From the NCBI RefSeq assembly GCF_900108185.1, contig NZ_FNVA01000001.1, forward strand, positions 62,001 to 126,000: a stretch of 64,000 nucleotides of DNA, read 5' to 3'. How positions within the stretch are numbered: position 1 is the stretch's first letter; every line of letters starts with the position of its first letter. The notes below the pieces were generated by a model. The model was not told where the DNA came from. It did not search any database and worked only from the letters and a program-made list of their open reading frames with translations. Source of the DNA: Bryocella elongata (GTDB lineage Bacteria; Acidobacteriota; Terriglobia; Terriglobales; Acidobacteriaceae). Made by a program: the position numbers and the translations under genes. This document shows, in pieces, positions 1 to 64,000 of the stretch.

Positions 1-3000
1 GGGCGGCGTAAAGGTGATGGTCGCTGTGCAGCTTGCTCCAGGCGCGAGTGTCGTGGTGCACGTGGTTGCCGTCTGCGTGAAGTTTGCCGAGTTGGTGCCG
101 GTCAACGATAGCGCGAGGTTCGTGATCGTCGTCGTGCCGATGTTTGTGACCAGCGCGTTCTGCGGTGGCGAGGTCGTACCCACCGTTGCAGCGTAGGAGA
201 GCGCCGTGGGTACAACCGACAGCTGTGGCGTGAAGCCCGTGCCGCTCGCTGTGAAGCTCACTGTCTGGTTCGGGCCACCTCCGTTGCTCCCCACAGAGGC
301 GCTGAATGTGACGTTCGTATAAGCCTGTGCTGCCGTCGGCGTGAAGGTCACGGCAAGCGCGCAGGAACCGCCTGGCGCGAGCCCGCTGCTGCAGTTCGAC
401 GCGTTCACCGTGAACCCTGCATTGGTGTTGAAGCCGCCGATTCCAGCCGTGTAGAGGACTCCGGAGTTGGTGAGCGTGATGTTCTGCGGAGTGCTGGACG
501 TACCGACGGCCTGGTTGCCAAACGTAAGTGTTGTGGGATTCGGTGTGACATAAACACCGTTCACATAGCCACTAAGTGCCACTGTCTGCGTAGTTGCCGT
601 GGTGTTCAATGAGTTGGTGATAAAGGTGACAGCCCCGGTGAAGCTGCCTGCGTGTGTGGGAGTGGCGGTGACGAGGATGTTGCACAATGCGCCGGGAGCG
701 ATGCTCATGTTGTTGCTGCAGGAGTTCGAACTGGCGGGCGAAAGGGTGAAGATGGCGCCAGACACGCCCACAGTCGCCAGCGTGAGCGCTTGATTGCCCC
801 CGTTGTACAGGGTCAGCGTCGATGTCGAGGGCGTGCTGGTGCTCATGCTGCCAAAGTTCACCGCGCCCTGGGAGCGATCGACCTTGTCGAGGTTGGTGTA
901 GTCGCCGACATAGACAGTGCCATCGGGACCCACGCTTGGGTTACCGGTGATGTAACCACCAGCGTCAATCCCACCTAACGGGGCGAGGTAGTTAGAGGCC
1001 GGAAGCAGCCCGACGGAATACGAGTAGGTGCTGTTGTTGGTGTCGCGCGAGACGTACACCGTGTTCGCAGCATCGATGCCGATGCCGGAGTTGCCGTTGG
1101 GCGTGATCTGACTCTGTGTTCCACCCGACTGAAGCTCGTTGATCGAGTAACCACCGATGAAGACATCCTCGCTGCTGTCGACGACCAGTCCGCTGGCTTG
1201 GGTAATGCTGGGGGAGATAACAGTCGCCGCCCCGGTTCCATTCGGAAAGATCGTGTAAATCTTGCTGCTGTCCGTGGCGTAGACGTCTCCGGTGTTGCCT
1301 GTGGTCAGGCTCTGCAGCGTGTTGCCCGTACCAGGCACATTGATGGTTCCCTGTAAGCCTTGGACGGTGTCGTAATACTTGATGAAGCCGTTCGAGCTCT
1401 GGTCCGCGATGTAGAGCACACCAGCTCCATCGATCCCGATTCCTCGGGGTGAATTCAAGCCTGTGATCGGAAGGGTAGAGGTAACACCGCCCGTTGTGAG
1501 CCGGAGGATGGAGTTCGCACCTTCGAGCGCGATATAGACCGTTCCGTTCTCATCCACGACGGAGTTATAAAGATAGTTGGAATTATTGAGGATGGGAGTG
1601 GTGATGATGCCGGGTTGCATCAATGCTAAGGGCGCTTGTCCAACCCCATCCAGCAGCGTTGTGGCGATGCGGGTACCGTTGACGGTGAGGAAGATGGCGT
1701 CTTTACGCGCCCCCGGATACTTTGGGGTGAACTGGACGGTCACCGTGCAGACCACCGCTGCGACAGGGCCGGTGCAGCTTGCCTGGCCTGCGCTGTAACT
1801 GGTGCCCGTATGCAGCGTGGCGACGGGAGTTATCGAGCTGCTGTACCCGGTGATCGTATACGTCGCGGTAAGTGACTGTGCGGAACCGGGCGCGATGCCG
1901 ACCGCTGCCGAGTTGAAGATGAGGACGTTGTTACTATTACTGCCGCCCGTCTGCACGATACCCGGCAGGCCATTGCCTGTGACAGGAATCGAGGCCACCG
2001 ACGCCGGCGTACTACTGCCCTCATTGCCCGTGATCGAAACGGCGCCGGTGTAGGCCTGTGGTGCAGTCGGCGTGAAGGTGAGGCTCAGATTGCAGCTCGC
2101 ATTGACGGCCAGTGTCGCTCCACAGCCGCCACTGCTCGAGGGCGCCACCGTGAAGTCGGGGCTCGTCGATGCAAGATTGGAGAGCGTCGCAGGTCCACCG
2201 TAACCGTTGTTCGTAATCGTGATGGTCTGCGCGGTACTGCTGGTCGCGATGGTCTGCGGGTTGAAGGACACCGTCGCAGGCGAGGCCACCAGGTACGCGC
2301 CATTGATGAAAGCGCTCAGCGTGATGGTCTCGGTTGAATAATTGTTATTCAACGAGTTTGACGTCACCACGATGCTGCCGGGATAGTTGCCGGCGTTGGG
2401 CGACTCGAAGTTCACCGCGATGTTGCACGATGCGCCGGGCGCCAGCATGATGCCAGCGGTGCAGGGATTGGTGGCAGCCGTCTGCAGTGCATAGCCGGTT
2501 CCGCTTAGTGCAATGTTGCTAAGGTTCAGCGGCGAGTTGCCGATGTTGAGCATGTTCACTGTCTGCGTCGCAGCCGTCGCGCCTTCCGTCTGGCTGCCGA
2601 ACGCGATGGTGTCTTGCGTACGATCGATCTTGTACGCGCCGCCCAGCGTGCCAAAGTACAAGGTGCCGGACGTACTCGAGGTCAGCCCTGTAATCGGCAC
2701 GTTGCTGAAGGCCGAAAAGCTGTAGGTGCTGCTGTTGTAGTTCGAGGACGCAAGCTCCGTCGGCACGGTTCCGCTGGCGAGATAGAGTGTATCGGCTGCG
2801 TCCATTCCGAACTGGTTGGCAGTGCTCAACGTCGAGATCTGGCTTTGCGAACCTGCGGCCGTAAGCTCGTTGAAGGACGAACCGCCGATGAAGTAATCGC
2901 CCGCAGAGTCGATCAGGCCGAAGTACGCAGACGTCACCGGCGGGTTGAGCGCGGCGGTGGTCGACGATCCGGTGGGCAGCAGCTTATAGATCGTGTTCGT

Positions 3001-3789
3001 CGAAGCTCCGACGGCAAAGACATCGCCCATGCCGTCCACGGCGGTGTTGTAGTACTGGTCGCTCGCGGGCATGGTGATTGTGCCCTGAAGGCTCTGCACC
3101 GTGTCGTAGGTGTTGATCGTGCTCAGCAACGCCGCACTGTTGCCGCCCATTCCCCAGTAGAGGACGCCGGCACCGTCAATCGACAGATTGAAGATGGTTC
3201 CCACATTGCTGACCAGCGTGGTGGGCGTCGTGCATCCCGGCAAACAACTTTGGATACTGTTGGCGGCGCTGTTGTAGAAGTACACGACGCCGTTCTCGTC
3301 GGTAACGATGTCCTTCACGTAACCGCTGGACGAGACGGCCAGACCGGTTGGCAGCGTCACGACACCTGGCTGAAAGGCCGCGAGCGGAGCTGTGCCTACG
3401 CCCGACAGAAGAATCGTACCGATGCGGGTCGAGCCATTCATTACAAAGATGGCTTCCTTGCGAATGCCCGGCAACGTCGGCCGGAAGTACACCGTGAGGG
3501 TACAGGTCACGGTACCCGTGCCGTTACACGTCGGCCCGCTGAAGTAGTAATCCCTCGCGTAATGCTGTTGAAAGCTGAAGCTCCCGGTGAAACCCGTCAA
3601 CGTGACGGTCTCCACGACTCCGCTCGACGAATTGCCGACCGCCGTCGCAGGAAGCTGTACGACAACCGGAGAGGTCAAGACGGTACCGGCAGACGCCGTT
3701 TGCGGCATCAGCAACCCCATGAGGGCAGCGAGCGTAACCATGCAGCGGAGCAGGGCCTGGCGGACAGCGAAGGAAGATTGGACGTTCAC
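1..3789 (-). CDS. Giant secreted Ig-like/NHL repeat protein, 3' end outside window
   Basis: The frame is open from a GTG at 3789 to the window edge (1263 codons), so the C-terminus is missing. GGAG lies about 7 bases before the GTG. The first 35 residues are a signal peptide with a hydrophobic stretch ending near ASAG. Then come Ig-like segments of the choice-of-anchor type (for example LAPGASCTATITFTP near the window edge) alternating with beta-propeller/NHL-like stretches (VTDENGVVYFYNSA). The arrangement repeats with a period of about 1755 bp (585 residues). Proteins of this kind are exported and probably surface-bound; the ligand is unknown. The zinc-ribbon gene lies 138 bp upstream on the same strand. 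Confident as a real gene, not as a function. Confidence 0.85.
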   Translation of the reverse strand, partial: MNVQSSFAVRQALLRCMVTLAALMGLLMPQTASAGTVLTSPVVVQLPATAVGNSSSGVVETVTLTGFTGSFSFQQHYARDYYFSGPTCNGTGTVTCTLTVYFRPTLPGIRKEAIFVMNGSTRIGTILLSGVGTAPLAAFQPGVVTLPTGLAVSSSGYVKDIVTDENGVVYFYNSAANSIQSCLPGCTTPTTLVSNVGTIFNLSIDGAGVLYWGMGGNSAALLSTINTYDTVQSLQGTITMPASDQYYNTAVDGMGDVFAVGASTNTIYKLLPTGSSTTAALNPPVTSAYFGLIDSAGDYFIGGSSFNELTAAGSQSQISTLSTANQFGMDAADTLYLASGTVPTELASSNYNSSTYSFSAFSNVPITGLTSSTSGTLYFGTLGGAYKIDRTQDTIAFGSQTEGATAATQTVNMLNIGNSPLNLSNIALSGTGYALQTAATNPCTAGIMLAPGASCNIAVNFESPNAGNYPGSIVVTSNSLNNNYSTETITLSAFINGAYLVASPATVSFNPQTIATSSTAQTITITNNGYGGPATLSNLASTSPDFTVAPSSSGGCGATLAVNASCNLSLTFTPTAPQAYTGAVSITGNEGSSTPASVASIPVTGNGLPGIVQTGGSNSNNVLIFNSAAVGIAPGSAQSLTATYTITGYSSSITPVATLHTGTSYSAGQASCTGPVAAVVCTVTVQFTPKYPGARKDAIFLTVNGTRIATTLLDGVGQAPLALMQPGIITTPILNNSNYLYNSVVDENGTVYIALEGANSILRLTTGGVTSTLPITGLNSPRGIGIDGAGVLYIADQSSNGFIKYYDTVQGLQGTINVPGTGNTLQSLTTGNTGDVYATDSSKIYTIFPNGTGAATVISPSITQASGLVVDSSEDVFIGGYSINELQSGGTQSQITPNGNSGIGIDAANTVYVSRDTNNSTYSYSVGLLPASNYLAPLGGIDAGGYITGNPSVGPDGTVYVGDYTNLDKVDRSQGAVNFGSMSTSTPSTSTLTLYNGGNQALTLATVGVSGAIFTLSPASSNSCSNNMSIAPGALCNILVTATPTHAGSFTGAVTFITNSLNTTATTQTVALSGYVNGVYVTPNPTTLTFGNQAVGTSSTPQNITLTNSGVLYTAGIGGFNTNAGFTVNASNCSSGLAPGGSCALAVTFTPTAAQAYTNVTFSASVGSNGGGPNQTVSFTASGTGFTPQLSVVPTALSYAATVGTTSPPQNALVTNIGTTTITNLALSLTGTNSANFTQTATTCTTTLAPGASCTATITFTPP

Positions 3790-3926
3790 CGTGAGTCTCC
3801 TGGCGGAAGTTCGTGGGCCTGGGTGGGTGCGTGGAAGTCGAGAGAGGAGGGAAGTGAGCCGGACAAAGGAATCAGCCAGCGCAGCCGGTGGGCGTCGGCT
3901 GACCGGGAGCAGGGGAGGGCGCGGAG

Positions 3927-4178
3927 TCACTTGATCCTCCGCGGACCGGTGGTGCTCTCGTCGGGAGCAGGAGCAGGTGGAGGCTCCGGCGGAGGAAGTG
4001 CCTGGCCGCACCACGGACAAAAGGCGTCAGCGGGAGCCGTGCCGCGGGGCATCGTGATGCGCCGCTGGTGCTCATACACCGTCACCTCGCGGCGCATCGA
4101 GGACGAACTGCTCTCCTCGCGAACCTCGTGGCGAAGTGAAAACGCCCTCTCGCGCAGCCAGTTGTAGAGTCCAGTCAT
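3927..4178 (-). CDS. Small zinc-ribbon-like hypothetical protein
   Basis: 83 residues starting MTGLYNWLRER, with GGAG 11 bases before the ATG. The frame stays open upstream to 4277, but the 4178 start is supported by the ribosome binding site. A basic and serine-rich first half (HEVREESSSSSMRREVTVYEHQ) is followed by a CPWCG knuckle and a proline-rich tail. Only one Cys pair is present, so metal binding would need a second protomer or other ligands. It precedes the giant repeat protein on the same strand and may share its transcript. No function can be assigned. Confidence 0.55.
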   Translation of the reverse strand: MTGLYNWLRERAFSLRHEVREESSSSSMRREVTVYEHQRRITMPRGTAPADAFCPWCGQALPPPEPPPAPAPDESTTGPRRIK

Positions 4179-4415
4179 TCGAGCAACGCTCCGTGACCGC
4201 CATCGTTGGCGGAGCGGCGCAAAAACTCCAGTGACCCGTTCTGACAAAGTGTGACAAGGCCGAAAAATCAAGCACAAGTCGCTGATCGTGGAGAAGTTAC
4301 GTCACCAGGCACGATCTTTGAGGAAGACCCGCCAGCCTGCCCGTCCCGCGGGGCAGGGAGTTGCGCAGAACCGTTCGTGAGCCGTTTGGCCTCGGGGCCG
4401 CACGTTAGCTCGCAC

Positions 4416-4464
4416 ACAAATTCAGCCGGCGACTTGTGGTTTCTGAGTCACCGGCTGAATTTGT
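4416..4464. repeat. Perfect 14-bp inverted repeat
   Basis: ACAAATTCAGCCGG at 4416-4429 is matched exactly by CCGGCTGAATTTGT at 4451-4464, with a 21-base loop. There is no T-run after either arm, so it is not an obvious intrinsic terminator. It could be a protein-binding site, an RNA stem or a small mobile remnant. Confidence 0.6.
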
Positions 4465-4590
4465 CCCTGCAGTTCTGTTCCTGTTGTCCAGCCAGCCAAT
4501 CGCGGGATGAGATTGCCCTGCCTCGGGCAGGGCCGTCACCTTGAGGGAACTGCAGGACTCCGTTCCAGGCTTGTGACTAGGCACAACAGC

Positions 4591-4618
4591 GAAGGGCAGG
4601 GCCTGAACCCCGCCCTTC
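4591..4618 (-). terminator. Hairpin downstream of the M28 peptidase gene
   Basis: GAAGGGC (4591-4597) pairs with GCCCTTC (4612-4618). GGG and CCC continue the stem after one A/C mismatch, around a 6-base loop. It lies 22 bases past the peptidase stop codon and resembles the hairpin at 46413-46440, but lacks a clear T-run. Confidence 0.4.
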
Positions 4619-4639
4619 ACTCTTCGATCATCCGGCTGA

Positions 4640-6268
4640 TTACTTCTTGAGCGGATCAGGCGTAGCAATGCGGGGTAGCATCTCGGAGCGAGTCGCAGCG
4701 TTGTAGGCGAACCACGCTTCAATCATCGCTCCCTGCATCACATCGCCCTTCTGCACGCGGTCATAGAGGTCCATGTTGGAGTGGTGCGTGCGCGAGCCAT
4801 ACTCCAGTGGATCCTGCATGAAGCCGATGCCGTCGAGACCAATCCACGAGAAGCTCGTCGAGTCCGTGCCTCCGGGCGCAGTCGTCGGACCAGCGGTCAG
4901 GCCAGTGACAGCCTCGATGCCCAGGTCCTTGATCGGATTGATCCACGACTGGAAGACGGCAGCAAGCTGTGCATTGCCCAGCGCCGACACAGCGCGGAAC
5001 TTACCCGAACCCGAATCGTCGTTGAAGTACACATCGAGGTTGTCGTACTCGGGCGTCTTCACCATCGTGTCGCGCGGAGCGAAGTGCTTCTGCACATACG
5101 CCAGAGAACCGTAGAGACCCTCTTCCTCGCCGCCCCACAGCGCCACGCGCACCGTGCGAGCCATCGGCTTGTGCAGCGTCGCAAGAATGCGCACTGCCTC
5201 CAGCGCTACCGACGAGCCCGTGCCGTTGTCGGTCGCGCCCGTACCGCCCTGCCAGCTGTCAAAGTGGCCGCCCACCATCACCACCTCTTCCGGCTTCGTC
5301 GTACCCGGGATCTCGCCGATGACGTTGAAGCCCATCAGGTCATCCTTCTGGTACTCGGTCTCGATGTCGAAGGTCAGCTTGGGCGTGATGCCATGCTGCA
5401 GCAAGCGGCAGATGCGGTTGTACTGCTCCGGCGTGATGGACGCCATCGGAGGACCGACCGGGTCCTTCGGATCTTCCGAGCCACCATACGAAGCGAAGAT
5501 CGTGCCGCCATCGCCGTTATAGCCAGGAGTCAGCGCCACCGCTACGCCCTCTTCCTTCAGGAACGCGTTCACTTGGTTGCGCAGGACGCGGCCCGTTGGA
5601 GCTGCGGTGGAGAGAGTTGCGGGCGTGTACTCGCCCGGGCGAGGCGCCGCTGCACCGCCAGGACGTCCGCCGCCAAATCCGCCGCGAGAAGGATCGGGAG
5701 TCTTCGTACGCTCCTCGATCTCAGCGTCGGTCAGGCGATGCGCCTCCGCTTCGGTGTGCATCGCAAGCTCGCGTGGATCGAAGATCAGAACGATCTTGCC
5801 CTTCAGCTTGCCGTGATACTTCGCGAAGTCTTCTTTCGAGTGCAGCGGAGCAAGCACGGCATCCGCAGTCACGGAGCCGTTGGTGCCCGGCGTCCATGCC
5901 AGAGGGAAGCCGATCAGCGAAGCATAGGCGGGCGACTCCAGCGCGCCATAGTACTTCTTGATCTGCCATCCATCGCCGAACGGTCCCCACTTCTCGAGGT
6001 GCACGTTCTTCAGGCCCCACTTCTTCATCTGCTCCATGGTCCACTCGGCTGCCGCGCGATGGTTGCGGCTGTTGTTCACGCGCGGGCCGTAGACCTCCGA
6101 GATGTAGAACAGGTTCTCCATCACCTGCGAGTGCTGGAACGCTTCACTCTTGATCTGGTTCAAGGCGGCGAGGTCCACCTTGTCTCCATCCTGCGCCGGC
6201 GCAGTGGACGTGAAGAGCAGAGTTAGTGTGCAGGCGGCGGCTGCCAGGCGGAAGCGAAGCGAACTCAC
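4640..6268 (-). CDS. Secreted M28 family zinc aminopeptidase
   Basis: 542 residues from a GTG at 6268 preceded by AAGGAG 7 bases upstream; the frame is open further upstream but that part has no signal. Residues 1-26 form a signal peptide ending TAPAQ. A protease-associated domain sits at about 130-300. The catalytic M28 domain follows, with HFDSW (H335, D337), the bridging Asp in TDNGTG (D347), the EEEGL glutamates near 380 and a late HHSNMD histidine pair. All expected di-zinc ligands are therefore present. A Gly/Pro-rich insert lies at about 195-215. The likely role is periplasmic or extracellular release of N-terminal amino acids or dipeptides. Confidence 0.9.
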   Translation of the reverse strand: MSSLRFRLAAAACTLTLLFTSTAPAQDGDKVDLAALNQIKSEAFQHSQVMENLFYISEVYGPRVNNSRNHRAAAEWTMEQMKKWGLKNVHLEKWGPFGDGWQIKKYYGALESPAYASLIGFPLAWTPGTNGSVTADAVLAPLHSKEDFAKYHGKLKGKIVLIFDPRELAMHTEAEAHRLTDAEIEERTKTPDPSRGGFGGGRPGGAAAPRPGEYTPATLSTAAPTGRVLRNQVNAFLKEEGVAVALTPGYNGDGGTIFASYGGSEDPKDPVGPPMASITPEQYNRICRLLQHGITPKLTFDIETEYQKDDLMGFNVIGEIPGTTKPEEVVMVGGHFDSWQGGTGATDNGTGSSVALEAVRILATLHKPMARTVRVALWGGEEEGLYGSLAYVQKHFAPRDTMVKTPEYDNLDVYFNDDSGSGKFRAVSALGNAQLAAVFQSWINPIKDLGIEAVTGLTAGPTTAPGGTDSTSFSWIGLDGIGFMQDPLEYGSRTHHSNMDLYDRVQKGDVMQGAMIEAWFAYNAATRSEMLPRIATPDPLKK

Positions 6269-6437
6269 GGGACGTCTCCTTGTTGAAGCGGAAGGTTGGC
6301 TGACAGTGGACGGAGCAGGGAAGACCAGCGCACGCAGCCTTGCGGCAGGCGGTACCGGGAGCCCAGGATTTCGCGATGTGACCAAGCTATTGAAGTCGGG
6401 CGTGCAATGCAACAAGCCGGCCAGTCGCAAATCTCCG

Positions 6438-7028
6438 CTACTTGCGAGCCTTCGCCAGCCGCTCGGTCTCCGCACGCCGGAAGCACGTTGGTGCGTGGTC
6501 ATTCACCATGCCGCAGGCCTGCATGAAGGCATACGCGATCACCGGCCCGCAGAACTTGAAGCCCCGCTTCTTCAGGGCCTTGGCCATCGCTTCGGAGACG
6601 GGCGTCGATGCCGGCACCGGCCCGTGGCCCAGCCGCGGCGTTCCCCCCGCCAGCTCCCACAGCCACGCGCTGAAGTCCTCGCCGTCCTTCTTCATCTGCT
6701 GGTAGACCTTCGCGCCGTCGATCGTCGCCTGGATCTTGGCCCGCGACCGGATGATGCCCGGATCGGCCAACAGCTTCACCACCTCGGCCTCGGTCATGCG
6801 CGCCACCCGCGCGGGATCGAAGCCATGGAACGCCTTCCGCAGCGCCTCCCGCTTGCGCAGGATGATCAGCCATGAGAGCCCCGCCTGAAAGCCCTCCAGC
6901 GCCAGCATCTCCCAAAGGGCGCGGCCGTCATACTCCGGAACACCCCAGTTCTCGTCGTGGTCCGCCATCAGCAGCGGATCGCTGCCAGCCCACGCGCAGC
7001 GCACCTTCTTGTCAGCTCCAACAGCCAT
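6438..7028 (-). CDS. tag: DNA-3-methyladenine glycosylase I
   Basis: 196 residues starting MAVGADKKVRCAWAG, with GGGAG 8 bases before the ATG. The family signature is clear: RCAWAG near the N-terminus, the NWGVPEYDGRALWEMLALEGFQ segment, and a C-terminal NDHAPTC. The N-terminal Cys, an early His and the C-terminal His/Cys are the zinc ligands known for this family. It excises 3-methyladenine from alkylated DNA. Its stop codon is 169 bp upstream of the M28 peptidase start on the same strand. Confidence 0.93.
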   Translation of the reverse strand: MAVGADKKVRCAWAGSDPLLMADHDENWGVPEYDGRALWEMLALEGFQAGLSWLIILRKREALRKAFHGFDPARVARMTEAEVVKLLADPGIIRSRAKIQATIDGAKVYQQMKKDGEDFSAWLWELAGGTPRLGHGPVPASTPVSEAMAKALKKRGFKFCGPVIAYAFMQACGMVNDHAPTCFRRAETERLAKARK

Positions 7029-7463
7029 CCAGCAATCTCCCTGACCAAGACTAACTGGGAGCGCAACCGCCCGCGGCAACCGGCAGCCAGCCGAATTTCG
7101 CCCGGATCGTGCGAAATTCTTATCTCGGACTTGCATAGTCCGAGATTTGCGATATGCTATCTCAAGATATGAGACTCGAATGGTCGGAGATGGGTTGAGG
7201 GACCCTCTTCGATCGGTCCATTGGAGCAAGTACGATGACGACCACTCTGGCCGCGCCATGCCCGCACGCGGGTGTCGGCGTGCCGCAATCACCCTCCTCC
7301 CGCCGCGAACACGCGCGGGGCAGCCCATAACCCACTGAAATTCGATGGATCGGATGGACCCACGAACAAGGCGCGCGTCCTGCGCCGCTGCACTCGTGCG
7401 TCTCGATTTGGCCAGCGGCGTTTGAGGGGGCGTCGCTCATGACGACAGGGAAAGTAAGGAACG
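7029..7463. other. Divergent promoter region between tag and the TonB receptor
   Basis: No gene is visible in these 435 bases. The region holds a 10-bp perfect inverted repeat (7122-7146) and, just after it, a looser AT-rich motif with TATCTC and GAGA half-sites around 7158-7174. Both suit a regulator of iron uptake. The receptor ribosome binding site (AAGGA) is just before 7464. Confidence 0.45.
7122..7146. promoter_or_regulatory. 10-bp inverted repeat, possible operator of the siderophore receptor
   Basis: ATCTCGGACT (7122-7131) and AGTCCGAGAT (7137-7146) are perfectly complementary around a 5-base centre. There is no T-run and it sits between divergent genes, which favours an operator over a terminator. 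It is not a classical Fur box. Confidence 0.45.
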
Positions 7464-10196
7464 ATGAAGCAGACGAAGAAGCAGAGGAAGTTGCAGCGGA
7501 GTTCGGATGGAAGCGTGGCGTGGCGCAAGGTCGCCCAGGCGACGGTGCTCTCCACCATTGGTGTGCTCGGCGCCGCCGCCGCCGCGCAGACCGGACCCAC
7601 TGCCCAGACCGACGCACCTAAGGGGGCCGACAACGCCCTGACCGCCGAGAACCTGCCTCCGGCGCGCCCGGCCAGCAACTCCTCCACACCCGACGGGCAG
7701 GAGATCGAGCAGCACCCCCAGCACTTCGACATTCCAGCTGGCGACCTCGGACCGGCTCTGGAAGCTTACGCCCAGCAGGTCGGCCTTCATGTGCACTCCT
7801 CGGTGCCCCCGCAGAAGCTTGCCACCTTCCACACCAGGGGGGTACAGGGCGACCTCGGGCCGGAGCATGCGCTGCATCATCTCCTGGAGGACACCGGCCT
7901 TGATGGCTGGATCTCCGCCAGCGGTACCGTCGAGATCGCCATCCGCAGCTCCGAGCACGTGGAGGTCACCGGCGAGGCTGGTCAGGTAACGCTGCAGCAG
8001 TTTCCGCAGCCGCTGCTGGACACGGCGCAGACCGTCACCCAGGTCCCCGAATACATCCTCAGCGAGCAGGCCGACACCACACTGCGCGACACCCTCCGCA
8101 ACGTTCCGGGCATCTCCATCGCCGCCGGTGAGGGTGGTTCGCAGGGTGATAGCCTCACCATCCGCGGCTTCAACGCCCGGAACGACATCTACCTCGACGG
8201 CATTCGCGACTTCGGTTCCTATTATCGCGACAGCTTCGACTACAGCGCCGTCGACGTGCTCGAAGGCCCGGCCTCGGTGGAGTTCGGCCGTGGCTCGACC
8301 GGTGGCGTCGTCAACCAGGAGACCAAGCAGCCCGAGGAACGTAACTTCGTCATCGCCAGCGGACAGTTTGGCACCGACGCCATGCGCCGCGGCACCCTCG
8401 ACGCCAACCGGCAGATCAAGGCCATCCCCGGTGGTACTGCTGCCCGGCTCAACATCGTCGGCGAAGAGGCTGGCGTTGCTGGCCGCGACATCACCAACGT
8501 CAAGCGCTTCGGCATCGCTCCCTCCATCAGCTTCGGCCTCGATACCAAAACACGCACCACGCTCAACTATCTGCACGAGGCCGAGAACGACATCCCCGAC
8601 TATGGTCTGCCGTACTTCGGCAACGCGGTGCCGAACGTGCCGCACAACACCTACTACGGCCTGGCCAACGCCAACTTCCTCAAGACCACGCCCGACGTCC
8701 TGACAGCACGGGTCGATCACGACTTCGGCTCGTTCGTCACGCTCCGCAACTCCTTCCGCTGGGCAAACTACCCCCGCGTCTTCCGCATCACCGAGCCCCA
8801 GATCAACTCGGCAGCCAGCGTGGTCTACTCCAACACCGACGGCAGCAACGCCTATGAGGGTGCAAACACGAAGATCCTCGTCCAGTGCGCGATCGTCGCA
8901 TCTGCCGCGAGCTCCTGCTTTCCGTTCAACACGCCCCTGAGCCAGGTGATGGTGAAGCGCAACGAGATCAACGGCGTCTCCACGGAAGACATGCTCTGGG
9001 ATCAGCTCAGTGCCGCCATGCGCTTCAGCGTGCACCACATCAACAACAACGCCGTCGTTCTGCTCGAAGGCGGGCGCGAGCGCTCCAACCCGAACCGCCC
9101 CGCCTACACGCTGCCCTACACCACGTTGCTGAACCCCAACCCCTACGACGCCTTCGCCCCCACGGCGACCACGCCCGGCGTCACCACCCATGTGGCCTCG
9201 CAGAGCTATGGCGTCGACTTCCTCGACACCATGGAGATCAACCGCTGGCTCCAGCTCTCCGGTGGTGTGCGCTTCGACTACTTCAGCACCACCTCCAACA
9301 CGCCGCAGAACGGAACCACTGCGGCAGCCTCCGGCGAGCGCCTCGACAAGCAGCCTACCTACCGAGCGGCTGTCGTCGTCAAGCCGCGGCCGGAAGGAAG
9401 CGTCTACTTCGACTGGGGCACCTCGTTCAATCCATCCGCCGAGTCGCTCTCGCTCAGCGGCAACAACGCCACCTCGCCGCCCGAGTACAACGAGACCTAC
9501 GAACTCGGGGCCAAGTGGGAGTTCCTCCACGAGCGCCTCAACCTCAACGGCAGCATCTTCCGCACGGAGAAGCTCAACGCCCGCGAGACCGATCCCACCA
9601 ACTCCAACAACATCATCAACTCCGGCAACCAGCTCGTGCGCGGCGTGCAGATCGGAGCGCTCGGCCACATGCCGGGGAGCTTCGACCTCATCCTCGGCTA
9701 CGCCTACCTCGACGGCGAAGTGGAAAAGTCCATCCTCAACGCTTCGCCCTTCGTCGCGATCAACAACGTGCTGATCGCCGCCAAAGACCCTCGCGCCAAC
9801 ACCGCACCCTTCTTCATCAGCCCCAAGGGCTATCCGCTGGCGAACGTGCCGAAGAACGCCGGCAACTTCTGGGTTACGCACAGGATCGTCTACGGCTTCG
9901 TGGGTGGCTTCGGTGGCAATTATGTGGCCGCGCGCCGCGCCAGTTCCTCGGCGCTGGTCGGCGTGTACAACGCCCAGACGCTGCTCGATCCTTCGACCGT
10001 CGCCCTGGTGCCAAAGTCAGTTGCCGGATACACCTCCCTAAACCTCATGCTGAAGCGTTCCATCGGGGAACACCTCAACCTGCAGATGAATCTCATCAAC
10101 CTAACCAACGCATTCTTCATCGATCAGCCTCACCCGGGTCACCTTGTGCCCGGGGAAGGACGTAACGCGCAGTTCGGTATCAACTACAAGTTCTGA
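7464..10196 (+). CDS. TonB-dependent siderophore receptor with STN domain
   Basis: 910 residues with AAGGA before the ATG. After the signal region (hydrophobic to about residue 45) there is an STN domain (about 87-160, HFDIPAGDLGPALEAYAQQ) as in FecA-type receptors that signal to an anti-sigma factor. The plug follows (about 183-300: LRDTLRNVPGI, LTIRGFNARNDIYLDGIRD, VEFGRGSTGGVVNQ). The rest is a 22-strand type barrel ending in Phe (GINYKF). The plug resembles Fiu/catecholate receptors. The hydroxylase gene 80 bp downstream matches the fiu-ybiX pairing of E. coli. No anti-sigma/sigma pair is present in the window, so the STN partner is elsewhere or absent. Confidence 0.9.
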   Translation: MKQTKKQRKLQRSSDGSVAWRKVAQATVLSTIGVLGAAAAAQTGPTAQTDAPKGADNALTAENLPPARPASNSSTPDGQEIEQHPQHFDIPAGDLGPALEAYAQQVGLHVHSSVPPQKLATFHTRGVQGDLGPEHALHHLLEDTGLDGWISASGTVEIAIRSSEHVEVTGEAGQVTLQQFPQPLLDTAQTVTQVPEYILSEQADTTLRDTLRNVPGISIAAGEGGSQGDSLTIRGFNARNDIYLDGIRDFGSYYRDSFDYSAVDVLEGPASVEFGRGSTGGVVNQETKQPEERNFVIASGQFGTDAMRRGTLDANRQIKAIPGGTAARLNIVGEEAGVAGRDITNVKRFGIAPSISFGLDTKTRTTLNYLHEAENDIPDYGLPYFGNAVPNVPHNTYYGLANANFLKTTPDVLTARVDHDFGSFVTLRNSFRWANYPRVFRITEPQINSAASVVYSNTDGSNAYEGANTKILVQCAIVASAASSCFPFNTPLSQVMVKRNEINGVSTEDMLWDQLSAAMRFSVHHINNNAVVLLEGGRERSNPNRPAYTLPYTTLLNPNPYDAFAPTATTPGVTTHVASQSYGVDFLDTMEINRWLQLSGGVRFDYFSTTSNTPQNGTTAAASGERLDKQPTYRAAVVVKPRPEGSVYFDWGTSFNPSAESLSLSGNNATSPPEYNETYELGAKWEFLHERLNLNGSIFRTEKLNARETDPTNSNNIINSGNQLVRGVQIGALGHMPGSFDLILGYAYLDGEVEKSILNASPFVAINNVLIAAKDPRANTAPFFISPKGYPLANVPKNAGNFWVTHRIVYGFVGGFGGNYVAARRASSSALVGVYNAQTLLDPSTVALVPKSVAGYTSLNLMLKRSIGEHLNLQMNLINLTNAFFIDQPHPGHLVPGEGRNAQFGINYKF

Positions 10197-10276
10197 CCTA
10201 GCAATCTGGTCCCTAACCGCGAGAGGCGGTCCGCCACGGGAGCGGGCCGCACCCGCAAAGCAATGAGGCACACCCC

Positions 10277-10963
10277 ATGTTGATTGTGATCCCCGAGGTC
10301 TTTACCAGGGAGCAGGTGCGCGGCCTGCGCGCCAGTCTCGACGCTGCCGAATGGGTGGATGGCAAGGTCACCGCAGGCCACCAGTCCGCGCAAAGCAAGA
10401 ACAACTCCCAGATCCCTGAAAACCATCCAGTAGCACGCGAGGTTGGCGAGCGTATCTTGCAGTCTCTAGGCACGCATCCGCTGTTTCGTTCTGCAGCATT
10501 GCCGCTCAAGGTCTTTCCGCCACTCTTCAATCGATACGCTGGCGGCCAGACCTTCGGAACGCATGTGGATAACGCGATCCGCACGCACGCGGCCAGCGGC
10601 GGCCGCATCCGCACCGACCTCTCCTGCACGCTCTTCTTCTCCGACCCCGAAGAGTACGACGGCGGCGATCTCGTCGTCGAAGACACCTACGGCTCCAAGA
10701 GCGTCAAGCTGCCTGCAGGCGACATGATCCTCTATCCCTCGACCAGCCTGCACCACGTCACCCCCGTGACCCGAGGCGCTCGCGTCTCCAGCTTCTTCTG
10801 GCTGCAGAGCATGATCCGCCAGGACTCACAGCGCTCACTGCTCTTCGACCTCGACAACGCCATCCAGCGCGTGGCCTCGAACCCCGCCACGGACGTGCAG
10901 CGCAGCGTCGTGCAGCTGACCGGCGTGTATCACAACCTGCTCCGGCAATGGGCTGAGCTGTAG
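10277..10963 (+). CDS. Fe(II)/2-oxoglutarate dioxygenase of the PiuC/YbiX (PKHX) family
   Basis: 228 residues, full length for the family. The double-stranded beta-helix iron site is visible: H96 and D98 in GTHVDNA, distal H159 in [11 protein letters not shown], and R169 for 2-oxoglutarate. PiuC/YbiX proteins are encoded next to catecholate-siderophore receptors and are linked to iron uptake; their substrate is not established. Here the gene follows such a receptor by 80 bp in the same direction and probably shares its transcript. A strong hairpin 55 bp past the stop closes the unit. Confidence 0.9.
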
Positions 10964-11018
10964 GCCTCGCCAACGCATCCCGAGACATTGAGTTCGGTGC
11001 AGCACGATCGCACCGGAA

Positions 11019-11055
11019 GGCCCGCGTCACCCTCATGGCGCGGGCCCTGTTTCTT
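11019..11055 (+). terminator. Intrinsic terminator after the PiuC gene
   Basis: GGCCCGCG (11019-11026) pairs perfectly with CGCGGGCC (11039-11046) across a 12-base loop and is followed by the T-rich CTGTTTCTT. Confidence 0.65.
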
Positions 11056-11069
11056 GTCCACGTAACGGC

Positions 11070-11120
11070 ACAAATCGTGCCCGGACGGCCTCAAAGCACG
11101 ATTTGTGACAGTACCGTCAC
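11070..11120. promoter_or_regulatory. Two abutting inverted repeats upstream of the MerR-TPR gene
   Basis: ACAAATCGTGC (11070-11080) and GCACGATTTGT (11096-11106) form a perfect 11-bp inverted repeat. Its right arm overlaps a near-perfect 16-base palindrome, GTGACAGTACCGTCAC (11105-11120, one unpaired position). The 303-base gap 10964-11266 otherwise holds only the terminator of the preceding gene, so these are candidate operator elements for the downstream gene. Confidence 0.4.
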
Positions 11121-11266
11121 GGTTGAACCTCGTTTGGTTCCCGATATCCACTGAAAACTTGCTTTCCACCGATGTAGGGCCTTGAAGCCACAGGCCTTGG
11201 GCGACATACTCGGCACAAGAGCTATACGCATCAGCTCGAGCTTCCCAGAACGAGAGTCCCCGAGCC

Positions 11267-12172
11267 GTGAACGCTTACCGCCGAGAAGACGTCCTCCGTA
11301 TCCTCAGGTTGCCGAGCCGTCAGTTGAATACGTGGGAGCGGGCGGGCCTGGTGCCAAGCACGGAAGAATACAGCTTCCAGGATCTCGCTCAAGTGCGGAA
11401 GCTACGTGACCTGACCGCAAACCGTATCTCTGTCTCCAGCATTCGCCGCTCCGTGGACGCCATGCAGAAGGTCTCCGGGCTCGCCAATCCGCTGGTGCAG
11501 TCGGCTGCCGTCCGGGTAGGTTCTGGTGTGGTCTTTCGCCAATGGGGGGCACTGGTGAATCCGATCTCGCGGCAGATGGCATTCGACTTCGAGCTGGCGC
11601 CCTGCGCTGGAATGCAGACCGCGAGGACCTCGTCCTCGGCCCATCCGGAGATCGCCGCACAGGCACAGGAGATGTTCCTGCGCGCCGTGCGCCTCGAAGA
11701 GAGCAGCCGCACCGTCGGCGAGGCCGCAGAGATGTATCGCGGCATCCTCGAACTGCAGCCGAACCACGCTCCCGCCGCCATCAACCTCGGCACCATCTAC
11801 TACAACCAGCGCGACTTTGCCGGCGCCGAGAGCATGTACCGCAAGGCCACCATCGCCGATCCCGAATACGCTCTCGCGTTCTTCGATCTCGGCAACGTGC
11901 TGGATGAGCAGCAGCGGCTGCCCGAGGCCATCGAGTCCTACGAGCAGGCCCTCAAGCTCGTTCCTGGCTACGCCGATGCGCACTACAACATCGCGCTGGC
12001 CTATGAGCGCCTGAAGGAGCCGCGCAAGGCGCTCCGTCACTGGACCGCCTACGCGAAGCTCGACCCCACAGGCCCCTGGGCCAGTCACGCCCGTCAGCAG
12101 GCCAAGCGCATCCTCGCGCAGGAGCCGCTGGCGATCGTCTGCCGCCATGGACGGCAGATGAAGGGTAAGTAA
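11267..12172 (+). CDS. MerR-type HTH fused to tetratricopeptide repeats
   Basis: 301 residues from a GTG at 11267 with only a weak GAGAG upstream. Residues 1-70 look like a MerR winged helix (YRREDVLRILRLPSRQLNTWERAGLVPS, then FQDLAQVRKLRDLTANRISVSSIRRSV). A linker to about 125 follows. At least three TPR units cover about 135-265 (NHAPAAINLGTIYYNQRDFAGAESMYRKA, then two similar). The MerR effector domain is thus replaced by a protein-protein interaction scaffold. This suggests a DNA-binding adaptor rather than a metal sensor. Partner and target genes are unknown; the inverted repeats just upstream could be its own site. Confidence 0.75.
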   Translation: MNAYRREDVLRILRLPSRQLNTWERAGLVPSTEEYSFQDLAQVRKLRDLTANRISVSSIRRSVDAMQKVSGLANPLVQSAAVRVGSGVVFRQWGALVNPISRQMAFDFELAPCAGMQTARTSSSAHPEIAAQAQEMFLRAVRLEESSRTVGEAAEMYRGILELQPNHAPAAINLGTIYYNQRDFAGAESMYRKATIADPEYALAFFDLGNVLDEQQRLPEAIESYEQALKLVPGYADAHYNIALAYERLKEPRKALRHWTAYAKLDPTGPWASHARQQAKRILAQEPLAIVCRHGRQMKGK

Positions 12173-12345
12173 CACAGCTTCTGGCCTTTAGCTCGAGACC
12201 CGTAGCTCACAACTCGAGACCCGATCGTCCTGTCTCCTTCGACCGGTTCCGGGCCGTCCCATCACCGCTCAATCCGCGCCCCCACTGATACACTCCCATT
12301 CGAGCAGCAGTCACCACACCTCTGCGCGTAAGGGAGAGCCGCCGC

Positions 12346-14601
12346 ATGGCCGCACCGTCCACCTATCGCCCGTTCGTCTCCGCCGATGAGAGCCCCAAGG
12401 AGCTGACCGTCCGGGCTCTCGTCCTGGGGGCCATCTTCGGCATTATCTTCGGCGCGGTGACGGTCTACGTCGGCCTCAAGGCCGGCCTCACGGTGGCAGC
12501 GTCCATCCCCATCTCGGTGCTTTCGATCTCCATTCTGCGAGTCTTCGGCCGCGCATCGATCCTCGAGAACAACATCGTGCAGACGGCCGGCAACGCAGGC
12601 CAGTCCATCGCCTCGGGCGTCATCTTCACCCTGCCCGCGCTGGTCTTCCTCGGCTTCGACCTCGAAGGCTTCCGCATCTTCGCGCTGGCATTGTTCGGTG
12701 GCTGGCTTGGCGTGCTCTTCATGATTCCGCTGCGACGCCAGCTCATCGTCGAAGAGCATGCCACGCTCACGTATCCCGAAGGCACCGCCTGCGCGGAGGT
12801 CCTCAAGGCTGGCGAGCGCGGAGGCTCCTTCGCGAGCCGCGTCTTCCTTGGCCTGGGCTTCGGCGCGCTTTATGCGCTCTTCCAGAACGAGGGTCTAACG
12901 GCTCTGTTTCCAGCGACTCCGAATAAGAACTTCAACTTTGACCCGAACGGTCAGCAGATCATGAAGGGCGCCGCAATCCGCGCCGACGTCACGCCCGAAT
13001 ACCTCGGCGTGGGCTACATCATCGGCATCCGCGTCGCGGCCATCATGCTTGCTGGCGGCGTCTTCTCCTGGCTGGTGCTGATGCCCACGATCGTCTTCTT
13101 CGGCAAGCACCTCCCCGGCCCGCTCTATCCGGGCACCGTGCCCATCAGCATGATGGATCCCAGCTCGCTGTGGCGCACCTACGTCCGGCCCATGGGCGCG
13201 GGAGCCGTCGCGGCCTCGGGCCTCATCACCCTGCTGCGCACCGCCCCCACCATCATCAGCGCGCTTACTTCAGGCTTCTCCAAGATGGGAGCCAAAGTGG
13301 ACGACAAGCTGGCCCCCACCCGCTCCCGCATCGAGCATGACCTGCCCATGAGCGTCGTCGCTGGCGGCAGCCTATTGCTCGTCCTCCTGATGTTCGTCTT
13401 CCTGCAGTTCAAGCCGGTGCCGGGAGCGCAGGTGGGTGTGCTGGCGAACTTCGCGGCATCGCTGCTCATCATGGTCTTCGGCTTCCTCTTCGTCACGGTG
13501 AGCGCCCGCATCGTCGGCATCGTCGGCTCGTCGGCCTCACCGGTCAGCGGCATGACCATCGCAACCCTCATGGCCACCGCCGCGATCTTCCTCGTCAAGG
13601 GATGGACCGCCCCAGCCTTCGGCGCTCTCGCCATCACCATCGGCGGCGTGGTGTGCATCGCAGCCTCCAACGCCGGCGACACCTCGCAGGATCTCAAGAC
13701 CGGCTTCCTCATCGGCGCCACGCCCTGGAAGCAGCAGGTCGCGGTCATGTTCGGCGTGGTCATCTCCACACTGGTCATCGGCCTCACGCTCAACCTGGTC
13801 AACAAGGGCTTTGAGAGTTTCAGCAAACTGCCGCAACCAAAGACGTTCTCGCTGGCAGCTCTGCCGGAAGGCGTGCAGAACCAGGGCAACTTCACGCGCG
13901 ACGAGGTGAAGCTGCGTGCCACCGCATCGTCCTCCGCACCTGTCACCGGCACGCTGGCCAACCCGCACAGCTACATCCTGCTCAACGCCATCGGCTCGCC
14001 CACGCTGGAGGATGGCAAGTACCTCTACAACCCCGCCACGCAGCAGATCGAGGTGCAGTGGACGCAGGGTATCGGCAGCGAGAAGGCTGCCGCGCCGCAG
14101 GGCCGCCTCATGGCCACGGTCATCAATGGCATCCTGAGCCGCAAGCTGCCGTGGGGTCTCGTGCTGCTCGGCGTCGCGCTGGTCATCGGGATCGAGCTGC
14201 TCGGCGTGCGTTCGCTCACCTTCGCCGTCGGAGCGTACCTCTCCATCGGCACCACGCTGGCCATCTTCTGTGGCGGCCTGGTGCGCTGGCTCTCGGACCA
14301 GGCCATCGCCCGCGCGGGCAACGCTCCACAGACCGAAGCCGAGAGCGAGGTCTCGCCGGGCAGCTTGTTCGCATCCGGGCTCATCGCCTCCGGTGGCATC
14401 ATGGGCCTCGTCGGCGTGGCCTTCCAGGCCTTCGACAAGACCTTCCCGCAGTTTCCGCAGAACGGCCCCCTGCACAAGGACCGGGTCAGCGTCGTATGCT
14501 TCGCCCTGCTGGGCTTCGCCCTCTACCACTTCGCCCGCAAGCCCATGCCCGCCGAAGCTGTCCTCGAAGAGGTCGAGCAGCAGGACAGCCGGCAACCCTA
14601 G
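12346..14601 (+). CDS. OPT family oligopeptide/metal-chelate transporter
   Basis: 751 residues with GGGAGAG upstream of the ATG. The N-terminus (ELTVRALVLGAIFGIIFGAV, then YVGLKAGLTVAASIPISVL) and the TYPEGTACAEVL segment are typical of bacterial OPT proteins. About 16 hydrophobic segments are visible. A soluble loop of about 120 residues lies at about 490-600, before the last membrane block. OPT members import oligopeptides or metal-siderophore complexes; the substrate cannot be read from sequence. The DUF2059 gene starts 51 bp after the stop. Confidence 0.9.
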   Translation: MAAPSTYRPFVSADESPKELTVRALVLGAIFGIIFGAVTVYVGLKAGLTVAASIPISVLSISILRVFGRASILENNIVQTAGNAGQSIASGVIFTLPALVFLGFDLEGFRIFALALFGGWLGVLFMIPLRRQLIVEEHATLTYPEGTACAEVLKAGERGGSFASRVFLGLGFGALYALFQNEGLTALFPATPNKNFNFDPNGQQIMKGAAIRADVTPEYLGVGYIIGIRVAAIMLAGGVFSWLVLMPTIVFFGKHLPGPLYPGTVPISMMDPSSLWRTYVRPMGAGAVAASGLITLLRTAPTIISALTSGFSKMGAKVDDKLAPTRSRIEHDLPMSVVAGGSLLLVLLMFVFLQFKPVPGAQVGVLANFAASLLIMVFGFLFVTVSARIVGIVGSSASPVSGMTIATLMATAAIFLVKGWTAPAFGALAITIGGVVCIAASNAGDTSQDLKTGFLIGATPWKQQVAVMFGVVISTLVIGLTLNLVNKGFESFSKLPQPKTFSLAALPEGVQNQGNFTRDEVKLRATASSSAPVTGTLANPHSYILLNAIGSPTLEDGKYLYNPATQQIEVQWTQGIGSEKAAAPQGRLMATVINGILSRKLPWGLVLLGVALVIGIELLGVRSLTFAVGAYLSIGTTLAIFCGGLVRWLSDQAIARAGNAPQTEAESEVSPGSLFASGLIASGGIMGLVGVAFQAFDKTFPQFPQNGPLHKDRVSVVCFALLGFALYHFARKPMPAEAVLEEVEQQDSRQP

Positions 14602-14652
14602 TAACCTTGGACGATCACGCAAGCCCATCACCCCAAAGGATTCGGAGCACCT

Positions 14653-15219
14653 ATGAAGCGCATTCTCGTCGCCGCAGCCCTGGCCGCGGCCCCGTTCACC
14701 CTCGCCGCGCAGACCAAGCCCGTCACGGCACCCGCGACCTCGGCCACCGATGCGGCCAAGCAGGCCAAGGTGCAGGAGCTCTTCGCTGCCATGCACGTCG
14801 AGCGCGCCAGTGAGCAGATGGTCAAGACGATGCAGGGCATGGTCGCCCACGCCGCAGAGAGCGCTCCCGGGGCGCAGGACGCCACCCCCGAGCAGCGCAA
14901 GATCATGGCGGAGTATGAGCAGAAGGCCATGGATCTCGCCGTGAAGAGCATCGGCTGGGAGGCCATGAAGCCGGTCTACTCGCAGATCTACGCTGCCGAC
15001 TTCACCGACGCCGAGCTCGACGGCATGATCGCCTTCTACCACTCGCCCTCAGGGAAGGCTCTCCTCGAGAAGCTGCCCGACATCGGCCAGCAGACCATGA
15101 AGATCGTCCAGGAACGCATGCAGGCACTCCAGCCCCAGCTGCAGCAGATCACCACGGACTATGGGAACAAGATGAAGGCAACGGCGCCCGCTCCCAAGAG
15201 CCCTGACACCGGCAAGTGA
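14653..15219 (+). CDS. Exported DUF2059 protein
   Basis: 188 residues with a signal peptide (MKRILVAAALAAAPFTLAAQ). The DUF2059 domain is visible at about 35-165: an alpha-helical run including ADFTDAELDGMIAFYHSPSGKALLEKLP, the family hallmark. Function is unknown for the family. It lies 51 bp downstream of the OPT transporter in the same direction. Its stop is only 4 bp from the stop of the convergent monooxygenase gene, with no terminator between them. Confidence 0.85.
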   Translation: MKRILVAAALAAAPFTLAAQTKPVTAPATSATDAAKQAKVQELFAAMHVERASEQMVKTMQGMVAHAAESAPGAQDATPEQRKIMAEYEQKAMDLAVKSIGWEAMKPVYSQIYAADFTDAELDGMIAFYHSPSGKALLEKLPDIGQQTMKIVQERMQALQPQLQQITTDYGNKMKATAPAPKSPDTGK

Positions 15220-15223
15220 CAGC

Positions 15224-16372
15224 TCAGTGGGCCTGGAACATCTCCCTGATGTGCTCAATCGCATCCTCGGAGAACGCCTCTTCCAGCCCACGCATCGCTC
15301 CTTCCGCAGCCACGGCGGCGCGGGCCTGGATATCAGCCTCGTACATTCGGAGCTGCTGATCGAGGTCCGCGCCTTGCTGCAGACCCCGCAGGATCGCGTG
15401 GGCCAGGTCCGCACCATCGCGCATCGCAAGGTTGGCTCCCTCGCCGGAGAACGGCGACATCACATGCGCGGCGTCGCCCAGCAGCGTGACGCCAGCGCGG
15501 TGCTCCCAGCTGTGTCCCACCGGAAGAGCCCAGAGCGGTCGCGGGATCGCGACGGGCTCAGCGGTCTCCAGCAGACGCAGCAACCCCGGCGACCAGCCTG
15601 AGAACAGAGCCAGCACGTCGTCGCGACGCACCAACGCATCCCGCGCGGGTGGTTCCTCCGCCATCGTCGCCGCATATACATGCACGCCACCCGATGCCGT
15701 CAGGTGGCCGTTGATCGCTCGCCGCTCTCCCAGGGCAAACATATTTCCCTTGCCGACGAGAGCAACGTTGGCAGGATCGACCGCCGCAGCGTTCGAGTGG
15801 AGCATCTCGAAGAACGTGACCCCGGTGTACTGCGGCGTCGTGCTCGATAGCAGCGGTCGCACCCGCGACCACGTGCCGTCCGCTCCGATGACGAGGTCGA
15901 ACTCCTCCACCACGCCGTTGCGAAAGCGCAGGCTCACGGGCGCTACGGGGTCCGGCTGCACGATCTTCTGCAGCGCACGCTCCCACCGGACCGTCCCTTC
16001 GGGGAGTCCACCCAACAGCACGGCGCGGATCTGAGGCCGATCCGTCTCGGGCCGTGATCGATCGACCTCGAAGTCTTCCGGCTTCGTCAGCTGGAGGATC
16101 TCGAGCTCGCCGCGGCAGTTGTAGACGCGAAAATCCTGCTCGTCATAACGCGCAATCCTCTGGAACTCCTCCCACAGCCCCGCTTCGCGCATGGCATACT
16201 GGCCGCCTTCGGCATGCAGGTCGAGCACACCGCCCTGCGCCCGCGCCGTGGCGCTGGAGTCGGACTCGAAGATGGTGGCCGTGACGCCATGGCGGTCGAG
16301 GATGTTGGCCAGCACCAGGCCTCCCGGGCCGGCGCCGACGATAGCGATGCGCAGATCGTGGGTCATATGCAT
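15224..16372 (-). CDS. Tet(X)-like FAD-dependent monooxygenase
   Basis: 382 residues. The N-terminal Rossmann motif is IVGAGPGGLVLANILDRHG. A GVLDLHAEGGQYAMREAGL segment closely resembles the GTLDLHKGSGQ region of Tet(X). DLVIGADGTWSRVR and GDAAHVMSPFSGEGANLAMRDGADL supply the second and third FAD/NADPH motifs. Enzymes of this group hydroxylate aromatic or tetracycline-like compounds; whether this one acts on tetracyclines is not shown. The start could be 16372 or 16366. No Shine-Dalgarno sequence is visible, so the message may be leaderless. It is divergent from a MarR gene across a 63-bp gap holding 20-bp repeats. Confidence 0.85.
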   Translation of the reverse strand: MHMTHDLRIAIVGAGPGGLVLANILDRHGVTATIFESDSSATARAQGGVLDLHAEGGQYAMREAGLWEEFQRIARYDEQDFRVYNCRGELEILQLTKPEDFEVDRSRPETDRPQIRAVLLGGLPEGTVRWERALQKIVQPDPVAPVSLRFRNGVVEEFDLVIGADGTWSRVRPLLSSTTPQYTGVTFFEMLHSNAAAVDPANVALVGKGNMFALGERRAINGHLTASGGVHVYAATMAEEPPARDALVRRDDVLALFSGWSPGLLRLLETAEPVAIPRPLWALPVGHSWEHRAGVTLLGDAAHVMSPFSGEGANLAMRDGADLAHAILRGLQQGADLDQQLRMYEADIQARAAVAAEGAMRGLEEAFSEDAIEHIREMFQAH

Positions 16373-16410
16373 AGGATGCTATGTAGATGGATAGGATGCA
16401 ATGCAAATAG
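16371..16410. promoter_or_regulatory. Tandem 20-bp direct repeat, probable MarR operator
   Basis: ATAGGATGCTATGTAGATGG (16371-16390) is followed directly by ATAGGATGCAATGCAAATAG (16391-16410), 16 of 20 positions identical, and then by a third partial ATAGG. The spacing is about two helical turns. The array fills the gap between the divergent monooxygenase and MarR genes and overlaps the monooxygenase start codon. Confidence 0.6.
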
Positions 16411-16435
16411 ATAGGCCCCAATATAAAATCTCCAT

Positions 16436-16981
16436 ATGTTCCACGAAGCTCCGCTCTCGCTCGGCATGCTCATCAACCGCAGCGCCCGCCTGGGGCAGCG
16501 CTGGCTGGAGTCCCGGCTGTCCCCGCTGGGTGTTGGAGCCGCAGCCGTTCCCGTGCTCGCGGCGCTCAAGGTGCAGGACGGCATGACCCAGCGTGAGCTC
16601 GCGCGGCGCATTGGCACGGAGCAGCCCACCATGGCTCAGACCCTCGCGCGCATGCAGCGGGATGGCCTGATCCTCCGAAGTCCCAATCCCGCGGACGGTC
16701 GCAGCGAGTGCATCCACCTCACCGAAAAGGCCAAGCGCGTAATGCCGAAGATCCGCGAGCTGCTGGTCAGCGGATTTGCCGTGACCAGCAAGGGCTTCAG
16801 CACCAGAGAGATGGAGACGCTGGAGGTGCTGCTGATGCGCTGGCTCGCCAACATGGAAGCGGAGCTGGGCGACCCTCCCGCCATTGAGCCGCTGGACGCG
16901 CAGGTGCAGAAGAAAACGCCCGTGGCGCGAAGGCCACGGGCTCCAGGTACAAAACGCGTAAGAGCTATATCTCCAGGATGA
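16436..16981 (+). CDS. MarR family transcriptional regulator
   Basis: 181 residues. The winged helix-turn-helix is plain at about 45-100 (MTQRELARRIGTEQPTMAQTLARMQRDGLI, then wing SPNPADGRSECIHLTEKAKRV). Long basic residues at the C-terminus extend past the usual MarR end. MarR proteins repress neighbouring efflux or oxygenase genes and respond to phenolic ligands. The divergent Tet(X)-like gene and the 20-bp repeats between them point to a local regulatory pair. Its last 17 bases overlap the end of the convergent RNase J gene. No clear ribosome binding site precedes the ATG. Confidence 0.88.
   Translation: MFHEAPLSLGMLINRSARLGQRWLESRLSPLGVGAAAVPVLAALKVQDGMTQRELARRIGTEQPTMAQTLARMQRDGLILRSPNPADGRSECIHLTEKAKRVMPKIRELLVSGFAVTSKGFSTREMETLEVLLMRWLANMEAELGDPPAIEPLDAQVQKKTPVARRPRAPGTKRVRAISPG
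16910..16941 (-). terminator. RNase J terminator embedded in the marR 3' coding end
   Basis: Read on the minus strand, GCCCGTGGC, a 6-base loop and GCCACGGGC form a perfect 9-bp stem followed by GTTTTCTT. It lies 24 bases past the RNase J stop codon but inside the last codons of the convergent MarR gene. Confidence 0.65.
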
Positions 16982-18626
16982 TCGGCATGATCATCGGGCG
17001 GCGATTCGCGTTCTTCTGCAGGAACCGCTTGAGGTCGGCGCGAATCTTGTCCTTGATCACTCCGTAGTCGCGGCGCTCCACATCGTTCGAGCTCTCCAGC
17101 GTGCGCACGACGATGTCGCGCGCGTTGCGGAGCAGCTCCGGATCGTCCGCCGCGAAGCCGCGCGTGGTGATCTCGGGCATGCCCTCGACCTCACCGGTGG
17201 CGCGGTTGATCGCGATGATCGGAAGGAACAGGCCGTCGGCGCCCAGGTGCTTGCGGTCGCGGATGACGGTGTCGCCCACGACGTCGGCGGTGGAGTTGTT
17301 GTCGATGCAGACGCGACCGGTGGTGACCTTGCCGGTCTTCTCGGCGTGGTCCTTGTCCAGCGTCAGCACTTCGCCGTCCTCGAGCAGGATCACCTTCTCC
17401 GGGACGCCGGTGGCCTTTGCCAGCTCGATGTGCCGCTTCAGGTGGCGATAGTCACCGTGCACGGGCACGAAGAACTTCGGACGCACGAGGTTGATCATCA
17501 TGCGCAGCTCTTCCTGCGAGCCATGGCCGGAGACATGGATCAGGCCGTTGGTGCCGTCGTCGGAGATCACGCGGGCGTCGCGGCGCTCCAGGTGGTCGAT
17601 GACGCGGTAGATGGCCTTCTCGTTGCCGGGAATGATGCGCGAGCTGAGCAGGACGGTGTCGCCCGGATCGATCTTCGCGTGCTTGTGGTTGTCCACCGCA
17701 GCGCGCGAAAGCGCCGACATGGGCTCGCCCTGGGTACCGCTGATCAGGATGCACAACTGGTTCGGAGCGTAGTCGCGGATCTGGCCCGGATTGATCAGCA
17801 GCCCCGGCGGCGGCTCCAGGTAGCCGAGGTCCTGCGCGATCTCCGCGCTGTTGTCGATCGAGCGGCCGATGAGCGCCACCTTGCGGCCATGCTTGTGGGC
17901 CAGGTCCATCGCGATCTTCATGCGGTGGATCGACGACGAGAAGCACGAGAAGAACAGCTTGCGCGGCGCGGCGGCGAAGATGTCGTCGAGGCGGGGAATG
18001 ACGGCCTTTTCGCCCGGCGTGAAGCCCGGTCGGTCGACGTTGGTCGAATCCTGCAGCAGGCAAAGGACACCCTGCTTGCCGAGGTCGGCAAAGGCCTGCA
18101 GATCGAACGGGTGACCGTCGGGCGACGAGAGATCGATCTTGAAGTCGCCCGTGTGCAGCACGATGCCCACGGGTGTATGTACGGCGAGCGCCACGCAGTC
18201 GACGAGCGAGTGGGTAACGCGAATCGGCATCACCGAGAACGGCCCGATGGTGACGCGGCGGCCGGGCTGCAGCTCGATCAGGTCGGCATCGTCCAGAAGA
18301 CGATGCTCGTCGAGCTTACCCTCGACGTACGCGAGCGTGAACTCGGTGCCGTAGACCGGCACATTGAGCTCGGAGAGGATCCATGGCAGGCCGCCGATGT
18401 GATCTTCATGCCCGTGGGTCAGAAGAATGGCGCGGACCTTATCGCGGTTTTCGATGAGGTAGCTGATGTCGGGAACGACGATGTCGACGCCCAGCAGCTC
18501 CTCTTCGGGGAACATCAGGCCGGCGTCGATGACGATAATGTCATCGCCGTAGCGGAGGGCGAGGCAGTTCATGCCGAACTCGCCCAGACCACCCAGCGGA
18601 ATCAGTTGCAGCTTCTCGGAAGGCAT
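16965..18626 (-). CDS. rnj: Ribonuclease J
   Basis: 553 residues from MPSEKLQLIPLGGLGEFGMN, the usual RNase J start and length; the frame is open upstream to 18848 but that part is not family sequence. The metallo-beta-lactamase core shows HGHEDHIGG and later HTGDFKID. A beta-CASP domain follows (SSIHRMKIAMDLAHKHGRKV, ISGTQGEPMSALSRAA, HVSGHGSQEEL, PVHGDYRHLKRH). The C-terminal domain is complete. It performs 5'-3' exonucleolytic and endonucleolytic RNA processing in the cytoplasm. No Shine-Dalgarno sequence is seen; TACACT about 9 bases before the ATG suggests a very short or absent leader. Confidence 0.93.
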   Translation of the reverse strand: MPSEKLQLIPLGGLGEFGMNCLALRYGDDIIVIDAGLMFPEEELLGVDIVVPDISYLIENRDKVRAILLTHGHEDHIGGLPWILSELNVPVYGTEFTLAYVEGKLDEHRLLDDADLIELQPGRRVTIGPFSVMPIRVTHSLVDCVALAVHTPVGIVLHTGDFKIDLSSPDGHPFDLQAFADLGKQGVLCLLQDSTNVDRPGFTPGEKAVIPRLDDIFAAAPRKLFFSCFSSSIHRMKIAMDLAHKHGRKVALIGRSIDNSAEIAQDLGYLEPPPGLLINPGQIRDYAPNQLCILISGTQGEPMSALSRAAVDNHKHAKIDPGDTVLLSSRIIPGNEKAIYRVIDHLERRDARVISDDGTNGLIHVSGHGSQEELRMMINLVRPKFFVPVHGDYRHLKRHIELAKATGVPEKVILLEDGEVLTLDKDHAEKTGKVTTGRVCIDNNSTADVVGDTVIRDRKHLGADGLFLPIIAINRATGEVEGMPEITTRGFAADDPELLRNARDIVVRTLESSNDVERRDYGVIKDKIRADLKRFLQKNANRRPMIMPIILEI

Positions 18627-18672
18627 CAATATGTCAGTGTAGCGCAGGCGGCCCGATGCCACCTCCGCTCGA

Positions 18673-19413
18673 TCAGTGCTGATGGTGCGGAATGGGCCCG
18701 GTAAGTTCATCGGGGGTACAACTTGCGAGGGCCCGGCGCGTCCTCTTTCCGGAGATTGTTCCGTGAATCGTCCGATAGATTCCGATGACGAAGAAGATCC
18801 AGCCCGCCTCGCCCGCGTGCTGCGGAGGGATGACGCAGGCGACCGCAATGCAGAGCAACCCAGCGAGTACGGATCCCAGGTACGCCGTCAGGTAGGAGAG
18901 CGTCAGGGAGCGCTCCAGCCGGTTCAGGCAGAGCTGTTCCCGCTGCCGCCAGGCGTTGGCATACATCAGCGTGATGCAGAGGTAGATGGCGGAGAAGACG
19001 GCGCCGTAGATGATCATCAGGTAGCGGGGCTGGTTCACCGCGCTGAAGGTTGGGTGCTGTGGCGTCTGGATCGCCAGGGAGAAGAGAAACTTCAGCGGGT
19101 ACACATAAAACAGCAGGCAGAACATCAGTGCGGAGTTCAGCACGATCGTGCCCATATCGTGCAGGCCGTACAGACGAAAGAACCTGTAATGGGCGTACCA
19201 GACCATCATGAAGAACAGGAAGCAGACGCAGAACGGAGCGAAGCCGAGCAGCACCTGGGTCAACTCGTCGAAGGTGCGGGGCACCTCGAGTGAGACGACG
19301 ATCAGGGTCAAGGCGAAGCCGAAGATGACGTCGCTGAAGGCGTCGATGCGGGACATGGCTGTACCGCGAAGCCGGAAGCCGTCGCGGGCGATGTGCTCAT
19401 GAAGGGCTTTCAT
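18673..19413 (-). CDS. TMEM175-like potassium channel family protein (DUF1211)
   Basis: 246 residues. The first membrane segment carries the family RxxxFSD motif (RIDAFSD, F26-S27-D28). Further hydrophobic segments bring the total to about six. Bacterial TMEM175 proteins are tetrameric potassium-selective channels without the classical TVGYG filter. It lies upstream of RNase J on the same strand, 46 bp apart. A second, more divergent member lies at 34316-34936. Confidence 0.8.
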   Translation of the reverse strand: MKALHEHIARDGFRLRGTAMSRIDAFSDVIFGFALTLIVVSLEVPRTFDELTQVLLGFAPFCVCFLFFMMVWYAHYRFFRLYGLHDMGTIVLNSALMFCLLFYVYPLKFLFSLAIQTPQHPTFSAVNQPRYLMIIYGAVFSAIYLCITLMYANAWRQREQLCLNRLERSLTLSYLTAYLGSVLAGLLCIAVACVIPPQHAGEAGWIFFVIGIYRTIHGTISGKRTRRALASCTPDELTGPIPHHQH

Positions 19414-19471
19414 TTCGGCAAGGGTAGCAGAGACGTCTCTGCTACCTCAGGGAAATCCTGCGGCTTTTCTG

Positions 19472-19663
19472 CTAGACGCCGCGCAGCACGCGGACGGGGA
19501 AGTAGAAGATCGCGGAGATCAGCTCCAGGACGCCCTTGATCGTGATGCCTACGATGCGGAAGGGAAGCATGATGAGCCAGACGATGGGGTACAGGACGAT
19601 CGCAACCAGCGCCAGCGGCCAGCAGAGGATCAGAAGAATCAGGAAGAGAAGAAACTTGATCAT
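19472..19663 (-). CDS. Small hydrophobic membrane protein
   Basis: 63 residues, almost entirely hydrophobic, with two predicted membrane helices (about 3-28 and 32-58) separated by a short polar turn. GAGG lies 9 bases before the ATG, which supports a real gene. No family recognised. It sits between dapD and the TMEM175-like gene, all on the minus strand. Confidence 0.55.
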   Translation of the reverse strand: MIKFLLFLILLILCWPLALVAIVLYPIVWLIMLPFRIVGITIKGVLELISAIFYFPVRVLRGV

Positions 19664-19720
19664 GGTCGTAAACCTCGCATGTTGAAATACGGAGCTTGGC
19701 CCAACTGTGTTCCCTGATTG

Positions 19721-19758
19721 AAGGCTCCAGCCGCGCGGTGTCCGGCATCTGGAGCCTT
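19721..19758 (-). terminator. Hairpin after dapD
   Basis: AAGGCTCCAG (19721-19730) and CTGGAGCCTT (19749-19758) form a perfect 10-bp stem starting 14 bases past the dapD stop codon. The T-run is weak. Confidence 0.5.
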
Positions 19759-19771
19759 CACGGTGGATGGC

Positions 19772-20638
19772 TTACCGCAGCACTTCCTCCAGCGCGGTCG
19801 AGAGGTCTGTCTTCTCATCGCGGTACTTCACGATGATGGGCGTGTAGACCGATAGACCGAGATCCTTGCCGGGGCCCTTCGTGATGGCTCGTGACCCGGC
19901 AACGACTACTGCTCCCGAGGGGATGATCAGCGGCATCTCGGGCGTGGCTTTGAGGATCGTGTTGTTCACCACGTCGTAGACCGGGGTGCCGCGGGTGAGG
20001 ATGACTCCGGCGGCCAGTACGGCGCGCGAGCGGACGATGGTGCCTTCGTAAACGCCGGTGTTGCCGCCGATGAGGGCGTCGTCTTCGATGATGACGGGCG
20101 AGGCGTTGACGGGTTCGAGCACACCGCCGATCTGCGCGGCGGCGGAGAGATGAACGCGTTTGCCGATCTGCGCGCAGGAACCAACCAGGGCGTGCGAGTC
20201 AATCATGGTGCCTTCGTCGACATAAGCGCCCACGTTGACGTAAGCGGGCGGCATCATTACGACACCGCTGGAGAGGTACGCGCCGGACCGCACGCTGCTG
20301 CCGCCGGGGACGATGCGGATGCCCTGCTTCTTGGTGAAGTGACGAACGGGATAGGTGGCTTTGTCGACGAAGCTGAGCATGGGACGGGCGTCTGGATTGC
20401 TGCCGTTCATGGCTTCGAGGGCGCCAAGGCGGAAACCGAGGAGGATGCCGCGCTTGACCCAGGCGTTGACGCGCCAGCCGGTGGGCGAAGAGGCGTCGGG
20501 CTCGGCGGAGCGGAGGGTTCCGGCTTCGAGGGCATCGCGGAGTTGATGGAAGGCCTTCAGCGCGTCAGCATTGCCGACGGCTTCGGAGCCAAGCGAGAAG
20601 AAGTGCTCGATGGAGGTTTGGAGTTGATCGAAAGGCAT
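19772..20638 (-). CDS. dapD: 2,3,4,5-tetrahydropyridine-2,6-dicarboxylate N-succinyltransferase
   Basis: 288 residues, usual length. An N-terminal helical domain is followed by hexapeptide repeats of a left-handed beta-helix from about 95 to 240 ([28 protein letters not shown], then [18 protein letters not shown]). It transfers succinyl from succinyl-CoA to tetrahydrodipicolinate, the committed step of the succinylase branch to meso-diaminopimelate and lysine. dapA and dapB are also in this window but 13-20 kb away. Confidence 0.93.
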
Positions 20639-20671
20639 GCTTCTTCATTCTATCGACTAGCGGGACGGACT

Positions 20672-22066
20672 CTACTTCTTCGTCTCATCGGCTTTGAGGG
20701 CGAAGGGAATCCAGCCGGCGAGGGTGTAGGTGCCGGGGTCTCTGTCCCATTCGGCGCGGGGCACGGCGGTGAGCTGGTCGCGGGTGAGGCCGGGAAGGTT
20801 GAGGTCGAGGATGGGGATGCCGCCTTCCTTCACGTCCACGATGTAGCCCTTGGAGATGCGGACGCCGGTGCGTTTTACCCAGTCGGCGGCCTTAATGGTC
20901 GGCAGCTGCTCGATCTGCTCCGGAGTCCAGTTGGGGAAGTGGAGCTGGTACTCGAGGAAGATGGCTGCGGGCCGGGTCATGAAGCTGGGGCGATGGCCGA
21001 CGTTCGGCAGCCAGACGCTCTGGGGCAGGTTCCGCGTAGAGCCGGTGATGGCGGCGACGCGGTGGCGCAGGTCCTCGAAGAAGGGCTCGAACTCGTGCTC
21101 GTTGGACACGACGTGGTCGAGGTAGCCGTTCATGACGAGTGTGGGCCCGGCTTCGGAGCGCAAGGCGTAGAGGTCGGCGCCTTTGTCGGGCATGAAGCTG
21201 AGGGCGCGGTAGGGTGCGCCCTGGCAGTTGATGGCTGCGCTGGTGTCCCAGGTACCGCCGTTGCCGTCGAGGTTGCCGCCGCCGGAGAGGACCAGCGCGC
21301 GGATGCGGGGGACCTGCCTGCTGGCCAGTGCGGCGGCGAGGCCCGCATGGAAGCTGCCCATGGAGTAGCCGACCATGGCGATGCGGTTGCGGTCGACGTC
21401 GGGGCGTGAGGCGGCGTAGCGCAGGGCCTGGAGGGCATCCTCGATCATGAGGCCGCCGACTCGCTCGGGGTGCATGAGGCCGGGGATCGGCTTGTCGTGC
21501 TCGCCGACCTCGGAGCCACGGGAGGTGGAGCGCTCGAACTCACCGATGGGGTCGTAGGTGACGACGACCGCGCCGGCGGAGGCGTAGAGCAGGCCGGTGT
21601 ACACCGCGTACCAGGAGCTCTTGTCGCCGCCATGGCCGTTGACGACGACGATGGCGGGCAGGTGGCCGCGCGGATGGTCGGGTACGTAGACGATGGCCGG
21701 AACGCGGCGGCCGAACTGGGTGGCGAAGGTGACGTGCTCGATGTGCACGCCGGGCGCGGCGGGCTGGGAGCCGAAGCTGTGGGCCGCGACCGGAGGCAGC
21801 GGGCTGTCGATGGAGAGCGCGTGCACCGCTTGCTCGCGCCATTGCTCGAGCTGGGCGCGGGAGACGGTCTGGGCTTGCACGGTGAGGCCAGCAAACAGCA
21901 AGAACGCGGCAGCGAGGGTGGGTACCCCCCCTCCCCCTTTTCTTGTGGGAGTGTTCAAAGGAGAGACTTTAGGGGTGGACTTCGACCAAGTGTGCCGGGA
22001 AGCGAAGCGAACGCACCCGCCTGCTCTTCGCTTCGACTCGGAATGGCGGATCGCAAAGATGTTCAT
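20672..22066 (-). CDS. Secreted alpha/beta hydrolase
   Basis: 464 residues from the first ATG, which lacks a ribosome binding site. A TTG at 21958 would give a cleaner signal peptide (KGGGG, hydrophobic LAAAFLLFAGL, cleavage after VQA). The hydrolase domain shows an oxyanion NGHGGDKSSW, nucleophile GYSMGS, an acid in the GYLDHVVSNEHEF region and a histidine in NVGHRPSF. It resembles acetyl-xylan-esterase and dienelactone-hydrolase relatives. A run of five G, one A and seven G lies in the signal-peptide codons on the coding strand and could slip. It lies 33 bp upstream of dapD on the same strand. Confidence 0.75.
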   Translation of the reverse strand: MNIFAIRHSESKRRAGGCVRFASRHTWSKSTPKVSPLNTPTRKGGGGVPTLAAAFLLFAGLTVQAQTVSRAQLEQWREQAVHALSIDSPLPPVAAHSFGSQPAAPGVHIEHVTFATQFGRRVPAIVYVPDHPRGHLPAIVVVNGHGGDKSSWYAVYTGLLYASAGAVVVTYDPIGEFERSTSRGSEVGEHDKPIPGLMHPERVGGLMIEDALQALRYAASRPDVDRNRIAMVGYSMGSFHAGLAAALASRQVPRIRALVLSGGGNLDGNGGTWDTSAAINCQGAPYRALSFMPDKGADLYALRSEAGPTLVMNGYLDHVVSNEHEFEPFFEDLRHRVAAITGSTRNLPQSVWLPNVGHRPSFMTRPAAIFLEYQLHFPNWTPEQIEQLPTIKAADWVKRTGVRISKGYIVDVKEGGIPILDLNLPGLTRDQLTAVPRAEWDRDPGTYTLAGWIPFALKADETKK

Positions 22067-22319
22067 CAGCTTGGGTTTGCCGTCTGAAGGAAGGCCCTTC
22101 TTTCATTGTAGGGATTTCAGCAGGGAAGTATGCCACTTCGGACGAATCGGCCTGGGCCGCACTGCCTGGAAGTCCGCGCAATGGAATCGCATCGAGTGCT
22201 GCGTGTGGAGTCGCGGGATATGAGTTTCCGATACGAGTGAACCAGATGCCAGTGATCGAGAGGCCAGATAGGGTCCACGCTCGAGGTTGAAGTGATGGCC
22301 GGCTGTCTATGGCAGCCGA

Positions 22320-22892
22320 TCAGCTGCGTCGTGGTGCTTTCGCGCTCGGAAAGCTCTTCAGGACGGCCTCGGCGGGCGAGACGATCGCAACCTCCCTTGA
22401 AGTCCCGTAGACCATTCTCGTGCTGAGGGCGCCATCGATGACGCCAAGGATTGCCGTGGCCGCCGCCTTCGTGTCGAGGGCCAGGGGCTTGAGAAGGCTG
22501 GTGAGATAGTCCAGAAACCTGTTCTCGTGTGCGATCGCCACGCGATGGAACGGGTGGGCGAAGTCCGGATATTCGGACGCGATGCGAAGGAACGGGCAAC
22601 CGATGATGTCGGACCGGTTCACGACCTGTTCGATCCGGGCCAAGGCTTCATGGATATCCTTCGCTGGGGCCGGGGTATCGAGGTATTCAAAGAACGATCG
22701 GTCGCGATATTCAAGGTATGCGGCCACGAGGTCATCCTTGCTCGGGAAGTGGCGGTAGAAGGTCGCCTTCGCGACCTCGGAGGCAGCCATGATCTTCTCG
22801 GTGCCGGTGGCGCGGACGCCTTCTGCGTAGAAGAGGCGGTCGGCAGCCTCGAGGATTCTCTCCCGTGGATCGGATTGTTTTTGCGTGGCCAT
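22320..22892 (-). CDS. TetR family repressor
   Basis: 190 residues with an N-terminal TetR HTH (RERILEAADRLFYAEGVRATGTEKIMAASEVAKATFYRHFPSKDDL) and a C-terminal ligand domain (CPFLRIASEYPDFAHPFHRVA). It is divergent from a small monooxygenase gene; the 100-bp gap contains two identical-arm palindromes, very probably its operators. Control of the monooxygenase and the membrane protein behind it is inferred from position. Confidence 0.9.
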   Translation of the reverse strand: MATQKQSDPRERILEAADRLFYAEGVRATGTEKIMAASEVAKATFYRHFPSKDDLVAAYLEYRDRSFFEYLDTPAPAKDIHEALARIEQVVNRSDIIGCPFLRIASEYPDFAHPFHRVAIAHENRFLDYLTSLLKPLALDTKAAATAILGVIDGALSTRMVYGTSREVAIVSPAEAVLKSFPSAKAPRRS

Positions 22893-22901
22893 GGAAATAT
22901 C

Positions 22902-22960
22902 TTGACAGAAGACAGACTTGTCTGTCTATACTTGACCCATCAAGACAGACAGGTCTGTCT
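22902..22960 (+). promoter_or_regulatory. Promoter with paired 18-bp TetR operators
   Basis: TTGACA (22902-22907) and TCTATA/TATACT (22925-22932) form a plus-strand promoter. Palindrome AGACAGACTTGTCTGTCT (22910-22927) occupies the spacer. A second copy with identical 8-base arms, AGACAGACAGGTCTGTCT (22943-22960), lies just past the expected transcription start. Start-to-start spacing is 33 bp. Confidence 0.8.
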
Positions 22961-22992
22961 CGTAATCAGCTTCAAGAGAGGGATGGGTGGAA

Positions 22993-23292
22993 ATGGCTAA
23001 GTTCGCATTGCTTGTTGAGTTGAAGGCCAAACCGGGGAAGGAATCGGAAGTCGAGGCGTTTCTCGAGAAGGAGGCTTCGCTGGTGCGGGGCGAGGCCGGC
23101 ACGCTGTCGTGGCATGCGACGGCGGTTGAAGGTGGGGCTGGAGACTATCGAATCTTCGACACCTTCGATGACGAAGCTGCCCGCGAGGCCCATTTGAACG
23201 GCGAGGCAGGACAGGAGCTTGTGGCGCACGCGGAGGAGCTGTTCTCCGAGACACCCAGGGTCTTCCGGCTTCGAGTGGTTGCCCAGAAGTAA
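22993..23292 (+). CDS. Antibiotic biosynthesis monooxygenase (ABM) domain protein, YgiN-like
   Basis: 99 residues starting MAKFALLVELKAKPGKESEVEAFL; a GTG six bases upstream is an alternative. The single ABM ferredoxin-like fold is complete (AGTLSWHATAVEGGAGDYRIFDTFDDEAAREAHLNG). YgiN-type proteins are small dimeric quinol or aromatic monooxygenases, some of them heme-independent. It is the first gene behind the TetR-controlled promoter. A membrane protein gene follows 68 bp later. Confidence 0.85.
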   Translation: MAKFALLVELKAKPGKESEVEAFLEKEASLVRGEAGTLSWHATAVEGGAGDYRIFDTFDDEAAREAHLNGEAGQELVAHAEELFSETPRVFRLRVVAQK

Positions 23293-23360
23293 GGGGCTTC
23301 GCAGGCTCTGGCGCACTGCGGTCAGCGCGCCGGGCACCAACACAACCTTCGAAAGAGTGA

Positions 23361-23780
23361 ATGAAAATGCCTAGCCGCTTCAGCAAAGGTCTGCAGCTGT
23401 TCCTGGGAATTGTGATGTTTCTGTTCGGATTCCTCAAGTTCTTCCAGCCAATTCGTGGATGGTTCGATATCCAGATTCAGCAGAGCCATCTGCCGCACGA
23501 AGCGATCCTTGCCGGCAAAGTAAGCGAGATGGTCACCGGCATTCTCTTCCTGTTGCCGTGGCTGTTGCGATCGCTCAGCGCCAAGGCCAGAGATCAAGTC
23601 GTGCTGGTCGCGTGTCTCCTCCTGTTGGCCCAGATGGCGGTTGCGATTTATGTCCATCTGCAGCCTGGGGTGCCAGCCGGAGTTCTTCCGCTCGGCATCA
23701 AGGCGCCGGTGATTCCTGTCAGCGTTCTGGTGCTGGGACTCGTAACCGCCTTTGGCGCCTGGAAGGAACTGCGAGCGTGA
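23361..23780 (+). CDS. DoxX-like membrane protein
   Basis: 139 residues with four hydrophobic segments. The first (KGLQLFLGIVMFLFGFLKFF) and the following SEMVTGILFLLPWLL resemble DoxX/DUF4267-type proteins, which often accompany quinone or thiol redox enzymes. It lies behind the ABM monooxygenase in the same direction and may share the TetR-controlled transcript. Family assignment is by pattern only. Confidence 0.65.
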   Translation: MKMPSRFSKGLQLFLGIVMFLFGFLKFFQPIRGWFDIQIQQSHLPHEAILAGKVSEMVTGILFLLPWLLRSLSAKARDQVVLVACLLLLAQMAVAIYVHLQPGVPAGVLPLGIKAPVIPVSVLVLGLVTAFGAWKELRA

Positions 23781-23993
23781 TCGTCCACGAGGGAAGCTCT
23801 CCATGTGGCCTCGCCTGCTCACGCTCGATACCTCAGGGGCTAGAGTCCGGTGATTGAGGGCGGTTTATGGCTAAAGTCTCGTCCTCAAAGAGCGGGAACT
23901 TATCCAGCGGTTCCCTTGCAGGATTGAGATCGCTTCGCGAGTAACTCCCGCAGGCAAACTTTTACGAATCGATACAAAGGAGAATAAGTCGTC

Positions 23994-24785
23994 ATGAATG
24001 CTCTCAATCAAATGGATACTCAGGAACCTCTCAACGAGAACAACTCTGCCATCCCTGTAAGTGACGAAGTAACAAAGCCCACGATCGTGTTGGTTCACGG
24101 GGCCGTGGAAGATTCGTCACTGTGGACTCATGGCGTGATCCAGCGGCTCCAGCGCGATGGCTATTCGTTCAAGGTCTTCTCGAATCCCTTGCGCGGTGTG
24201 GCGCATGACGCCGCCTACCTGCGCAGCCTGCTGGATACGATCGAGGGACCGGTGTTGCTTGTATCCCACGCGAACGGCGGGGCCGTCATCACGCAGGCTG
24301 GGGACGATCCCAAGGTCAAGGGCCTTATCTATGCGGGGTCGCCGATGCCGGGCGCAGGGGAAACTACCAATGATTGCCTCGAGCGCTTTCCTGGCGGCGA
24401 TTTCGCTTCGTCCGTCGACCTGATCCCCTACACGCTGCCTGATGGAACGAGCGGCACGAATCTTCTCGTCAAGGCCGAGAGATACGCGTACCTCTTAGCC
24501 GCCGATGTACCTGAGAGTGTGCTCGTGCTGATGATTGCGACGCAACGCCCCATCGCCCTGGCAGCGCTGCAGGAGCGACTGACGTCAGCTGCGTGGACGA
24601 GCAAGCCGAGCTGGCAGATCAGGCCGTTGCTGGATCCCGTGATTCCGCAGGAGGAGTTCAAGTTCGAAGCTGAACGTGCTCACTCCACGGTGATTGAGCT
24701 GAAGTCTTCGCACGCGATCCCGGTTACGTTCCCGGATGTTGTGGTCGATGTGATCGAGCAGGCCGCCCGCGCTATCTCGGAGTGA
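23994..24785 (+). CDS. Alpha/beta hydrolase lacking the nucleophile serine
   Basis: 263 residues with AAGGAG 12 bases before the ATG. The fold is clear: oxyanion strand IVLVHGAVEDSSLW, and later a conserved histidine in SSHAIPVTFPDVV. At the nucleophile elbow, where relatives have HSYGG, this protein reads SHANGG (codons CAC GCG AAC GGC GGG), so serine is replaced by alanine. The other hydrolase features are intact, so it may be a binding protein, a lyase using other residues, or inactive. It follows the DoxX-like gene by 213 bp. Confidence 0.8.
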   Translation: MNALNQMDTQEPLNENNSAIPVSDEVTKPTIVLVHGAVEDSSLWTHGVIQRLQRDGYSFKVFSNPLRGVAHDAAYLRSLLDTIEGPVLLVSHANGGAVITQAGDDPKVKGLIYAGSPMPGAGETTNDCLERFPGGDFASSVDLIPYTLPDGTSGTNLLVKAERYAYLLAADVPESVLVLMIATQRPIALAALQERLTSAAWTSKPSWQIRPLLDPVIPQEEFKFEAERAHSTVIELKSSHAIPVTFPDVVVDVIEQAARAISE

Positions 24786-24890
24786 CGGTGTCTGTTTCCG
24801 GCGGATCGTTTCTGTTGGAAGAGGGCTCGTTTGGGGGGCGAGTCTCGGGTTGCGGGTCTCGGGTTTGAGAGCCAGTGGTCCGGTTGGACG

Positions 24891-25409
24891 TCAGCGGGCC
24901 GGTTGTTCGACGTGGACGACCAGGTAGGTGATCTGGTGGCCGGGGGCGAGGATCCACTGGTGGGGAACGCCGGCGGCGAAGTGGATGACGTCGCCGGTGG
25001 TGACCGCTACGCTGGCGCCATTGCGGATGGAAGGGCCGCGAACCTCGTGGGGCGCGGTTCGTTTGGGGTCGACGACCTCGCCGCCGTAGATCAGGGTGGC
25101 ATCCCCGCTCTGGACGACCATGACGTCGGCTGTGGCCTCGTGGACCTCGGCGATGCCGCTCTCGGTGTGCACGGTGATGGAGAGGGCGTGATCGCCGAAG
25201 TCATCCTTGTGCTTGATGCCGAGGGAAGAGACTCCGTGAGGCCAGATGGTTACGGGGTCGGCATTGGCGGGCGGAGGCGGGACGCGCTCTGCCGCTCGGG
25301 CGTCGTGCCTGCCGGAGCGGTCGATGGCTGAGGTGACGAGCCTCCAACCGAAAAGGAGCACGAGGATGGTGACGAGCCAGATGAGCAGGTGTTTGACTGT
25401 GGGGTGCAT
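24891..25409 (-). CDS. Membrane-anchored cupin protein
   Basis: 172 residues. Residues 8-27 are a membrane anchor (LLIWLVTILVLLFGW). A cupin follows at about 65-165 (VHEATADVMVVQSGDATLIYGG, then GDVIHFAAGVPHQW), with a His/Glu pair and a late His available for metal. Substrate unknown. It lies 134 bp downstream of the HNL-like cupin on the same strand and may be the last gene of that unit. Confidence 0.75.
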   Translation of the reverse strand: MHPTVKHLLIWLVTILVLLFGWRLVTSAIDRSGRHDARAAERVPPPPANADPVTIWPHGVSSLGIKHKDDFGDHALSITVHTESGIAEVHEATADVMVVQSGDATLIYGGEVVDPKRTAPHEVRGPSIRNGASVAVTTGDVIHFAAGVPHQWILAPGHQITYLVVHVEQPAR

Positions 25410-25543
25410 GTTCGTCTCGCGAAGGCTGCCCTGGACACATCTGAGGCAGATGGAAGGATGCTAGCAGTCCTTCCGCGGGACACGCGAGCGGCAGCGGGAG
25501 GTTGACGAAAGATCGCTCCCGCCGATGCTCGAGGATGTGGGGC

Positions 25544-25939
25544 CTACACGGTGTACTGCTCGTCGGAGACGGGTTCGAGCCAGTCTACGGCCTTGCCGTC
25601 AACGGATTCCGTGATCGCGATATGCGTCATGCCAACGGTGGCGGAGGCGCCGTGCCAGTGCTTCTCCCCGGGCTCGAAGAAGACGACGGTTCCGGGAGTA
25701 ACTTCCTGGATGGATTCGCCATCCTTCTGGACCCAGCCGAGTCCCTGGGTGATGACGATGGTCTGACCGGAGGGATGCGTGTGCCAGCGTGTGCGGGCCC
25801 CAGGTTCGAATGTCACGATGCCGCCGTTGGAGTGCCGGCCGCCGTCCGCAGGGAAGAGGGAATCGATGCGCACGTTTCCGGTGAACCAATCTGCGGGTCC
25901 AACGACGGAGGGCGTGGCGCCAGTGCGGGTGATCTTCAT
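25544..25939 (-). CDS. Cupin hydroxynitrile-lyase-like protein
   Basis: 131 residues, the length of the manganese cupin hydroxynitrile lyases known from Granulicella tundricola and Acidobacterium capsulatum. Shared segments, as I recall them, include GPADWFTG, RIDSLF, VTFEPGARTRWHTHPSGQT, PGEKHWHG and GKAVDW. The metal ligands fall at the same numbers as in the Granulicella enzyme: H53, H55, Q59 and H94, with H96 next to them. Those enzymes cleave and form (R)-cyanohydrins in vitro; the natural substrate is unclear. It lies 81 bp downstream of a CMD protein and behind an SDR gene, a common acidobacterial and proteobacterial trio. Confidence 0.85.
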   Translation of the reverse strand: MKITRTGATPSVVGPADWFTGNVRIDSLFPADGGRHSNGGIVTFEPGARTRWHTHPSGQTIVITQGLGWVQKDGESIQEVTPGTVVFFEPGEKHWHGASATVGMTHIAITESVDGKAVDWLEPVSDEQYTV

Positions 25940-26020
25940 GGTGTCCTTTCGAGGTGTTCGTGATTGCCTTCCAAGCCTACGCCTGGGCGGTCTGGAGCTC
26001 TTGCGACGTCTTATCGGGAT

Positions 26021-26839
26021 CTATTTCTTCCGGCTTTCAAAGACATCCTTGACCACGGGTAGCGCGGAGAAGGCGCAGGGCCAACCCGCATAGAAGGCGA
26101 TGTGCGTCAGAACTTCAGATGCCTGTGACTGCGTGAGGCCGTTGTCCATGGCACGGTTGAGGTGATACGGAATCTGCGCAGTCTGTCCGTTTGCAATGAG
26201 GGCGCTTACGGTGACGAGGCTGCGATCGCGAGGCGCGAGTGCGGGTCGAAGCCAGAGATCGCGAAACAGCACGTCCGTTGTGTTCTGCACGAGGCCGGGT
26301 GAGACCGTGCCGAAGTTGTTGCCAACCTGGGTAGCTCTCTTCGCCTCGGCGTCCTCATTGAGGGGCAGCAGAGGCTCCTTCGCAGGCGGAAGCTGGTCGA
26401 TGCCGATCCTTCGTTGCGAGAAGATGTCTTTGGCGACGGCGACGGCGGCCATGGCGTTTCCCCAGCCTGCATAAAAGGCGAGGTGCGTGATGATCTCGGA
26501 GAGCTCCGCAGGCCTCACTCCGTGGTCGAGCGCAAGCGCGAAGTGGAACGGCATCTCGGCCGTCTGGAGGCCGGCGATGAGTGCTGCCACGGTCAAGATG
26601 CTGCGGTCCCGGAGGGTGAGTTCGGGGCGTTGCCAGACCTTGCCCAGCAGGGCTTCCTTCGTGTATCGCTCCAATGCGGGCGACACGGCGCGAAGATCGT
26701 CATCGCTCACGGAATTTGCGGGCAGCTTCAGACTGCTTGATACGGACATGGTTGTCTCCTCTGCGATGGCGGGCACGGCTGCGCACAGCGGGGCTGCAAG
26801 CAGGGCCATGCCCGTCATGATGAAATCGCGGCGATGCAT
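26021..26839 (-). CDS. Exported two-domain carboxymuconolactone decarboxylase family protein
   Basis: 272 residues. The N-terminus MHRRDFIMTGMALLAAPLCAA looks like a Tat-type signal with cleavage near AIA. Two CMD repeats follow, each with RDR(S)xxTVxALI and an EIITHLAFYAGWGNAM or EVLTHIAFYAGWPCAF segment. The usual CxxC of AhpD-like members is absent, so peroxidase activity is unlikely. It lies 15 bp after the SDR stop and 81 bp before the HNL-like cupin start, so an operon of SDR, CMD and cupin is likely. Confidence 0.88.
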   Translation of the reverse strand: MHRRDFIMTGMALLAAPLCAAVPAIAEETTMSVSSSLKLPANSVSDDDLRAVSPALERYTKEALLGKVWQRPELTLRDRSILTVAALIAGLQTAEMPFHFALALDHGVRPAELSEIITHLAFYAGWGNAMAAVAVAKDIFSQRRIGIDQLPPAKEPLLPLNEDAEAKRATQVGNNFGTVSPGLVQNTTDVLFRDLWLRPALAPRDRSLVTVSALIANGQTAQIPYHLNRAMDNGLTQSQASEVLTHIAFYAGWPCAFSALPVVKDVFESRKK

Positions 26840-26854
26840 GGCGGGTATCTTGGT

Positions 26855-27622
26855 CTAGCGCATCACGTAGCCGCCATCGACCGAGATCGACTGGCCGGTG
26901 ACGTAGCTTGCGTGATCGCTGCAGAGCCACAGAACCGCGTCGGCGATCTCTTCCGGACGCCCGAGGCGCTTCATGGGGACGAAGGTCTGAAGCATCCTGT
27001 CGAGCTCGGGGCCTTGTCCTTCGGCGATCATCTTGTCCGACATGGGTGTCTGGATCATGCCGGGGCAGACGTCGTTGACGCGAATGCCGCGGGTGGCATA
27101 CTCCAGCGCTGCGCTCTTGGTGAAGCCGATGACGCCGTGCTTGGCGGCGTGATAGGTGCCACGCTGGTTGCCACCGATGAGGCCTCCGAGCGAAGAGCAG
27201 TTCACGATGGCTCCGCTGCCTTGCTGGCGCATGACCTGGAGCTCGAACTTCATGCAGCTCCACACGCCGCGGAGGTTTACTGCCATCACGCGGTCGTAGT
27301 CGTCGCGAGGCGAATCGGCGGTTTCGGCCAGAACATTCTGTATGCCGGCGTTGTTGTAGGCCGCATCGAGGCGGCCGAAGGTGGCGACGGTCTGCGCCAC
27401 CATGGCTTCGACCTGCGCATCGTCGGAGACGTCGCAGGTGACGGCGAGAGTGTTGTAGCCCTCATCGGCAAGCTGCTTTGCGGCAGCCTGAACCTCTTTC
27501 GCATTCCAGTCAGCGAGTACGACGGATGCGCCGGCCTTCGCAAATGCCTGTGCGGTGGCTAGTCCCAGACCGGATGCAGCGCCGGTGACGAGAGCTACCT
27601 TGTTCTCAAACGAGATGTTCAT
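26855..27622 (-). CDS. Short-chain dehydrogenase/reductase
   Basis: 255 residues from MNISFENKVALVTGAASGLG; GGGAG lies 12 bases upstream. Cofactor motif TGAASGLG, NNAG at about 90, S144, Y157 and K161 (YHAAKHG) make a complete classical SDR. D38 after the second strand favours NAD(H). PGMIQTPMSD and the C-terminal TGQSISVDGGYVMR are typical of 3-oxoacyl/sorbitol-type members. It is first in the likely SDR-CMD-cupin operon and divergent from a LysR gene. Confidence 0.9.
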   Translation of the reverse strand: MNISFENKVALVTGAASGLGLATAQAFAKAGASVVLADWNAKEVQAAAKQLADEGYNTLAVTCDVSDDAQVEAMVAQTVATFGRLDAAYNNAGIQNVLAETADSPRDDYDRVMAVNLRGVWSCMKFELQVMRQQGSGAIVNCSSLGGLIGGNQRGTYHAAKHGVIGFTKSAALEYATRGIRVNDVCPGMIQTPMSDKMIAEGQGPELDRMLQTFVPMKRLGRPEEIADAVLWLCSDHASYVTGQSISVDGGYVMR

Positions 27623-27778
27623 GTGGTCTCTTCTCCCTGAAGCATGTGGTTCGTGGTTTGGCCGAGGCAAACGGTGTTCCCGGCTGAGGCACGTGTCGGG
27701 TGCGTACAGGAAGTATGATGTCCGGAATCCAGAGACGAAGGCATCCCGGGGGCATACGGTGATGAGTATGATTCATGA

Positions 27779-28666
27779 ATGATCAGGGAGAATCTGGCCG
27801 AGCTTGCCGCCTTCGCTACCGTCGCGGAAGAGCGTAGTTTTACCCGGGCAGCTTCGCGTCTGGGGATTTCGCAGTCGGCGTTGAGTCACTCGATCCGAGG
27901 CCTTGAAAAGAGGCTTGGGGTGCAGTTGCTGGCACGCACGACGCGTAGCGTCTCCGCGACGGCAGCCGGAGCGGATCTGCTGCGAGAGCTTGCGCCTGCG
28001 CTGGAGCGTATCCGCGGCGCGGTGGCAGAGACGATGCAGCAGAGGGAGCGGCCTGCGGGCCGGATCCGGCTGATCATCCCGCGCACTGCAACGGAGATGG
28101 TGATTCTGCCGAAGCTGGCGGCGTTCGCCCGGGCTTACCCGGAGATTGTGCTGGAGGTGACGTCTTCGAACGATCCCGTCGATCTTGTCGAGGGGGAATA
28201 CGACGCTGGGGTGCAATTGGGGGAGTTCATTCAACGGGACATGATTGCTGTCCGGGTGACGAAGGAGATGCGACTCGCGGTGGTGGGATCTCCGGCATAC
28301 TTCGAATCGAATCCGGTGCCTAAGCGGCCTCAGGATCTGAAAGACCACGCCTGCATCGGATTCCGTTTCAGCAAGAGCCTGTATCGTTGGGAGTTTGAGA
28401 AGGGGCGCAAGGCGCTTACGGTGAGCCCGCAGGGGCCGGTGTCCTTCGACGATCCGGACCTTGTGATTCAGGCCGTGCTCGATGGAGTTGGGATCGGCAC
28501 TGCGATGGAAGAGACGTTGAAGGGGCTGATCGCGAAGGGGCGCCTGGTGCAGGTGCTGAGGGACTGGTGCCCGCCGTTCCCGGGATACTTTCTCTATTAC
28601 CCCAGCCGAAGAAATCAGCCCGCTGCGCTGGCGTCGCTGATTGCGACTCTGCGGCTTACCGATTGA
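27779..28666 (+). CDS. LysR family transcriptional regulator
   Basis: 295 residues with the LysR HTH at about 1-62 (FATVAEERSFTRAASRLGISQSALSHSIRGLEKRLGVQLLARTTR) and an effector domain similar to that of regulators of SDR/cupin genes. It is divergent from the SDR gene. The 156-bp gap contains the 10-bp palindrome ATTCATGAAT (27771-27780) overlapping its own start, a possible autoregulation site. It probably controls the SDR-CMD-cupin genes. Confidence 0.9.
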   Translation: MIRENLAELAAFATVAEERSFTRAASRLGISQSALSHSIRGLEKRLGVQLLARTTRSVSATAAGADLLRELAPALERIRGAVAETMQQRERPAGRIRLIIPRTATEMVILPKLAAFARAYPEIVLEVTSSNDPVDLVEGEYDAGVQLGEFIQRDMIAVRVTKEMRLAVVGSPAYFESNPVPKRPQDLKDHACIGFRFSKSLYRWEFEKGRKALTVSPQGPVSFDDPDLVIQAVLDGVGIGTAMEETLKGLIAKGRLVQVLRDWCPPFPGYFLYYPSRRNQPAALASLIATLRLTD

Positions 28667-28721
28667 GCCGAGATGTGACGATGGGCTGGCGCTGGTTCGA
28701 TAACAACGCAAAGCGAGTGGG

Positions 28722-30068
28722 TTACTCGGCATCTTTGAAGTTGGCGGGTTTGATGACCTTCATGACTTCGTGTTTCTTGATGTAGTCGGGGTCGATGGTA
28801 ACTCCTACGCCGGGGCCGGTGGGGACGGTGATGATGCCGTCGGCATCGGAACGGAGGGTGCTGGTGGGGCAGGTGTAGGGGAGGTCGTTATTGAATTCCT
28901 TGAACTCGTGGTAGGGGCCGGAGTTTGTGATGGCTGAGACGAAGTGCATCATGTACACGTAGCCGAGGCCGGTGCTGGAGATATGCGGGATACATTGCTT
29001 GCCTAACACGGCGGCCATGCGGGCGACCTTCATGCAGCGGACCATGCCGCCGAAGTAGAACATGTCCTGCTGCACGATGCCGACGTTGTTATGCGCGAGG
29101 ATGTGGCGGAAGTTCCAGGTGGAGGGTTCCTGTTCGCCGAGGGCGATGGGGATCTGGAGGGCGTCGGCGACTTGTTCGAGGCCGTCGTAGTCGTCGAAGG
29201 GGACCGGCTCCTCGTAGAAGGCGTAGTTATATTCCTGCATGATCTTGCCGATGCGGATGGCTTCGGCGGGGGCGTAGCTGCCGTTGGAGTCGGCGGAGAT
29301 GACCATGTCGTCGCCGAAGGTTTTGCGGACCATGGGGATGAGGCGCGCGGAGCGGTCGGGCGGGGTTTCGACGTGGGACATGCGGCCGCCGAGCTTGAAC
29401 TTGATGGCCCTGGCGTGGGAGATGGCGACGTCGCGCTGGAGGTGGTCGATGGTCTCCTCGGGCGTGATGTAGCGCTCACCGTTGGCCTGGTAGACGTTGA
29501 TCTTCGGGTTGGTGATCCTGTCGCCGATGAGCAGGCCGATGGGCTTGTTGGCAAGCTTGCCGAAGAGGTCGAGGATGGCGAACTCGAGGGTGGCCAGCGG
29601 GACGAACATGGCCATGCCGGTGGCCTTGTAGTTGGACTGGTAGACCATGCAGAGGTCGAGTTGCTTCTCCAAATCGCGTGCGTCTTCCTGGAGGAAGAAG
29701 GGCGCGATACGGTCCATGAAGATGGGCCAGAGCGAGGCCATCTGCTGGGCGTTGGAGATGGAGATGCCTTCGGCGCCGTCTTTGGAGCGGACACGGCAGA
29801 GCCAGGACTTCTTGTAGTGGAGAAGCTCGATGGAGTCGAGGATGACCGGGTTGGGGAAGAGGTCGCGGCGGAAGACGGGGAGGTCGCGCGCGGCGTCGAG
29901 CCTGGCGAAGTTGGCCTCGATCTCGGCGGGCGAAGGGCGGCGATGCGGCGGCCAGGGATGCTTGGCTGCGTGAGGCTGAGCGAAGGCTTCGGCAGCGGGG
30001 GCAGTTGCGAGGGCAGCGGCGGTGGCGAGAGTGTTGCGGAGCAGGTCGCGGCGGGTATGGGCAGGCAT
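28722..30068 (-). CDS. Exported mandelate racemase/enolase superfamily protein
   Basis: 448 residues. A twin-arginine signal (TRRDLLRNTLATAAALATAPAAEA) is followed by the enolase-superfamily capping domain and a TIM barrel. Metal ligands are visible as Asp in ISADSN, Glu in YEEP and Glu in GEQE; KFKLGG supplies a lysine on the second barrel strand. The substrate is probably a sugar acid or similar but cannot be named. It is convergent with the LysR gene across 55 bp. Tat export of an enolase-superfamily enzyme fits folded, metal-loaded secretion. Confidence 0.85.
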   Translation of the reverse strand: MPAHTRRDLLRNTLATAAALATAPAAEAFAQPHAAKHPWPPHRRPSPAEIEANFARLDAARDLPVFRRDLFPNPVILDSIELLHYKKSWLCRVRSKDGAEGISISNAQQMASLWPIFMDRIAPFFLQEDARDLEKQLDLCMVYQSNYKATGMAMFVPLATLEFAILDLFGKLANKPIGLLIGDRITNPKINVYQANGERYITPEETIDHLQRDVAISHARAIKFKLGGRMSHVETPPDRSARLIPMVRKTFGDDMVISADSNGSYAPAEAIRIGKIMQEYNYAFYEEPVPFDDYDGLEQVADALQIPIALGEQEPSTWNFRHILAHNNVGIVQQDMFYFGGMVRCMKVARMAAVLGKQCIPHISSTGLGYVYMMHFVSAITNSGPYHEFKEFNNDLPYTCPTSTLRSDADGIITVPTGPGVGVTIDPDYIKKHEVMKVIKPANFKDAE

Positions 30069-30149
30069 GGGCGCTGAAGGTCCTCAGCGCGGAACGATAC
30101 TTGTCAGACAGCTTGGTTGTCGAGGAACAGAGTCGTTCGCGGGAGAGCG

Positions 30150-30713
30150 CTACGCGGGGAGCAGGCCTGCGCTGCGGTAGCTTGCAATCAGCGAGTCATA
30201 AAGCGCGAGGTCGGAACGGCTCCTGGCCATGAGCTGGGCCCCGCCGACCGCCGCGAAGATGGCGCGGGCGCGGGCCTGGCTGTCTTCCTGGGTGACGACT
30301 CCGGCCGCGGTGAGGACCTTGCTCAGCCACGCGACGTTCACGTCGGCGAAGGTCTGTACTTCCTTGCGGACCGGCTCCGGAAGGTCGTCGGTTTCGGTGG
30401 CCATAAAGCCGCTGAGGCACATGCGGTTCTCGTTCTCCAGAGCCCAACGGAAGGTTTCCGGGTAGCGGCGCAGCGCGTCAATGGGGCTGGGCGCCTCCGC
30501 GAGGATCGACTCCAACGTGGCGGCAAAGTCCTCCCAATAGCGGCGGGCGACGGCTTCGGCGAGCAGGGCCTTGCTGGGGAAGTGGTGGTAGATGCTGGCC
30601 GACCGAATGCCCACAACCTCCGCGAGATCACGAAAGTTGAGGCCGTTGTAGCCGTGCGCCTGCGCCACCTGCCGGGCGGCAGCCAGGATCTTTTCTCGGG
30701 AATCGGAACTCAC
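30150..30713 (-). CDS. TetR family repressor
   Basis: 187 residues from a GTG at 30713 with GAGG upstream. HTH: REKILAAARQVAQAHGYNGLNFRDLAEVVGIRSASIYHHFPSKALLAEAV. The C-terminal domain (CLSGFMATETDDLPEPVRKEV) resembles the YcdC/LmrA-YxaF side of the family. It is divergent from a tautomerase gene, with two 18-bp repeats in the gap that are probably its operators. Confidence 0.9.
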   Translation of the reverse strand: MSSDSREKILAAARQVAQAHGYNGLNFRDLAEVVGIRSASIYHHFPSKALLAEAVARRYWEDFAATLESILAEAPSPIDALRRYPETFRWALENENRMCLSGFMATETDDLPEPVRKEVQTFADVNVAWLSKVLTAAGVVTQEDSQARARAIFAAVGGAQLMARSRSDLALYDSLIASYRSAGLLPA

Positions 30714-30778
30714 GTCTCACCTCGGCTGCCGCAACCCAGCGGTCGGGCCTGGAGAAATATTATTTGAGATTCCTGAAT

Positions 30779-30829
30779 CTACCAAGTGGCAGGTAGCGTC
30801 TCTTACGTAACCTACCAAGTGGCCGGTAG
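30779..30829. promoter_or_regulatory. Paired 18-bp TetR operators upstream of the tautomerase
   Basis: CTACCAAGTGGCAGGTAG (30779-30796) and CTACCAAGTGGCCGGTAG (30812-30829) differ at one base and start exactly 33 bp apart. Each has CTACC/GGTAG arms around an 8-base centre. They lie between the divergent TetR and tautomerase genes. Confidence 0.75.
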
Positions 30830-30911
30830 GAGTAGCGAAGTCAATCCTGTGACGGAAGCTCTTCAGACCGCCGTAACCTCAACCCCTCACCCAGTTTTCA
30901 AGGAGGCTGTC

Positions 30912-31286
30912 ATGCCATTCGCCCGTATCGATCTCGCAAAGGGAAAGTCCCCCGAATACCGCGCTACCGTTGCCGATGTCGTCTATGAGGGCATCGTTGG
31001 AGTGCTCAAGGCACCTGCAGGCGACCGCTTCATGGTCATCGGCGAGCACGCCGTCGAGAACTTCGTGTACGACCCCACGTTCCTGAACATCGATCGCTCT
31101 CCCGATCTGATCATCCTGCAAGTGACCAGCACGGTTGGAAACACGAAGGAGCAGAAGGTCGCGTTCTTTCGCCAAATCGCAGATGAATTGAACCGCCGGC
31201 TCGGAGTACGTCGCGAGGACGTCTTCATCAGCCTGGTGTTTGTTGACCGCGAAGACTGGTCTTTTGGAAATGGCCAACCCTGGTAA
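30912..31286 (+). CDS. Tautomerase superfamily protein
   Basis: 124 residues from MPFARIDLAKGKSPEYR, with AAGGAGG 6 bases before the ATG; the frame is open further upstream across the operators but that part is not coding. After removal of Met the catalytic Pro1 is exposed. RSPDLIILQVT, TKEQKVAFFRQIADEL and EDWSFGNGQ are typical of the two-motif, about 125-residue tautomerases (cis-CaaD/MSAD-like). Substrate unknown. Its position behind the operator pair suggests control by the divergent TetR protein. Confidence 0.88.
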   Translation: MPFARIDLAKGKSPEYRATVADVVYEGIVGVLKAPAGDRFMVIGEHAVENFVYDPTFLNIDRSPDLIILQVTSTVGNTKEQKVAFFRQIADELNRRLGVRREDVFISLVFVDREDWSFGNGQPW

Positions 31287-31334
31287 GCAGCAGGGCAAAG
31301 GGAGAGAGCCAATGCGACCGGGCAGGGCGCTACG

Positions 31335-33221
31335 CTAGGAGGCGATGGCGTCGGTGTCCTGCGAGCCTTCGTACATGGTGAGGTTGACCCGGACCTGGTC
31401 CTTGCCCATGCGTTTGCTTTCGTAGAGGGCGCGATCGGCCTTCTGGAGCCAGGCACGGGAGTCAGCGCGGGAGTCATCGTCGAGCGGTGCGATGCCGATG
31501 CTGACGGTGACGCAACCGCGATGGCTGTGTTCGTGTGGAATGTTCAGGTCGCGGACGGCGCGCAGGAGTTCGGCGGCGACGATCTGGGCGCCGCGGAGCG
31601 GGGTGCCGGGGAGCAGGACGACGAACTCTTCGCCACCCCAGCGGCCGACGAAGTCCGCTTCGCGGCCGAGCGCGCCGCGCAGAGCATCCGCCACGGCGAT
31701 GAGGCAGCGGTCACCGGCCTGATGTCCGTAGGTGTCGTTGAAGCGCTTGAAGTTGTCGATGTCGATGAGCATCAACGAGGCCTGCGGTGCGGTGGCGGCC
31801 GAGGAGAAGATCTCAAGCTGCAGGGTGGAGTCGAAGGCGCGGCGGTTGGGCAGGCCGGTGAGGGGATCGGTCTGGGCGAGTTGTTCGAGGCTCTCTCGGT
31901 CGCGTTCGAGGGCGTCGCGCTGCTGCTCGATGCGGTGGTGCTCGGTGATGTCGCGGAGCGTGCCGACGTAGCCCGAGACCTCGTGTGAGCTGGGGTTGAG
32001 GTAGGCGGTGACGGAGGCTTCGACCCAGCGCCAGCTGCCGTCCTTGTGAGCGATGCGATAGCGGAACTGGTGGTGCATCTTGCCCTGCCGGATGCTTTCG
32101 ACGACGAGTTCGGCGAGGGGATAGTCGTCGGGGTGGAAGGTGCTCTGGCGATCGAGGAGGAGGAACTCCTCGGGAGTCCAGCCGGTGATCTTCTCGCAGG
32201 CCGGAGAGACGTAGCGCTGTTCGCTGTTGAGCGAAGAGAGGATGATCATGTCGTCGGCGTGAGAGAGCAGGGTCTGGTAGACCTCTCGGGCCTCGTTGGC
32301 GACGATTTCTGCGCGGAGGCGTTCATCCCACAATGCGCCGACGGGCAGAGCTGTCGCAGTAACCATCGCTAGATACATCTGCAGGATGATGAAGCGATCC
32401 GTCGTGCCGGCGTGAATGAGCATGATGGGACCGTGGCCGTGGCTTGTAGCGTACAGACCTACCGCGGCTGTGACGGCGGAGATATAGACTCCGCCTTCGA
32501 GTCCCATGGAGACCAGCAGGACGACCATCGGAGGGAAGATGGCGAAGAGCAAGGGATAGGACGACTGCCAGAAGATGTAACCGAGTACGACGGTGTAGAG
32601 GAGAAACGTTCCGGCGGAGGCCCGGATGTACGGAGCGATTACGCTGATACGGCGGTACTTCCCCGTGTAGATGAAGAGTACGGCCGGGAGTATGACAAGC
32701 AGTCCGAGTGAGTCGGCGAGGAGGGCGCTGACGGCGCTCTTGAGCAGGGGGAGGTGGGTGAAATAGGTGACGGGAAGGGAGGAAAGCAGGGCTCCCATGG
32801 CGGGGCCGGCCTGGGCTCCGACGAGAAACCGCCAGAGGTTGCGACGCTTCTTGAGATCCTCAAAGCCAAGGATGCTGACGGACAGTATGGTTCCCACCAG
32901 CCAGACGTCAGCGAAGGAGATGAAGGCGATCGAGAGCGCGAACCAGGGGGGAAGTCCGGAGAGGAAGCAGCCGAAGAAGACGCCGAAGGCCCCGGCGATC
33001 TGGGCGCGAAGGCGCATCCTGCAGGACTTCCAGACGGGGAGAAGGATGCCCAGCTGGATGCCGGTAGCCGGCCAGAGATAGATGGCGTTATGGACGCCGT
33101 GGAGGCTGCGGAAGGTCAGGAGGACAGCGACGGTCGTCAGTACGAGGGCCGTCGAGGCGGCGCGCAGGCACTGTGAGTTTCTCTCGAACCAAGAAGAAGA
33201 ACTCGGCGCCGCGGTCCCCAT
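31335..33221 (-). CDS. MASE1-PAS-GGDEF diguanylate cyclase
   Basis: 628 residues. A MASE1-type membrane sensor with about eight helices spans about 20-295 (IYLWPATGIQLGILLP is characteristic). A PAS domain with PAC tail lies at about 310-440, then a coiled linker and a GGDEF domain (TDPLTGLPNRRAFD) with active-site GGEEF. The inhibitory RxxD site is present as READ five residues before GGEEF. It should make cyclic di-GMP in response to a membrane or periplasmic cue and be subject to product feedback. Confidence 0.92.
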   Translation of the reverse strand: MGTAAPSSSSWFERNSQCLRAASTALVLTTVAVLLTFRSLHGVHNAIYLWPATGIQLGILLPVWKSCRMRLRAQIAGAFGVFFGCFLSGLPPWFALSIAFISFADVWLVGTILSVSILGFEDLKKRRNLWRFLVGAQAGPAMGALLSSLPVTYFTHLPLLKSAVSALLADSLGLLVILPAVLFIYTGKYRRISVIAPYIRASAGTFLLYTVVLGYIFWQSSYPLLFAIFPPMVVLLVSMGLEGGVYISAVTAAVGLYATSHGHGPIMLIHAGTTDRFIILQMYLAMVTATALPVGALWDERLRAEIVANEAREVYQTLLSHADDMIILSSLNSEQRYVSPACEKITGWTPEEFLLLDRQSTFHPDDYPLAELVVESIRQGKMHHQFRYRIAHKDGSWRWVEASVTAYLNPSSHEVSGYVGTLRDITEHHRIEQQRDALERDRESLEQLAQTDPLTGLPNRRAFDSTLQLEIFSSAATAPQASLMLIDIDNFKRFNDTYGHQAGDRCLIAVADALRGALGREADFVGRWGGEEFVVLLPGTPLRGAQIVAAELLRAVRDLNIPHEHSHRGCVTVSIGIAPLDDDSRADSRAWLQKADRALYESKRMGKDQVRVNLTMYEGSQDTDAIAS

Positions 33222-33343
33222 GAGATTGAGTCAATCACGGAAGTGGGAAGCGGCGGAATAGTACGTGGAGGGCGAAAATTCCGACCTTCGTGCTATGAAA
33301 AATCCGAAAAACGTGCAGAGCTGCGACTCGTTGGAGCGACTCG

Positions 33344-34258
33344 CTAAAAGACCCGCAGGTTGTCGCCCGGGCTGTCCTGCAGAAGGCCCAGTTCGCCGAG
33401 GAGGCGTTCGAGCTTGCGGCGGGTGACGTCGGTGACGGGCACCATGGGCAGGCGGAGGGTTTCGTTGCCGCGGCCGAGGAGGGCGAGCGTGGTCTTGACC
33501 GGCGCGGGGCTGGGCTCCCAGAAGTGGGCCTGCATCAGCGAGAAGTAGTTGCGGTTGATGCGGCGGGCGGTGAGCCAGTTATTGTCCAGCGCGGAGTTCA
33601 CCATCTGGGCCATCTGCTGGGGGATGGCGTTGGAGGCGACGGAGATGAGGCCGGCGCCGCCGACCGCGATGGTGGGCAGGGCGAGGGCGTCGTCGCCAGC
33701 AAAGATGCGGAAGCTGCGCGGGGCGAAGTTGCAGATCTCGGTGATCTGGGTGAGGTTGCCGGAGGATTCCTTGAGGGCGACGACGTTGGGCAGCTCGGCC
33801 AGGCGGAGGACGGTGGCGGGGTCCAGGTTCACGCCGGTGCGGCCGGGGATGTTGTAGAGCATCACGGGCAGGTCCACGGCCTCCGCGATGGCGCGGAAGT
33901 GCTGGAACTGGCCTTCCTGGCTGGGCTTGTTGTAGTACGGGTTCGCGGAGAGGATGCCGGTGAGTCCGGGGACGCGGGCGATCCTGCGGGCGTTGGCGAC
34001 GGCCTGGGCGGTGGCATTGTGGGTGCAGCCGGCGAAGACGGGGACGCGGTCCTCGGCGGCTTCGACGGTGACGGTGACGACGCGGATCCACTCCTGCTCG
34101 GAGAGGGTGGAGGCCTCGCCGGTGGTTCCGGCGGGGATGAGCAGGTTGACGCCATTGGCGATCTGCCACTCTACGTGCGAGCGGAGCGCGGGCTCGTCAA
34201 GCGAGCCGCCGGGACGGAAGGGGGTTACGAGAGCGGTGCCGCAGCCATGCAGGTTCAT
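33344..34258 (-). CDS. dapA: 4-hydroxy-tetrahydrodipicolinate synthase
   Basis: 304 residues. Schiff-base lysine K163 (VALKESSG), Y135 (YNIPGRTG) and T45-T46 (PAGTTGE) are in place. It condenses pyruvate with aspartate semialdehyde at the entry to lysine and diaminopimelate synthesis. It stands alone between the diguanylate cyclase and a TMEM175-like gene. No strong ribosome binding site is visible. Confidence 0.94.
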   Translation of the reverse strand: MNLHGCGTALVTPFRPGGSLDEPALRSHVEWQIANGVNLLIPAGTTGEASTLSEQEWIRVVTVTVEAAEDRVPVFAGCTHNATAQAVANARRIARVPGLTGILSANPYYNKPSQEGQFQHFRAIAEAVDLPVMLYNIPGRTGVNLDPATVLRLAELPNVVALKESSGNLTQITEICNFAPRSFRIFAGDDALALPTIAVGGAGLISVASNAIPQQMAQMVNSALDNNWLTARRINRNYFSLMQAHFWEPSPAPVKTTLALLGRGNETLRLPMVPVTDVTRRKLERLLGELGLLQDSPGDNLRVF

Positions 34259-34315
34259 ACAGTCGGGGTTAAGTGTAGAGCCTTTGGGGCGCTTGTTGAT
34301 AGGGCGGGAGAGTGT

Positions 34316-34936
34316 TCAGTCGCGCGGTAGCGGGTCGTGGTCCTGGCGCCAGCGGGATTGGGCGCGGGTCTGCTCGACGACACGTTTTGGAGGGATGAGC
34401 CAGATGACGGCGACGAGGGCGATGAAGCCGAGGGAGATCCAGGTGGAGAAGTGGGCGCCGAGGATGGCGCAGAGGTAGCTGGAGGCGGAGAGTGCGGTCT
34501 TGAGGAGGCTGTTGGCGGGGGCGATACCGCTGTGGGCGCAGATGAGCATGGAGAGCACGAACCACGGGATGGCTGGGACTATGCAGACGGCAGCGTAGAG
34601 CGCGATGGAGAACGGGGTCAGGCCGCGTTCGCCCATCCAGGCGGTGGCGGCGGGGATGAGCGAGAGGCAGAAGAGCAGGGCGAGGTTCGACCAGAGGATG
34701 CCGTGCGTGATCTGCTGGAGGTCGTCGACGAGGTAGTGATGGTTGACCCAGTAGATGCCGACCTGGATGAAGCTGAGCAGGTAGACGACGAGGATGGGCG
34801 CGATGTGGCGGAGACCATCGAGGTTGGAGATGTCGCGGGTGGGCACGTGGATCTCCAGCACCATGATGGTGATGATGACGGCGATGACGCCGTCGGAGAA
34901 GGCCTCCATGCGGGACGGTGTGAGTTTGTCTTCCAT
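34316..34936 (-). CDS. TMEM175-like potassium channel family protein (DUF1211)
   Basis: 206 residues from MEDKLTPSRMEAFSDGV; the first helix carries the RxxxFSD signature (F13-S14-D15). Six hydrophobic segments are visible, ending before a charged tail. It lies 57 bp upstream of dapA on the same strand. It is clearly different in sequence from the member at 18673-19413, so the window carries two paralogues. Confidence 0.82.
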   Translation of the reverse strand: MEDKLTPSRMEAFSDGVIAVIITIMVLEIHVPTRDISNLDGLRHIAPILVVYLLSFIQVGIYWVNHHYLVDDLQQITHGILWSNLALLFCLSLIPAATAWMGERGLTPFSIALYAAVCIVPAIPWFVLSMLICAHSGIAPANSLLKTALSASSYLCAILGAHFSTWISLGFIALVAVIWLIPPKRVVEQTRAQSRWRQDHDPLPRD

Positions 34937-35238
34937 GGCGATGGAATGAGGATACGGGGGATGGGGGCGGTGGTGTACCCCCATCCCCCGGGTGGCGCCA
35001 AAATCTTCAGGTGAAGGACTTTAGGCGGGGGAATCCGAATGGGGGAGTCATCGGAACGCCGCGCTGCGGGCCCAGCCGGGGTGGGCGGGAGCCGCTTGGG
35101 TTGCTTCTCTTCTTATTGTAGGTGGTTGGGAGGGGGGAGTACGCCAGGATTTTTGGCGCGAATCGCCAGTGTTGGCGAGGATTTTGGAGTTGGAGTGGGT
35201 TGACAGGGGTTTGGGGTGGGGATGAACCGTTGTTCCCT
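34937..35238. other. Intergenic region, nothing recognised
   Basis: The 302 bases contain G-rich stretches and the near-repeat GGATTTTTGGCG / GGATTTTGGAG around 35150-35190, but no gene, terminator or strong palindrome. The promoter of the TMEM175-like gene should be near its right-hand start. Confidence 0.4.
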
Positions 35239-35559
35239 TCACGCGCCAGCCTCGCCTCCAGGATTTGGCGGGAGCTGCCTGCCGTGGCGGATCGTCAGGA
35301 CGTAGACATGCTCCGATTCGTCGTTGAGCTCGTAGAGCACACGATAGAAGTGCGGCTTGTTTCCGTAGATGATCTCGCGGACCGCCGGGTCTTCGCGGGT
35401 GGGCTTGCCCATGCGGGGTGATGAGGCGAGCAGGCCTATCGTGTCTTCGAGCCCGGCGAACCATCGGGCAGCGCCTGCGGACTCTGTCGCGTTGACATGG
35501 AGGTAGAGGCGGTCGAGTTCGCGCAGAACGCGCGCGGTGAGCTCAACGGTCCAGGCCAT
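35239..35559 (-). CDS. RelE/ParE family toxin
   Basis: 106 residues from MAWTVELTARVLRELDRLYLHV. The family pattern is clear: AARWFAGLEDTIGLLASSPRMGKP, then REIIYGNKPHFYRVLYELNDESEHVYVLTIRHGRQ. RelE/ParE toxins are small mRNA interferases or gyrase inhibitors. The start overlaps the end of the antitoxin gene by 17 bases, as in coupled toxin-antitoxin pairs. The frame upstream of 35559 is the antitoxin gene in another frame. Confidence 0.85.
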   Translation of the reverse strand: MAWTVELTARVLRELDRLYLHVNATESAGAARWFAGLEDTIGLLASSPRMGKPTREDPAVREIIYGNKPHFYRVLYELNDESEHVYVLTIRHGRQLPPNPGGEAGA

Positions 35560-35764
35560 GTTTTTCGCGGAACTGGGCGAAGCCTTGATGGAGTGGGACG
35601 GTTCGGCCGGCCTGGACATCTTCGCGGGCCTGGCGGATGGCTTCGCGGGCGTCTGCGTCGGCGACGGAGTCTCGCCAGGCTTCGAGGGCAATCCGGGCAG
35701 GGTCCATGCCTGCGGCCTTCAGTTGGTCGGCGAGACTGTCCGGGATCTCAACGGTTAGCTGCAT
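35543..35764 (-). CDS. Antitoxin of the RelE/ParE pair
   Basis: 73 residues from MQLTVEIPDSLADQLKAAGMDPARIALEAW, the usual start of short antitoxins of this class (a ribbon-helix-helix-like N-terminus), followed by an acidic helix that would wrap the toxin (SVADADAREAIRQAREDVQAGR). It is translated just ahead of, and overlaps, the toxin gene. An in-frame ATG at 35779 is possible but lacks a ribosome binding site. Confidence 0.8.
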   Translation of the reverse strand: MQLTVEIPDSLADQLKAAGMDPARIALEAWRDSVADADAREAIRQAREDVQAGRTVPLHQGFAQFREKHGLDR

Positions 35765-35844
35765 GGGGGTAGGGTACACCCGTTCGGGGTCGGGGTTTGG
35801 GTGGCGTCAGGGATGAGGCGGTCGTTCGCTGGCGCGAACGATAC

Positions 35845-35881
35845 CCCACCCTTTTCACGATGGAGCTGTGAAAAGGATGGG
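35845..35881. repeat. Hairpin element
   Basis: CCCACCCTTTTCAC (35845-35858) pairs with GTGAAAAGGATGGG (35868-35881) with one mismatch around a 9-base loop. It is followed by CCACCCG, recalling the GCACCCGG tail of the dispersed repeats elsewhere in the window. No gene lies in the 246 bases between the antitoxin and DUF262 genes. Confidence 0.5.
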
Positions 35882-36010
35882 CCACCCGTCTAAAACCACT
35901 TCCAGCAGGACATCGACACTTACATCGTCTGCATCATCCAACCGGTGGCCCTTGGTCCTGAGTCTCACAGCCAGCCGGTGCGTTGTGATGATGGGAATAA
36001 GAGCCCCACT

Positions 36011-37324
36011 TCACGGAGCTGTTGCGGGCCTTCCCCGCGGGTGGCACTTCGCACACACGAGGCGCCCGTTACTCGTCTGGGTCTTGCCTCCCAGATAGTG
36101 CGGCGTCGGGAAGTGGTCGTACTCTTCAGCGCCGCTGTCCACGGCCACGTTACAGATCTGGCATATTCCTTTGTCTCGATCGAAGATCTCGAGCTTTTGC
36201 TCGCTATCGAAAAGTCGTTGAGGATCGAGGTGTATCCCGAGCTTCGATGGAAGCTGGCTCCTCCATTCCGTGTAATACAAATTTATCGCCCTGCCGCTAC
36301 TTGCTTTGCCCGATTTCGTGGTGCTGGGCGAGTTGACGATATGGTCTGCTACCTGGCTAAAGAGCGTGGAGTTTGGTCGCCAAGCGGGGTTGAAAGACAA
36401 ATCCTGCATCAGCATAAACGCAGAGATTACATCCAATTTCTTGAATTTGCGCTTCGTATTACCTTCTTTGGCAGAAAGAAGCATGGCTGCTGTCAAAACG
36501 TCGGTGGTCAGATTGAGGCAATTGATAAAGCTCGCTGCTAGTGTTCCATTTGCGTCGAGTTCTGTATGTGCGTGATAGGTCCGGTCTAGATCGTCCGCTG
36601 TAATACTCTGGGCAACATGCGGATCGCGCGCTCGAGCTTGGAATAACGTGAACAGCTGCGCACACACTTGCCGATTGGTTGTGAAGTTGTCGTCGTCATC
36701 ATCACCGCGATCGCTCCGCCTGTCTATGAGGCCAAACAGTTTACTTGCAGGCTCTTTTCTCAGCTTTCCAGCCAGTATCTCGATGAATGGTCCGAGTGCG
36801 CCGGGCCAAGCGTCTCTTACCTGTTGGCGGTTCAGGGCTGTTCCCGACTGTAGGCGGATAAATAGGTCACGGATCTCATCAACGTTGACGACTTCTGTGA
36901 TGATGAAGGCGTCGATTTCAGCATTATCGATGAGATCCCTTTGCCCAACATCGAGTTGCGAATAGCGTCTACCCGACCATGGCGCGTCGATCTTCCGCAG
37001 GCTATTGGGTAGCCGCAACTGCTTATCATCGGGCTTGAGCAGTTCAAACTGACCCGCGTAGAAATCGGCGAAAGCCCGGATTCGCTGTTGGCCGTCGACA
37101 ATCTCATAGCGAACCGCGGAGTCTCCTCCTAGTCCGCGCCGGATTAGCTTATGGAGAAAAATCCTAGGGATCGGGTAAGTGCGAAATACCGAATCGATGA
37201 GGCCCTGTTGCTGGCTTGTTCCCCAGGATGCACCTCGTTGGTATTCGATGTTGACGCTAAGCGACTTGTTACCCCACGCATCAACCAGCTCCCGAACTTT
37301 GAGCTTTTCCTGCGAATATTGCAT
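36011..37324 (-). CDS. DUF262 (ParB/GmrS-like) protein with C-terminal HNH motif
   Basis: 437 residues. The DUF262 nucleotidase-like motifs are IEYQRGASW (about 27-34) and IVDGQQRIRAF (about 75-84), with RLQSGTALNRQQVRDAW later. An acidic run (GDDDDDN) lies near 210. The C-terminus has an HNH-type zinc motif: CQIC, EYDHFPTPHYLGG, then CAKC. This is the architecture of GmrSD-like and related defence or mobile-element proteins, but the DUF1524 half of GmrSD is missing. Base composition is visibly lower in GC than the neighbours, suggesting transfer. GAGG lies 13 bases before the ATG. Confidence 0.8.
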   Translation of the reverse strand: MQYSQEKLKVRELVDAWGNKSLSVNIEYQRGASWGTSQQQGLIDSVFRTYPIPRIFLHKLIRRGLGGDSAVRYEIVDGQQRIRAFADFYAGQFELLKPDDKQLRLPNSLRKIDAPWSGRRYSQLDVGQRDLIDNAEIDAFIITEVVNVDEIRDLFIRLQSGTALNRQQVRDAWPGALGPFIEILAGKLRKEPASKLFGLIDRRSDRGDDDDDNFTTNRQVCAQLFTLFQARARDPHVAQSITADDLDRTYHAHTELDANGTLAASFINCLNLTTDVLTAAMLLSAKEGNTKRKFKKLDVISAFMLMQDLSFNPAWRPNSTLFSQVADHIVNSPSTTKSGKASSGRAINLYYTEWRSQLPSKLGIHLDPQRLFDSEQKLEIFDRDKGICQICNVAVDSGAEEYDHFPTPHYLGGKTQTSNGRLVCAKCHPRGRPATAP

Positions 37325-37357
37325 ACATGGGAATCTACCTCGTAAACAGGATTTTCG

Positions 37358-37580
37358 CTACGGGGTAATTCGCTTGCGCATGAAGATGGTGGCCTGGGGG
37401 TTGTCGTTGAAGCGGGGGATTTCTTTGTAGCCTCGGCGGCGGTACATGGCCAGGGCGGCGGCGAAGGTTTCGTTGGTGTCGGTCTGGCACACGGATGCGG
37501 ACCTATCGAAGAGGATGAGAGCTTCTTCGAACTGTTTGAGCGGCTGCGGGGCGAGCGGTTGATCCGTAAGGAGCCTCTGA
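37358..37580 (-). pseudogene. 3' fragment of a GNAT acetyltransferase gene
   Basis: The frame ends with AMYRRRGYKEIPRFNDNPQATIFMRKR, nearly identical to the end of the GNAT protein at 37702-38397. At DNA level 37371-37458 matches 37708-37795 over 88 bp with about ten differences. The preceding residues (QFEEALILFDRSASVCQTDTNETFAAA) differ, and the acetyl-CoA-binding half is missing. It is a truncated paralogue rather than a working gene. Confidence 0.65.
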
Positions 37581-37603
37581 TCAATTAATCCAAGCGTACC
37601 CCA

Positions 37604-37657
37604 GCGGCTAAAGCCGCATGATTTGTGCGGGCTTTGCGGCACGACTGAAGTCGTGCC
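37604..37657. repeat. Two short hairpins between GNAT copies
   Basis: GCGGCT/AGCCGC (37604-37617) and GGCACGACT/AGTCGTGCC (37638-37657) are perfect stems with 2-base centres. Both have the TAAAG or TGAAG-type centre seen in the GGGCTGAAGCCC hairpins inside the neighbouring GNAT gene, pointing to one repeat class. Confidence 0.5.
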
Positions 37658-37701
37658 CTTCCGTTCTTGCGACCTCATCAGAGACTGCTTACAGGCTACA
37701 G

Positions 37702-38397
37702 CTATAGCCGTTTGCGCATGAAGATGGTGGCCTGGGGGTTGTTGTTGAAGCGGGGTATTTCCTGGTAGCCTCGGCGGCGGTACATGGCTATGGCGGTCTG
37801 GAACTCGGATTTGGAGTCGAGGTAGATCCAGGTGTGGTCGGCGTTGCGGGCGGTTTGCTCGGCCAGGTCCATGAGGGGGCCGGCCAGCTTGTTGCCTCGG
37901 AAGGCGGGGAGGACGTAGAGGCGTTTGCACTCGACGGCGGTGGGCTGGTGGGGTGTTGCCGGGAGTGTCCCGGGGCTGAAGCCCGCCGTTGTGGATGACG
38001 CCGGTTCCGCGGGCTGAAGCCCGCTGCTACTCCGGAGTGCGGGTGGGGATGCGGGTGTTTGTCCGGGTGGGTCTGGGGGCTGATCGGCTAGCGCGTCGAG
38101 GTGCAAACGGCGGAGCATGACGCAGGCGGCGGGGATGTCGCCGGTGTTGGGTGTTGGGTGTTGGATGTTGGGGGTTGGGTGGGGCTGAGCGTGATCCGAT
38201 TGATCTGGCGATTGATTTGGGGTGGGTTTAGCTGGGGCAAAGGCCAGGAAGTAGCCGGTGCCGTCGGTGGTGGGGGCGAGGGATTGGGCGGTGTAGGCGG
38301 GGTCGTCGCGCTGCCAGATGTCGAACTCGGTGTAGTAGCTGTCGAGGAGGGCGAGGACGGCGGGGAGGTCGGCGGGGGTGGCTGGGCGGAGGGTCAT
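37702..38397 (-). CDS. GNAT acetyltransferase with low-complexity insert
   Basis: 231 residues. The start MTLRPATPADLPAVLALLDSYYTEF and the second half (YVLPAFRGNKLAGPLMDLAEQTARN, then MYRRRGYQEIPRF) are a normal GNAT domain. In between, about 60 residues at two places are low-complexity Pro/Gln/Ser/Thr. The first (HPTPNIQHPTPNT) is encoded by TTGGGTGTTGG-type repeats. The second is encoded by two GGGCTGAAGCCC hairpin elements (37973-37984, 38009-38024). Such DNA elsewhere in the window is intergenic. Acetyl-CoA transfer is likely; the acceptor is unknown. Confidence 0.75.
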   Translation of the reverse strand: MTLRPATPADLPAVLALLDSYYTEFDIWQRDDPAYTAQSLAPTTDGTGYFLAFAPAKPTPNQSPDQSDHAQPHPTPNIQHPTPNTGDIPAACVMLRRLHLDALADQPPDPPGQTPASPPALRSSSGLQPAEPASSTTAGFSPGTLPATPHQPTAVECKRLYVLPAFRGNKLAGPLMDLAEQTARNADHTWIYLDSKSEFQTAIAMYRRRGYQEIPRFNNNPQATIFMRKRL

Positions 38398-38687
38398 AAC
38401 GGCAGGGATTAGGGATTAGGGTCCAGGGTTTCGGGCTGGTCTGGGTTCTTCTGATGTTAGCCCGGGTCCCTTGAGGGACGTGGGGCACCCGGATTGGGGG
38501 CTGAAAGGTACTGGCGGTCTTGGCGGGTGGAGATCTTCGGGGTCCTTCGACTTCACATCTCGCAGCTTTGCTGCGAGATGTTTCGCTCAGGATGACGGCT
38601 TCTTTCTCAGGATGACATGGGGGTGTCCTGATTCATCCTGAGAACCCACGTCTCAAAGTCGAGACCCGGGGCACCCGGATTTTGGGG
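38398..38687. repeat. Intergenic region made of dispersed repeats
   Basis: Two copies of the GGGGCACCCGG-tailed hairpin family lie at 38461-38493 and 38645-38677. Between them is a perfect 11-bp stem, CATCTCGCAGC/GCTGCGAGATG (about 38556-38580), followed by two CAGGATGAC words. No gene is visible. Confidence 0.6.
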
Positions 38688-39953
38688 CTACGCCCAGGTG
38701 CCTTGGCGCATGAGGGGTTGGGCGTTGCCGTTGTTGTCTAGGCCGTCTACGTTCATCGTCGCGGAGCCGATCATCCAGTCGACGTGGATGAGGGACTCGT
38801 TGGCGCCTAGTTTGGCTAGCTCTTCGGAGCTCATGTGTTCGCCGCCGATGAGGCAGGTGGAGTAGGCCTGGCCGAGGGCGATGTGGCTGGCGGCGTTCTC
38901 GTCGAAGAGGGTGTTCCAGAAGAGGATGCCGGACTGGGCGATGGGGGAGTTATGCGGGACGAGGGCGACCTCGCCTAACTTGCGTGCGCCGTCGTCGGTG
39001 GAGATGAGCTGGTTGAGCGCGGCCTCGCCGTTGGAGGCGGTGGCTTTGACGATCTTGCCGTTGGCGAACTCGCAGCGGATGTTTTCGATGAGCGAACCCT
39101 GGTTGGAGAGCGGCTTGGAGGCGGTGACGAAGCCGTTGACGCGGTCCTTGTGCGGGGTGGTGAAGCACTCTTCGGTGGGGATGTTGGGCTGGCAGTAGAT
39201 GCCGTTGCCTGCGGTGGTGCCTCCGCCGGCCCAGAGGTGCTGGTCGGCGAGGCCGACGGTGAGGTCGGTGGTGCCTTCGTCGTTGTGGAAGCGGAGGGAG
39301 TGGAAGCGCTTGTTGTTGAGGAAGTCGACGCGCTGCTTGAGGTTCTCGCCGTGCTGCTTCCAGGCGGCGACGGGGTCGTCGGAGGTGATGCGGGAGGTGG
39401 CGAAGATGGCGTCCCAGAGGCGGTCGGTGGCGAGCTCGATGGGATCGTTGGGGAAGACCATGGCGGCCCAAGCGGGCGTGGCGGCGGCGACGATGGTCCA
39501 GTTGATCTCGTGGCGGGTGATGAGCTCGAGCGCGGGCTTGTAGGCGATGGAGGTGGCCTTGTTGGCGCGGGAGACCTTCTTCGGGTCCTGGCCGGCGAGG
39601 AGCGCGGGATTGGCGCCGGTGACGGCGAGGCGGGCTGCACCGGACTTGAAGGCGGCGGCGATGCCGTCGTAGAGCCACTGGGGGGCGTAGTCGAAGGATT
39701 CTTCGGGGGCGTGGGCGTAGCGGGCGAGGGTGGCGGCGTCGTCGGAGTAGATGGTGGTGACGAGCTTGGCTCCGGCCTTGTAGGCCTGCTCGGTGATCTT
39801 GCGGGCGAGCGGCATGGCGTCGGTGGGAGCGGTCATGAAGAGCTCCTGGCCCTCGCGGAGGCCAAGGCCGATGCGGATCGCGACCTCGGCGAGGCGGTCC
39901 AGCTTCTGATTGAAGGGAAGAGCGGAAAACGTTGAGGCAGCAGCGTTCGACAT
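38688..39953 (-). CDS. M29 family aminopeptidase
   Basis: 421 residues from MSNAAASTFSALPFNQKLDRLAEVAIRIGLGLREGQEL, typical of M29 (AmpS/PepS/aminopeptidase T). The C-terminal metal-site region is complete: GEVALVPHNSPIAQSGILFWNTLFDENAASHIALGQAY, later HVDWMIGSATMNVDG. M29 enzymes are cytoplasmic dimeric exopeptidases with two metals. The frame extends to 40064 but that part is encoded by microsatellite-like intergenic DNA. It lies 161 bp downstream of dapB on the same strand. Confidence 0.92.
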   Translation of the reverse strand: MSNAAASTFSALPFNQKLDRLAEVAIRIGLGLREGQELFMTAPTDAMPLARKITEQAYKAGAKLVTTIYSDDAATLARYAHAPEESFDYAPQWLYDGIAAAFKSGAARLAVTGANPALLAGQDPKKVSRANKATSIAYKPALELITRHEINWTIVAAATPAWAAMVFPNDPIELATDRLWDAIFATSRITSDDPVAAWKQHGENLKQRVDFLNNKRFHSLRFHNDEGTTDLTVGLADQHLWAGGGTTAGNGIYCQPNIPTEECFTTPHKDRVNGFVTASKPLSNQGSLIENIRCEFANGKIVKATASNGEAALNQLISTDDGARKLGEVALVPHNSPIAQSGILFWNTLFDENAASHIALGQAYSTCLIGGEHMSSEELAKLGANESLIHVDWMIGSATMNVDGLDNNGNAQPLMRQGTWA

Positions 39954-40114
39954 GGTGCAAGTGTACCGCTGGGGGGAAGAGGTTGTCGGGTGTTCGTTGT
40001 TGGTTGTTGGGGACGAGTTGTGAGTTGCCAGGGGTGAGTTACCCCTGCTCAACGCACTGTTCAACGCCTAACAACGAACACCTAACAACCAACAACGGAG
40101 AGCTGCAGGCGCCC

Positions 40115-40801
40115 CTACAGCTTCTCGACTACGTCCTGGAAGTCGTAGATGCCGGAGTGGGTGGAGAGCCACTCGGCGGCGCGGACTGCGCCTTCGGCGA
40201 AGGGCTTGCGCGAGGTGGACTCGTGCGTGAGGAGCAGGCGGTCGTTGGGGCCGGTGGCGATGAGGGTGTGGGTGCCGGCGGCGTCGCCGACGCGGTGGGC
40301 CTCGATTCGGATGTCGGTGTTGCCGAGGACGGAGGCGACGTTATCGCGGAGGGTGAGCGCGGTGCCGGAGGGTGCGTCGACCTTGGAGGTGTGGTGGGTC
40401 TCCTCGATGGAGAAGGTGTAGCCGGACTCCTTGAGCGCGGTGGTGAAGTAGCGCGCGAGGGCGAACATCTTCTGGACGCCGATGGAGTAGTTGGTGCCGT
40501 AGAGCAGGGAGCCGCCGCGTCGCTCGGCGAGGGCCTTCATGTCGGCGAGTTTCTCGTACCAGCCTGTGGTGCCGATGACCATCTTGGCGCCGACGGCGAG
40601 GCAAGCGCGCATGTTGGTGATGACGGATTCGGGCGTGGTGAAGTCGATGACGACGTCGAAGCCGGTGACGAAGGGGTGCGTGAGGGCGGCGCCGTCTTTG
40701 TTTTCGGTGGCGTCGAGGACGTGGACGCTGTGGCCGTGTTCGGCGGCTACTTCTGCTACGAGTTTGCCGGTCTTGCCGGCTCCTAGGACGAGGAGGCGCA
40801 T
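40115..40801 (-). CDS. dapB: 4-hydroxy-tetrahydrodipicolinate reductase
   Basis: 228 residues, shorter than the usual 240-270. The N-terminal dinucleotide motif is atypical (VLGAGKTGKL). The C-terminal substrate domain is classical: GTTGW at about 85, the catalytic ETHHTSKVDAPSGTAL, and GTHTLIATGPNDRLLLTHESTSRKPFAEGAV. It reduces the DapA product in lysine/diaminopimelate synthesis. It lies 24 bp downstream of a small zinc-motif gene and 1.0 kb from lysC, all on the minus strand. Confidence 0.92.
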   Translation of the reverse strand: MRLLVLGAGKTGKLVAEVAAEHGHSVHVLDATENKDGAALTHPFVTGFDVVIDFTTPESVITNMRACLAVGAKMVIGTTGWYEKLADMKALAERRGGSLLYGTNYSIGVQKMFALARYFTTALKESGYTFSIEETHHTSKVDAPSGTALTLRDNVASVLGNTDIRIEAHRVGDAAGTHTLIATGPNDRLLLTHESTSRKPFAEGAVRAAEWLSTHSGIYDFQDVVEKL

Positions 40802-40825
40802 GGGGGACAGTGTAGTTGAGTGAGG

Positions 40826-41173
40826 TTAGATTTGGCTCGATTGCTTCGGCGTCATGCAGCTGCCGCAAAGCTTTGCTTTCGGAGTTCGAAGTGGTTTACC
40901 GCAGTGATGGCAGGGAGGGCCATAAAGGGACAGGCGATGGTGCAGGACGGCGTTGGGATTTGTCTCCCGGAAGCCGGTGATGTCTTCGTATCGCTGAAGC
41001 ATTGCCGAAAAGCGTTCGGTGATCGGAACTGCGTCGAGTGGGATGTCTCTATCCCGTCGCAGCTGCTTGACGGAATTCATTCCCACTCGGTGGAGTGACG
41101 CGATCTCCGCGTATTCCTCCTCGTCGAGCATCGGCATATCGCGGCGACAGCGCCAGCACCATAGAGATTGCAT
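40826..41173 (-). CDS. Hypothetical zinc-motif protein
   Basis: 115 residues from MQSLWCWRCRRDMPMLDEEEYAEI. CWRC at the N-terminus and CHHC plus CGSC at the C-terminus give Cys pairs that could form one or two zinc ribbons. The middle (LHRVGMNSVKQLRRDRDIPLDAVPITERFSAMLQRYEDITGF) is helical. The frame runs on upstream to 41710 through repeat DNA, which I exclude. No family recognised. It lies 24 bp upstream of dapB. Confidence 0.6.
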   Translation of the reverse strand: MQSLWCWRCRRDMPMLDEEEYAEIASLHRVGMNSVKQLRRDRDIPLDAVPITERFSAMLQRYEDITGFRETNPNAVLHHRLSLYGPPCHHCGKPLRTPKAKLCGSCMTPKQSSQI

Positions 41174-41790
41174 GGTGGCTCGATCATAACCGGCGGCGCG
41201 ATAGCCCGGGTCCGAGGGCCGGACTCGGGGCACCCGGTTGTGGGGCCGGTGATGTGTCGCGCTTACAGCGCTTGAGTTTCTTGAGGGCTGGTACCTGGGC
41301 CTGCGGCCCAGGCTGGTATGTGGTCGCGGCTTCGGCGCTTGCTGGTGTGCGGGATTCGAGTGACGCGGCGAACGCGGCATCCTGCGAACCCATGTCTCAG
41401 AAGCGAGACATGGGGCACCCGGCTCGGTGGCTTCGGAGGCATCCGGAGTCGTGATGCTACGAGCCCACATCTCTTCGAGATATGGGGCACCCGGAGTGAT
41501 GCGGCTACGGGCGAAATACAGGGGTTCCTCGGCTATGCCTCGGAATGACTGTGGGGAGGTGGGCATCCTGCGAACCCATGTCTCAGAAGCGAGACATGGG
41601 GCACCCGGCTCGATGGCTTCGGGGCACCCGGATGGTGCGGCTTCGAGCGGGATGCAGGTTTCTCCACTGCGCGGGACGATAAAGCCGTCCCGCTCCGGTC
41701 GAAATGACACAGTTTGGGACGGCTTTATGGTCTGGGCTAATCTGCAGCGGTCTGGGTGGATCTGCAGCGTGGGCCGCAGGTGAAGCGAGG
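41174..41790. other. 617-bp intergenic repeat cluster
   Basis: No gene is supported. Four copies of the dispersed hairpin with GGGGCACCCGG tail are present (stems near 41205-41229, 41389-41414, 41464-41486 and 41575-41600), all in the same orientation. Two of them extend into a longer duplicated block (CATCCTGCGAACCC upstream, GGCTCG then GGCTTCGG downstream). One copy of a second repeat class is at 41654-41711. The region separates lysC from the zinc-motif gene and dapB. Confidence 0.7.
41654..41711. repeat. Second dispersed repeat class, copy 1
   Basis: Starts GCAGGTTTCTCC, has a GCGGGACG/CGTCCCGC stem in the middle and ends CTCCGGTCGAAATGACACA. The element at 51513-51568 has the same ends and the same central stem design. 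Confidence 0.65.
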
Positions 41791-43269
41791 CTAGGCTTTG
41801 GTGGCCATGGCTCGGGCTTCTACGTCGAAGACGGTGGGGTCGGGGTTGGTGAAGAACTTTTTGTGGAGGGAGCGGATGGCTTCTTCTACGTCCTGCTCGT
41901 CGATCATGAAGCTCATGTTGATCTCACTGGCGCCCTGCGAGATCATGCGCAGGTTCACGTGGGAGATGGCGGAGAAGACCTGGCCGGAGATGCCGGATTG
42001 GCCGCGGATGTCTTCGCCTACGAGGCAGATGAGGGCCTTGTTGCCTTCGCACTTCACGTCGGCGAGCTTGGAGAGCTCGGCGCAGATTTCGGGCAGGGCT
42101 TCGCGGGAGTCGACCGTTACTGAGATCGAGACTTCGCTGGTCGAGACCATGTCGATTGCGCACTTGTACTTGTCGAAGACGTCGAAGACCTGCTTGAGGA
42201 AGCCGTGGGCGAGGAGCATGCGGCTGGCCACGATGTCGATGATGGTGAGCTTCTTCTTCGCGGCGATGGACTTGAACGGCGAGGTGCAGTGCGGCGAGGT
42301 CGCGGTGATCTCGGTGCCGCCGTTGTCGGGGTTGCGGGAGTTGAGGACGAAGACGGGGATGTTCTTCTGCACGGCCGGGAGGATGGTGGCGGGGTGCAGG
42401 ACCTTGGCGCCGAAGTAGGCGAGCTCGGCGGCCTCTTCGAAGCTGATGGTCTTGACGCGGAGCGCGTCGGGGCAGATGCGCGGGTCGGTCGTCATGATGC
42501 CGTTGACGTCGGTCCAGATCTCGATGGCTCCGCCGTGGAGGCCTCCGCCGACGAGGGCTCCGGTGTAGTCCGAACCACCGCGGCCAAGGGTGGTGGTGAT
42601 GCCCTTGCACGAAGCGATGAAGCCGCCCATGACGGGGACCTTGTTCGCGAGGACGAGCGGCAGGACGTGATGCTGGAGCGCCTGCTCGATCTGGTCTTCC
42701 TGCGGGTGGGCCTTGCCGTAGTTGTCGTCGGTGAGGATGACGGTGCGGGAGTCGACGTGGGCAGAGTCCATGCCGAGTTCGGCGAAGGCTGCGGCGACCA
42801 TGATGGAGCTTAGGCGCTCGCCGAAGCTGACGACGTTGTCCTCGGTGCGCGGGGTGAGCTCGCCGACGGCGCAGATGCCGCGGAGGAGGTCATCGAGCGC
42901 GTCGAAGTGGTGATGGATGGCGAGCTGGAGGCTCTGGAGGCGATCTTCGCTGGGCGTGTTCGCGGTGCCGGGGACGAGCTCTCCGGCGGTCTTGAGGTGG
43001 CGCGTGCGGAGGGTGTCGGAGAGCGCGAGAGCGGACTCGCGATCGTTCTTCCCGGCGGCCGCTGCTGCGGCGAGGAGGGTGTCGGTGACCTTGCTCATCG
43101 CGGAGACGACGACGATGGGCTTGAGGTTCTTCTTGAGGCGGCCAGCGACGATGCCGCCGGTGCGCTTGATGGCGGTGGCGTCCTCAACGGAGGTGCCACC
43201 GAACTTCATGACGACGATGTCTGAATGCGGGACCGAGGGGCGGGGCTGCGATTGAAGTGGCTGGCTCAT
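41791..43269 (-). CDS. lysC: Aspartate kinase (aspartokinase)
   Basis: 492 residues. Kinase signature VMKFGGTSVEDATAI near 20, then VVSFGERLSS and TTLGRGGSDYTGA. Two ACT domains form the C-terminus (about 340-470: IVASRMLLAHGFLKQVFDVFDKY, SVTVDSREALPEI, then EGNKALICLVGEDIRG). The length and layout match monofunctional lysine-sensitive kinases. It phosphorylates aspartate at the head of the lysine, threonine and methionine pathways. Its ATG overlaps the asd stop codon as ATGA, so the two are translationally coupled. Confidence 0.94.
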   Translation of the reverse strand: MSQPLQSQPRPSVPHSDIVVMKFGGTSVEDATAIKRTGGIVAGRLKKNLKPIVVVSAMSKVTDTLLAAAAAAGKNDRESALALSDTLRTRHLKTAGELVPGTANTPSEDRLQSLQLAIHHHFDALDDLLRGICAVGELTPRTEDNVVSFGERLSSIMVAAAFAELGMDSAHVDSRTVILTDDNYGKAHPQEDQIEQALQHHVLPLVLANKVPVMGGFIASCKGITTTLGRGGSDYTGALVGGGLHGGAIEIWTDVNGIMTTDPRICPDALRVKTISFEEAAELAYFGAKVLHPATILPAVQKNIPVFVLNSRNPDNGGTEITATSPHCTSPFKSIAAKKKLTIIDIVASRMLLAHGFLKQVFDVFDKYKCAIDMVSTSEVSISVTVDSREALPEICAELSKLADVKCEGNKALICLVGEDIRGQSGISGQVFSAISHVNLRMISQGASEINMSFMIDEQDVEEAIRSLHKKFFTNPDPTVFDVEARAMATKA

Positions 43270-44426
43270 GCGTTCACCAGTCCTTCGGCAGCGGACGCGT
43301 TGCTATTCACCGGAGGGAATTTGCGGAAGTCGAACTTGCCGAGGACGGCGAGGATCTCGGCGTTGAGGATGGCGGCGCCTGCGGCACCGCGCACGGTGTT
43401 GTGGGAAAGCAGCGTGAACTTCCAGTCGAAGAGGGTGCAGGGGCGGAGGCGGCCGACGGTGGTGGCCATGCCGTTGCCGCGCATGAGGTCGAGGCGAGGC
43501 TGCGGGCGGGTGGTGCCGGCCTCGTAGGCGACGGGCTGCGCGGGAGCGGAGGGCAGGTGCATGCCGGCGAAGATGGACTGCGGGTTCTTGCCGGCGAGGG
43601 GCTCGAACTCGGCCCAGGCGGCGAGGATTTCGGCCTCGTTGGCCGGGGTCTTCAGTTTGACGGAGACACACTCGGTGTGGCCTTCGAGCACGGGGACGCG
43701 GTTGCACATGGCGGAGACCGTGATGGGCGCAGCCTCGAAGCCGATGGCTGCGTCGCCGTGGAGGTGGACGCCGCCTAGGAGCTTGCCGACCTCTTCCTGG
43801 AGTTTCTCTTCCTCATTCTTGATGAACGGGATGACGTTGCCGAGGATGTCGAGGGAAGGCACGCCGGGGTATCCGGCGCCGGAGACGGCCTGCATGGTGG
43901 CGACGAAAAGCTTGTCGATGCCGAAGCGGGCCTGCAGTGCGGCCAGGGGGAGAACGAGTCCGATGGCGCAGCAGTTGGGGTTGGTGACGAGGAAGCCGCC
44001 GGAGGACTTGCGTGTCTGCTGGGACTCGAGGACTTCGAAGTGGCCGAAGTTGACTTCGGGGACGACGAGGGGGACGTCCGTGCCCATGCGGAAGGCCGAG
44101 GAGTTGGAGATGACGGCGCAGCCGGCGGCGGCGAAGCGGGGCTCGAGCTCTTTGGCGATGGGGGCGTCGATGGACGAGAAGATAATGCGCGGCAGGGAGT
44201 CGCCTGCGGCTTCGGGGGTGTTGGGCTGAAGCACCATGTTCGCAATGCGCTCGGGCAGCGGCGTGTCGAGGCGCCAGGCGCAGGCCTCGGCGTAGGTTTT
44301 GCCGGCGGAGCGGTCCGAGGCGGCGAGCCAGGTGATGTTGAACCAGGGGTGATCGGCGAGGAGCTGGATAAATCGCTGACCGACGGCGCCTGTGGCGCCC
44401 AGAATTCCTACGTTACGGCGTTCCAT
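43266..44426 (-). CDS. asd: Aspartate-semialdehyde dehydrogenase
   Basis: 386 residues. NADP-binding GATGAVGQRFI at the N-terminus and catalytic C152 in TNPNCCAIGLVLPL. The NCC and the later MCNRVPVLEGHTECVSVKL follow the archaeal/fungal-type enzyme rather than the E. coli type, as is common in Acidobacteria. It makes aspartate semialdehyde, the branch point for DapA and for homoserine. First gene of the asd-lysC pair; the 237-bp upstream gap should hold the promoter. Confidence 0.94.
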   Translation of the reverse strand: MERRNVGILGATGAVGQRFIQLLADHPWFNITWLAASDRSAGKTYAEACAWRLDTPLPERIANMVLQPNTPEAAGDSLPRIIFSSIDAPIAKELEPRFAAAGCAVISNSSAFRMGTDVPLVVPEVNFGHFEVLESQQTRKSSGGFLVTNPNCCAIGLVLPLAALQARFGIDKLFVATMQAVSGAGYPGVPSLDILGNVIPFIKNEEEKLQEEVGKLLGGVHLHGDAAIGFEAAPITVSAMCNRVPVLEGHTECVSVKLKTPANEAEILAAWAEFEPLAGKNPQSIFAGMHLPSAPAQPVAYEAGTTRPQPRLDLMRGNGMATTVGRLRPCTLFDWKFTLLSHNTVRGAAGAAILNAEILAVLGKFDFRKFPPVNSNASAAEGLVNA

Positions 44427-44605
44427 CAGGGTATTTTAGCAGCGGCCTGACGGCTGCTGGTAGCTCGCTGGCGCGAGGCAGCGCTTCGCGGCAGCGTGCT
44501 GTTGCACATCAGCAAAGCGGCAGACGGATGGGCCCCGGGAACCAGAATGGATGCCCGAAACGACATACTTTGCAAGGATTTTGGTTGGATTTTCGAGCAG
44601 AAGTT

Positions 44606-44636
44606 GTATAGAGACGATAAGAGCTCATTTCTATAC
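44606..44636. promoter_or_regulatory. 7-bp inverted repeat upstream of the GGDEF gene
   Basis: GTATAGA (44606-44612) and TCTATAC (44630-44636) flank a 17-base centre. TATACT at the right arm could be a -10 element for the GGDEF gene. Confidence 0.35.
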
Positions 44637-44696
44637 TGTCGCAAAATGCTCCAATAGCGCCCATTGAAGCTACTGTCCCAACTCGACCTGAGAACG

Positions 44697-45869
44697 ATGA
44701 TGGGGAACGACGTAGTCGTTTGCCTTCTGCTGACGCTCGTCATGCTGTTGATGGCGGCTCATCTGCGGGAGACGACGGGGCTTCGTTACCTTGGCGTGTC
44801 GTACCTGTTGATGAGTTGCGGCCTGAGCGTGTTGCTGCTGCGCGGCGCGGTGCCGGCGGTGGCAGCGATTGTGATACAGAATGGCTGCTTCTACGCGGGG
44901 ATCCTGTTGCAGTTTGCGGGCACGCAGGCGTTGCTGGGATTGCGTGCGCGGCTGGGGCCGTGGATTGCGATGGCGGTGCTTTCGGAGACGGCGCTGGGCT
45001 TTTATCACCAGCCACGCCACCTAGCGTTGCGTATCGCGATCTTCTCCGCCACGTGCCTGGTGTTGCGGATGCCTCTGCTCGTGAGCCTGTGGCGCAACGC
45101 GGGGCGCGGCCTGGTGGTGAAGCTGCTTAGCGGATTCACCGTGTTCTTTATGGCGTGCGAGATCGCGCGGGGTGTGCTGACCGTTGTCTTCGGAGTCTCC
45201 AGGGAACTCTTCAAGAACAACATCCTGCAGGTGAGTTACTTCGCGGTGACTCTGATTGCGGGCTGCGCGATTGGATTCCTGAGCCTGGTACTGGCGGCGC
45301 AGGAGGCCACGGCGCTGAGCGAGCGTCGCGCGCGGCGCGACATGCTGACGGGCGCGCTGAATCGCATGGGAATTGAAGAGCTGCTGGCGGCGGAGTTGAG
45401 CCGCTGCAGGCGAACGCACGCGGCGTTGTCGGTCGCGCTGCTGGATATCGACGATTTCAAGTTCTTCAACGACAAGGACGGTCATTCCGCGGGCGATGAT
45501 GTGCTGCGGAAGATTGCCGGCTGCATCTCGCGCAACCTGCGGCCCTACGATGCCTGTGGCCGGATCGGTGGCGACGAGTTTCTCGTGGTGTTCCCGGCGT
45601 CGGGCTCCCTGGAGGCGGAGGTGATCTGTAACCGCATCCTGGAGGCAGTGGGGCATCTGCCGAGCTACCCCAATGTGGGGAGAGCACCGACGGTGAGCAT
45701 CGGGTTCACGCAGATCGATGAGCACGACACCGTCGAGGAGTTGATGAATCGGGCGGATGAGGCTCTTTATGCGGCGAAGCGGCTGGGGAAGAACTGCGCG
45801 CAGGTGAAGCTGGCGCCGATTGGTGCGCAGCCTTCCGGCGTCGCATTGCATTTGAGCGCATCGGCGTAG
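44697..45869 (+). CDS. Membrane-bound GGDEF diguanylate cyclase
   Basis: 390 residues from the ATG pair at 44697; a TTG at 44664 would add 11 residues and neither has a strong ribosome binding site. Six to seven membrane helices cover about 5-215. The GGDEF domain follows (RDMLTGALNRMGIEELLAAEL), with intact GGDEF. RPYD five residues before it is the inhibitory RxxD site. It should synthesise cyclic di-GMP. The membrane part matches no sensor domain I can name. Divergent from asd. Confidence 0.88.
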   Translation: MMGNDVVVCLLLTLVMLLMAAHLRETTGLRYLGVSYLLMSCGLSVLLLRGAVPAVAAIVIQNGCFYAGILLQFAGTQALLGLRARLGPWIAMAVLSETALGFYHQPRHLALRIAIFSATCLVLRMPLLVSLWRNAGRGLVVKLLSGFTVFFMACEIARGVLTVVFGVSRELFKNNILQVSYFAVTLIAGCAIGFLSLVLAAQEATALSERRARRDMLTGALNRMGIEELLAAELSRCRRTHAALSVALLDIDDFKFFNDKDGHSAGDDVLRKIAGCISRNLRPYDACGRIGGDEFLVVFPASGSLEAEVICNRILEAVGHLPSYPNVGRAPTVSIGFTQIDEHDTVEELMNRADEALYAAKRLGKNCAQVKLAPIGAQPSGVALHLSASA

Positions 45870-45990
45870 TCGCGGCTGTTTGGCGTGAACCTGTTGTTGC
45901 GAACAGTGTTCACGCCTCATCAAGCCAGGAGCAGGTCCTTCGGCTTCGTCTTGGGAGGAAAGCGATCAAGCGATCCTGACAGAAGATGCT

Positions 45991-46296
45991 TTAGTCGACG
46001 ACGCGGCGACGGGTGTAGACGCGCGAGCCGCCACCACCCCATGCGATCAGCAGGCTGATGACGTGCAGCAGGAACCAGATGGTGATGCCCTGGTCCTGGT
46101 AGATCCAGAAGAGGATCAGCAGGCGCGGCACGAGGATCGCGACGATGAGCGGGATGAGGCCTACGACGGGCGGAATATAGCCGGTCATGGAGTGCTGCAG
46201 CCACGCCACGAGGATGCAGATGCGGGGCAGGAACAGCGAAAGCACGAGGAACCAGAGTGGAATCGTGTGGACCGGGAAGCTGAGCGAAAAGTTCAT
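45991..46296 (-). CDS. Small three-helix membrane protein
   Basis: 101 residues, with AGAGAGG about 8 bases before the ATG. Three hydrophobic helices (about 10-32, 40-66, 70-88) and a short basic tail (RVYTRRRVVD). No family recognised, but the ribosome binding site, the length and the helix pattern argue for a real gene. It lies between the GGDEF gene and the copper-site lipoprotein gene. Confidence 0.6.
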   Translation of the reverse strand: MNFSLSFPVHTIPLWFLVLSLFLPRICILVAWLQHSMTGYIPPVVGLIPLIVAILVPRLLILFWIYQDQGITIWFLLHVISLLIAWGGGGSRVYTRRRVVD

Positions 46297-46412
46297 GCGA
46301 GCGGCCTCTCTTGCAGGCTTGCGGGAGTTTATGGGGAGCCCGTGACCTTCAGTGGGATGTGAGTGACCGTGCTGGAGTTGTCGCGCGCCGGTTGATTTCG
46401 AAGCGGCAAGTA

Positions 46413-46440
46413 AAAGGGCAGGGCCGAAGCCCTGCCCTTT
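46413..46440 (-). terminator. Intrinsic terminator with UUCG tetraloop
   Basis: On the minus strand AAAGGGCAGGGC, loop TTCG and GCCCTGCCCTTT form a perfect 12-bp stem that runs into TTTT. It lies 14 bases past the stop codon of the lipoprotein gene. Confidence 0.85.
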
Positions 46441-46454
46441 GCGTGTCGGGAAAG

Positions 46455-47255
46455 TTACTTGCCGGGCGCGGTGAAGGTGAAGTTTGTGTGCGTGGTGGTT
46501 CCGCCGGAGATGGAGAAGTCGATGTCCTGCTCGCCCATCTTTTCGTGCACGGCGGCGAGCGTGTAGTGGCCGGGGGGCAAGCCGTGGATGGTGAAGCTGC
46601 CGTCGGGGCCGGTGACCGCGAAGTAGGGGTTGGGCGCGACGTTGATAAAGGCGTTCATCCAGGGGTGGTTGTTGCAGCGGACCGCGATCATGGTCTCTTC
46701 GGTATTGAAGGTCGCGGTCTGCGCGGGGCTTTGAGGAGCTTCGGAGAAGTCGACGGTCTTGTTGCCGGGGTTTGTGGGCACGACGTGGATGTTGTGCATG
46801 GTGGAGTCGGAGTTATGGAACGACACCGATGCGCCCTGCTGGATGGCGATGACGTGCGGCGTGTATTTGCAGTCCTTCTGGTCGAGGAGGACGGGCACGG
46901 TGCCGGGGGATGCGGAGGTCTCCTGCGCACCGGACTTGACGTAGACGTAGACATTGGCGACGTGGCCCTTGTCGATGACGTAGGGCTCGCTCATGTTGTC
47001 GGCTCCGAAGGCGCAGCCGGGGTCCATGGTCATGTCGATGTGGACTCGCTGGGGAACAGCGCCGGTGAAGTTCACCACGCCACTGACGCTTCCCATGGAG
47101 GACGGCGGTGCGGCGGAGGGCGTGAAGACGGGTGCCTGTGAGGTCGAACCGGCTGCGGGCGACGCCGCGCCAGACGGGGAGGGCGTGTTCTTGCAGCCAA
47201 GGGCGAGGAGCGCGGCGGTGAGCGAGAGCGTCGAGGCGGTGCGCAGCGTGATCAC
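46455..47255 (-). CDS. Lipoprotein with cupredoxin-like copper site and carboxypeptidase-regulatory-like domain
   Basis: 266 residues. The lipobox LLALGC gives a lipid anchor at C21, followed by a Ser/Pro/Ala linker. A cupredoxin-like domain covers about 55-200, with candidate type 1 copper ligands His (SFHNSDSTMHNIHVV), Cys (AVRCNN), His (NHPW) and Met (WMNAF). A carboxypeptidase regulatory-like beta-sandwich ends the protein (YFAVTGPDGSFTIHGLPPGHYTLAAVH). It may be an electron-transfer or structural cell-envelope protein. The partner is unknown. Confidence 0.8.
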   Translation of the reverse strand: MITLRTASTLSLTAALLALGCKNTPSPSGAASPAAGSTSQAPVFTPSAAPPSSMGSVSGVVNFTGAVPQRVHIDMTMDPGCAFGADNMSEPYVIDKGHVANVYVYVKSGAQETSASPGTVPVLLDQKDCKYTPHVIAIQQGASVSFHNSDSTMHNIHVVPTNPGNKTVDFSEAPQSPAQTATFNTEETMIAVRCNNHPWMNAFINVAPNPYFAVTGPDGSFTIHGLPPGHYTLAAVHEKMGEQDIDFSISGGTTTHTNFTFTAPGK

Positions 47256-47330
47256 AGGATCAAGTCTCGTCCTGAAGCTCGGGAATATGCAAGCTGGAGC
47301 GGGAAGATGTCAGCGATCTGGGTAATGACT

Positions 47331-48281
47331 GCGTGTTGGCCGGAGAGGATCCGCGCCTCTGCAGAGGATTTTCTGTAGAGGGGCGAGGTCTTCAGGGTTT
47401 CAGGGGCTTGGATCGGAGCTCGTTTGCGGTGGTTGATCTGAGGAGCTGTTGAGCTTCGAGGTTCTCAGCTATGAGCTGTGAGGAAGGGCTGCGTGTTGGC
47501 CGGAGAGCATCCGCGCCTTTGCAGAGGATTTTCTGTAGAGGGGCGAGGTCTTCAGGGTTTCAGGGGCGAGTTCTGGAGCTCGTTTGCGGTGGTTGATCTG
47601 AGGAGCTGTTGAGCTTCGAGGTTCTCAGCTATGAGCTGCGAGGACGGGCTTCGTGTTGGCCGGAGATGACTTGCCCCTCTGCAGAGGATTTCTGCAGAGG
47701 CGCGAGGTCTTCAGGGCTTCAGGGCTAGGATCGGAGCTCGTTTGCGGCGGTTGATCTGAAGGACTGTTGAGCTTCGAGGTTCTCAGCTATGAGCTGTGAG
47801 GAAGGGCTGCGTGTTGGCCGGAGAGGATCCGCGCCTCTGCAGAGGATTTTCTGTAGAGGGGCGAGGTCTTCAGGGTTTCAGGGGCTTGGATCGGAGCTCG
47901 TTTGCGGTGGTTGATCTGAAGGACTGTTGAGCTTCGAGGTTCTCAGCTACGAGCTGCGAGGACGGGCTTCGTGTTGGCCGGAGATGACTTGCCCCTCTGC
48001 AGAGGATTTCTGTAGAGGGGCGAGGTCTTCAGGGCTTCAGGGCGAGGATCGGAGCTCGTTTGCGGCGGTTGATCTGAAGGTCTGTTGAGCTTCGAGGTTC
48101 TGAGCTAGGAGCTGCGAGGACGGGCTGCGTGTTGGCCGGAGATGACTTGCCCCTCTGCAGAGGATTTCTGTAGAGGGGCGAGGTATTCAGGGCTTCAGGG
48201 CTAGGATCGGAGCTCGTTTGCGGTGGTTGATCTGAAGGTCTGTTGAGCTTCGAGGTTCTCAGCTACGAGCTGCGAGGAATG

Positions 48282-48284
<3 letters not shown>
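47331..48284. repeat. Six tandem units of 158-160 bp
   Basis: Units start at 47331, 47491, 47651, 47809, 47969 and 48127, each with GCGTGTTGGCCGGAG or TCGTGTTGGCCGGAG. Two subtypes occur. The 160-bp type (units 1, 2, 4) reads near GGATCCGCGCCT and has TTTT in the loop; the 158-bp type (3, 5, 6) reads GATGACTTGCCCCT. Every unit has a stem near CCTCTGCAG/CTGTAGAGG, a GGTCTTCAGGG block, GGAGCTCGTTTGCGG and GAGCTTCGAGGTTCT. Lengths are not multiples of three, so it is not coding. The array ends exactly at the isocitrate dehydrogenase stop codon. Confidence 0.92.
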
Positions 48285-49295
<1,011 letters not shown>

Positions 49296-49316
49296 GGTTT
49301 CCTCAGTTGTTGGGTG

Positions 49317-49715
49317 TTAGTTGTTGGGTGTTGGGTCGTTGACCGTGGTGGCAGGAGGTGGCTTCCGCAGATAGTCCTCTAGGCGCGTCAGCATCCGGGC
49401 GATGCGGTGGCAGAGTGCTTCGATCGGATCGAGCTGATCGGGTGTTGCATAGTGCAGGTGGCGCGACAGGAGCAGCTGTGTCTGCAGCTCATAGTTACTT
49501 CCCAGGGCGATGGTTACGAACTGCCGATAGTCTCTGCGCGTCTTTCTAGCAGAACCTTCAGCGATGTTGCTTGCGATGGAGACGGAAGCTCGCCGCATCT
49601 GCGAGGTAAGGCCGTACAGCTCGTGTTTGGGAAACGTTGTCGTCATTTCATAGATTGCCAGTGAGAGTGATACTGACAAATGCCATACCTGCAGGTCTCG
49701 AAAACCTTTGGCCAT
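49317..49715 (-). CDS. Four-helix bundle protein (S23-type)
   Basis: 132 residues from MAKGFRDLQVWHLSVSLSLAIYEMT. The S23/four-helix-bundle signature is clear: FPKHELYGLTSQMRRASVSIASNIAEGSARKTRRDYRQFVTIALGSNYELQTQL. Function unknown; related sequences occur inside 23S rRNA intervening sequences but also as free-standing genes. The last codons are encoded by TTGTTGGGTGTT microsatellite DNA, so the tail may vary. It lies between nrdR and the isocitrate dehydrogenase gene on the same strand. Confidence 0.88.
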   Translation of the reverse strand: MAKGFRDLQVWHLSVSLSLAIYEMTTTFPKHELYGLTSQMRRASVSIASNIAEGSARKTRRDYRQFVTIALGSNYELQTQLLLSRHLHYATPDQLDPIEALCHRIARMLTRLEDYLRKPPPATTVNDPTPNN

Positions 49716-49776
49716 CGTGGGTTCCTCATTGCTCAACAACCCAACAACCAACATCCAACAACAGAAAACGGTTCTT

Positions 49777-50259
49777 CTATCTTCCCGTGCGCTTCCCCTT
49801 GGAGTCTTTGCCGCTGAGGAGGCCTTCGAGTTCGAGCTTGAACTCGTTGACGTCCTTGAAGTCGCGGTAGACCGAAGCGAAGCGGATGTAGGCGACGGTG
49901 TCGATGTCCTTGAGGCGGTCCATGATGAGCTCGCCGATCTCGCGGGTGGAGCGTTCGCGCTCGGCGGAGTCGACGACGGAGGACTCGACGGCGTCGACGA
50001 TCTGTTCCATCTGTGTGGCCGAGACCTTGCGCTTCTGGCAGGAGTGCAGGAGGCCAGAGAGGACCTTCTTGCGATCGAACTTTTCGCGACGGCCATCTTT
50101 CTTGATGACCATGTAAGGGATCTCGTCGAGCCGCTCATAGGTGGTGAAGCGGCGATTGCAGCGCTCGCATTCGCGACGCCGCCGGATGGAGTCAGCTTCC
50201 TTGGATTCGCGGCTGTCGATGACTTTGTCTTGTGTAAAGCCGCAGTAGGGACATTTCAT
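49777..50259 (-). CDS. nrdR: Transcriptional repressor NrdR
   Basis: 160 residues. Zinc ribbon C3-C6 (MKCPYCGF) and C31-C34 (CERCNRRFTTYE), followed by an ATP-cone domain (VIKKDGRREKFDRKKVLSGLLHSC). NrdR binds ATP/dATP and represses ribonucleotide reductase genes; no nrd gene is in the window. Length and motifs are normal. Confidence 0.95.
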   Translation of the reverse strand: MKCPYCGFTQDKVIDSRESKEADSIRRRRECERCNRRFTTYERLDEIPYMVIKKDGRREKFDRKKVLSGLLHSCQKRKVSATQMEQIVDAVESSVVDSAERERSTREIGELIMDRLKDIDTVAYIRFASVYRDFKDVNEFKLELEGLLSGKDSKGKRTGR

Positions 50260-50361
50260 TTCACGTTCATTCTAAACGAGGGGGGTGGGGCGGTTGGGAG
50301 AGGCGGGGACTCCGAACTCCGTTGTACGTTGTGCGTTCTACGTTGTACGGCTGAAGCGGTG

Positions 50362-51435
50362 TCAGGCGGAGGTGTCGTGGGCGGCGGCGCGGAGGCCGGT
50401 GCCGGTGATCTGGGCGAAGATGAGGCCGGCGGGGACGACGCTGAGGCTCATGGCGATCTGGATCACCGCGCCGCAGGCGGTGGCGACCTCGAGCGGTACG
50501 TCGAAGAAGGCGTGGAGTGCGGCGGCGAGGACGGCGATCTGGGTGAACCAGCCGATGATGGGCAGCTGCAGCAGCGAGCCGCCGATGCTGGAGGCCATCA
50601 GGAGCATGATGCCGGAGACGGAGAGCGTGGCGAGCGGAGGGCAGGCCACGAAGGCATGCGTGCAGAAGAAGTAGGCAGCGGCGATGCCGATCCACATGAG
50701 CAGGGAGAGCGCAGCGACGTAAAGGAACTCGGAGAGGGTGGTGAGGGCCTGCAGGCCGTCGCGGAAGTCGAGCAGGCGGTCGGCGACGGTCTTTGCAAGG
50801 TTTGCGGAGATCGGGGCGAGGAGGCGTCCGGCGAGGCGGGCTACGTGTTCGCCGCGGAAGCGCAGGCTGAGGGCGATGATGGCGAGGAAGAAGGTTCCTG
50901 CGAGGGAAGCGACGCCGGCGCGGGCGAAGGCGTCGTGATGCGGCATGGACCTTGGCGCCAGGGCGAGCGTAAAGGAGAAGAGCACTGCGGCGGCGCCAAG
51001 GTCGAAGGCGCGTTCGATGGAGTAGATCGCGAGCTGCGTGGCGACGGGAGTCCTGGTGCGGCGAGCGATGAGGATGGGGCGCGACATGTCGGTGAGGCGG
51101 CCGAAGAGTCCGACGATGGTGAAGCCGATGACCTGCCAGGGCAGAAGGTCGAGCGCACGGACGCGCTTGACCGGAGTGAGCAGGATGGCCCAGCGCAGAG
51201 AGCGCAGCCAGTAGCCGACGTAGATGCAGGCGATGCCGAGGAGGATCTTCGGAAGCGAAGCCAGGCGGGCCTGTGCGAGCAGCGTGTGCCAGTCGAAGTG
51301 AAGCTTATCGCGTTCGAGGTAGAGCAGGGCTGCGACGGTGAGCAGCAGCAGCGCCGTGAGAGCGGGCTTGAGCACACTGCGGCGGGCGGGCTGAGGTTGC
51401 GAGATGTCTGCAGGCATGGGGCTCAAAGGAGGCAT
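50362..51435 (-). CDS. Flippase-like/lysylphosphatidylglycerol synthase membrane domain protein
   Basis: 357 residues (351 if the second Met, at 51417, is used). About eight membrane helices and the family signatures GYWLRSLRWAILLTPV, QVIGFTIVGLFGRLTDMSRPILIARRT and a late SIGGSLLQLPIIGWFTQ. It is the stand-alone membrane half of the LPG synthase/UPF0104 family, without the aminoacyl-transfer domain. Such proteins are thought to move lipids or glycolipids across the membrane; the substrate is unknown. Confidence 0.8.
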   Translation of the reverse strand: MPPLSPMPADISQPQPARRSVLKPALTALLLLTVAALLYLERDKLHFDWHTLLAQARLASLPKILLGIACIYVGYWLRSLRWAILLTPVKRVRALDLLPWQVIGFTIVGLFGRLTDMSRPILIARRTRTPVATQLAIYSIERAFDLGAAAVLFSFTLALAPRSMPHHDAFARAGVASLAGTFFLAIIALSLRFRGEHVARLAGRLLAPISANLAKTVADRLLDFRDGLQALTTLSEFLYVAALSLLMWIGIAAAYFFCTHAFVACPPLATLSVSGIMLLMASSIGGSLLQLPIIGWFTQIAVLAAALHAFFDVPLEVATACGAVIQIAMSLSVVPAGLIFAQITGTGLRAAAHDTSA

Positions 51436-51512
51436 GGGGCTTACTGGGCGCTCGTGCGGTTCGTCAGTTTTGATGCGCCCAGGAGCTGCATCTTGCCGTT
51501 GCTGGCGCGAAA

Positions 51513-51568
51513 GCAGGTTTCTCCGTTACGCGGGCGATGAGACTGCCCGCTCCGGTCGAAATGACACA
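51513..51568. repeat. Second dispersed repeat class, copy 2
   Basis: Same ends as the element at 41654-41711 (GCAGGTTTCTCC to CTCCGGTCGAAATGACACA), with a GCGGGC/GCCCGC central stem. The stem bases differ on both sides while staying paired. Confidence 0.65.
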
Positions 51569-51648
51569 TCTTTCTGGTGTTCAAAGAGGCCGAAAGGACA
51601 GAACTTTCAGGCATTCGAAGATCAAGGATTCGAAGAGGTTGATGCAGC

Positions 51649-52365
51649 CTAGTGTGCGGGCTGTGGAGCGTGGGCGCTGGCGACGGCAGGGGCAGCTGAG
51701 GCGCGGCGTTTGTACTCGTTCATGACGCGGGCGACGTAGGCACGGGTTTCACGATACGGAGGGATGCCGTGGTAACGATCCACGGCTGCGGGGCCGGCGT
51801 TGTAGGCGGCGAGCGCCAGTGCGAGGCCGTGCGCGTCGTCGCGGGGGTCGTAGCGCTTGAGCAGGGAGTCGAGGTATGCGGTGCCGGCGGCGATGTTCTC
51901 TTCGGGGCGGAAGGCGTCGTGGACACCGAGCTGCGAAGCGGTGCCGGGCATGAGCTGCATGAGGCCCTGCGCGCCGGTGCGGGAGACTGCGCGGACGCGG
52001 CCGCCTGACTCGGCGTGGATGACCGCGGCGAGCAGGGCGACGTCGATGTTGATGGCGGAGCTTACGGTGTTGAGCAGAGCGGGGATGCTGGTGGTGGTCG
52101 TCTGGGTTGAGGGCGTGCTGGTCTCGGGCTTTGCGGCGGGCGGGTCGGGGAGTGTCTCGATGGCCGTCACCGAGCTTGCGGCGATCTCCTGGAAGGAGTC
52201 GCTGGTGGAGAAGTAGAGCCGGATATGGTCGCCGATGTTCTCGTGGCGCGCGCAGTCGTAGGAGAAGCCGTTGGCGAGGGTGACGTGTTCGAGGGCGTGC
52301 GCGGAGAGCCCGGAGGCGAGACACAGGGCGAGGACCGCGAGACGGCTTGGACGCAGCAGGAGCAC
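51649..52365 (-). CDS. Lytic transglycosylase (SLT domain)
   Basis: 238 residues with a signal peptide (VLALCLASGLSAHA). After a small N-terminal beta region and a Thr/Pro linker, the SLT domain spans about 100-215. Catalytic E119 is in IHAESGG, followed by GAQGLMQLMPGTASQLG and AYNAGPAAVDRY. It cleaves murein glycan strands in the periplasm. Short size and lack of LysM repeats suggest a housekeeping or turnover enzyme. Confidence 0.9.
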   Translation of the reverse strand: MLLLRPSRLAVLALCLASGLSAHALEHVTLANGFSYDCARHENIGDHIRLYFSTSDSFQEIAASSVTAIETLPDPPAAKPETSTPSTQTTTTSIPALLNTVSSAINIDVALLAAVIHAESGGRVRAVSRTGAQGLMQLMPGTASQLGVHDAFRPEENIAAGTAYLDSLLKRYDPRDDAHGLALALAAYNAGPAAVDRYHGIPPYRETRAYVARVMNEYKRRASAAPAVASAHAPQPAH

Positions 52366-52383
52366 TGAGAAGAGGCTACCTCA

Positions 52384-52431
52384 AGAACAGCAGAACAGCA
52401 GAACAGCAGAACAGCGGAACAGCGGAACAGC
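52384..52431. repeat. 8-bp microsatellite, copy 1
   Basis: About six units of AACAGCAG or AACAGCGG in tandem. The same unit recurs after thrC at 55078-55168. It lies just upstream of the lytic transglycosylase start. Confidence 0.75.
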
Positions 52432-52458
52432 TGGTAGCGAGGAGCCGAACGGCGGAGA

Positions 52459-52570
52459 TCCTGCGAACCCATGTCTCAAGAGCGAGACATGGGGCACCCG
52501 GGATGGGGAGATGGGGACGGGGAGATCCTGCGAACCCACATCTCAGAATCGAGATGTGGGGCACCCGGGG
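52459..52570. repeat. Two dispersed hairpins with GGGGCACCCGG tail
   Basis: Stems CCCATGTCTC/GAGACATGGG (52468-52493) and CCCACATCTC/GAGATGTGGG (52535-52560) both start after CTGCGAA and end in GGCACCCGG. Two positions differ in both arms in a compensating way. The 302-base gap 52366-52667 contains these and the microsatellite but no gene. Confidence 0.8.
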
Positions 52571-52667
52571 GGCTTGCCGGGGGTGGGAGAGAGTTTGTGA
52601 TCGAGTTTCGAGTCGCGGGTTGGGAGTTTTGAGTTGGTACTGCGGGGTTGGGGGCTATCGGCTTCGG

Positions 52668-53699
52668 TTAGCGGGTTGTTGCCAGGGTGAGGGCTTCTTT
52701 GAGGACCTCTTCGATGGCCTGGGCTACGCCGTCTTCGTCGTTGGAGGGGACGACCTGCCAGCCTTCGAGGGCGGCGCGGTCGTGCAACTCATTGGGGGCG
52801 TTGGACATGAGCACCGGGCGGCCGGCCCATTCGAGCATGGGGAGGTCGTTCCAGTTGTCGCCGATGGCCATGACGTCGGCGCGGGTGAGGCTGCGGAGCT
52901 TTGCGAGGACTTCGAGCCCTGAGGCCTTGGAGCAGCCGGCAGGGAGGATGTCGACGATGGAGAGGTCGCGGGCGGGGTAGCTGGTGCGGTGGAGGGTGAT
53001 CTCGGCTTCGGGGTGGGTCGCGTGGCCGACTCCGGCGACGCGGGGATCTTCGAGGAGGCGGGCCTCGGCGGCGGCCATGCGCTCTACGGTGCCGCACATC
53101 ATGGCCTGGATGGGTTCGGCGGGATGGATGCGGAGAAGGGAGTCGGGATGGGTGAGGCCTTCGTCCTCAACATCGGCCTCGGGGAGGGCGTCTTCGAGGC
53201 GGTCGATCCGGGCGAAGTAAGGCTCATTGACCTGCATCCAGCGGCTGATGGAGGCGTGGAGCTCGTCCATCTGCTCGGCGACGAGGGAGCCCCTGGCGTC
53301 TTCGCCGGTCTCGTCGACTTTGTCGAAGGTGAAGACGAGGGTGGAGCGGAACTCGCCGGCGTGGGCGCAGATCCAGCGCGAGGTGGCGACGGGAAGATGT
53401 GTGCGGTGCAGCAGCTCGTGGCCCAGGGTGCGGATGACGGTGCCGTTGGAGCTGATCATCGCGTTGGCTGGGTCCAGATTGAGGTCGCGGAGGACCTTCA
53501 TGGCGTAGCAGTGGCGGCGGCCGGTGGCGATGACGACCTCGATACCGGCGTCCTGCGCGGCCTTGAGTGCGGCGAGGTTTCGCGGGGAGACCTTGCCGTC
53601 GGAGTTGAGCAGGGTGCCGTCCATGTCGATGGCGATGATCTTGGGAGTACCGGACGATTGCGCGGGCGGCTGCTGAGGTTTCTGGAGAGACGTTTGCAC
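52668..53699 (-). CDS. Cof-type HAD superfamily phosphatase
   Basis: 343 residues. Nucleophile motif DMDGTLLNSDG at about 25, SSNGT (motif II), a lysine before the C-terminal half, and GDNWNDLPML (motif IV). A C2-type cap lies between. Members dephosphorylate sugar phosphates, nucleotides or flavin precursors; the substrate cannot be predicted. Slightly longer than typical (about 270) owing to an acidic insert at about 180-200 (LEDALPEADVEDEG). Divergent from thrC. Confidence 0.88.
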   Translation of the reverse strand: MQTSLQKPQQPPAQSSGTPKIIAIDMDGTLLNSDGKVSPRNLAALKAAQDAGIEVVIATGRRHCYAMKVLRDLNLDPANAMISSNGTVIRTLGHELLHRTHLPVATSRWICAHAGEFRSTLVFTFDKVDETGEDARGSLVAEQMDELHASISRWMQVNEPYFARIDRLEDALPEADVEDEGLTHPDSLLRIHPAEPIQAMMCGTVERMAAAEARLLEDPRVAGVGHATHPEAEITLHRTSYPARDLSIVDILPAGCSKASGLEVLAKLRSLTRADVMAIGDNWNDLPMLEWAGRPVLMSNAPNELHDRAALEGWQVVPSNDEDGVAQAIEEVLKEALTLATTR

Positions 53700-53808
53700 T
53701 TTTCAAGTCTAGCCAAGTCCAGCCAAGTGGACGCGGATGCAATCGTTTGTGGAAGTTACGCTTCGACTTGAAGCACAAAATCGCTCCGTCTTATAGCATG
53801 ACGGTGAT

Positions 53809-55077
53809 ATGTCAAGAATTGCGTTTCTGGAGTGCGCGGTTTGTGGAAACAGAGTTTCCGCGGAGGAGCCGCAGACGGTTTGTCCGGTGGATGCGGGCTC
53901 GCTGATGGTGCGGTACGACCTTGAGGCGCTGAAGCAGACGGCAAAGCGGGAGAACGTAGCCGCGCTGGGAGCGACTCCCGGGCGCAGTGTGGGCATGTGG
54001 CGCTATGCCGACGTGATGCCGGACGTGGATCCGGTGACGCTGGGCGAAGGCTTTACGCCGATGCTGCAGAGCCAGCGGTACGACGGCCTGGTGGTGAAGG
54101 AAGAGGCCGCGAACCCGACGGGCACCTTCAAAGCTCGCGGGATGGCCGCGGCGGTCTCGATGGCGAAGCACTACGGGCTGAAGCACCTGGCGGCTCCTTC
54201 GGCGGGCAACGCTGCGGGAGCGCTGGCCGCGTATGCGGCTGCCGCGGGGATCACGGCGCACATCTTCATGCCGAAGGATGTGCCGTTCGCGAACATCCTG
54301 GAAGCGAAGGCGTATGGCGCGGACCTGACGCTGGTGGACGGGCTGATCTCGGACTGCGGACGGATGGTGGCGGAGCGGATCGCGGAGCAGAAGAAGCTTG
54401 CGGCCGCGGGAGAGATGCCAGCGAACGAGGTGTGGTTCGAGGTCTCGACGATGAAGGAGCCCTTCCGCGTGGAAGGCAAGAAGACGATGGGCTACGAGCT
54501 GGTCGAACAGCTGGGCTGGAAGTATCCCGACGCGGTGATGTATCCGACCGGTGGCGGCGTGGGGCTGATCGGGATGTGGAAGGCCTTCGAGGAGATGGAG
54601 GCGCTGGGCTGGGTGTCGGGCAAGCGGCCGAAGATGTACTCGCTGCAGGCGGCGGGCTGCGCTCCGCTGGCGAAGGCGTTTGGGGAAGGCAAGACCCGGA
54701 GCGAGTTCTTCGCGGGTGCGGAGACGATGGCGAGCGGGTTGCGGGTCCCGAAGCCGTATGCGGACTGGATGGTGCTGGAGATCGTGCGGGAGTCGGGCGG
54801 CGAGGTGATTGCCGTGGACGATAAGGCGATCTTCGACTCGGTCGGCGACTGGGGTCGCAATGAAGGGCTGCTGCTGTGCCCGGAGGGTGCGGCGGCGACG
54901 GCGAGCTACGACAAGCTGCTGGCTGAAGGCAAGCTGACGGCGAGCGATCGCGTGGTGCTGTTCAACACGGGCGCGGGGCTGAAGTATGTGGACACGATCG
55001 CGGAGGCGTGGGGGATTCGGCGCGAGGTGGTGCTGCCGAAGGCGCTGCCGGTGGGCGGGATTATTACGCCTGTGTAG
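53809..55077 (+). CDS. thrC: Threonine synthase
   Basis: 422 residues. An N-terminal zinc-ribbon-like segment (C9, C12, C25) is common in this subgroup. The PLP lysine is K108 in ANPTGTFKARG; GNAAGALAAYAAAAG binds the cofactor phosphate and PTGGGVGLIG lies in the second domain. It converts O-phosphohomoserine to threonine. hom and thrB are not in the window. An 8-bp microsatellite starts directly at the stop codon. Confidence 0.92.
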   Translation: MSRIAFLECAVCGNRVSAEEPQTVCPVDAGSLMVRYDLEALKQTAKRENVAALGATPGRSVGMWRYADVMPDVDPVTLGEGFTPMLQSQRYDGLVVKEEAANPTGTFKARGMAAAVSMAKHYGLKHLAAPSAGNAAGALAAYAAAAGITAHIFMPKDVPFANILEAKAYGADLTLVDGLISDCGRMVAERIAEQKKLAAAGEMPANEVWFEVSTMKEPFRVEGKKTMGYELVEQLGWKYPDAVMYPTGGGVGLIGMWKAFEEMEALGWVSGKRPKMYSLQAAGCAPLAKAFGEGKTRSEFFAGAETMASGLRVPKPYADWMVLEIVRESGGEVIAVDDKAIFDSVGDWGRNEGLLLCPEGAAATASYDKLLAEGKLTASDRVVLFNTGAGLKYVDTIAEAWGIRREVVLPKALPVGGIITPV

Positions 55078-55168
55078 CAGCGGAACAGCGGAACAGCGGA
55101 ACAGCAGAACAGCGGAACAGCGGAACAGCGGAACAGCGGAACAGCGAATAGCGGAACAGCGAATAGCT
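55078..55168. repeat. 8-bp microsatellite, copy 2
   Basis: About ten units of GGAACAGC, with AGAACAGC and GAATAGC variants towards the right end. It begins immediately after the thrC stop codon and stops before the terminator hairpin. Confidence 0.8.
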
Positions 55169-55190
55169 AAGAGCTAGAAGCTAAGAGCGG

Positions 55191-55230
55191 AAATAGCAAG
55201 GGCAGCCCGGTTGGGCTGCCCTTGCTATTT
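55191..55230. terminator. Bidirectional intrinsic terminator
   Basis: AAATAGCAAGGGCAGCCC and GGGCTGCCCTTGCTATTT form a perfect 18-bp stem with a GGTT loop between the convergent thrC and DUF3761 genes. A- and T-rich ends allow use in both directions. Confidence 0.85.
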
Positions 55231-55251
55231 GCGGAGATGCGAGCTGTCGAG

Positions 55252-55773
55252 TTACATGCCGCAGGCTTTGTTGTAGGCAGGGCGGAAGCCATCGGCCTTG
55301 GCCTGGGCTTCGGATTCGTACTTGCCGGCCTTGGTGGTGCCGTAGTCTTCCTTGCCGTAGCAGTGATAGACCTTGGTCGAGGTGTTGACCCAGACGAGGC
55401 CAGGGCCGCCGCCAGCAGCGGGAGTCTTGGCGCCCTTGGCTGTGGGAGCGGGCTTGGTTGCGGCCATTGGCGCTGGGGCGGGCGTGGGAGCCGGAGCAGG
55501 CTTTGCGGCGGGAGCCGGTGCTGGCGCCGGAGCGGGTGCAGCAGCTGCGGTCTTGGGTGCAGCGGCAGCCTTGGGAGCGGCGGCGGGGCCGTACCAGGCA
55601 GCTACACCCTTGTGGCCGGAGCAGGCGCCGCTCTTGCTGGCGGCGGTGGAGTAGGTGCCGTCCTTGCAGGTGCCGGTGGCGCCGGCGGGAGCACCTGCGG
55701 GAGCCTGGGCAATGGCCGCAGCCGAACAAAGCAGGGTAGCGGCAACTGCCGCGAGGATGTGACGAGTCTTCAT
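55252..55773 (-). CDS. Exported DUF3761-like protein with Ala/Pro linker
   Basis: 173 residues with AGGAG before the ATG at 55773 and a signal peptide to about residue 24. GTCKDGTYSTAASKSGACSGHKGVAAWYG is the DUF3761 signature. A long Ala/Pro/Lys linker follows (about 65-118). The C-terminal segment (VWVNTSTKVYHCYGKEDYGTTKAGKYESEAQAKADGFRPAYNKAC) resembles a short secreted or cell-wall domain seen in other Gram-negatives. Function unknown. Confidence 0.85.
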   Translation of the reverse strand: MKTRHILAAVAATLLCSAAAIAQAPAGAPAGATGTCKDGTYSTAASKSGACSGHKGVAAWYGPAAAPKAAAAPKTAAAAPAPAPAPAPAAKPAPAPTPAPAPMAATKPAPTAKGAKTPAAGGGPGLVWVNTSTKVYHCYGKEDYGTTKAGKYESEAQAKADGFRPAYNKACGM

Positions 55774-55903
55774 GGGGAGCTCCTGAGAACGAAATGGAAA
55801 AACCAACTACGGAATCAATGGGGTACGGCGGCATCGTATCAGGTTCCCGGGCGCTATGGTGTGAGGCGTCTGCGGAGGGCTGCGAGCTTCGGGATGCGAG
55901 ATG

Positions 55904-56827
55904 TTACGGCTCGGTTGTGAGGTCTGCGACGGATACCTTGGGAGAGCTTTGGGTGGTGAGCGTAACGGCTGCGCCGAGGATGAGTGCGCCCCCGATCCAG
56001 GCGCTGGGGCCGAGGGTCTCGTGCAGCAGAAAGACGCCGAGGAGCGAGCCGATGAGGGGCTCGAAGTTGAGCAGGACGCCGGCCTGCGAGGCGGGAACCT
56101 GCGAGAGTCCCCAGTTCCAGAGCAGCGTGCTGGATGCGGTGCAGAAGAGGCCGCTGGCAGCGAGGGCGAGCCAGGCCCTGAGGCTGACGTGATGCACCGG
56201 AGGCAGACCGTAGATGAGCGGCACCATGATCATGAGCATGATGGTGCCGGAGAGCAGGCCATAGGCGGTGATGACGACGGCGCTGTGGCGCTCGACGAGC
56301 GCCTTGTTGACGAGGACCCAGAACATGGCGATGGCGAGGGAGACGACGACGAGCAGGTCTCCTGCGAGTGACGGGCCACCAGCTCCCGTGGAGTGACGGC
56401 CGCTGAGTGCGATGAGTGCTGCGCCGGCAGTGGAACCGATGAGCGCAGCCCAACCGGCAGCGGAGAGACGCTCGTGTGCGAAGGCGATGGCGCCGACCGC
56501 GAGGATGACAGGCATGGTGCCCACCATGAGGGCGGCGTGCGAGACGGTGGTGAGGGAAAGCCCCTTGAACTGCAGGAGGAACTGGATGGGAACGCCCAGC
56601 GCGGAGGCGAAGAGCAGACGGCCCCACTCGCTGCGGTTGAGGCCTGGACGATGCGTGATGACCAGCGGCAGAAGGCCGAGCGCAGCGAAGAGGAAGCGGT
56701 AAAGGACCATCGCGCCGACGTTCATCTCGGCGAGGGCAATCTTGCCGAAGAAGAAGCCACAGCCCCAGAACATGGACGCGAGGGCGCTCGCGGCAAAGCC
56801 GGCCAGACGATTGGGTTGGGAGCGCAT
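55904..56827 (-). CDS. EamA/DMT family transporter
   Basis: 307 residues from MRSQPNRLAGFAASALASMFWGCGFFFGKIAL. Ten hydrophobic segments in two EamA halves (LYRFLFAALGLLPLV; VSHAALMVGTMPVILAVGAIAFAHERLS; and SQVPASQAGVLLNFEPLIGSLLGVFLLHETL in the second half). A metabolite exporter, probably for amino acids or similar; substrate unknown. The frame upstream of 56827 belongs to other sequence. Confidence 0.9.
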   Translation of the reverse strand: MRSQPNRLAGFAASALASMFWGCGFFFGKIALAEMNVGAMVLYRFLFAALGLLPLVITHRPGLNRSEWGRLLFASALGVPIQFLLQFKGLSLTTVSHAALMVGTMPVILAVGAIAFAHERLSAAGWAALIGSTAGAALIALSGRHSTGAGGPSLAGDLLVVVSLAIAMFWVLVNKALVERHSAVVITAYGLLSGTIMLMIMVPLIYGLPPVHHVSLRAWLALAASGLFCTASSTLLWNWGLSQVPASQAGVLLNFEPLIGSLLGVFLLHETLGPSAWIGGALILGAAVTLTTQSSPKVSVADLTTEP

Positions 56828-56877
56828 CTGTTTAGGATCGCACGTAGATCCTGGTGCAACACAGTCAATCGGAGGCG

Positions 56878-58644
56878 TCAGTTGACCGTGAGCGCGAAGG
56901 TTGTGGTGCTTTGCAGTGACCCTGACGTGCCGGTGATGGTGATGGTCGATGTGCTGGGGACGACGGGATTGGAGACGGTCGCCCCGGCAGGATACTTCAG
57001 CGTGGTGCAACCGCTAAGCAGACCTAGTCCGGCTGCGGCTACAAACAACAGCAGGAGCGCCGGTACCCGTCGCCGTTTGCGCCAGCCAAATCCGCACAGG
57101 ACGGTGAAGCACATGGCAGTTGGGAAGAGCGGGCTGCGCAGGGGGCGAAGGTCTACGGTCGTCGTCAAGGTGGTGACGGTGAGCGTGGTGGAAGCGGCGG
57201 TGCCGGAGGGTGTGATCGTCGCGGGAGAGAAGATGCACGCAGCTCCGGCGGGCAATCCCGAACAGCTGAACGCAACCGCGGAGTTGAACCCATTGACGGG
57301 CGTGACGGAGACGGTGGTTGTCACACTCTGTCCGGGAATTACGGTGATCGACGCTGGAGCAACCGCGATGGAGAAGCTGGGGGTGGGGGAGGTCGTCTGT
57401 GCTGTGAAGGTCTCCTCCACGATGCGGCCGTTGTAGTAGTCCGCGATGAAGAGATTGCCGCTTGCATCCACGGCAATCCCGAACGCCTCGATCAGGCCGG
57501 TGGTGGGGATCGTGCTCTGCGTGTAGGTACTTCCCGACGGCGTCTCCTTGAAGACCTGGCCGACGTCGAAGACCGGGCTGCCAACCACGTTGGTGCTATC
57601 GGTATAGGCGACGAAAAGGTTGCCGCTTCCATCCACGGCAACCCCAGTGGGTGTGCCAGCGGAACCGGTCACGGGGATGATGCTTTGGGAGTAAGTACCG
57701 CTGCCCGATGGCATGGCCTTCACGATCCATCCGTTGGTTACGTCAACGGCAACGTAGACGTTGCCGTCACCATCCACAGCGACACCCGCGGCGGATGACA
57801 GGCCGGTGGCCACGGTGCTCTGCACGTAGCCGGTGGCGGATGGGGTCTCCTTGTACACGATGCCTGCGGATGCACCCAGGGAGACATAGACATTTCCGCT
57901 CCCATCGACGGCAACTCCGATCGGAGCGGCTCCCGCGACCTGCGGGAAGGTGGCGACGGTGGTTTCCGTGTAGCTTCCGTTTGCCGGGGTCTCCATGAGT
58001 ACACGGAAGTGGTCGCAATCGGCGACATAGACGTTGCCGGCGCCGTCTACGGCTACTCCAAACGGGTCTCCCAGGGTGCCTGTCGGCACAACGCTCTGCA
58101 CGAAGCTGCCCTGCGAAGGAGTTTCTTTGAACAATTGATATGGCTGAGCGGAGTTTGCGAAATAGACGTTGCCGCTTCCGTCGACGGCCACCGCTTCAGG
58201 CAACCCGATACCGGTCGCAACGTTGATCTGGCCACTCGAAGTTAGAGTTGGCTGCGTTCCGGCGCCTGTGCCCTGGAGGTAGGCCGTTGCGACCACGCCG
58301 CTGGAACTGGACAGCACCACCGCGCCATAACGGGTGCCCACGAATTTGGGTGCGAACGCCACGGGGACCGTGCAGGTCGCGCCGGCGACATAGGTTGTGC
58401 CAACGACGCAGGTTCCGGCTCCGGCGCTGGTAAAGTCCAGGCCCGAAGCTCCCTGGGTGACAACAGCGATGTTGCTGAGGGTGGCAGAGCTCGGGATAAG
58501 GACGGTCACGGTACTTGAACTGCTGCTGCCGAGGTTGATCGAGCCGAAGCTGGTCTGCGCGGCCCCAGGCAGGGAGATGAGGGCAAGTGCGACGGCGCAT
58601 CCCTGGAAAAGACGGGGAAGTTGAAATCTCAGCAGGTGCGTCAT
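56878..58644 (-). CDS. Exported NHL-repeat protein with Ig-like domain and internal membrane segment
   Basis: 588 residues with AAGGGA 7 bases before the ATG at 58644. Signal peptide to about residue 30 (LISLPGAAQ). A choice-of-anchor-like beta domain spans about 30-130. At least six NHL-type blades follow, each with (P)xGVAVDGSGNVYVA. An Ig-like domain at about 400-480 is followed by WRKRRRVPALLLLFVAAAGLGLLSGC, a basic stop followed by a hydrophobic helix and a Cys. About 45 further residues form a second Ig-like tail. Related in style to the giant protein at 1-3789. Confidence 0.85.
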   Translation of the reverse strand: MTHLLRFQLPRLFQGCAVALALISLPGAAQTSFGSINLGSSSSSTVTVLIPSSATLSNIAVVTQGASGLDFTSAGAGTCVVGTTYVAGATCTVPVAFAPKFVGTRYGAVVLSSSSGVVATAYLQGTGAGTQPTLTSSGQINVATGIGLPEAVAVDGSGNVYFANSAQPYQLFKETPSQGSFVQSVVPTGTLGDPFGVAVDGAGNVYVADCDHFRVLMETPANGSYTETTVATFPQVAGAAPIGVAVDGSGNVYVSLGASAGIVYKETPSATGYVQSTVATGLSSAAGVAVDGDGNVYVAVDVTNGWIVKAMPSGSGTYSQSIIPVTGSAGTPTGVAVDGSGNLFVAYTDSTNVVGSPVFDVGQVFKETPSGSTYTQSTIPTTGLIEAFGIAVDASGNLFIADYYNGRIVEETFTAQTTSPTPSFSIAVAPASITVIPGQSVTTTVSVTPVNGFNSAVAFSCSGLPAGAACIFSPATITPSGTAASTTLTVTTLTTTVDLRPLRSPLFPTAMCFTVLCGFGWRKRRRVPALLLLFVAAAGLGLLSGCTTLKYPAGATVSNPVVPSTSTITITGTSGSLQSTTTFALTVN

Positions 58645-58742
58645 GACGGGTCCCTTGGAATCTCTTTTCCCCACATCCTATACCGGATGGGTTGGGTTCC
58701 AGGTTGAAGTCCGTATGTCGTCGTCGTGACGAACGCTCAACA

Positions 58743-59456
58743 TCACGGTGTTGTCGCAGGGCGCTTGTAGCCGAGGGCGCGGAGCATGAAGGCGGTCAGC
58801 TCGGCGGCTTCCTGTTCGATGGAGCTGTTGGGGTGGGCCATGCGGCGTTCGAGCAGGCCGCGGATCATATCCATGAGGGCCCAGGCTGCGGGTTCGAAGG
58901 GCTGCTCGGGGATGTCGCCGGCCTGCATGGCGTGCTGGAAGAGGACCATGAGGAAGTAGATGGTGGGGCGTTGCCAGCGGAGGCTGCGTTTGAGGTTGTG
59001 ACTCTCGCGCTTGAGGGTGACGATGACGCGGTAGAGCGCGAGGCGGTCGCCCCAGTAGGAGAGGCGCGTGATGAGGAATGCGTTGAGCTTCGCAGGGAAG
59101 TCCGTGGCGGCTTCGACGCGGGGGGTGGTGAGGTCCGTAATCTCCTGGAGGCAACGCTCGACGGCGGCGACGAAGATCTCGTCCTTGGAATCGAAGTAGG
59201 CGTAGACGGTGGCCTTGGAGAGGGCGGCGGCGGCAGCGACGTCGTCCATGCGGGTTTCGTCGTAGCCCTTGTCGCCGAAGACGCGGGTGGCGGCGTCGAG
59301 GATCGCGGAGCGGCGGAACTCCTTGAGTGACGAGGGTTTGCGGACCTGAGGCGGGGCTGGCAACGAGGTTCCTGGGGTCTCCCTGAGCTTTTTGAATCCG
59401 ACGCTCAGTGTAGAGCGTCCGATGACTAGACTGGCGAGTTCAATTTTCGGACTCAT
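58743..59456 (-). CDS. TetR family regulator next to the DHA2 pump
   Basis: 237 residues from the ATG at 59456. The HTH (FRRSAILDAATRVFGDKGYDETRMDDVAAAAALSKATVYAYFDSKDEIF) begins only at about residue 47. The first 45 residues have no family sequence, and a TTG at 59363 preceded by AGGGAG and AGGA is a credible alternative start. It is divergent from the MFS gene with only 21 bp between the annotated starts. Confidence 0.85.
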   Translation of the reverse strand: MSPKIELASLVIGRSTLSVGFKKLRETPGTSLPAPPQVRKPSSLKEFRRSAILDAATRVFGDKGYDETRMDDVAAAAALSKATVYAYFDSKDEIFVAAVERCLQEITDLTTPRVEAATDFPAKLNAFLITRLSYWGDRLALYRVIVTLKRESHNLKRSLRWQRPTIYFLMVLFQHAMQAGDIPEQPFEPAAWALMDMIRGLLERRMAHPNSSIEQEAAELTAFMLRALGYKRPATTP

Positions 59457-59465
59457 GAGTTCAAT
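59436..59465. promoter_or_regulatory. Direct repeat between TetR and MFS genes
   Basis: GAGTTCAAT occurs at 59436-59444 and 59457-59465, 21 bp apart start to start. The palindrome ACTCATGAGT (59451-59460) partly overlaps the second copy. If the TetR protein starts at 59363 these would lie in a true 114-bp promoter gap. Confidence 0.4.
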
Positions 59466-59477
59466 CGGGGAAACTGC

Positions 59478-61172
59478 ATGGTTGTGGAAGACGATCTGGA
59501 GCTGGAAGAGCGTGGCTCTGCCGGCGCGGCGGAGCAGCGCGAGGATGGCTCCGGCGCACGGGGCGCTGAAGCTTCGCTGGCGCAGGACATCCCGAGCTTC
59601 GACAACGAGTACGAGGCTCCGCGGCGGGTCTTCAATCCGTGGATCATCGCGATGGTGGTGACGATCGGCACGTTCATGGAGGTGCTGGACACCTCGATTG
59701 CGAACGTGGCGCTGCCGCACATTGCGGGCAGCCTGTCGTCGTCGCAGGATGAAGGCGCGTGGGTGCTGACGAGCTACCTGGTGGCAAATGCGATCATCCT
59801 GCCGATCAGCGGATGGATCTCGAGCGTGATGGGCCGGAAGCGGTTCTACCTGACTAGTGTGCTGTTCTTCACGATCTTCTCCGCGGTGTGCGGGCTGGCT
59901 CCGTCGCTGGGGATGCTGATCCTGTTTCGCGTGTTGCAGGGGCTGGCGGGCGGTGGGTTGCAACCGTCGGTGCAGGCGATCCTGGCGGATGCGTTTCCTC
60001 CGGCGAAGCGCGGGATGGCGATGGCGCTCTACACGATTGCGATTCTCATCGCACCGGTGCTGGGTCCAACGCTGGGTGGTTGGATCACCGATAACTACTC
60101 TTGGCGATGGATCTTCTACATCAACATTCCGGTGGGCGTGCTTTGCTTCTTCCTGACGCGGATGGTGCTGGAAGATCCTCCGCACCTGAAGGAGCAGATG
60201 AAGGCGGCGCGCAAGGTGCGTGTCGACTACATGGGACTGGGGCTGATCTCGCTGGGTCTCGCGACGCTGGAGATTGTGCTGGATAAGGGCCAGGAGCTTG
60301 ACTGGTTCGGCTCGAACTTTATTGTGTGCTTTGCGACGATCGCCGCGGTGGCGCTGGTGGGCGCGGTGGTGTGGGAGTGGCGGCACAAGAACCCGGTGGT
60401 GAACCTGCACCTGCTGAAGGAGCGGAACTTCCGGACGTGCTGCCTGATCATCCTGACGCTGTACGCGGTGCTGTATGCGACGACGTACCTGCTGCCGTTG
60501 TTCATGCAGCAGATGCTGGGCTATGACGCGACGACGGCGGGCATTGCGCTGTCGCCGGCGGGCTTGTTCACGATGGCGCTGGTGCCGCTGGTGGGCTATG
60601 TGCTGACGCGGGGCTTCGATCCGCGCAAGTTGATTTTTGTGGGGCTGGCGTTTATCGGGATTTCGTTGTTCTGGATGGGCTCGATGAACCTGGGGGTGGC
60701 GGAGAAGGACATGATCATGCCGCGCATTCTGCAGGTGATGGGCGTGGGCCTGACGACGGTACCGGTGAGTACCATCATGTTCCGGTTCCTGCCCAAGGAA
60801 GCGAGCGGGCAGGCTGCAGGGCTGTATGCGCTGGTGCGGAATGAGGGCGGGAGCATCGGGATTGCGATCTCAAGCACGATGCTGGAGCGTAAGTCGCAGG
60901 CGTATCAGCAGCAGCTGGGGCGGAATCTCGACCCGACGTCGCCGCTGGTCCGAGATGCCGTGGGCGGGCAGGCGCATACGCTGATGCATTACGGGCAGCA
61001 GGGATATAACCAGCTGGCGCTGCTCTACAGCCGATTGCAGGAGCAGGCGCTGCTGTTGAGTTACATGGACCAGTTCCGGACGTTGTGCGGTGTGATGGTG
61101 CTGATCCTGCCGCTGATTTTGTTTCTGAAGAAGCCGCCGGTGTCGAAGCATATTGAGCTGGACGCGCATTGA
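59478..61172 (+). CDS. DHA2 family drug:H+ antiporter (EmrB/QacA type)
   Basis: 564 residues. After a 55-residue acidic cytoplasmic N-terminus come 14 membrane helices with the DHA2 signatures: MEVLDTSIANVALPHIAGSL in helix 1, WISSVMGRKRF (motif A), RVLQGLAGGGLQPS and LGPTLGGWITDNYSWRWIFYINIPVG (motif C). It should export cationic or amphipathic drugs, usually together with an HlyD-type adaptor, which is not in the window. Control by the divergent TetR protein is inferred from position. Confidence 0.93.
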   Translation: MVVEDDLELEERGSAGAAEQREDGSGARGAEASLAQDIPSFDNEYEAPRRVFNPWIIAMVVTIGTFMEVLDTSIANVALPHIAGSLSSSQDEGAWVLTSYLVANAIILPISGWISSVMGRKRFYLTSVLFFTIFSAVCGLAPSLGMLILFRVLQGLAGGGLQPSVQAILADAFPPAKRGMAMALYTIAILIAPVLGPTLGGWITDNYSWRWIFYINIPVGVLCFFLTRMVLEDPPHLKEQMKAARKVRVDYMGLGLISLGLATLEIVLDKGQELDWFGSNFIVCFATIAAVALVGAVVWEWRHKNPVVNLHLLKERNFRTCCLIILTLYAVLYATTYLLPLFMQQMLGYDATTAGIALSPAGLFTMALVPLVGYVLTRGFDPRKLIFVGLAFIGISLFWMGSMNLGVAEKDMIMPRILQVMGVGLTTVPVSTIMFRFLPKEASGQAAGLYALVRNEGGSIGIAISSTMLERKSQAYQQQLGRNLDPTSPLVRDAVGGQAHTLMHYGQQGYNQLALLYSRLQEQALLLSYMDQFRTLCGVMVLILPLILFLKKPPVSKHIELDAH

Positions 61173-61211
61173 CGGCGGTTGTTGGTTGTTAGTTGTTAGG
61201 TGTTAGGTGAG

Positions 61212-61251
61212 AAAGAAAGCCCGGGTCCTTTGTGGGACCCGGGCTTTCTTT
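61212..61251. terminator. Bidirectional intrinsic terminator
   Basis: AAAGAAAGCCCGGGTCC and GGACCCGGGCTTTCTTT form a perfect 17-bp stem around TTTGTG, between the convergent DHA2 pump and M13 peptidase genes. Confidence 0.85.
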
Positions 61252-61307
61252 GGGTGTGGGTTCAGATTTCAGATTCCAGTTGGCCAGATTCCAGACTCCA
61301 GAGATGG

Positions 61308-63443
61308 CTACCAGACGCGGCAGTTTTTGTCGGGGGTCATGGGTGAGTTCTTCTTACAGCCAAAGGCTGTGCCGAAGGCGGGCTGGTTGACGATGGCGCC
61401 GTTGGCGCGGAAGTGGTCGGGCGAGTGGGGGTCGGTGAGGACCTGGGCGCGGACCTGTTCGGGCCGCGGGTTTTCGCACCAGTTCTGAGCGAAGGCGATG
61501 TAGAAGCGCTGCGGACCGGTGTAGCCGTCGATCTTCTTCGTGATGTCGATGCCTTGCTTCTGCGCGCGGGCGAGGTAGGCCATGTAGGCGAGCAGCAGGC
61601 CACCGTTGTCGGCGGTGTTTTCGCCGAGGGTGAGCTTGCCGTTGACCTTGACGGCATCCTTGCCTTCGCCGACGGCGGTGAAGGCGCCGTACTCGTTGAC
61701 GAGGCAGCCGGTGCGGGTTTCGAAGTTCTTCTTGTCGTCCGCGGTCCACCAGTCCTGGAGGTTGCCTGCGCCATCGAACTGCGCGCCCTGGTCGTCGAAG
61801 CCGTGGGTGAGTTCGTGGCCGATGACGGCGCCGGCGTGCCCGTAGTTCACGGCCAGGTCCGCCCTGGGGTCGAAGAAGACCGGCTGCAGGATGCCGGCGG
61901 GGAAGTTGATGTCATTCATCGAGGGGTTGTAGTAGGCGTTGACGGTAGGCGGGGTCATGCCCCACTCGAGCTTGTCGACGGGCTTGCCGATCTTGTCGAG
62001 CTGGCGATCGTTCTCGAAGGCGGTGCCGTGTTCGGTGTTGCCGAGCGCGTCGGTGGGAGAGACGGCGAGCTTGGAGTAGTCGCGCCAGTGATCGGGATAG
62101 CCGATCTTGTCGGCGACGGCATGGAGCTTGTCCTTGGCCTTGACGCGGGTGGCGGGGCTCATCCATTCGAGGGTGTCGATGTCCTTGTCCATGGCAGCTT
62201 CGATGTCGTGGACCATCTCAAGGGTCTTGGGCTTCGAGTCGCCGGCGAAGTACTGCGAGACGTAGACCTGGCCGAGGGCTTCGCCGAGGGAGTTATCGAC
62301 CATCTGGGCGCAGCGCTTGTCGCGCGAGCGCTGTTCGGGCTGGCCATTGAGAACGGTGCCGTAGAAGTGGAAGTTCTCGGCGTCGATGGCGTGGGGCAGC
62401 TGGCCGGCGAAGGTGGTTAGCACCTGGTATTTGAGGTAGGCGTGGAGGGTTTCGGTATCGGCCTGCATCACGGCAGCGATGGCGGCGGGGAAGAACTTGG
62501 GGTTGGCGTTGATGATTGAGTTCGGACCGAGGGGGCCGGGCAGCGCAGAGGGAGCGTGGATGGCCTCGAAGAAGGGCTTCACGTTCATGGGCGCGACGGA
62601 GCTTTCGAACTCGGCCAGCGTCTGCGGATGGTAGACGGCGACGGGATCGCGGCGCTCGGTGTTGGTCATCGAGGCTACAGCGAGCTTGGTCTCAAAGGTG
62701 AGGATGTTCTTCGCGTCGGTCGCGGCCTTCTCCGGGGTTACTCCGGCGAGGACGAGCATCTTCGCGATGTGGTCGACGTACTGGTCGCGGATCTGCTTAT
62801 CCTTGTCGCCGGTGCGGGTGTAATAGTCGCGCTCGGGGAGGCCGAGGCCACCCTGGTCGAAGGTGGCGACCTGCTTGGTGGCGTCCTTGAAGTCCTGCTG
62901 CTGGCCGAAGCCGAAGAAGGCGTTGACGCCGATACGCTGCAGCTCGCCGGTGAGGTAGGCGAGGCCGGTCTTGCCGGAGCGGTCGATCTCGGCGAGCAGG
63001 GGCTGGATGGGCGCGAGGCCCTTCTCGTCGATGAGTTTGGTGTTGAGGCAGGCGGCGTAGTAGTCGCCGATCTTCTGTTCGCTGGCGGTGCGGTTGGGCG
63101 AGGGCTCCTTGAACTTATCGAGGATGCCGCTGAGTTCCTGGTTGTTGACGTTGTAGAGCACGTAGAACTGGTCGACGCCGGACTGGTCTGCGGGGATGGG
63201 GTGGTTGGCCGCGAACTTGCCGCAGGCGAACTTGTAGAAGTCCTGGCAGGGATCGGCGGTGGGGTCGATTGCCGAGGTATCGAAGGAGGCGCCGGGGACG
63301 TAGTGGGTTGGGGGCGCGGCTTCGTCGTGGATCTTCGGGGCCGGGGACTGTGCAACGGCCGGACGCGTCGCAAGGGGGGCGAGCACCACGCCTGCGGCGA
63401 GGCCGAGCAGGGCAAAGGGGCCGGAACGGCGGACAGCAATCAT
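61308..63443 (-). CDS. M13 family metallopeptidase (neprilysin-like)
   Basis: 711 residues with a signal peptide (LGLAAGVVLAPLATRPAVAQ). The M13 N-terminal helical domain (FDTSAIDPTADPCQDFYKFACGKFAANHPIP) and the C-terminal catalytic domain are complete. Zinc site H543-E544-x-x-H547 (HELTHGFDDQGAQFD) and third ligand E608 (ENTADNGG). The NAYYNPSMNDINFPAGILQP substrate segment is present, and the protein ends in CRVW as usual. A secreted zinc endopeptidase for small peptides. Confidence 0.95.
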   Translation of the reverse strand: MIAVRRSGPFALLGLAAGVVLAPLATRPAVAQSPAPKIHDEAAPPTHYVPGASFDTSAIDPTADPCQDFYKFACGKFAANHPIPADQSGVDQFYVLYNVNNQELSGILDKFKEPSPNRTASEQKIGDYYAACLNTKLIDEKGLAPIQPLLAEIDRSGKTGLAYLTGELQRIGVNAFFGFGQQQDFKDATKQVATFDQGGLGLPERDYYTRTGDKDKQIRDQYVDHIAKMLVLAGVTPEKAATDAKNILTFETKLAVASMTNTERRDPVAVYHPQTLAEFESSVAPMNVKPFFEAIHAPSALPGPLGPNSIINANPKFFPAAIAAVMQADTETLHAYLKYQVLTTFAGQLPHAIDAENFHFYGTVLNGQPEQRSRDKRCAQMVDNSLGEALGQVYVSQYFAGDSKPKTLEMVHDIEAAMDKDIDTLEWMSPATRVKAKDKLHAVADKIGYPDHWRDYSKLAVSPTDALGNTEHGTAFENDRQLDKIGKPVDKLEWGMTPPTVNAYYNPSMNDINFPAGILQPVFFDPRADLAVNYGHAGAVIGHELTHGFDDQGAQFDGAGNLQDWWTADDKKNFETRTGCLVNEYGAFTAVGEGKDAVKVNGKLTLGENTADNGGLLLAYMAYLARAQKQGIDITKKIDGYTGPQRFYIAFAQNWCENPRPEQVRAQVLTDPHSPDHFRANGAIVNQPAFGTAFGCKKNSPMTPDKNCRVW

Positions 63444-63550
63444 CGTCTAACTCCTATGAATCCGACCATCCTGCGACACCACGGTTGCGTTTTGCGGCGG
63501 TGGCTAGGGACGGCCTGTCTGTGCAAGAGTACATGTACGCGGAGAGGGCG

Positions 63551-64000
63551 ATGCGAGTTCCAATGGATCGACGGCTGGGGTTGCCGAACGCTGGCGGGTG
63601 GGAGTTCCTCGTGCAGCGTGCGGCGCTGCTGGGAGCGGTGCTCGGGATCGTGTTTGGGGCTCAGGAGATACAGGCGGCGGATCGCCAGGCGGTGGTGGCG
63701 ACGCGGGTTCCGCTGGAGTCCATCGGCGTGAACGGGGTGTCGCCGGCGCAGCTGAACGCGGGCGCGTCGATGCTGACGGTGCACTTTCTCGACGACACGC
63801 ACCTGCTGGTGACGTACGGCACGCATGGCCTGGTGCGGCGGCTGGAGAACGATCCGAAGGACGACCAGGACCGCATCGTGGCGATGGAGATCGTCGAGCT
63901 GCCGAGCGGGAAAGTGATTGCGAAGGAAGAGTGGCAGGCCCACGACCACGAGCGGTATCTGTGGAACCTTGGCCGGGGGCGGTTTGTGATCCGGACGGGC
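63551..64000 (+). CDS. Exported hypothetical protein, truncated by the window edge
   Basis: 150 codons are visible from the ATG at 63551 (GGAG 7 bases upstream); a second ATG lies at 63563. The frame is open at the edge, so the C-terminus is missing. A signal-anchor-like hydrophobic stretch (RAALLGAVLGIVFGAQ) is followed by ASMLTVHFLDDTHLLVTYGTHGLVRRL and EIVELPSGKVIAKEEWQAHDHERYLW. These strands look like the start of a beta-propeller. Similar proteins are common in Acidobacteria, with unknown role. Confidence 0.75.
   Translation, partial: MRVPMDRRLGLPNAGGWEFLVQRAALLGAVLGIVFGAQEIQAADRQAVVATRVPLESIGVNGVSPAQLNAGASMLTVHFLDDTHLLVTYGTHGLVRRLENDPKDDQDRIVAMEIVELPSGKVIAKEEWQAHDHERYLWNLGRGRFVIRTG

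Follow-up and report, generated by a model that had tools for sequence, protein, structure and literature searches.

Cupin hydroxynitrile lyases (HNLs) are useful biocatalysts that have been applied in the synthesis of chiral cyanohydrins, and why bacteria carry them seems unsettled; among open-access publications, judged by titles and the beginnings of abstracts and with subscription papers mostly outside the sample, none addressed the native role or the operons of these enzymes. The question of what such a protein does for its host is raised by an intact open reading frame on the minus strand of the window (the whole 64,000-nucleotide stretch of DNA from the soil bacterium Bryocella elongata analyzed here), which runs from position 25939 to 25544 and encodes a single-domain protein of 131 amino acids. 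Its start codon is preceded by a fair ribosome-binding site (GAAAGGACACC-ATG), and a single copy of the cupin family was seen in the B. elongata genome.

The protein can be placed securely in the manganese-dependent (R)-HNL family of cupins on the combined basis of its sequence, a curated model, the metal-ligand residues, and the predicted fold. It is equal in length to the HNL of Granulicella tundricola (GtHNL; PDB 4bif) and 60% identical to it, which bears out the length and the long matching stretches described in a first-pass annotation, and the phmmer match between the two (E value of 3.8e-52) is far beyond chance. The NCBIfam model for (R)-mandelonitrile lyase (NF049940), whose cutoff of 140 bits is a curated equivalog threshold, scored the protein at 179.2 bits over residues 3 to 130; none of 14 named control genomes reached that cutoff, with weaker matches appearing in 10 of them. 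Acidobacterium capsulatum supplies another bacterial cupin HNL (AcHNL), listed as such in passages of two publications (PMC8892092 and PMC8097096). An AlphaFold model of the B. elongata protein, built from a 15-row alignment, had a pLDDT of 82.3, with residues 1 to 14 under 50, and the PDB structures closest to it were 4bif, 8oz8, and 4uxa (TM score of 0.89), all of them GtHNL. TM1010 of Thermotoga maritima (PDB 2f4p, a cupin-like "hypothetical protein") shares the fold and the ligand motif, with 37 to 39% identity in the structural match, but is far more remote than GtHNL (87.5 bits versus 179 for 4bif).

Alignment with GtHNL shows that H53, H55, Q59, and H94, the putative ligands that we take to be the Mn-binding residues, are present in the protein at the positions given in the first-pass annotation. 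Together with H96, H106, V42, and F44, they were kept in all 177 distinct family sequences, including that of the window, although the invariance of the histidines is partly built into this sample, as 80 named loci were found through the motifs ART[AR]WHTH or [GEN]E[KR]HWHGA; family sequences outside those 80 came from model or protein searches. The first-pass annotation had also singled out H96, beside H94, as setting the protein apart. This can be ruled out, since H96 is present in the 4bif chain as well as throughout the aligned family, and the title of PDB 8oz8 describes an H96A variant of GtHNL.

The suggestion that the pocket differs from that of known HNLs was right for positions 40 and 110 and wrong for V42, F44, T50, and H106, which are unchanged and which the protein shares with GtHNL along with its length, the cupin fold, the four ligands, and H96. 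Substitutions relative to GtHNL (residue of the B. elongata protein first) are G40/A, R51/A, S57/L, I61/L, I63/V, T110/Q, and F87/W, and the protein also has its own loop at residues 30 to 38, with DGGRHSN at 32 to 38. Two of the three engineered positions of GtHNL are thus naturally changed, A40 to G and Q110 to T, with V42 kept; the 4uxa chain, described as an "improved variant," departs from 4bif at 40, 42, and 110. A passage of a review names A40H/V42T/Q110H as an active GtHNL variant (PMC8097096). Because an enzyme engineered at 40, 42, and 110 is still active, these positions do not define the family, and a natural branch that is changed at 40 and 110 offers a ready-made test of their role.

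That branch is distinct from the GtHNL orthologs. Copies of the family scoring above the NF049940 cutoff were present in 38 of 61 genomes (that of B. elongata and its relatives), and 29 of the 48 other family sequences aligned were 72 to 88% identical to GtHNL. The B. elongata cupin clusters instead with seven copies that are 77 to 86% identical to it, and all eight are just 58 to 65% identical to GtHNL. These eight Acidobacteriaceae sequences, here called clade B (the window, L032, L034, L035, L036, L048, L206, and L208), fell on one side of a branch with an SH-aLRT support of 100 in a tree that was built from the 177 distinct proteins after exclusion of seven pocket columns and that contained GtHNL-like rows without the GtHNL chain itself. 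The 177 rows were what remained of 183 once two duplicates and four rows with less than 45% identity to GtHNL or fewer than 100 columns had been removed. An earlier 127-row tree that did include the GtHNL chain, and in which many forks were unresolved, set the six members of clade B known at that time apart with a support of 93. Clade B is changed at positions 40, 51, 87, and 110 and in the 30-to-38 loop: G40 was found in seven of its eight members, R51 in all eight versus 1 of 169 other sequences, and T110 in all eight versus 4 of 169. One genome (G004) holds both a clade B cupin and a GtHNL-like cupin, a pattern more in keeping with paralogy or gene transfer than with divergence of an ortholog. 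Close copies are patchy in the phylum, with matches at an E value of 1e-40 in 35 of 297 genomes sampled. The description of the protein as a new member of the cupin HNL group therefore stands at the level of the family, fails where it would group the protein with the orthologs of GtHNL, and implies a lyase activity that we infer.

In the window, the cupin gene is the last of a minus-strand run of three. A two-domain protein of the carboxymuconolactone decarboxylase (CMD) family (PF02627), with an N-terminal RR leader, is encoded 81 nucleotides upstream of the cupin at 26021 to 26839, and a short-chain dehydrogenase/reductase (SDR) is encoded a further 15 nucleotides upstream at 26855 to 27622, its start having been set by eye at the ATG at 27622 instead of the listed TTG at 27670. 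A LysR-type regulator at 27779 to 28666 on the plus strand is divergent from the SDR gene; its best NCBIfam model was YafC, at 159.7 bits, far below the cutoff of 470. This LysR protein is a likely candidate regulator of the SDR-CMD-cupin run. No aldo/keto reductase (AKR) or ADH gene accompanies the LysR, SDR, and CMD genes at the window locus. On the other side, 134 nucleotides after the cupin stop codon, the minus-strand gene at 24891 to 25409 encodes a weakly cupin-like protein that appears by eye to be membrane anchored; its Cupin_2 score of 24.9 bits is under the cutoff of 27.2, phmmer found no relative of it in the 80 named loci, and it probably lies outside the cupin system. By eye, the leader of the CMD-family protein (MHRRDFIMTG...) is Tat-like, and the protein would then be exported; no leader was seen in the SDR or the cupin, and no AhpD-type Cys pair was seen in the CMD-family protein.

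Much of this arrangement recurs in clade B. Granulicella rosea DSM 18704 (L048), whose cupin is 82% identical to that of the window, has the same SDR-CMD-cupin order, the same pocket signature, and a divergent LysR gene, and differs in having genes for Mo-hydroxylase-type subunits (FAD and 2Fe-2S) just beyond LysR. The cupin of another genome of the same family (L206) is 86% identical and likewise shares the pocket signature and the adjoining SDR and CMD genes. Across the clade, SDR and CMD genes were near the cupin in seven of the eight loci and an AKR gene was near it in five (within 3.5 kb or 1.5 kb); the exception, L036, has AKR, LysR, and Mo-hydroxylase-type subunit genes in place of SDR and CMD. 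Two of the loci (L034:8001-10423 and L035:4290-6720) carry two differing cupin paralogs of the family in one gene run, with SDR, CMD, DUF2255, and AKR genes alongside and an AraC_N regulator opposite. Elsewhere in the family, at L047:7065-7454, a cupin copy whose similarity ends at about residue 59 lies just upstream of an intact copy.

A link between the pocket residues and a CMD neighbor was considered and is a lead at most. Among the 177 distinct cupins, a CMD gene lay within 1.5 kb of 8 of 12 T110 cupins versus 18 of 165 others and of 12 of 18 G40 cupins versus 14 of 159 others; in a smaller set of 110 cupins, with the limit at 3.5 kb, the counts were 9 of 10 T110 cupins versus 13 of 100 others. 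The plain Fisher P value for T110 and CMD is 2.5e-5; the tree shows just five T110 changes, and the independent pairs on supported branches, two or fewer, cannot reach significance, while the independent pairs for G40 and CMD go in either direction. Thirty of the loci (L244 to L273) came from a T110, CMD-linked query, and none of the 12 T110 rows is among them.

The wider family allows the neighborhood to be judged over many more loci. With each species represented by one genome, a scan yielded at least 590 relatives, of which the best 80, from nine phyla as judged by title, were used as named loci; 79 of these were usable (L123 had no usable focal open reading frame), and five more are missing from the count of operon partners. 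AKR genes stood out: 25 of the 79 loci had one within 3 kb of the cupin (30 genes), compared with four genes at 3 to 6 kb. The number expected within 3 kb was about 1.05, given the 327 AKRs counted across the 137.7 Mb of 20 named-loci genomes, and in those 20 loci alone an AKR was near the cupin in 10, with 0.28 expected; the 20 were chosen by hand, not at random, and their background was counted with Pfam, whereas the AKRs near the cupin were counted with a model built from them. A Pfam control on neighboring genes gave the same result for AKR, with 24 of 268 near genes versus 2 of 140 far genes (P = 0.002). Differences for SDR (19 versus 5; P = 0.19), LysR (17 versus 3; P = 0.09), and zinc ADH (11 versus at most 2, this family not being one of the 25 listed for far genes; P = 0.23 if 2 is assumed) were not significant. 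The near set of this control started from the 299 genes that lie one or two positions away from the cupin, of which 22 of at least 700 amino acids were excluded and 268 (120 plus 148) of the remaining 277 were used, with 9 omitted; the far set was 140 genes drawn at random from 240, and the gene calls include some shadow open reading frames.

Against the 3-to-6-kb shell, ADH, SDR, CMD, and LysR genes were enriched 1.5- to 2-fold, and genes for Mo-oxidoreductase subunits showed no enrichment (2Fe-2S, 0 near and 7 far; FAD, 2 near and 3 far). An AKR, ADH, SDR, CMD, or Mo-hydroxylase (Mo-oxidoreductase) gene was found within 3 kb at 50 of the 79 loci, compared with 23 of the 79 beyond 3 kb; the 29 named loci left over from the 50 had none of these genes that close. 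At 18 further loci in the phylum of the window (L156 to L173), 10 had AKR, ADH, CMD, or AraC_N within six genes of the cupin, two had SDR alone, and six had none of AKR, ADH, SDR, CMD, and AraC_N over that span. The scanned SDRs and AKRs scored under the cutoffs of all except generic models; for the ADH partner in L118, the closest model was the aldehyde reductase Ahr, at 307 bits and below the cutoff of 470. The AKR/ADH/SDR operons under LysR or AraC_N regulators presumably resemble the YqhC system of Escherichia coli. In Bradyrhizobium, open reading frames of about 700 amino acids directly before the cupin were labeled CMD (L064:2785-4881 and a 700-amino-acid frame in L096); in L064, a neighbor also scores as MFS, so that this may be a transporter-CMD fusion.

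This family neighborhood points to carbonyl metabolism over cyanide chemistry, and it is because of these neighbors, the AKRs above all, that an aldehyde role is favored. With confidence a little better than even, we read the B. elongata protein as a Mn-cupin that acts on carbonyl carbon-carbon bonds, probably with some HNL activity, and is natively tied to aldehyde metabolism. As a small member of the GtHNL family, presumably located in the cytosol, this Mn(II)-cupin would use its metal to polarize the oxygen of a carbonyl or alkoxide, with a conserved histidine serving as acid/base while the adjacent carbon-carbon bond is made or broken. By homology, carbonyl addition or its reverse would be the reaction expected of a Mn(II) site with these conserved histidines. 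Variants of AcHNL and GtHNL also catalyze nitroaldol addition to aldehydes, as stated in a passage of a review (PMC8097096), so that the active site of the known enzymes handles aldehydes and a stabilized carbanion in general. Judging from context, the cupin may work in the cell together with the SDR and CMD-family protein in a pathway that converts a carbonyl compound (aldehyde or ketone) and is controlled by the divergent LysR regulator, with cyanohydrin cleavage as a side activity or just part of the cupin's role. In vitro, the protein would likely show a degree of HNL-type activity toward cyanohydrins resembling (R)-mandelonitrile, at a level altered by G40 and T110, and measurable HNL activity in a clade B cupin seems slightly more probable than its absence.

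A true HNL with a cyanohydrin as its natural substrate (one derived from plants, for instance), the neighboring reductases clearing the released aldehyde, would account for the identity to GtHNL, the full ligand set, and the score on the curated mandelonitrile lyase model, and the aldehyde-reducing neighbors of the family would suit its product. We nevertheless think this unlikely, as HNL activity has been tuned at three positions of which two are changed here and as two of the four nitrilase-family (PF00795) matches in the B. elongata genome, used as queries, found no homolog at an E value of 1e-3 among open reading frames of at least 85 amino acids from 105 loci.

Cupins are functionally very diverse, and the protein could be another metal-dependent enzyme on the same scaffold, such as an isomerase, a dioxygenase, or the agent of a decarboxylase-like step beside the CMD protein, with no useful lyase activity; its place in a well-supported separate clade, the changes at 40, 51, 87, and 110 and in the loop, and the close SDR and CMD partners in most of clade B would all fit. 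Such a departure is nonetheless improbable given the constancy of the ligands, H96, H106, V42, and F44 across the family, even in a partly motif-selected sample, and given that GtHNL tolerates change at 40 and 110 in the active triple variant named in the review passage (PMC8097096). A noncatalytic small-molecule-binding cupin, serving as a sensor or carrier, is very improbable: the AraC-type ligand-binding cupin model PF02311 does score above its cutoff (29.8 versus 21.1 bits), but the metal site is complete, which argues for catalysis, and Pfam shows cupin models only in the 131 amino acids, with no fused DNA-binding domain.

The reading of the protein as a carbonyl-acting Mn-cupin of aldehyde metabolism can be extended, tentatively and with somewhat less than even confidence, to the family: bacterial Mn-cupin "HNLs" may at heart be aldehyde-metabolism enzymes in regulator-controlled AKR/ADH/SDR operons, their HNL activity being promiscuous, and clade B (G40/R51/T110) may be a specialized branch partnered with an SDR and with a CMD-family protein that is exported. 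The recurring neighborhood makes the native role open to induction and deletion tests. Beyond the LysR gene, the minus-strand frame at 28722 to 30068 encodes an enolase-superfamily protein resembling sugar-acid dehydratases whose leader appears by eye to be Tat-like (MPAHTRRDLLRN...), which is to our knowledge unusual for an enzyme of this kind.
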